From a virus, in the IMG/VR virus record IMGVR_UViG_3300007363_000142, positions 1 to 20,319 of that record: 20,319 bases of DNA; one strand, 5' to 3'. Positions 1 through 20,319 of the stretch are shown here, piece after piece (positions within the stretch are counted from its first letter, which is position 1; every line of letters begins with the position of its first letter). The position numbers were made by a program, and so were the translations under genes. The notes under the pieces were generated by a model. That model did not search any database. It was not told where the DNA came from and worked only from the letters and a program-made list of their open reading frames with translations.

Positions 1-16
1 CTGGCATGGTGTAAAC

Positions 17-475
17 GTGAGCGGAAATTTCAGCGACGCATTCAAGGCGAAGCAATTCAAGAAAGGCGAAACGGCGAACCCGAAGGGCCGTCCCCAGATG
101 CTTCCCGAAATGCACCTGATGGAGACGATCAGCAAACAGGAGATCAAAATGCTCCTGACGCGGATGCTTCGGATGCCCGTGGCCGAACTCAAGGCCATGC
201 TGAACGACGAAACCAAGCCAGCGCACGAAATGGCGATCGCTCGCCTCGTCGGAACCGCACTCGCACGCGGGGACGAGAAACGAATGGAGTTCATTTACAA
301 CCGCCTCGTCGGAAAAGTCCGCGAGGAACACAACGTCACGCATTCCATGAAACCCTTCGACGAACAGGTCGCGGATTTCATCGAGGAGACCGAGCGAGAG
401 GCTCTCCCCGTACCGATCGAGCCTGAGGAACCCATCACGGAAGACGTCACGAATGAACCCGAAGCTGGCGTCTAA
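17..475 (+). CDS. Small terminase subunit-like protein (DUF5681-type N-terminus)
   Basis: Probable DNA-recognition subunit of the packaging motor, inferred mainly from position: it lies immediately upstream of the large terminase and overlaps it by 23 bases. The 152-residue product begins with a basic segment containing FKKGETANPKGRP (residues 14-26), the K-G-x-x-x-N-P-K-G-R-P pattern typical of DUF5681 proteins often found before phage large terminases. A helical, charged middle follows, and the C-terminal 40 residues are very acidic and proline-rich. The start used is GTG at 17, just after a TAA at 12-14 that seems to end an upstream gene in another frame. The reading frame itself stays open to the window edge, so a start further upstream cannot be excluded. 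No strong ribosome binding site is visible in the few bases available. Function is inferred; the family motif and context are seen. Confidence 0.7.
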   Translation: MSGNFSDAFKAKQFKKGETANPKGRPQMLPEMHLMETISKQEIKMLLTRMLRMPVAELKAMLNDETKPAHEMAIARLVGTALARGDEKRMEFIYNRLVGKVREEHNVTHSMKPFDEQVADFIEETEREALPVPIEPEEPITEDVTNEPEAGV

Positions 476-1910
476 GGATTGGCGTCTCGCGAACCTCTAT
501 AAGATCGTGACCAAAGAACAAAAAATGGTCCGCTTCGAGGAAAACGCAATTCAAAAGGCCGTGCGCGTCGATCCTTCGCTCCGAAAGATGATTCTGAAGG
601 CCCGTCAGTTCGGCGTGTCTACCGGGTGCATCCTCGACTTCTTCGATGACGTTTGCTTTAAGAAAAACCTGACGTGCGTCATCTTGGCTCACGAGGATAA
701 AGCCATCGAGCGCCTTTTTCGGATCGTCCGCCGGGCCTACGACAACATGCCTGAGAAAATTCGTCCGGTTCTGGATCGAGGGGGCGGATCCAAGTACGAA
801 ATGTTTTTCCCCGCGCGAAATTCCCGCATTTACTGCGCCCTCGAAGTCCGCGGTGACACGATTCACCGTCTGCACGTTTCGGAAGCGGCGTTCATGGCCG
901 ACGCGGAAAGACTTAAGGCCACGATGGAAGCAGTCCCGATCCTCAACGGTCGCGTAAACATCGAAACCACCGCGAACGGGATGAATCACTTCTACGATAA
1001 ATGGGTCGATCCGACGCAGAACTACAAGAAAATGTTTTTCCCGTGGTTTGTCTTTCCATCATATCGCATCGAACTCGCGCGACCAATTCGCCGGACGATC
1101 GAAGAGGAAGAGTTCGCCGAACGTGCGCTTCGTCAATACGGAGTCGCGATCACGGACGAGCAGATCCAGTTTCGTCGCTTTAAGAAGTCCGAACTGAAGG
1201 AAAAGTTCATCCAAGAATACCCCGAGGACGATCGCACGTGCTTCCTCGCCAGCGGAGGCGCGGTCATGGACCTCATGAAAGTCTCCGAGATCATCGCGAA
1301 GGCCGAGGCTCCGATTGAGGAGTCGGAATGGTTCCGGCTCTACGAGGAACCGTCGAAGAACGAGATCTACGTCATCGGTGCGGATACGGCTGAGGGAGTT
1401 CAGAGCGATTACTCCCACGCCACGGTCATCAACGTGCGGACTCTCAAGGTGGTCGCGACGATGCGATCGAACAGATGGAAACCGTCCGCATTTGCCGAGA
1501 AATTAAATTGGCTCGGAGAGAAATTCCACAACCACACGTTCGGTCATCCGCTCATCGCGGTGGAAAGAAATAACCACGGGCACGCGGTTCTCGTTTCCCT
1601 TGAGGACACGCATCATTATCCAAATATTTTCTGCGATCACGACGAGCGTAAAGGGTGGATCACGTCGAAGGTTTCTCGCCCGATCATGTTCGATATGTTC
1701 GTCGATGCAGTTGAAACTGAAGTTTTAGAAATTCACGATCAGTGGGTTCTCGGGGAGTGTCTCACTCTCGTAGACCACGATGGAAAGTCCGAAGCCGAAG
1801 ATGGAAAGCACGACGATGGGATAGTGGCGACCGCTATTGGCTTGCAAATGGCGCTCGTTAACAGCAACCTCGAAGTGTATCGCGATATCGAGAAAAAGAT
1901 TCTCGTCTGA
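453..1910 (+). CDS. terL: Terminase large subunit (ATPase and nuclease)
   Basis: Motor that cuts concatemeric phage DNA and pumps it into proheads through the portal. The 485-residue protein has the two expected domains. In the ATPase domain, KARQFGVST (residues 49-57) is the variant P-loop seen in this terminase branch, LHVSEAAF (140-147) is Walker B with catalytic Glu144, and ETTANG (171-176) is the coupling motif. In the RNase H-like nuclease domain the acidic residues are Asp311 in IGADTAEG, Glu371 in VERNNHG, and Asp454/Asp455 in GKHDDG. Length is normal for the family. The ATG at 453 lies inside the end of the small-subunit gene, which suggests translational coupling. Family assignment is secure; packaging mode (cos or headful) cannot be read from the sequence alone. 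Confidence 0.95.
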   Translation: MNPKLASKDWRLANLYKIVTKEQKMVRFEENAIQKAVRVDPSLRKMILKARQFGVSTGCILDFFDDVCFKKNLTCVILAHEDKAIERLFRIVRRAYDNMPEKIRPVLDRGGGSKYEMFFPARNSRIYCALEVRGDTIHRLHVSEAAFMADAERLKATMEAVPILNGRVNIETTANGMNHFYDKWVDPTQNYKKMFFPWFVFPSYRIELARPIRRTIEEEEFAERALRQYGVAITDEQIQFRRFKKSELKEKFIQEYPEDDRTCFLASGGAVMDLMKVSEIIAKAEAPIEESEWFRLYEEPSKNEIYVIGADTAEGVQSDYSHATVINVRTLKVVATMRSNRWKPSAFAEKLNWLGEKFHNHTFGHPLIAVERNNHGHAVLVSLEDTHHYPNIFCDHDERKGWITSKVSRPIMFDMFVDAVETEVLEIHDQWVLGECLTLVDHDGKSEAEDGKHDDGIVATAIGLQMALVNSNLEVYRDIEKKILV

Positions 1911-1936
1911 GGCACAACTCTAAAAAGTGAGAAGAG

Positions 1937-4207
1937 ATGGCTCAACCTGACGAACAGCCTCAGGGCAAACCCTCTGAAAAAGAACCCATCAAACCTCCGA
2001 CTCAAGGAAACGATCAGTCCACCGTGCGTTCTTCCGCTTCGGAGAACTTGCTCGCGGAGCTTTACACGGGATCCGCCGAGAAGACCGTCAAACGCTCGCC
2101 GATGGATTACGAGTCGTTTCAATCTCCGTACAACCCGGACGATCTTTACCGCAAACGCGGCGATTACCGGATCTACGAAGAGATGTGCCAGGACGATCAG
2201 ATCGCGATTTGCCTCGACGTGAAAAAAGATTTAATCCTCGGCGCCGGCTATGAGTTCGTCGCTCAGGAAGAGGGCCAAGAGGAAATCATCGAGAGCCTCG
2301 AGGCCGCCTTCACCGAGAAGATCGAAACGCCGTTCATCGAAGCGTGCGAGGAAATCCTGACCGCGCAAGAGTTCGGGTTTTCCATCTCGGAAAAGACCTT
2401 CGACATCGAGGTTCAGCTCTACATCAAGAGCGTGAAGACGCGGAACCCCAACACCTGGCTCATCTACCAGGACGACGCCGGGAATGTGGAAAAGTACGTT
2501 CAGCGTCAGGTCGGTGGAGATAAAGAAATCCCGCGCGAAGCTCTCGTGCATCTCGTCAACCGTCGACGTTTCCAAAATCCCTACGGACGTAGCGATCTCC
2601 GCGTCGCCTACAATGCGTGGTTCGCGAAACGCCAGGTGATTCGCTTCTACGCCATTTATATGGAGTCCGCGGCGAAACCGATCCCGATTGCCCGGTACGA
2701 TAAGAACGCGCCGGCAACCGCCATCGCCAAGATCTTCGCCGCGCTCAAGAACTTCCAGACGAAGACCGCTCTGACGATCCCGAAAGAGATCGAAGTCGAA
2801 TTCCTGGAAGCGAAAACCACGGGCGACGCCTATATTAAGGCTCTGAATTTCTTCAATATGTGCATCGGGCGCGCGCTTTTCATCCCCGATCTGATGGGCT
2901 TTCAGGGTTCGGAGACCGGCGGCGGTTCGTATGCTCTCGGGAAAGATCAGATCGGAATTGGCGCGATGCATATCACGCGTCGGCGCACCCAGCTCGAGAA
3001 TTTGGTTCAGGATCACTTCGTCAAACCGATCGTTCTCTTCAATTTCGGCGAAGTGAAGAATATCCCGCAGTTCCGCTTTAAATCGATCGACGATGCGAAG
3101 ATGATCGAACTCGCGAAGTCGTGGCTCGAGGCCGTGAAGTCGAAAGTCTGGAAACCGTCCGACGAAGAAGTGAATCACTTCCGCAAATTGGTGAAATTCC
3201 CTGAGGGCGAGGTCGATCGCGAAGCTCCCGTTGCTCTTGGGCCCGATGGCAGGCCGCTTCCTCCCGGCCCCGGTGGTCTTCCTCCGAAACCCGGCGAAGA
3301 GCCGCCTGAGCCCGGTGAAGATGGAGATATGCCTCCGAAACCTGGAGAGGAAAAACCCGCGCCGTCTGGCGAGAAGAAAGCCTTCGCCAAGGTTTATGAT
3401 TTTCCCCCGGGTGACTACCACAAAAAGGTGGACTTCAAGGCGATCGAAACGAAGCTCAACGATTACGACACGTCCGTCACGAACGACGTGGCCCCGGTAA
3501 TTCGTAAACAGCTCACGGCGCTCGCGGATCAGATTAAAGCGAAGAAGATCATTCAGAACGGAGACGTTTCGAAGATCGACCAGCTCGAGATCAAGTACAA
3601 AAAAGAATTGAACCAGGTGATTCGCGCATCGTTCCGCGATCTCTGGAAGGACGCCCAAGGGCAAGCCGCGCAGGAATTATTCAAGTCTGACTTCGCGAAG
3701 AAACCGCTTCCGAACGAGGACTTCATGGGCGTGCTCGAGAACGAGACGTTCAACTACGTCGGCGATTACGAGTACCAACTCCTGAAGCGCACCCGCGCGG
3801 AACTCGTCGCCGGCATCAAAGATGGAAAGCCGATCTCGGCGATCCTCTCCACGCTCGGGGACGATCTTGGGAAGCTCGCGCAAACGTCCGTCGACCGCTA
3901 CGCGCGTACGAAGCACACCGAGGTTATGAATAAGGCCCGGAAAGAGTTCTTCGACAGTTCGGGTGTCGTTACGGGCTACCAGTATTCGGCCATCCTCGAT
4001 GATCGCACGTCGGATATTTGCCGTGGGCTGAACGGGAAGAAGTTCAAAGCCGCGGACGCTCCGATTCCGCCCATGCACTTCAACTGTCGATCGGTTCTCA
4101 TTCCGATCACGAAGTACGAGGAGTTCGAACCTTCGGAAAGCGTCGGGAAGCAGCCCATCGACGACTTCATTGAAGAAAACAAGGGCAGCGGATTTCCGGT
4201 GAAATGA
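1937..4207 (+). CDS. Portal protein fused to MuF-like minor head protein
   Basis: A 756-residue fusion. Residues about 55-425 resemble the DUF935 / Mu gp29 portal family, which forms the dodecameric ring where terminase docks and DNA enters the head (for example YGRSDLRVAYNAWFAKRQ and the SETGGGSYALGKDQ segment). Residues about 435-480 are a proline/glycine/glutamate-rich linker with repeated PPKPGEE-like units. Residues about 485-740 match the Phage_Mu_F minor head domain, with the hallmark YSAILDDRTSD at 683-693, Cys695, and HFNCRS at 714-719. In Mu these two functions are separate genes (gp29, gp30). There is no stop or frameshift between the parts in this sequence. The start ATG at 1937 follows the terminase stop by 26 bases and has GAGAAGAG just upstream. 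Whether the product is cleaved, for example by the downstream prohead protease, is unknown. Confidence 0.9.
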   Translation: MAQPDEQPQGKPSEKEPIKPPTQGNDQSTVRSSASENLLAELYTGSAEKTVKRSPMDYESFQSPYNPDDLYRKRGDYRIYEEMCQDDQIAICLDVKKDLILGAGYEFVAQEEGQEEIIESLEAAFTEKIETPFIEACEEILTAQEFGFSISEKTFDIEVQLYIKSVKTRNPNTWLIYQDDAGNVEKYVQRQVGGDKEIPREALVHLVNRRRFQNPYGRSDLRVAYNAWFAKRQVIRFYAIYMESAAKPIPIARYDKNAPATAIAKIFAALKNFQTKTALTIPKEIEVEFLEAKTTGDAYIKALNFFNMCIGRALFIPDLMGFQGSETGGGSYALGKDQIGIGAMHITRRRTQLENLVQDHFVKPIVLFNFGEVKNIPQFRFKSIDDAKMIELAKSWLEAVKSKVWKPSDEEVNHFRKLVKFPEGEVDREAPVALGPDGRPLPPGPGGLPPKPGEEPPEPGEDGDMPPKPGEEKPAPSGEKKAFAKVYDFPPGDYHKKVDFKAIETKLNDYDTSVTNDVAPVIRKQLTALADQIKAKKIIQNGDVSKIDQLEIKYKKELNQVIRASFRDLWKDAQGQAAQELFKSDFAKKPLPNEDFMGVLENETFNYVGDYEYQLLKRTRAELVAGIKDGKPISAILSTLGDDLGKLAQTSVDRYARTKHTEVMNKARKEFFDSSGVVTGYQYSAILDDRTSDICRGLNGKKFKAADAPIPPMHFNCRSVLIPITKYEEFEPSESVGKQPIDDFIEENKGSGFPVK

Positions 4208-5301
4208 TGGAAACATTTACGGTACGCGACGTCGAAATCTTTTCGGTCGGGAAATGGAACGACACTACCATCACGCAGGAGCATCTGCAGGATATGGTCG
4301 TTGCGTTCAATGAGACGAAGGTCGGGTGGCGTCCTCCTCTGAAACTTGGCCACACCGATAAGCAAAAGATTCTCCAGGAAGACGGGATGCCCGCCGCCGG
4401 ATGGATCGACCGCGTGTACATCCGTGGCGGAAAATTGCTCGCGGATTTTACGGATATTCCCAAGAAAATTTACGAGCTTCTGAAGGCCAAGGCGTACCGC
4501 AAAGTGAGCTGCGAAGTTTACTGGGGCGTCGCCGTTGGTGAGAAAAAATACTCCGCGCTTCTGGGTGCCGTCGCACTCCTCGGCGCGGACAAACCGGGCG
4601 TGATGAACCTGGCCGATATCATTTCGAATTACAAAAAAGCTGGAAACGGCGAGTTATCCATTTACACTGAAACAGCAAATTTCGATTTCGAAGAAAAGAA
4701 CTTCGAATCGTCAAGAAAGGACGAACCGATGAGCAAGACGGAAAACGAGATCAAACTGGAGACTCAACTCCAAGCCTCGCAGGACGCGGTGAATGAACTC
4801 AAAGCGCAGTTCTCCAAGTTCACGAAAGACGCCGAAGCCAAGGACAAAGAGATCGCGGATCTCAAGGCGAAGAACCAAGCCCACGAAGCGAAACAAACCG
4901 AACTTCAAGCCGCAGCAGCGCAAGCGAAGGTCGCCAAGTTCTCCGCCGACCTCAGCGCCGCTAAATTGATTTCGCCGGCGATGAAACCGCTCGTCGAGCA
5001 ACTCGTCGGACCCGAAAAGAGCGAGTACGCCTTCGGGGACAAGAAACTTTCCAAAGAAGATGCTCTCAAAGAGCTGCTCACGCTCCAGAAAAAGTCCTTC
5101 TCGGTTAACTTGGAAGAACGTTCCGAGAAGGGTGGCAAAGCCTCGAAAGACGGCGATGCGACGGACGAGGACGCGAAGCTCGACAAAGAAATCCGCAAAC
5201 GGATGGCCGAGAACAAGACCTCGTACTCGACGGAGTACAAGTCGGTGATGGCCGAACGCGCGGAACAAGAAGACGAAGAAGAACCCGAAACCGAGGAGTA
5301 A
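4204..5301 (+). CDS. Prohead protease with C-terminal scaffold (Mu I-like)
   Basis: Head maturation protease fused to a scaffolding region, as in Mu protein I and lambda C. Residues about 1-140 form the protease domain: LKLGHTD (47-53) carries a candidate catalytic His50, YRKVSCEVYW (98-107) a candidate nucleophile Ser102, and GAVALLGADKPGV (121-133) is the conserved closing motif of Mu I-type proteases. Residues about 176-260 are a long alanine/lysine/glutamate-rich coiled coil, and the last 60 residues are extremely charged with a run of Glu, as in scaffolds. The start ATG overlaps the portal stop in an ATGATG arrangement. An internal, in-frame start at 4729 with a good Shine-Dalgarno sequence probably yields the scaffold alone (separate entry). 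The catalytic residues are assigned by pattern, not by alignment. Confidence 0.88.
   Translation: MMETFTVRDVEIFSVGKWNDTTITQEHLQDMVVAFNETKVGWRPPLKLGHTDKQKILQEDGMPAAGWIDRVYIRGGKLLADFTDIPKKIYELLKAKAYRKVSCEVYWGVAVGEKKYSALLGAVALLGADKPGVMNLADIISNYKKAGNGELSIYTETANFDFEEKNFESSRKDEPMSKTENEIKLETQLQASQDAVNELKAQFSKFTKDAEAKDKEIADLKAKNQAHEAKQTELQAAAAQAKVAKFSADLSAAKLISPAMKPLVEQLVGPEKSEYAFGDKKLSKEDALKELLTLQKKSFSVNLEERSEKGGKASKDGDATDEDAKLDKEIRKRMAENKTSYSTEYKSVMAERAEQEDEEEPETEE
4715..4721 (+). promoter_or_regulatory. Internal Shine-Dalgarno site for nested scaffold start
   Basis: GAAAGGA, 7 bases before the in-frame ATG at 4729 inside the protease-scaffold gene. Its strength and spacing are comparable with those of the independent genes nearby, which argues that this ATG is a real second start. 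Confidence 0.6.
4729..5301 (+). CDS. Internally initiated scaffolding protein
   Basis: A nested product of 190 residues in the same frame as the protease, like lambda Nu3 inside C or Mu Z inside I. The ATG at 4729 (protease residue 176) is preceded by GAAAGGA at 4715-4721, an almost ideal Shine-Dalgarno sequence 7 bases away. The join is also a domain boundary: the protease domain ends, a low-complexity stretch follows, and at MSKTENEIKLETQ a coiled coil begins. The product would be a helical, acidic core protein that guides assembly of capsid subunits and is then degraded by the protease. The ribosome binding site and domain boundary are visible; actual production of the short form is inferred. 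Confidence 0.7.
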   Translation: MSKTENEIKLETQLQASQDAVNELKAQFSKFTKDAEAKDKEIADLKAKNQAHEAKQTELQAAAAQAKVAKFSADLSAAKLISPAMKPLVEQLVGPEKSEYAFGDKKLSKEDALKELLTLQKKSFSVNLEERSEKGGKASKDGDATDEDAKLDKEIRKRMAENKTSYSTEYKSVMAERAEQEDEEEPETEE

Positions 5302-5304
5302 ATT

Positions 5305-5685
5305 ATGAGCCATTTGGCTCCCGTTTCCTTCAAGGTCGCCGCGACTCTCACCGCCTACCGTGGCGTGACGTCCGTTACCGGAACCGCCGATACCGTCAAG
5401 TATCCGGCCTCCGCGCTCGAACGTCCGCTTGGAATTACGACGAATGATGTGAAAAACATCACCGACGGCATTCCGGTTTGCATCGGCGGGATCACGGATC
5501 TGACCTTCAACGATTCCTGCGCGTCAGGAAAAATGGTCGCACTCGACAGTGCTGGCCGGGGCGTTGTCCACGTCGATACGACCGCTGGCAGTTATGTCAT
5601 CGGCGTGCTCGTGGGACCCGACGTTCAAACCGCCGGACAGATCGGGCAAGTCCTGGTCCAGCCGCACTTCAAATCGATTCCGTAA
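5305..5685 (+). CDS. Capsid cement/decoration protein (DUF2190-like)
   Basis: A 126-residue protein between scaffold and major capsid genes, where lambda-type phages place the head-stabilising protein gpD. The composition (many Val, Thr, Gly and Asp, few charged helices) and phrases such as PLGITTNDVKN, CIGGITDLTFNDSC and GKMVALDSAGRGV fit the beta-rich DUF2190 / capsid cement family, which binds the expanded capsid shell from outside. GAGGAG lies just before the TAA of the previous gene, placing a ribosome binding site about 7 bases before this ATG. The family call rests on pattern and position; the role is known for the family. Confidence 0.72.
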   Translation: MSHLAPVSFKVAATLTAYRGVTSVTGTADTVKYPASALERPLGITTNDVKNITDGIPVCIGGITDLTFNDSCASGKMVALDSAGRGVVHVDTTAGSYVIGVLVGPDVQTAGQIGQVLVQPHFKSIP

Positions 5686-5705
5686 GGAACGAGAGAGGAT
5701 AAGTT

Positions 5706-6611
5706 ATGCCGCTTAAGTCAGCCCTCCACGTTGACAAGCTGCTTTCGAACGTCTCCGTTCAGTACAAGAACGAGGAGTACGTTTGGAACCAGCTCTTTCC
5801 CACGGTTATGGTTCAAAAAGATACGGACTTGTTCCGCGTCTACGACCGTAACTTCAAGATCCCGGAGACCGTGATCGCCGATGGTGGCGTCGCGCGCGAA
5901 CACAACTTCGAGTTCAGCAACTCGTCGTACGCGCTCGAAAAGCACGGCCTGAAGGATTACGTCTCGGACGAATCCGAGGAGCAGAACGACCAAGGCTCGC
6001 TGAAAGCCGATACGGTCGAGAACCTGACCGACGCGATTTATCGCCGCATGGAGTACGCGTGCTCGCGCCTCTTCACGACCACGAACTGGTCGTTGAATTT
6101 GTCGCTCGCCGCGAACAACACGTGGGCCGATAACACGGTCGCGACGGATCCCGTCCGCATCATGGACACCGCGGCTTCGACCATCATCGCGAACAGCGGA
6201 AAGACGCCGAACTTCGGTTTCATCCCGCGCGATGGTTTCGTCGCCGTGAAGAACCACCAGTCGGTCCTCGATCGCGTGAAGTACACGAACGACAAGGTCA
6301 CGAAAGTGATGCTCGCGTCGTTGTTCGAATTGCCGGAACTTATCATTCCGCAATCCGTGTACGACACCGCCGCGAAAGGCGTCACGCCCAGCATGACGAA
6401 CTTCTTCGGCGACTGCGCGTTCGTCGGATGGAAACCGTCCTCGCCGGGACTCAAAACCCCGTCGTGCGGTTACACGTTCATGGGAGCGATGCCGCGTGTG
6501 CGCACGTGGGTCGATGAAGAGCGTGAATCGACCGGTATTCAAGTGAAGGTGAAGTACCAGTTCAAGGTCGTGGCGTCCCTCACGGGCTACCTGATCAACA
6601 ACGTGTACTAA
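5706..6611 (+). CDS. Major capsid protein (HK97 fold, Mu T-like)
   Basis: Main shell protein, 301 residues, expected to assemble with the scaffold and be matured by the upstream protease. Features consistent with the Mu T / E-type HK97-fold capsid family include the N-terminal VSVQYKNEEYVWNQLFPTV, FKIPETVIADGGVAREHNF, NLTDAIYRRMEYACSRLF and the C-terminal GIQVKVKYQFKVVASLTGYL followed by a terminal tyrosine. The strong site GAGAGGA at 5693-5699 precedes the ATG by 6 bases, fitting a highly expressed gene. It is followed by the 89-base gap with a hairpin, the longest non-coding stretch in the head region. The N-terminus shows no long delta domain, in keeping with a separate scaffold. Confidence 0.9.
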   Translation: MPLKSALHVDKLLSNVSVQYKNEEYVWNQLFPTVMVQKDTDLFRVYDRNFKIPETVIADGGVAREHNFEFSNSSYALEKHGLKDYVSDESEEQNDQGSLKADTVENLTDAIYRRMEYACSRLFTTTNWSLNLSLAANNTWADNTVATDPVRIMDTAASTIIANSGKTPNFGFIPRDGFVAVKNHQSVLDRVKYTNDKVTKVMLASLFELPELIIPQSVYDTAAKGVTPSMTNFFGDCAFVGWKPSSPGLKTPSCGYTFMGAMPRVRTWVDEERESTGIQVKVKYQFKVVASLTGYLINNVY

Positions 6612-6617
6612 ACATCG

Positions 6618-6647
6618 AGAGCCGCTTCTCTTCGGAGGGGCGGCTCT
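6618..6647 (+). terminator. UUCG-capped hairpin after capsid gene, without U-run
   Basis: AGAGCCGC (6618-6625) pairs perfectly with GCGGCTCT (6640-6647). The interior can continue pairing (two G-U wobbles, then CTC with GAG) to a C(TTCG)G tetraloop at 6630-6635, giving a 13-pair stem. It begins 6 bases after the capsid stop codon. The bases after the stem (GAACTCGCGG) contain no T-run, so this is not a textbook intrinsic terminator. It may be a partial terminator, an RNase barrier that stabilises the capsid mRNA, or a processing site. Confidence 0.5.
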
Positions 6648-6700
6648 GAACTCGCGGCCCCGGAATTTCCCGGTCAGCCCCATAGCAAAGGAAGACCAAA

Positions 6701-7207
6701 GTGAACCAGAACGACGAAAACGATATCGACGAAACCCCGGATCTCAACGACACCGATAAGTCCCAAGGTTTCGACGTGAAACCCACCGAAAAAGTCAAAC
6801 TCCAGCCGCCGAAGAACGCTCCTCCTAAAGAAGAACTGCGCGGCAACCCGGCGAAGGATCACGCGAAAACTCTCGGTCTGAAGCTCGCCGCGCAAGCCAA
6901 GGCGAAGCGCGAAGCTCAGTCGGATCTTGAGGCGAAGCTCAAAGCCGCGAAGCAGGAAGGCCTCAAAGCCGAACTCGCTTTGCTCGCGAGCCAGCCGGTG
7001 ATCTATACGACTCGCGGTGATAAGGTTTTGGAAATCAAAGTCACCCCCTCGGGAACGTACACGACGTACCTCGGCAACAAGTCGAAGTACAAAGACACGT
7101 TCGACGCTCTCCAAGCGAAGTTCGAGTCCGCGGAAGTTTGGGTCGAAGGCGATAAGAACGTCGCTCGTCGAATCAAAGAACTGCGCGAAAAAATGGCGAA
7201 AGGTTAA
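6701..7207 (+). CDS. Unknown phage protein between capsid and connector genes
   Basis: I do not recognise this 168-residue protein. Residues 1-30 are acidic (many Asp, Glu and Asn), residues 30-48 are proline/lysine-rich, residues 50-92 form an alanine/lysine/glutamate helix likely to be a coiled coil, and residues 98-150 look like a small globular alpha/beta unit (VIYTTRGDKVLEIKVTPSG, then GTYTTYLGNKSKYKDTF). The C-terminus is basic (RRIKELREKMAKG). GTG is the start, supported by AAAGGAAG at 6687-6694, 6 bases upstream. Its place between major capsid and DUF1320 connector suggests a head or neck accessory protein, but no function can be claimed. Confidence 0.75.
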   Translation: MNQNDENDIDETPDLNDTDKSQGFDVKPTEKVKLQPPKNAPPKEELRGNPAKDHAKTLGLKLAAQAKAKREAQSDLEAKLKAAKQEGLKAELALLASQPVIYTTRGDKVLEIKVTPSGTYTTYLGNKSKYKDTFDALQAKFESAEVWVEGDKNVARRIKELREKMAKG

Positions 7208-7213
7208 ACGACG

Positions 7214-7693
7214 ATGGGCACTTATTCGACGGTCACTTCAATTTATCCGCTGCTCGTGGGTACGAAAGAAGACACGGCGACGAGTGCCCTTATTTCTTCG
7301 ATGATCGACAAGTCCGAAGCTGAAGTGAATAAATGGCTTTCGAAACGCTACGACATCGCGGCCTTTCAGACGGCGGTCCCTCCGCTCGTGACTCAGCTCA
7401 CGAACACTCTGACCGAAGGTTACTTCCGAAAACGAAATGGACGCGGATCGAAAGATGCGCTCGCTTTCGGAAATGACCTCGTCAAAGAGGCGATGGACAA
7501 CCTCCAGGCCCTCGCGTGCGGCGAAGCAAATCTTCTCGATACGGCTGGATCCCAGATCCCGGTCGGTGATGATTCGTATTACGCGGTCCTTTGTAACACG
7601 TCGGATTTCTCGCCGACGTTCAACGAGGATAAAGAAACCCGCTGGAAAGTGGATCCCGACAAATTGGATGAAATCGCTGGCGAGAGGGACTGA
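7214..7693 (+). CDS. Head-tail connector, DUF1320 / Mu gp36-like
   Basis: Probable neck protein that binds beneath the portal ring. The 159-residue product has the arrangement of DUF1320 proteins: an N-terminal YSTVTSIYPLLVG, a helix with IDKSEAEVNKWLSKRYDI (short helical repeats with the W-L-x-x-R-Y pattern of gp36/gp6 adaptors), then LVTQLTNTLTEGYFRKRNG and KEAMDNLQALACGE, and a C-terminal DDSYYAVLCNTSDFSPTFN. In Mu-like phages gp36 sits just before gpG, and here the next gene is gpG-like with a single-base overlap (7693), suggesting coupled translation. Family call from pattern plus gene order. Confidence 0.8.
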   Translation: MGTYSTVTSIYPLLVGTKEDTATSALISSMIDKSEAEVNKWLSKRYDIAAFQTAVPPLVTQLTNTLTEGYFRKRNGRGSKDALAFGNDLVKEAMDNLQALACGEANLLDTAGSQIPVGDDSYYAVLCNTSDFSPTFNEDKETRWKVDPDKLDEIAGERD

Positions 7694-8241
7694 TGGCTGA
7701 CGCCAACGATTCGGTCACATTCGAGAGCCGGGAAATCCAGGACTTTCTCGCCAACCTCACGCGTAAAACCAAAGCGATCGCGGACATGCGCAAAGAGTAT
7801 GCAGCGCTGCTTTCAGCGATCGTTTATCGCGACATCATGGACCACTTCGCAAACGAAGAGGGCTCCGGTGGTCCGTGGAAAGGCTGGTCGAAATCTTATT
7901 CCGATGCCGTCGATGGGAAGGTCGCCTTCCGCACGATCAACGGCAAGGTGATGGCCTTCGACAACTCGAGCGGCAATTTTAAAAAGCCTCGCGAGCGCGG
8001 AATGATCCTCCAGAATACCGGGAAGCTGCGCAATTCTTTTACGCCGACGAAGTACAAGGCCGACGGTCAAGGGATCCGCTGGTACAACAACGCGAAAACA
8101 AGTTCGGGTTTTCCGTACGCCTATGCGCACGATACGGGTGGTCCGAAGCTCCCAAAGCGCGACTTCATGTGGCTCTCGGATAAAGCCTTCGACCGCATCG
8201 TCGAGCAGACGCTTCAATTCATGATGGAGAATGGTTTCTAA
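7693..8241 (+). CDS. Tail completion / virion morphogenesis protein, Mu gpG-like
   Basis: Probable head-tail joining protein of the Phage_tail_S (Mu gpG) family, 182 residues. Visible signatures are the tryptophan-rich GGPWKGWSKSY (59-69), the RGMILQNTGKLRNSF segment, equivalent to the family's G-x-x-L-x-x-T-G-x-L-x-x-S motif, the RWYNNAK...PYAYAHDTGG region, equivalent to Y-A-x-x-H-x-x-G, and the closing KRDFMWLSDKAFDRI, equivalent to R-x-F-L-G-L-S. In Mu this protein is needed to connect filled heads and tails. It starts inside the stop of the gp36-like gene (TGATGG), a coupled arrangement. Confidence 0.85.
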   Translation: MADANDSVTFESREIQDFLANLTRKTKAIADMRKEYAALLSAIVYRDIMDHFANEEGSGGPWKGWSKSYSDAVDGKVAFRTINGKVMAFDNSSGNFKKPRERGMILQNTGKLRNSFTPTKYKADGQGIRWYNNAKTSSGFPYAYAHDTGGPKLPKRDFMWLSDKAFDRIVEQTLQFMMENGF

Positions 8242-8752
8242 GATGGGAAATGTGATCGACCTTAACGGCATCAAAGATGAAATCAAGTCGATCCTCGACA
8301 CGTCGAACGTTATCGGCGCGAATCCGGTGGACCTCTCCAACGGAATGACCTCGCGAGTGGCGATGGTCTTCAGCGGTGTGCGCCCAGACCTTATTCCGGT
8401 CCAGGCGTCGAGCTGGCCTTTCGTTACTTCCTACGTCACGCAGAAACCCATTACGGGCGCGGACATTGCGAAGGACCAACTGAATTCTCGCCGGATGGCC
8501 GACGTCACTCTTGAAATCGTGGGCGGTGTCTATAACGATAATTATCAAGGTGACGAAAAGGACCCAGCCGAGCAGGATATTAACTGCCTCATGGAAAACA
8601 TCGAACTCGTGCTGCGGGGAAATCCGAACCTGAACGGGAAAGTCCTTTGGCAAGTGCCGACCGACGTGCAGTATTTCTCACGAAAAGCGTCGGACTCCGA
8701 GGGTCACATCCGGGCGGGCGTGATTACTCTGAAGTGCAAGGTCTCATATTAA
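8231..8752 (+). CDS. Probable tail terminator protein
   Basis: A 173-residue protein in the position of the lambda U / gp37-like tail terminator: after the gpG-like gene and before the tail tube. The sequence looks alpha/beta, starting with GIKDEIKSILDTSNVIGANPV and followed by SSWPFVTSYVTQKPI, DVTLEIVGGVYN and the C-terminal AGVITLKCKVSY, the kind of strand-rich end seen in tail terminators that cap the tube. The first ATG (8231) overlaps the previous gene by 11 bases. ATG at 8243, giving a protein four residues shorter, is equally possible, because the only nearby purine-rich site (GGAGA, 8226-8230) abuts the first and lies 12 bases from the second. Role is from position and general appearance. 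Confidence 0.65.
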   Translation: MVSKMGNVIDLNGIKDEIKSILDTSNVIGANPVDLSNGMTSRVAMVFSGVRPDLIPVQASSWPFVTSYVTQKPITGADIAKDQLNSRRMADVTLEIVGGVYNDNYQGDEKDPAEQDINCLMENIELVLRGNPNLNGKVLWQVPTDVQYFSRKASDSEGHIRAGVITLKCKVSY

Positions 8753-8764
8753 ACGGAGTGAACG

Positions 8765-9748
8765 GTGCGCGACGAACAGGTTTTGGCTCAATCGAAGGCG
8801 GCATACAATCAGTGGGCTCCGCAGTGGCGCGAGCACGCGAAGATTCATGCCGAATTTCCGCAGAAGTCCCTCTCTGATTTTAACTCGACGGGCGTCGGGA
8901 AAGCGGTCCTCGCGATCGCGAACGGTTACTCCCTCGAGGAAAATATCCAGACGATCTTCGAGAATCAGAAGAACGTCGACATCATCTGCTGCGATAAAAC
9001 CCTGGGCCATCTGCTCTCGCACGGGATCACGCCGAAGTTCTGCCTCGTCGCCGACGCGAACGTGTCGTACGAAAAATATCTCAAGCCCTTCGAGAACGAA
9101 CTCGAGGACACGATCCTTTTGATGAACGCCTGCGGAAATCCCGAGTGGACGAAGAACGGGAACTGGAAAGATATTTATTTTTTCGTGAATAAGGACATCC
9201 TCGGGAGCGAAAAAGAGTTCTGTAAAATTTCGGGATGCCCGAACATCATCCCCGCGGGCACGAACGTCTCGAACGCGCTCGTGATTATGCTCTCGCAATC
9301 CGATAACAACGCGCGACAGAATTTCTTCGGTTACGACAAGATCTTGCTGATCGGGTTCGATTACTCGTGGAAATTCAACGGGAAGTATTACGCGTTCGAC
9401 GACGACGGCGGTGGAAAAGCGAACTACATGCGCCACAGCTATCTCGTTTTCCCGACCGGGGAGTTCGGCTACACGTCGGGGAATTTGCAATTTTCCGCGC
9501 AGTGGCTCGAGCAGTACATTCGCGCATTCAATCTCCCGGTGGTGAACTGCGCGAAAGCGACGCTGTTGAACCTTAAGAACTGCGATCTGAAAGAGCAAAT
9601 GCAATACCGTTTCCGCTCCGAGGACTCGAAGATCGCGCGGAACTTGCTCGCGGAATTGAGAAAGATCGACGAATTTAAAAACGAAGTTCAGAAAAAACTC
9701 TCGGAGATCGGGAAATCCCACTGGGATTCTTTCGTCTGCTCCGTTTAA
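8765..9748 (+). CDS. DUF115 / MptE-like (Maf-type) glycosyltransferase-family protein
   Basis: A 327-residue protein of the DUF115 (MptE-like, MAF_flag10) family. Visible landmarks are VLAIANGYSLEENI (48-61, the nucleotide-binding N-G-x-S-L loop), IICCDKTLGHLLSHGITPKF (73-92), LVADANVSY (94-102), PAGTNVSNALVIMLSQ (163-178) and ILLIGFDYSW (193-202), equivalent to the family's I-L-I-G-x-D-L motif. Known members either transfer pseudaminic or legionaminic acid-type sugars to flagellin (Maf) or act on a pterin (archaeal MptE). The size here is close to the bare catalytic domain. It is set between the tail terminator and tail tube genes, with GGAG 6 bases before its GTG start, so it is an integrated member of the operon. 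This is unusual for a morphogenesis cluster. Substrate unknown; tail protein glycosylation is one possibility. Confidence 0.82.
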   Translation: MRDEQVLAQSKAAYNQWAPQWREHAKIHAEFPQKSLSDFNSTGVGKAVLAIANGYSLEENIQTIFENQKNVDIICCDKTLGHLLSHGITPKFCLVADANVSYEKYLKPFENELEDTILLMNACGNPEWTKNGNWKDIYFFVNKDILGSEKEFCKISGCPNIIPAGTNVSNALVIMLSQSDNNARQNFFGYDKILLIGFDYSWKFNGKYYAFDDDGGGKANYMRHSYLVFPTGEFGYTSGNLQFSAQWLEQYIRAFNLPVVNCAKATLLNLKNCDLKEQMQYRFRSEDSKIARNLLAELRKIDEFKNEVQKKLSEIGKSHWDSFVCSV

Positions 9749-9761
9749 GAAGAGGTGAATT

Positions 9762-10808
9762 ATGGGTGTCGGACAAGGATCTTTGATCGGAAATCTTTCG
9801 TACCACGCTTTCGGGCGGGAGCTTTCCTACGGCTCGTACAATACCTGCACGGCGGGACTCAACGTCCTTTCGTCGTCGATGAAGGTTGCTCAGGAGACGA
9901 AAGTTCTTGAGGAAATTCAGACCTCGCGCACGAACTCGAACGCGCTCGCGCTCTCGAAAATGGTCGAGGGCGACATGGAATTCTATTTTTCCCCTCGCGC
10001 TTTGGCGGCGAACTATTTGCTGCAGAATGCCTTCGGCGGCGGTCCCGTGACGTCGGCGACGGCGACGGGAGAAACGGCGGGCGGTGCCGGATTCACCCAC
10101 ACCGTGAACATTCAGAACTTCGATCAGACGTATTCCTCGCTCTGCTTGAACGTCCGTAAGGGTGACTCGACGAGCGGGAAAGTCTTCCAGTACGACGGCA
10201 TCCGCGTGAACGAATTCACGTTCTCGGCGGAAATCGACGAAGCTCTGAAATGCACCGCGAGCCTGATCGGTCGCGACGCGACGGTCGGCGGAACGGACGT
10301 CGCCGGCGTGCTCTCGACGGGTGCGCAACAGCCCCTGAGCTTCGTCAACGGTCGCTTCTCGGTGGAAGGTTCGGTCGGTTCGCTGACCTCGACCTCGTAC
10401 TGGAACGTCCAGAACATAGAGTTCAAGATCTCGAACAACCTCATGTCGGATTCGGGATCTCGCCGAATCGGGACGAACGTTCTCCAAGTTCTGCCGGCGG
10501 GGATGGCGGTCTTCGAATTGAAGGTCACGGTCCGCTTCGACACGACGACCGCGTACGATGCAATGCTCGCGCAGACGCAGTTCGCGGCGGAGTTCGAGTT
10601 CCTCGGCGCGACGATGGCGACTTCGAAAATTCGCGAGGGCATCAAGATCGTTTTGCCCGCGGTGAAAATTCTCGACTCCGGCGATCCCGAGATCGGTGGA
10701 CCGAACGAGCTGCTCACCTCGGAAATCACGTTCGTCGTGCTCCGAGACCTCAACGCCGGGTACGCGTGCCGCGCACTCGTGACGAACGATACGGCGTCGT
10801 ATGCTTAA
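9762..10808 (+). CDS. Tail tube protein
   Basis: Major tail subunit that polymerises into the tube, 348 residues. Diagnostic pattern: LSYHAFGRELSYGSYNTC with a conserved G-x-E-x-x-Y-G-T-like N-terminus, LEEIQTSRTNSNALALSK, VEGDMEFYFSPRALAANYLL (the family's G-x-x-x-x-x-x-x-P x x L... strand), then strand-rich segments such as KVFQYDGIRVNEFTFSAEID and NVQNIEFKISNNL, and a C-terminal EITFVVLRDLNAGY. It follows terminator and DUF115 genes and precedes the tail chaperone, the standard place. The site AGAGGTG before the ATG is strong, as expected for an abundant virion protein. It is longer than many tube proteins, which leaves room for an additional exposed domain. Confidence 0.82.
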   Translation: MGVGQGSLIGNLSYHAFGRELSYGSYNTCTAGLNVLSSSMKVAQETKVLEEIQTSRTNSNALALSKMVEGDMEFYFSPRALAANYLLQNAFGGGPVTSATATGETAGGAGFTHTVNIQNFDQTYSSLCLNVRKGDSTSGKVFQYDGIRVNEFTFSAEIDEALKCTASLIGRDATVGGTDVAGVLSTGAQQPLSFVNGRFSVEGSVGSLTSTSYWNVQNIEFKISNNLMSDSGSRRIGTNVLQVLPAGMAVFELKVTVRFDTTTAYDAMLAQTQFAAEFEFLGATMATSKIREGIKIVLPAVKILDSGDPEIGGPNELLTSEITFVVLRDLNAGYACRALVTNDTASYA

Positions 10809-11283
10809 ATGGCTCCGGCGCTTGATCTTCGGAAACGATCTGAAGGACTTCCTGAACCAGACCAAAAAGGTCCGGGTTCGGGGAGTCCGGTTCGTTATCC
10901 GCCGCGTGGATGTTTCGAATTACTTGGATGGCTCGTCGGTCATGCGCGAGAAGTACGCCGAGTATCGGAACGAAAAAGCGCCACTGCTGGAAAAAAATCA
11001 GAAGAAAATCCGCCAGCACATGACCGAGGTCATCGTCGCCGGCACGGTTTCTCCGAAGATTTTCCACAAGCAAGAAGACGCCGAAGCCAAGGACGGGATC
11101 TGGGTCGAGGCCATGTTTTCGAATGCCGAACTCGCGGGTGAGCTTTACCAGAGGATCATCGAGTTGACGTACGGTAAAAAAAAAGTACGACAACTTTCCT
11201 TGCAGCAGCAAAACTTAGAGAAATTGATGTCCTCTGCAAACGCTACGGACTCCGCCCCAGCGATTACCTCCGTTCCGAGTTAG
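10801..11283 (+). CDS. Tail assembly chaperone, short form (gpG-like)
   Basis: Unshifted product of the G/GT chaperone locus, 160 residues, helical and basic, lying between the tail tube and tape measure genes exactly where lambda G and its equivalents lie. These chaperones coat the tape measure protein during tail assembly and are not in the final virion. The start overlaps the tube stop (ATGCTTAAATGG, ATG at 10801). Codons 126-128 are three lysine AAA codons forming an A9 run, after which the zero frame continues for only 32 residues of low-complexity sequence and stops at 11281-11283. Confidence 0.8.
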   Translation: MLKWLRRLIFGNDLKDFLNQTKKVRVRGVRFVIRRVDVSNYLDGSSVMREKYAEYRNEKAPLLEKNQKKIRQHMTEVIVAGTVSPKIFHKQEDAEAKDGIWVEAMFSNAELAGELYQRIIELTYGKKKVRQLSLQQQNLEKLMSSANATDSAPAITSVPS

Positions 11284-11366
11284 ACGACCTTCAGTTCGAT
11301 CTTCTCGTCGCGTCGGCTGGGGTGACGGCGGAAGCGAAGGCGAATAAACCGAAAGGACGTCGGTAA
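10801..11366 (+). CDS. Tail assembly chaperone, -1 frameshift fusion (gpGT-like)
   Basis: Long form made by a -1 ribosomal slip at A AAA AAA (11178-11184): 128 residues in the first frame, then 60 residues read from 11184 in the -1 frame to TAA at 11364-11366. The extension contains LREIDVLCKRYGLRPSDYL and then SELDDLQFDLLVASAG, a folded-looking helical T-type domain far more protein-like than the zero-frame tail. Its stop codon directly touches the ATG of the tape measure gene (11367), the classic lambda/HK97 layout. The +1 frame hits a stop shortly after the run, so -1 is the only productive shift. The frames and slippery run are seen; frameshifting itself is inferred from this conserved strategy. 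Confidence 0.8.
11176..11184 (+). promoter_or_regulatory. A9 slippery sequence for -1 frameshift
   Basis: Nine consecutive A bases read as AAA AAA AAA in the chaperone frame, containing the heptamer A AAA AAA (11178-11184) followed by G. Tandem tRNA-Lys slippage of -1 leads into the T-type extension. A weak 6-pair inverted repeat downstream (TTGCAG 11200-11205 with CTGCAA 11234-11239) might stimulate it, but its 28-base loop makes this doubtful. Confidence 0.72.
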
Positions 11367-13340
11367 ATGTCGGACCAAAAAGAAGCAACACTCTGGCTCA
11401 AGATTAAGCAAACGGGCACCGAAATCCTCGGCAGCATCGCGGATAATATCGACAACATCGGGATCATTGCGGGATCCGTTTTCGCTTTGGCAACCGCGGC
11501 GATCGCGAAGACCGTGGCCGAATTCGGTGAGGCCGATCAGGGAGTTCAGCAACTCAACCGCGCGATGATTAACGCCGGGGTTTACACCGAGGACCTCTCG
11601 AAGCAGTACGTCGATCTGGCGTCGAATCTTCAGAAGGTGACAGCGTATTCGGATGACGAGATCATCGCCGCGCAACGAACGATCCAGCAAAAAATCGGCA
11701 ACATGAAAGTCACCGAAGACCTGACGAAAGCCGTCTTGGACTTCGCCGCTGCGGAACAGATGGACGTAGTTCAGGCCGCCGACCTCGTAGGGAAAACGAT
11801 TGGAACCCAGACGAATGCTCTCGCGCGTCAGGGCATCGAGATTGACACGACCAAATCGAAGACCGAAAAACTCACGCTCGTCGTGCAGCAGTTGAATAAC
11901 CGCTCGAAAGATCAGGCGACGACCGCCGCGCAAGGGATCGGTTCGTTCAAGCAATTAAAGAATGCCGTCTCTGACCTCGCCGAAGATATCGGGGCCAAGC
12001 TCGCGCCGATGGTCTTTAAGGCGACCGGGTACATCATCGACCTGTTCCGTACCATGAAAGAAAACCAGACCACCGTGACGGTCATCGCGAGCGTGCTCGC
12101 CGGACTCGCGGCGGTCTCAGGATCGATCGTCGTGATCGCGGGTTTAACGAAAGCCTTTATCGCGCTGACGGCCGCAGCGACGGCTCTCGGCGTCGCGGTC
12201 TCGACGATCGCATGGCCCGTTGCCATCCTCGGAGCGGCAGCCGCGGCTCTCGGGTATTACGCCGTCAAATCAAACGAAGCGAAGGCCTCGACGACGGACC
12301 TGAAAAAAGAGATCGCGGACATCGAAGCTCAGTTGAAATATCTCAACGACCAGCTCACGAGGAACCGCGAGAACCTGACCTCGAGCGGCATCATCGACAT
12401 GAACACGATGGTGAAAAAGCTCCAGACGACGCTCGAAGAAAAGAGAAAGCTCCTCGAGGCGTCCGCTCAGGACGAAAAAAAGATCGACGAAAAGAAAGAG
12501 CAGGACCTCGAACTCGCCCGTCAAAACGCGGCCCGATTGCGTCTACAGGCCCAGGCCGAGGAACAGAATCGCTTCCTCGCAAAGAAGATCGAAGGCCAGC
12601 AGCTCGCGATGGCGATGGAGTCGGAGGATCAGCAGATCCGTCTCGCGAATATGGTGGTCCAGGAAGAAGAAAAACTCGCCCTCATCAACACCGCCGAGCA
12701 AGCGAAGCTCGACGCGATGATCTCGTTTTTCCAAAAGCGTGCGGACGCGGAGCAGAATGCTTTTAAAAAGTCCGAAGATCTCAAGAAGGTTTCCGACTTA
12801 AACCTTCAGAAAGCGGAACTACAAAAAACCGCCTTCGAATTGCAGCAAGATCAGATTCGGAAGAAGAACCGCGAAGACACTCTCGCGACCATCGCGACGA
12901 TGCAGAACTCGTCGAATAAGGAATTGGCCTTCATCGGGAAAGCGGCGGCGCTGACGCAGATCGCAATTGAAACTCCCGTCGCCATCGCGAAAGCAATCGC
13001 GGCGTTTCCTCCGCCTTTCGGGATCGCAGCCGGCGTTCTGGTTGGCGCTGCAATGGCCGCGCAAGCCGCGCAAGTCGCGGGCATCCCTCTCGCTGAGGGG
13101 GGTATCGTGAAAGCCACGCCTGGCGGCGTTCCGGCGATTATCGGCGAAGGCGGGAAGGACGAGGCCGTGATCCCGCTCGACGGGAACAATCCTCTTGGCG
13201 GAAACACCTACATTTTCCAGGTCTACGGTGGGATGCTCGGGGACGAAAGAACCGCAGGAGAGTTCGCCGTCGCCGTCGATCGGCAGCTTTACAAGTTGCG
13301 GCAAGAGGGCGGATCAATCGCTTTCGATGGGAGAGTCTAA
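11367..13340 (+). CDS. Tail tape measure protein
   Basis: Ruler that fixes tail length and is ejected during DNA delivery; 657 residues. Residues about 1-230 are helical with AQRTIQQKI and AADLVGKTIGTQTNALARQG, typical of the N-terminal conserved region of phage tape measures. Residues about 236-300 are strongly hydrophobic with alanine/glycine helices (several membrane-inserting segments). Residues about 308-530 are a long charged coiled coil. Residues about 540-657 hold another Ala-rich hydrophobic stretch, then LAEGGIVKATPGGVPAIIGE, the hallmark C-terminus of many tape measures. At about 1.5 angstroms per residue the length implies a tail near 100 nm, which is a rough inference. The ATG immediately follows the frameshift stop and is preceded by AAAGGA at 11352-11357. 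Confidence 0.92.
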   Translation: MSDQKEATLWLKIKQTGTEILGSIADNIDNIGIIAGSVFALATAAIAKTVAEFGEADQGVQQLNRAMINAGVYTEDLSKQYVDLASNLQKVTAYSDDEIIAAQRTIQQKIGNMKVTEDLTKAVLDFAAAEQMDVVQAADLVGKTIGTQTNALARQGIEIDTTKSKTEKLTLVVQQLNNRSKDQATTAAQGIGSFKQLKNAVSDLAEDIGAKLAPMVFKATGYIIDLFRTMKENQTTVTVIASVLAGLAAVSGSIVVIAGLTKAFIALTAAATALGVAVSTIAWPVAILGAAAAALGYYAVKSNEAKASTTDLKKEIADIEAQLKYLNDQLTRNRENLTSSGIIDMNTMVKKLQTTLEEKRKLLEASAQDEKKIDEKKEQDLELARQNAARLRLQAQAEEQNRFLAKKIEGQQLAMAMESEDQQIRLANMVVQEEEKLALINTAEQAKLDAMISFFQKRADAEQNAFKKSEDLKKVSDLNLQKAELQKTAFELQQDQIRKKNREDTLATIATMQNSSNKELAFIGKAAALTQIAIETPVAIAKAIAAFPPPFGIAAGVLVGAAMAAQAAQVAGIPLAEGGIVKATPGGVPAIIGEGGKDEAVIPLDGNNPLGGNTYIFQVYGGMLGDERTAGEFAVAVDRQLYKLRQEGGSIAFDGRV

Positions 13341-14113
13341 TGGAGTTCGCGACGAAGAATCTCATCAACACGACGACGATGATCGCGGTGAATTCGAACA
13401 CGCTCGCGTCGGAGAACCTCTTCAATCGCGATCCGTTTTACCAGTACGTTTCCGACAACCTCGCGGACGACTCGCTGACCGCGCAGATCATTATCGACTT
13501 CGGCCAGACGACGCCCGTTTCGCGCATCGGTATCCTCGACACGAACGCGAAGGAATTCAAACTCTTCTACGACGGCGTAACGGCCTCAACGTTCCCGATT
13601 CAGAATGCGGACACGGCGGCAAGCTCCTGGCTGAACTTCTCGAGCGAGAATTTGTTCATCCGTTTCGCGACTCTCTCGTGCCGGACGATCACTTTGGACA
13701 TCAAAAAAACTCAGGTGGCGAACCAAGAGAAACTCGTCGGCCTGTTTTACATCGGCGATCTCATCTTCGACATGACCCGCGTACCTTCATCGAAAGGTTA
13801 CAAGCCGGTGATTGTCCCGATGCAAGTCGTCCATAAAATGAGCGACGGCGGCGTGCGACTGCACAACGTCCGCAAAAAACATCAGGACTCGATCTCTTTC
13901 GACTACCTTCCCGCCGATCAAACAGAGCAGGTCAAGGCGCTCTACGATTACCCGACGTCGTTCCAGTTCATCCCGTTCGGGACGGCAACCTCGTGGAACG
14001 GGTATATGTACGAAGCGATCTGGGACGGTAATTTTGGTTTCTATGAATTCTCCGGCGACGCCGTGGCCTCGGGCCACACCGGGAAAATCACTCTGAAGGA
14101 AACGACCGGATGA
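13340..14113 (+). CDS. Distal tail-like protein with discoidin-like N-terminus
   Basis: A 257-residue tail-tip protein, the first after the tape measure, where siphophage Dit-type or lambda M/L-type proteins lie. Residues about 20-125 resemble a discoidin / F5-8 type C beta-sandwich: LASENLFNRDP, QIIIDFGQTTPVSRIGIL and SSWLNFSSENLFIRF have the D-F-G-x-x-x-x-V-x-x-I-x-I and closing-strand layout. The remainder contains DLIFDMTRVPSSKGY and many aromatic residues (SFQFIPFGTATSWNGYMYEA). The discoidin-like fold could bind carbohydrate or simply serve as structure. It overlaps the tape measure stop by one base and the next gene by four bases. The Dit label rests on position; the domain resemblance is by eye. 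Confidence 0.68.
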   Translation: MEFATKNLINTTTMIAVNSNTLASENLFNRDPFYQYVSDNLADDSLTAQIIIDFGQTTPVSRIGILDTNAKEFKLFYDGVTASTFPIQNADTAASSWLNFSSENLFIRFATLSCRTITLDIKKTQVANQEKLVGLFYIGDLIFDMTRVPSSKGYKPVIVPMQVVHKMSDGGVRLHNVRKKHQDSISFDYLPADQTEQVKALYDYPTSFQFIPFGTATSWNGYMYEAIWDGNFGFYEFSGDAVASGHTGKITLKETTG

Positions 14114-15510
14114 GTATCATCGAGGCGATCAAACAACCAAAGGCCGATATCTTCCGACGCATTTTCATCAAGCGCCGGAGTCAGATCACGGGCCTTTACG
14201 AAGAGGACTGGCTCGACGTGACGTCGGATGTTAAATCATTCGGAAAGGTCAAGCAGGACATCGACTCGGTTCGTCTCTACCAGTTTTCTTTCTCGAACAT
14301 GAAGGTCACTTTCGAGAACGACTCGGGCCGGTACAATCCCTCGACGTCGGACTTCTCACTGTGGAATGGATTTCTAAACCAGCAGCGCACGCTCGTAAAA
14401 GTCGAGATTGGTTTCATTACGCGCTACCAGCGCGATGATGGATTCTGGGTCAATAAAGAATACCAGGGCGCGGTTCTTTGGGACGAGGCCTCGTGGGATT
14501 CGGAAGACGAATGGGACTTCGAAGAGTCGCCGATCGTTTTCACGGGAATTATTTCAGGCGACATTCCGCTCTCGGATAAAGACGAAGTGACGTTCACGAT
14601 CAAGCCGCTGACCTCGGTCTTCGACGATTTCCCCGCGGTTGAATTGACCGGGTGGACTTCGACCGGGATGACCGCATCGCAGTTCATGGGGATGCTTCGC
14701 GATCAGCAAGACGGGAACGGGAATTACATTTTCCGTGGTTTCTTCGGCGACACCGTGGCGAATTGGGATATCTCGGCCACGTCGAGCGTCTATTCCCAAC
14801 TGAACACGTCGGGCGCGGAAGGCGTTTACGACAAAACGGTGTGGGAAGTCATTCAGACTCTCTCGGAGGCCGAGAACTACGTTCCGTACATCACGCCGGA
14901 TGGTCATTTTAAATTCGTTTCACGCGAAGCAAATCAAACGGCAACCGTTTACCAATTCCACGGCGCGGGCTCTTTCAACAACGAGTACGGACAAACGATC
15001 AAACAGGTGACGTCTTACGGACAGAAAATCTCGAAATATTACTCGCGCGTCGAAGTGAAATTCAAAGACACCTCGACCTCGGACTCGACGGTTTATGTTT
15101 CCTCCGCGTACGAAGTCACGCCATCGTCGAATCCGTTTGTTCTTGGACACCGGACCTTAAGCATCCAGAACTATTTTATCCCGAATACGGCGAGCGCCTT
15201 GGTGATCGCGAACCAAGTTTTCGACGATTACTCCGCGCTGAAAAACGAGATCGAATTCAAGACGAGTCTCGTTCCGCACCTGAACATTTTCGACCGGATT
15301 GCACTTTATTACGACCCGACCGAACCGGGAGAGAACTCCCTTTGGGATCTGAACAACTGGGCCGGGGACGACACCTCGACCTCTCAGGATCTCACTTGGG
15401 ATTCGTCTCCGGGTGATGCGATTATTTTGGAAGGGCAAGAGTTCAAGTTTTTAAGCATGGAAATCGACATCGACAATCTCGAATGTCGTTTCGTAGCGAG
15501 AGAGGTTTAA
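14110..15510 (+). CDS. Tail hub / baseplate protein (Tal or gp27-like)
   Basis: A 466-residue tail-tip protein that probably forms the hub beneath the distal tail ring. It begins with a basic, strand-rich section with VRLYQFSFSNMKVTFENDSG (54-73), similar in style to hub proteins, then a beta-rich region, then TVWEVIQTLSEAENYVPYIT with PDGHFKFVSRE, which resembles the hub domain that reads x-x-T-V-x-E-x-L-x-x-L... followed by D-G-x-F-x-F. Two tryptophan/aspartate-rich patches occur (LWDEASWDSEDEWDF at 123-137 and LWDLNNWAGDD from 411). No lysozyme or peptidase motif is visible, so this appears structural. Overlaps the upstream gene by four bases (ATGA). Confidence 0.65.
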   Translation: MSIIEAIKQPKADIFRRIFIKRRSQITGLYEEDWLDVTSDVKSFGKVKQDIDSVRLYQFSFSNMKVTFENDSGRYNPSTSDFSLWNGFLNQQRTLVKVEIGFITRYQRDDGFWVNKEYQGAVLWDEASWDSEDEWDFEESPIVFTGIISGDIPLSDKDEVTFTIKPLTSVFDDFPAVELTGWTSTGMTASQFMGMLRDQQDGNGNYIFRGFFGDTVANWDISATSSVYSQLNTSGAEGVYDKTVWEVIQTLSEAENYVPYITPDGHFKFVSREANQTATVYQFHGAGSFNNEYGQTIKQVTSYGQKISKYYSRVEVKFKDTSTSDSTVYVSSAYEVTPSSNPFVLGHRTLSIQNYFIPNTASALVIANQVFDDYSALKNEIEFKTSLVPHLNIFDRIALYYDPTEPGENSLWDLNNWAGDDTSTSQDLTWDSSPGDAIILEGQEFKFLSMEIDIDNLECRFVAREV

Positions 15511-16191
15511 ATGCCCGCAACGCAAACGATCACGTCTTTCTACACGTTCACGCCGAGCACCGTGATCCGAAGCGCGGAAGTGAACAACAACTTCTCGAAT
15601 ATGCGCGGTCACTTTATCCCGATGGACCCGACGGCCTCGAGCGGGTCGCCGAGCATGACTTACGACCTCGGTGGCGTGAACAATCTTTGGCGCGGAGGAT
15701 TTCTTCAGTACGGAATGTTTTACGCGAACACCGCGGGCTCCGTTCCAACGCCAGCCACGACGACCGTCATCGCGGTCTATGCGCGAGATGACGGGAAGAT
15801 TTACAAAAAGGTGGGCGCTCTCGAAACCGAAATCGGTGCCGGCGGGGGCGTTCTGATCCCGGTCGGGACCTACGCCGCGCCGAATACGATTACGGCCGGC
15901 GGCGGGATTTCTTTCTCGCCGACGACGGGATCTCGTCAGCTCATTTTCGTTCAGGGAGACAACACCGTCACCGCGACGGACGTCACCGCGAACCCGCAAA
16001 TCGCTTACGGGAACACCGCCGGCCTTGAGATTTTCCTCATGGGAACGGACAATTCGAAGATCGTTTACCTCGAAAATGGGAATGGTCTTTACCTCGATGC
16101 TCCGTGGAACTCATACGATAAATCGGTTCTGCATTTGATCTCGCTGGGGAATAACCTCGGCTGGTTCGAAGCTGGAAGAAAGGGGCCGTAG
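15511..16191 (+). CDS. Tail fibre / receptor-binding protein A, shared anchor
   Basis: A 226-residue tail-tip protein following the hub with no gap (TAAATG). Residues 1-62 form an anchor domain shared with the next gene: ITSFYTF at 7-13, VNNNFSNMRGH, then the Asp-Pro and TYDLG motifs. The rest is glycine/threonine/alanine-rich and probably beta-structured: VIAVYARDDGKIYKKVGALE looks like the short loop motif seen in fibre proteins, followed by GAGGGVLIPVGTY, SPTTGSRQLIFVQGD and a C-terminal tip with GLEIFLMGTDNSKIVYLENG. The C-terminal part is unrelated to that of its neighbour, as expected for host-recognition domains. No enzymatic depolymerase motif is seen. Confidence 0.7.
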   Translation: MPATQTITSFYTFTPSTVIRSAEVNNNFSNMRGHFIPMDPTASSGSPSMTYDLGGVNNLWRGGFLQYGMFYANTAGSVPTPATTTVIAVYARDDGKIYKKVGALETEIGAGGGVLIPVGTYAAPNTITAGGGISFSPTTGSRQLIFVQGDNTVTATDVTANPQIAYGNTAGLEIFLMGTDNSKIVYLENGNGLYLDAPWNSYDKSVLHLISLGNNLGWFEAGRKGP

Positions 16192-17061
16192 ATGCCTTCC
16201 TCCGCAACGATCACTTCTTTCTATTCGTTCGTCGCTGGAACGAAAGCGCGCGCGACTCAAGTTAATACGAACTTCTCGCAGCTTCGTGGTCACATCATCG
16301 CGATCGACCCGAATACGGCGGCGGCTGCGCCGACGAACACCTACGACCTTGGCTCCGAGGAATATTACTGGCGCTCTCTTTACGCGAAGCGCATTCAACT
16401 TCTTTCGTCCACATCTACGGGATCGACGCTCGAAATCCGTGGAGATACGGCGACGGCAGGTGGCGCTTTCAATTTCAATATTCAAGGAACGACTCGCGCG
16501 GTGATCGGAACGAGCGGGATCGACGGGGCGTATATCAAAACGCAGTCGATCAGCGTGACGGCGCGGTCTCTCGCGGGGATTACTTCTGCTGCCGCCGCCG
16601 GTCAGATGGGACAAGCTGATTTCGCGGTCGGTCCCTATTTGATGTCCACTTCTTCGATTTTGTTCGGGTCCGATGTTCCTGGATCGACGCTGACGATCGA
16701 CACCGTTGGGCGACCTGTTCTCTTGTGCCTGACTGGTGCGACCGCCGCGAGCCAGGTCACGTTCGCCTACAAATCTTTGACCTCGATTGCAGTTCGGGTC
16801 GGTGGGAGCTTGAACATCGTTCGCGATGGGGTCACGGTCGGTCAGGTTCAGTTTGGCGTGCAGCAATTCAACTTCACGACCACCGCGATTAACGTCTCCG
16901 CCGCGACGGGTGCCGCGCTTTTGATTTTCCCCATGCAGTTCACCGTGATCGACGTACCGGCAGCGGGAAATCACAAATATTACGCATACCTCGGGATCAA
17001 CGGTCAGGACAGCGGGACGTATTTCAATCTGACTGGCCGACTGCAAGCGATCGAACTTTGA
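16192..17061 (+). CDS. Tail fibre / receptor-binding protein B, shared anchor
   Basis: A 289-residue paralogue of the preceding protein in its first 62 residues (ITSFYSF, VNTNFSQLRGH, ID P..., TYDLG, then Trp-Arg), but with a different C-terminus. After the anchor there is a Ser/Thr/Gly-rich shaft (STSTGSTLEIRGDTATAGG), then a compact beta-rich domain from about residue 115 containing ARSLAGITSAAAAGQMGQAD, VTFAYKSLTSIAVRVGGSLN and FPMQFTVIDVPAAGNHKYYA, which has the alternation expected of a jelly-roll trimeric tip. It starts directly after the stop of gene A, so the two are co-translated and may occupy alternative or stacked sites on the same tail hub. Receptor unknown. Confidence 0.7.
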   Translation: MPSSATITSFYSFVAGTKARATQVNTNFSQLRGHIIAIDPNTAAAAPTNTYDLGSEEYYWRSLYAKRIQLLSSTSTGSTLEIRGDTATAGGAFNFNIQGTTRAVIGTSGIDGAYIKTQSISVTARSLAGITSAAAAGQMGQADFAVGPYLMSTSSILFGSDVPGSTLTIDTVGRPVLLCLTGATAASQVTFAYKSLTSIAVRVGGSLNIVRDGVTVGQVQFGVQQFNFTTTAINVSAATGAALLIFPMQFTVIDVPAAGNHKYYAYLGINGQDSGTYFNLTGRLQAIEL

Positions 17062-17099
17062 TCTCTCGTCTGACCTTGACTTCGGCGGCGCGGGCCGCT

Positions 17100-17103
17100 G
17101 GAG
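17100..17103 (+). promoter_or_regulatory. Shine-Dalgarno site deciding the radical SAM start
   Basis: GGAG with 8 bases to ATG 17112. No comparable site precedes the earlier in-frame TTG at 17058, so the shorter protein is preferred. Confidence 0.5.
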
Positions 17104-17111
17104 TTGAGGAA

Positions 17112-18056
17112 ATGCTGAATTATTTAAAGTACCGCCTGAAGTATCGCTTCGCGCGTTCGCTCGACCTTACGGTTCCGGTGGACGTTTCCCTCGAACTCGC
17201 ATCACTCTGCAATCAGCGGTGCGGGTACTGCTACCACGCAAATCAAGAAACACTCCCGTTTCGAAAAGGAATGATGCCGCTCGAGACGGCGTACAAAATC
17301 ATTGGTCAGGCGGCGGACCTCGGAGTTCACTCGCTGAAGTTCAACTGGAAGGGCGAGAGCACGCTCAACCCGAACTTCGAAAAGATCACCGAATACGCGA
17401 AAAACCTCGCGCGTGGTGGAACCTTCATCGACCGCCTCACAAACTCGAACTTCAAATTCTCCACAGATCGCGAAGATATTTTTCGAGGGCTCTGCCACCA
17501 GACGAAGGTAAAGGTCTCGTTCGATTCTTTCATTCCCGAAGTCATGGAAACCCAACGAGCGGGCTCGATTCATTCCCTCGCGATGAGGAACATCGACTAC
17601 TTTTACAATCACCCAAAGAGATCGAAGACCGAGATCGTCATCCAAGCCGTTCGCACGAAACGCAATTCCGACGAGGACATCGAGGGCCAAGTTCTGCGGA
17701 GATGGCCCGAAGCCGCGGTTTCGATTCGGGATATGGTCGGCGGTCGAATCGAGAAAGATCTTTCCGACGTGACGACGCGGACGCGCGACGCGGAAAACCG
17801 TCAGTCATGCATCCAGGCTCACGCGAGGGTTATCTTCAACTGGAAGGGCGAAGCGTTCCCGTGCTGCCCGGACATCGGAGAAAAACTTCTTCTGGGTGAC
17901 ATTAATTACGCGAACCTGGACCAAATTTTTAACGACGTTCCAGCACTTCGACTGCGCGATTCTTTGCGCGACGGGACCGCTTTCGACAAAAACCCTTGCA
18001 AATCTTGCCCGTCATTTGAAAGCTATCGGGGGTTTAAGCCGTCATGGAATTCGTAA
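17112..18056 (+). CDS. Radical SAM / SPASM domain enzyme
   Basis: Iron-sulphur enzyme expected to cleave S-adenosylmethionine to a radical. With the ATG at 17112 it has 314 residues; LCNQRCGYCYH places the three [4Fe-4S] cysteines as C-x3-C-x2-C at 33, 37 and 40. The FNWKGESTLNPN segment (77-88) is the usual G-E-x-x-x-x-P SAM-binding motif. The C-terminal part is a SPASM-type auxiliary cluster domain with cysteines at 233, 251, 252, 296 and 299 (SCIQAHARVIFNWKGEAFPC, then NPCKSCPSF). SPASM enzymes modify peptides or act on sugars and other substrates; the substrate is not evident. GGAG at 17100-17103 sits 8 bases before ATG 17112. A TTG at 17058 overlapping the previous stop would add 18 residues but lacks a binding site. 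Located between tail fibre and glycosyltransferase genes. Confidence 0.88.
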   Translation: MLNYLKYRLKYRFARSLDLTVPVDVSLELASLCNQRCGYCYHANQETLPFRKGMMPLETAYKIIGQAADLGVHSLKFNWKGESTLNPNFEKITEYAKNLARGGTFIDRLTNSNFKFSTDREDIFRGLCHQTKVKVSFDSFIPEVMETQRAGSIHSLAMRNIDYFYNHPKRSKTEIVIQAVRTKRNSDEDIEGQVLRRWPEAAVSIRDMVGGRIEKDLSDVTTRTRDAENRQSCIQAHARVIFNWKGEAFPCCPDIGEKLLLGDINYANLDQIFNDVPALRLRDSLRDGTAFDKNPCKSCPSFESYRGFKPSWNS

Positions 18057-18505
18057 ACCTTAGAGAACGAGCATATTCGCATTACTACAATCAGGTGGTT
18101 CGATGCCGGACACGGAAGACATATCGTGGCATCAAAGTCAGATATAGTTTTATTGATTTTTTAGATTGGTTTTTAAAGAATCTCCCATCGTTCAAGGGAG
18201 ACCGTCTTGTAATCGGTAGAATCGACCATTCTAAAGATTATGAATTTGGTAATATTCGAATGCAGGATTTCTCAGAAAATTCTAGAGAGACGTGGCAAAG
18301 ACTCGGAAATCCTTCAAGTATAAAAGCAAAAGAAATCATTTGTTTCGACACTGAAACTGGGGAAGTAAAATTTATTGCGAAGACTATCTCCCAAGCATCA
18401 TATCTTTCTGGCGTTAGTCGTTCTACGGTACAATACCGCTGTAAATATCTTGATGGAACTCGACCTCTTAAACTGAATACAAGGATCTCTTTCTTCTATT
18501 CTTGA
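18044..18505 (+). CDS. Free-standing HNH-type homing endonuclease
   Basis: A 153-residue protein. Residues about 28-83 match the HNH nuclease pattern common in phage mobile genes: YRGIKVRYSFIDFLDWF, then IGRIDHSKDYEFGNIRM, then FSENSRE, corresponding to the L-D-R-I-D-N-x-x-x-Y-x-x-x-N-x-R-x-x-x-x-x-x-N layout. Residues about 96-134 resemble a NUMOD1-type DNA-binding tail (IICFDTETGEVKFIAKTISQ, then SGVSRSTVQYRCK). Such enzymes nick or cut specific sites and spread their own gene. Base composition is very different from its neighbours: 15 of 60 G+C at 18121-18180, against 35 of 60 at 17641-17700. The start overlaps the radical SAM stop by 13 bases. Some expected catalytic residues are not clearly identifiable, so activity is uncertain. 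Confidence 0.75.
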   Translation: MEFVNLRERAYSHYYNQVVRCRTRKTYRGIKVRYSFIDFLDWFLKNLPSFKGDRLVIGRIDHSKDYEFGNIRMQDFSENSRETWQRLGNPSSIKAKEIICFDTETGEVKFIAKTISQASYLSGVSRSTVQYRCKYLDGTRPLKLNTRISFFYS

Positions 18506-18570
18506 CCGACGCTTTGAAATGAGAAGACCATATAGCAACATACCCATTTTGGTTAAAGCAGGCAGGGTTG
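18506..18570 (+). other. AT-rich spacer downstream of the homing endonuclease
   Basis: A 65-base gap between the endonuclease stop and the nucleotidyltransferase start, one of the few non-overlapping joins in the window. It grades from AT-rich to normal composition. It contains AGGG at 18564-18567, a mediocre ribosome binding site 3 bases before ATG 18571. No convincing promoter, terminator or direct repeat is visible. Confidence 0.4.
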
Positions 18571-19887
18571 ATGAAAAAAATCGGCGTCGTCATTTGCACT
18601 CGGATCGAATCTGAGCGCGTCCCAAATAAACCACTTCGTTTGGTTAACGGAATCCCACTGATTCAACACCTCGTTCGACGCCTTCTTCGGCTCGGGGTTC
18701 CGATCATTCTCGCCGTACCGGACGATCAGAAAAAGCACTACTCGTTCCTCGAGCAGTACAACGTCAAGGTTGCGGAGCTTGGATACGCCAATGATCCTCT
18801 CTCTCGGATGCGCTTCGCCGCGCACACGTTCGGGCTCGATGCTGTTATCCGAATCACGCACGATAAAATTCTCGTCGAAGAGGAAGATGTCTTTCATGCG
18901 ATCGACGCTTTCCATCGAAAAAATTTAGATTACCTTTACGGATCAAAATTTATTCCCGGAGCCGGATTCGAAATCATTTCTCGCGCGGCTTTGGACACCG
19001 CCGCCGATGCTTACAAGAACGTGGAGTTCATCAGCTATGCTGTCCGCAACATCACGAAGAACTCATACGATTTCGACCCGCATCACCCGATTGGTCACTT
19101 CCGTTTCCTTATCGACTTCCCTGAGGATCTCGAACTTTTCGAGGTCCTTTTCTCGCAACTTGGAAACGATGCGACGCTCAAGCAATGCGTCGAGTATCTC
19201 CGTGCAAATCCCTGGCTCAAGCGACAGAACGAGCAGCCTAAACTTACGGTCTATACTTGCGCCTATAATGCCGACCGATGGATTTTGCGAGCGCTGCAAT
19301 CCGTACGCGAGCAGGTGGGTTACTCGAAAGTCGAGCATCTGGTGGTCGACGACCACTCGAACGACAAGACGTTAGAAATTGTTTCGAGCTTCTGCCTCGA
19401 GAATCCGAACGCGAGATGGATCCGCAACTCGAAGAACGTCGGTCTCGCGTCGTCGTCGAACGTCGCGCTCAAGGCCGCTCGTGGGAAGTACATCCTTCGT
19501 CTCGACGCGGACGATTACCTGATTTCGAAACACGCTCTGCGTGAACTGATTTACGAGATCGAGCACACCGGCAAGGAAGCGATCTACCCGAACAATTATT
19601 TCGGCAGCCGTTCGGTGATTCAAAGCGGGAAGGACCAGCACCATGTCGGCGGAGCGATCTTCGACAAGAGGGCGATCAATCACGTTAAGTTCACCGAAGG
19701 GCTCCGAGGATATGAAGGTCTGGATTTCTTCCTTCGTGCGCGGGACCAACTGGACGTCGGTTATCTCAATAAGCCTCTCTTCTTTTACACCCAGCGAGAA
19801 GGAAGTCTTTCTCGAACGGATGTTGAAGGCCGTGCAAAAATTAAACAGCAGATCATGAGGGAGAACGGCGTTGGCGCGACAGAATGA
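18571..19887 (+). CDS. SpsF-like nucleotidyltransferase fused to family 2 glycosyltransferase
   Basis: A 438-residue, two-domain enzyme. Residues about 1-215 match the SpsF / CMP-sugar cytidylyltransferase family: VVICTRIESERVPNKPL (6-22, the R-x-x-S-x-R-x-P-x-K-x-L nucleotide loop), RITHDKIL (94-101) and FLIDFPEDLELF (179-190, equivalent to V-D-x-P-E-D-L-E). Residues about 225-420 are a GT-A family 2 glycosyltransferase: VYTCAYNADRWI (227-238), LVVDDHSNDKT (257-267), KNVGLASSSN (288-297), LDADDYL (311-317, with the metal-binding DxD), then GYEGLDFFLRA (380-390) as the acceptor/base region. The design suggests that one protein activates a sugar and transfers it. ATG 18571 is chosen over the adjacent TTG at 18568. 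Composition is like the virion genes, not like the AT-rich endonuclease. Sugar and acceptor are unknown. Confidence 0.85.
   Translation: MKKIGVVICTRIESERVPNKPLRLVNGIPLIQHLVRRLLRLGVPIILAVPDDQKKHYSFLEQYNVKVAELGYANDPLSRMRFAAHTFGLDAVIRITHDKILVEEEDVFHAIDAFHRKNLDYLYGSKFIPGAGFEIISRAALDTAADAYKNVEFISYAVRNITKNSYDFDPHHPIGHFRFLIDFPEDLELFEVLFSQLGNDATLKQCVEYLRANPWLKRQNEQPKLTVYTCAYNADRWILRALQSVREQVGYSKVEHLVVDDHSNDKTLEIVSSFCLENPNARWIRNSKNVGLASSSNVALKAARGKYILRLDADDYLISKHALRELIYEIEHTGKEAIYPNNYFGSRSVIQSGKDQHHVGGAIFDKRAINHVKFTEGLRGYEGLDFFLRARDQLDVGYLNKPLFFYTQREGSLSRTDVEGRAKIKQQIMRENGVGATE
19858..19863 (+). promoter_or_regulatory. Shine-Dalgarno site supporting the TTG start at 19871
   Basis: AGGGAG, 7 bases before TTG 19871, lies inside the end of the glycosyltransferase gene. 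It is the main reason for accepting the unusual start codon of the small downstream gene. Confidence 0.5.
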
Positions 19888-20236
19888 AGCGATCGACCTT
19901 CTTCGGCTTTACTCACGCGGGGACACCGCCGGCTGGAATGAACTCCTGAATGTTCACGTCCGCGATCAGAACATCAACGGTCTGGCTCGTTTGCGGTATT
20001 CCGTGCAGGCGGGGATGGACGACCTCGCGAAAAAGAAATTAGCAACCGAACCGATTCAGATTTGGTACTGCCGCCTCATCAAATCCATCGAAAATTCCGC
20101 GCGCGCAATTCTGCGCCGACGCCATCCCATGCCCCACGATAATCCACTCACCCGCGTTACGGACCCTCGCGCCATCGAAGCGAAGAAGAAACGTGACACC
20201 GAGTTCAGCAAGTTCTTAATTAGAAGCTCATACTAG
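19871..20236 (+). CDS. Small unknown protein with TTG start
   Basis: A 121-residue product I do not recognise. It is mostly helical and basic, with LLRLYSRGDTAGWNELLNV near the start, DDLAKKKLATEPIQIWYCRL in the middle and a basic C-terminus containing RRRHPMPHDNPLTRVTDPRA. It starts at TTG 19871, overlapping the glycosyltransferase gene by 17 bases. AGGGAG at 19858-19863, 7 bases upstream, supports this rare start. The overlap suggests translation coupled to the glycosyltransferase. It has no visible signal peptide, membrane segment or metal-binding cluster. Function not assigned. Confidence 0.65.
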   Translation: MARQNEAIDLLRLYSRGDTAGWNELLNVHVRDQNINGLARLRYSVQAGMDDLAKKKLATEPIQIWYCRLIKSIENSARAILRRRHPMPHDNPLTRVTDPRAIEAKKKRDTEFSKFLIRSSY

Positions 20237-20244
20237 GGAGTCGC

Positions 20245-20319
20245 ATGAACGAGTTCGCAGACCGCCGTCACTGGGGCCCGAAGCCGAAGTACGATCTTGT
20301 CCGAAGCTATGTTCCGAAG
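20245..20319 (+). CDS. Start of a further gene, cut by the window end
   Basis: The first 25 codons of an open frame beginning MNEFADRRHWGPKPKYD. AGGGAG at 20235-20240 lies 4 bases before the ATG at 20245, overlapping the previous stop region, which makes a genuine start likely. The frame is open to the last base. Too little is present to name a family; the short R-R-H-W-G-P-K-P-K-Y stretch is rich in basic and aromatic residues. Confidence 0.6.
   Translation, partial: MNEFADRRHWGPKPKYDLVRSYVPK

Follow-up and report, generated by a model that had tools for sequence, protein, structure and literature searches.

We find that g11 (positions 8765 to 9748, plus strand) is a core, obligate tail gene of its phage clade and that it encodes a protein of the PF01973 (DUF115/MptE-like) family, predicted to be a single-domain protein with the Maf fold. 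Putative genes for making a CMP-activated, sialic-acid-like sugar co-occur with g11 homologues in this clade. On balance, we lean toward the reading that the phage makes a CMP-activated 3-deoxy-ulosonate and that g11, a putative CMP-ulosonate transferase, puts this sugar on a protein of the virion, the tail tube being the likeliest. The window, i.e., the whole 20,319-base virus record that was analyzed, is probably a fragment, since the long relatives run to 37 to 48 kb.

Family and predicted fold of g11

The g11 open reading frame encodes 327 aa from a GTG start, and a GGAG ribosome-binding site (8755 to 8758, plus strand) ends 6 nt ahead of it, in agreement with the preliminary description, which had credited the gene with a ribosome-binding site of its own. 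The protein had also been placed in the DUF115 family, and this was borne out by a PF01973 (MptE-like) match far over the gathering cutoff (60.9 bits versus 34.6; E 1.8e-16). The four motifs that had been named, NGYSLEENI, HGITPKF, GTNVSNA, and ILLIGFDYSW, all fall within conserved blocks of a 47-member g11 alignment. PF01973 was found above cutoff in 35 of 35 long relatives as well, with a single match per record, and no family was found for g11 in PHROGs. Orthologues in viral databases (55% identity, uncultured Caudovirales phage) are named "MptE-like."

The structure of g11 was predicted with AlphaFold2 from the 47-sequence alignment (pLDDT 95.2, pTM 0.90) and compared with solved structures, Maf and MptE among them, as had been proposed. 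The best match was the Maf glycosyltransferase of Magnetospirillum (5mu5; Z 21.9, rmsd 2.8, 235 residues), with residues 11 to 282 of the model aligned on Maf 238 to 513, and Foldseek gave an E value of 1.7e-10 for the same pair. Archaeal MptE (8sd5) came second, with a Z of 15.8, and GT29/GT42 sialyltransferases, including human ST8SiaIII and CstII, came third (Z 8 to 10). The model thus has the Rossmann-like glycosyltransferase/HPPK fold of its two closest matches. A search of solved structures with the 47-member profile also ranked Maf first (E 4.7e-5, versus 0.39 for MptE), as did a more diverse g11 profile (6.7e-6 versus 0.015).

The GxG/S loop and the GI.P and GxD motifs are common to g11 and Maf. 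The Asp-rich DLDGD of MptE is a metal-binding motif; in the phage proteins, D-A-N-V aligns with the MptE segment DLDGDLE, and the first Asp alone is retained. The fold ranking and this Asp motif together argue that g11, as modeled, is a Maf-fold protein and not an MptE. The Maf-like identity suggested earlier held for the fold but not for a full Maf: of the three-domain architecture (N-terminal, central PF01973, and C-terminal helical), the N-terminal domain is absent, as 327 aa leave no room for it. Beyond the Maf-aligned part, which ends at residue 282, the model has a long C-terminal helix (287 to 326). Across 54 diverse rows, g11 conservation peaked along the C-terminal edge of its beta strands, where this type of fold usually holds its ligand (mean top-residue frequency 0.79 versus 0.63, p 1.3e-5).

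g11 within the tail module

IMG/VR was searched with a DUF115 anchor and, independently, with a tube anchor; the loci were read by tblastn and profiles and collapsed to distinct sequences before counting. The order putative tail terminator, DUF115, tail tube was complete in 101 distinct clade loci, with no exception. Six further loci were cut by contig ends (five with DUF115 and tube but with no terminator on the contig, and one with the tube off the contig), and five tubes without DUF115 all start near a contig end. None of the clade loci covering the place lacked the DUF115 gene, so that the survey of related phages proposed in the preliminary description found it beside the tail tube throughout. 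In 19 outgroup loci, from distant phages with the same tube family, DUF115 was absent. Since the tube-anchored searches do not depend on DUF115 and still recover a g11 homologue at every covering clade locus, g11 as cargo or as a chance insertion was rejected.

Ranked by median identity to the window, g11 comes first of the well-sampled head-tail genes (54.3%), followed by the tube (53.3%), the major capsid protein (49.3%), and the terminator (41.1%). Three deep groups, of 8, 6, and 21 records, are common to the DUF115 and tube trees, which fits joint inheritance.

Upstream, g10 (8231 to 8752, plus strand; 173 aa) directly precedes g11 in all relatives covering the place, and family searches with it gave no convincing match. 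Downstream, g12 (9762 to 10808, plus strand) matches PF18906 at 99 bits in Pfam, and its model (pLDDT 86) resembles the tail tube of P74-26 (Z 30.1, rmsd 2.7, 312 residues) and that of T5 (Z 24.5). Of the two neighbors first proposed for g11, the tail tube is thus upheld by family and fold, and the tail terminator stands by position only. The Ser/Thr content of the tubes was 21.1% in the clade versus 18.6% in the outgroup, with 18.7% in g12 itself, a comparison in which relatedness is not controlled and which was not used as evidence.

Two features of gene layout were also seen. In one distant group (loci L151 to L170, L191, and L240 to L249), the gap between the DUF115 stop and the tube frame is about 160 to 280 nt, compared to 5 to 47 nt in the near clade, and a promoter or a small gene might lie inside it. 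In the window, a single 756-aa protein (positions 1937 to 4207) joins a portal protein to a MuF-like head morphogenesis domain.

Neither g11 nor a distant homologue nor the tube matched any isolate phage in the collection searched. A search of genomes for hosts or prophages found none with the near profile, and with the distant profile only two contigs, in MAGs. The tail module was seen on contigs L224 and L225, which were assigned to MAGs of Phycisphaerae and of Pricia; these are possible hosts, or the phage contigs may be misbinned.

The sugar cassette and its co-occurrence with g11

In the window, the sugar cassette lies away from g11, downstream of the tail fiber-like genes g17 and g18, and comprises g19, g21, and g22, after which the contig ends. 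Its first gene, g19 (17058 to 18056, plus strand), encodes a radical SAM/SPASM protein by Pfam and has counterparts in the cassettes of 19 of 20 relatives. The 439-aa g21 product (18568 to 19887, plus strand) is a CTP_transf_3 CMP-sugar cytidylyltransferase (PF02348, 44.7 bits) fused to a GT2 domain (PF00535, 96.4 bits). A conserved 121-aa protein, g22 (19871 to 20236, plus strand), comes after the CTP-GT2 gene in 18 of the 20 cassettes, and family searches with it gave no match. Lying between g19 and g21, a 153-aa protein (18044 to 18505) that looks HNH/NUMOD-like by eye has a homologue in only 1 of the 20 relatives (L131) and is therefore probably a mobile insertion.

The relatives' cassettes continue past g22 with a NeuB- or DAHP synthase (DAHPS)-like gene and then a methyltransferase gene with TPR repeats; in this phage, both would lie beyond the contig end of the window. 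Eight of the 20 cassettes that were read hold only a DAHPS-like gene, eight only a NeuB-like gene, and two hold both, such that every uncut cassette (18) has at least one of these synthases; the other two (L131 and L143) are cut by the contig end, and their records do contain a DAHP_synth_1 match. No upstream sugar-precursor genes were identified.

Proteins from three relatives matched PF03102 (NeuB) at 47 to 118 bits (cutoff 22.1). The NeuB-like proteins, at 240 to 254 aa, have no room for the SAF domain found at the C terminus of full-length NeuB, and that of L144 is without its N-terminal part. The DAHPS-like proteins remain under the NCBIfam cutoffs for DAHP synthase (272.7 versus 335 bits and 245.5 versus 267.75), and PF00793 matched a DAHPS-like cassette protein at 155 bits. 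In one DAHPS-like protein (L132, 1995 to 2813) and nine homologues, FRAGTYP/F replaces FKPRTSP, with RAGT invariant in 10 of 10; given RAGT in place of KPRT, these proteins probably act on a different sugar from the one used in the aromatic pathway. Both synthase types, NeuB and DAHP synthase, turn PEP and a sugar into a 3-deoxy-2-ulosonate, the type of acid that CTP_transf_3 enzymes such as KdsB, NeuA, and SpsF activate with CTP.

Genomic data on a CMP-nonulosonate donor came from the 35 long clade records. CTP_transf_3, fused to GT2, was present in 32 and a PEP-dependent ulosonate-type synthase in 33 (DAHPS-type in 22, NeuB-type in 13, and both in 2, leaving out of the count NeuB matches that merely re-detected the DAHPS-type gene). 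The records without one or both of these enzymes (G018, G029, and G031) are 27 to 35 kb long. In the outgroup, which has a distant tube and no DUF115, none of the four families was found in any of 11 records, only six of which exceed 28 kb. Fisher p values overstate this co-occurrence, because some of it reflects a single event at the level of the clade. The pathway genes of distant members can be remote both from the tail genes and from one another (e.g., in G032), so the association goes beyond adjacency. At least 10 switches of synthase type are needed on the DUF115 tree, at least 5 of them forced by strong branches, and at least 13 on the tube tree; the sugar-making step is exchanged and the transferase is retained. 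Strict synteny, an obligate gene, and the co-occurring pair of synthase and CMP-sugar synthetase together support the link to sugar transfer initially suggested for g11.

Possible sugar transfer to the tail and known systems

In the reading that we favor, a NeuB-like or DAHP synthase-like enzyme would make a 3-deoxy-2-ulosonic acid from PEP and a sugar, the cytidylyltransferase half of g21 would activate it with CTP, and g11 would take the ulosonate from CMP and attach it to Ser/Thr of a virion protein while the tail subunits are made. Here, families and fold are what point to the donor and to the catalysis of g11, and position only to the acceptor; the timing, too, is inferred. Extension or modification of the glycan would fall to the GT2 half of g21, to the radical SAM protein g19, and to a methyltransferase. 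We know of no GT2 enzymes that use CMP-ulosonates, so the pathway would need a dedicated transferase, and g11 is the sole Maf/sialyltransferase-like protein found in these records, of whose proteins only part were folded. A clostridial Maf takes Neu5Ac and KDO as well as its own sugar (PMC11339370), and one transferase could therefore accept different ulosonates. Maf acts on flagellin before export (PMC4065374); by this analogy and by gene position, the tube protein g12, encoded directly downstream of g11 and translated next, would be the simplest and most likely acceptor. The preliminary description had put forward tail tube or tip subunits as possible acceptors.

Since the cassette adjoins tail fiber-like genes and its parts are scattered in distant members, the target could instead be fibers or a host glycan. 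g11 would then be a CMP-ulosonate transferase for a host glycan, a host surface protein, or the tail fiber rather than the tube or tail shaft, and its place in the tail operon would provide late expression only. The GT2 domain of g21, which resembles O-antigen conversion enzymes, and the sialyltransferases acting on glycans among the fold relatives are consistent with such a target. However, host-modifying cargo genes come and go, whereas g11 keeps its strict terminator-tube location in a very diverse clade, with conservation at the level of the tube, and we consider a host or fiber acceptor unlikely.

It is more doubtful still that g11 is a former glycosyltransferase fold that now works in tail assembly, or sits in the virion as a minor component, and transfers no sugar. 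The obligate place between terminator and tube and the long helix outside the Maf-aligned part would suit this role, but conservation in g11 is highest among the residues at the strand edge, and the CMP-sugar pathway is present in 32 of 35 clade records versus 0 of 11 in the outgroup. We regard a function of g11 as 6-hydroxymethylpterin diphosphokinase as highly improbable, despite the Pfam name and the annotation of orthologous phage proteins as such in a viral structure library. Although MptE is second by fold, Maf is first by fold, profile, and single-sequence search, all but the first Asp of the metal-binding motif is lost, and no folate link was seen in the gene neighborhood; the pterin function was rejected on the fold ranking and the missing Asp motif.

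Returning to transfer onto the tube, we tentatively put forward a broader proposal, which may well be too broad: that the whole clade of tailed phages, as yet uncultivated, needs a sialic-acid-like modification of the tail tube, with a dedicated single-domain Maf-like transferase as a core gene and its own CMP-ulosonate, the sugar being swapped by exchange of NeuB-like and DAHPS-like synthases and the transfer step never being lost. Tail tubes and flagella would then be two parallel cases in which one enzyme fold decorates a helical filament. If this is true, sugar modification is a built-in, apparently essential step of tail building and not an optional shield, Maf-type glycosylation extends from flagella to virus tails, the phages carry a sialic-acid-like pathway with an exchangeable sugar, and phage database proteins labeled "MptE-like" gain a concrete function. 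A search of a literature library found no paper on MptE-like or nonulosonate genes in phage tails, nor on the g11 arrangement. Virion glycosylation is already known, and the Maf-fold enzyme class and the core tail position are probably what is new.

According to PMC12363180, which cites Freeman 2023, mycobacteriophages glycosylate capsid and tail tube proteins with phage-encoded glycosyltransferases. These phages provide a precedent for virion modification. To our knowledge, they use different glycosyltransferase families, encoded by variable genes and not by a core tail gene, and have no CMP-ulosonate pathway. Archaeal MptE, a 6-hydroxymethyl-7,8-dihydropterin diphosphokinase, belongs to the same Pfam family and fold as g11, but its DLDGD is not kept and g11 has no pterin context. 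The GT42/GT29 sialyltransferases CstII and ST8SiaIII are related in fold and use CMP-sialic acid, but they are distant (9 to 20% identity) and act on glycans. We take GFDYSW..YYAFD of g11 to resemble a CstII motif; a CstII sequence motif search gave no match, and a search of the 35 records for GT42 (PF06002) was uninformative, as it gave no match but the positive controls were equally silent. Compared to Maf, g11 is a single-domain protein in a phage tail operon, its sequence similarity is weak, and the acceptor candidate beside it is a tail tube and not flagellin. Nevertheless, its predicted fold is that of the Maf central domain over 235 residues, and g11, too, adjoins the gene for a tubular subunit, with CMP-ulosonate pathway genes in the same genome.
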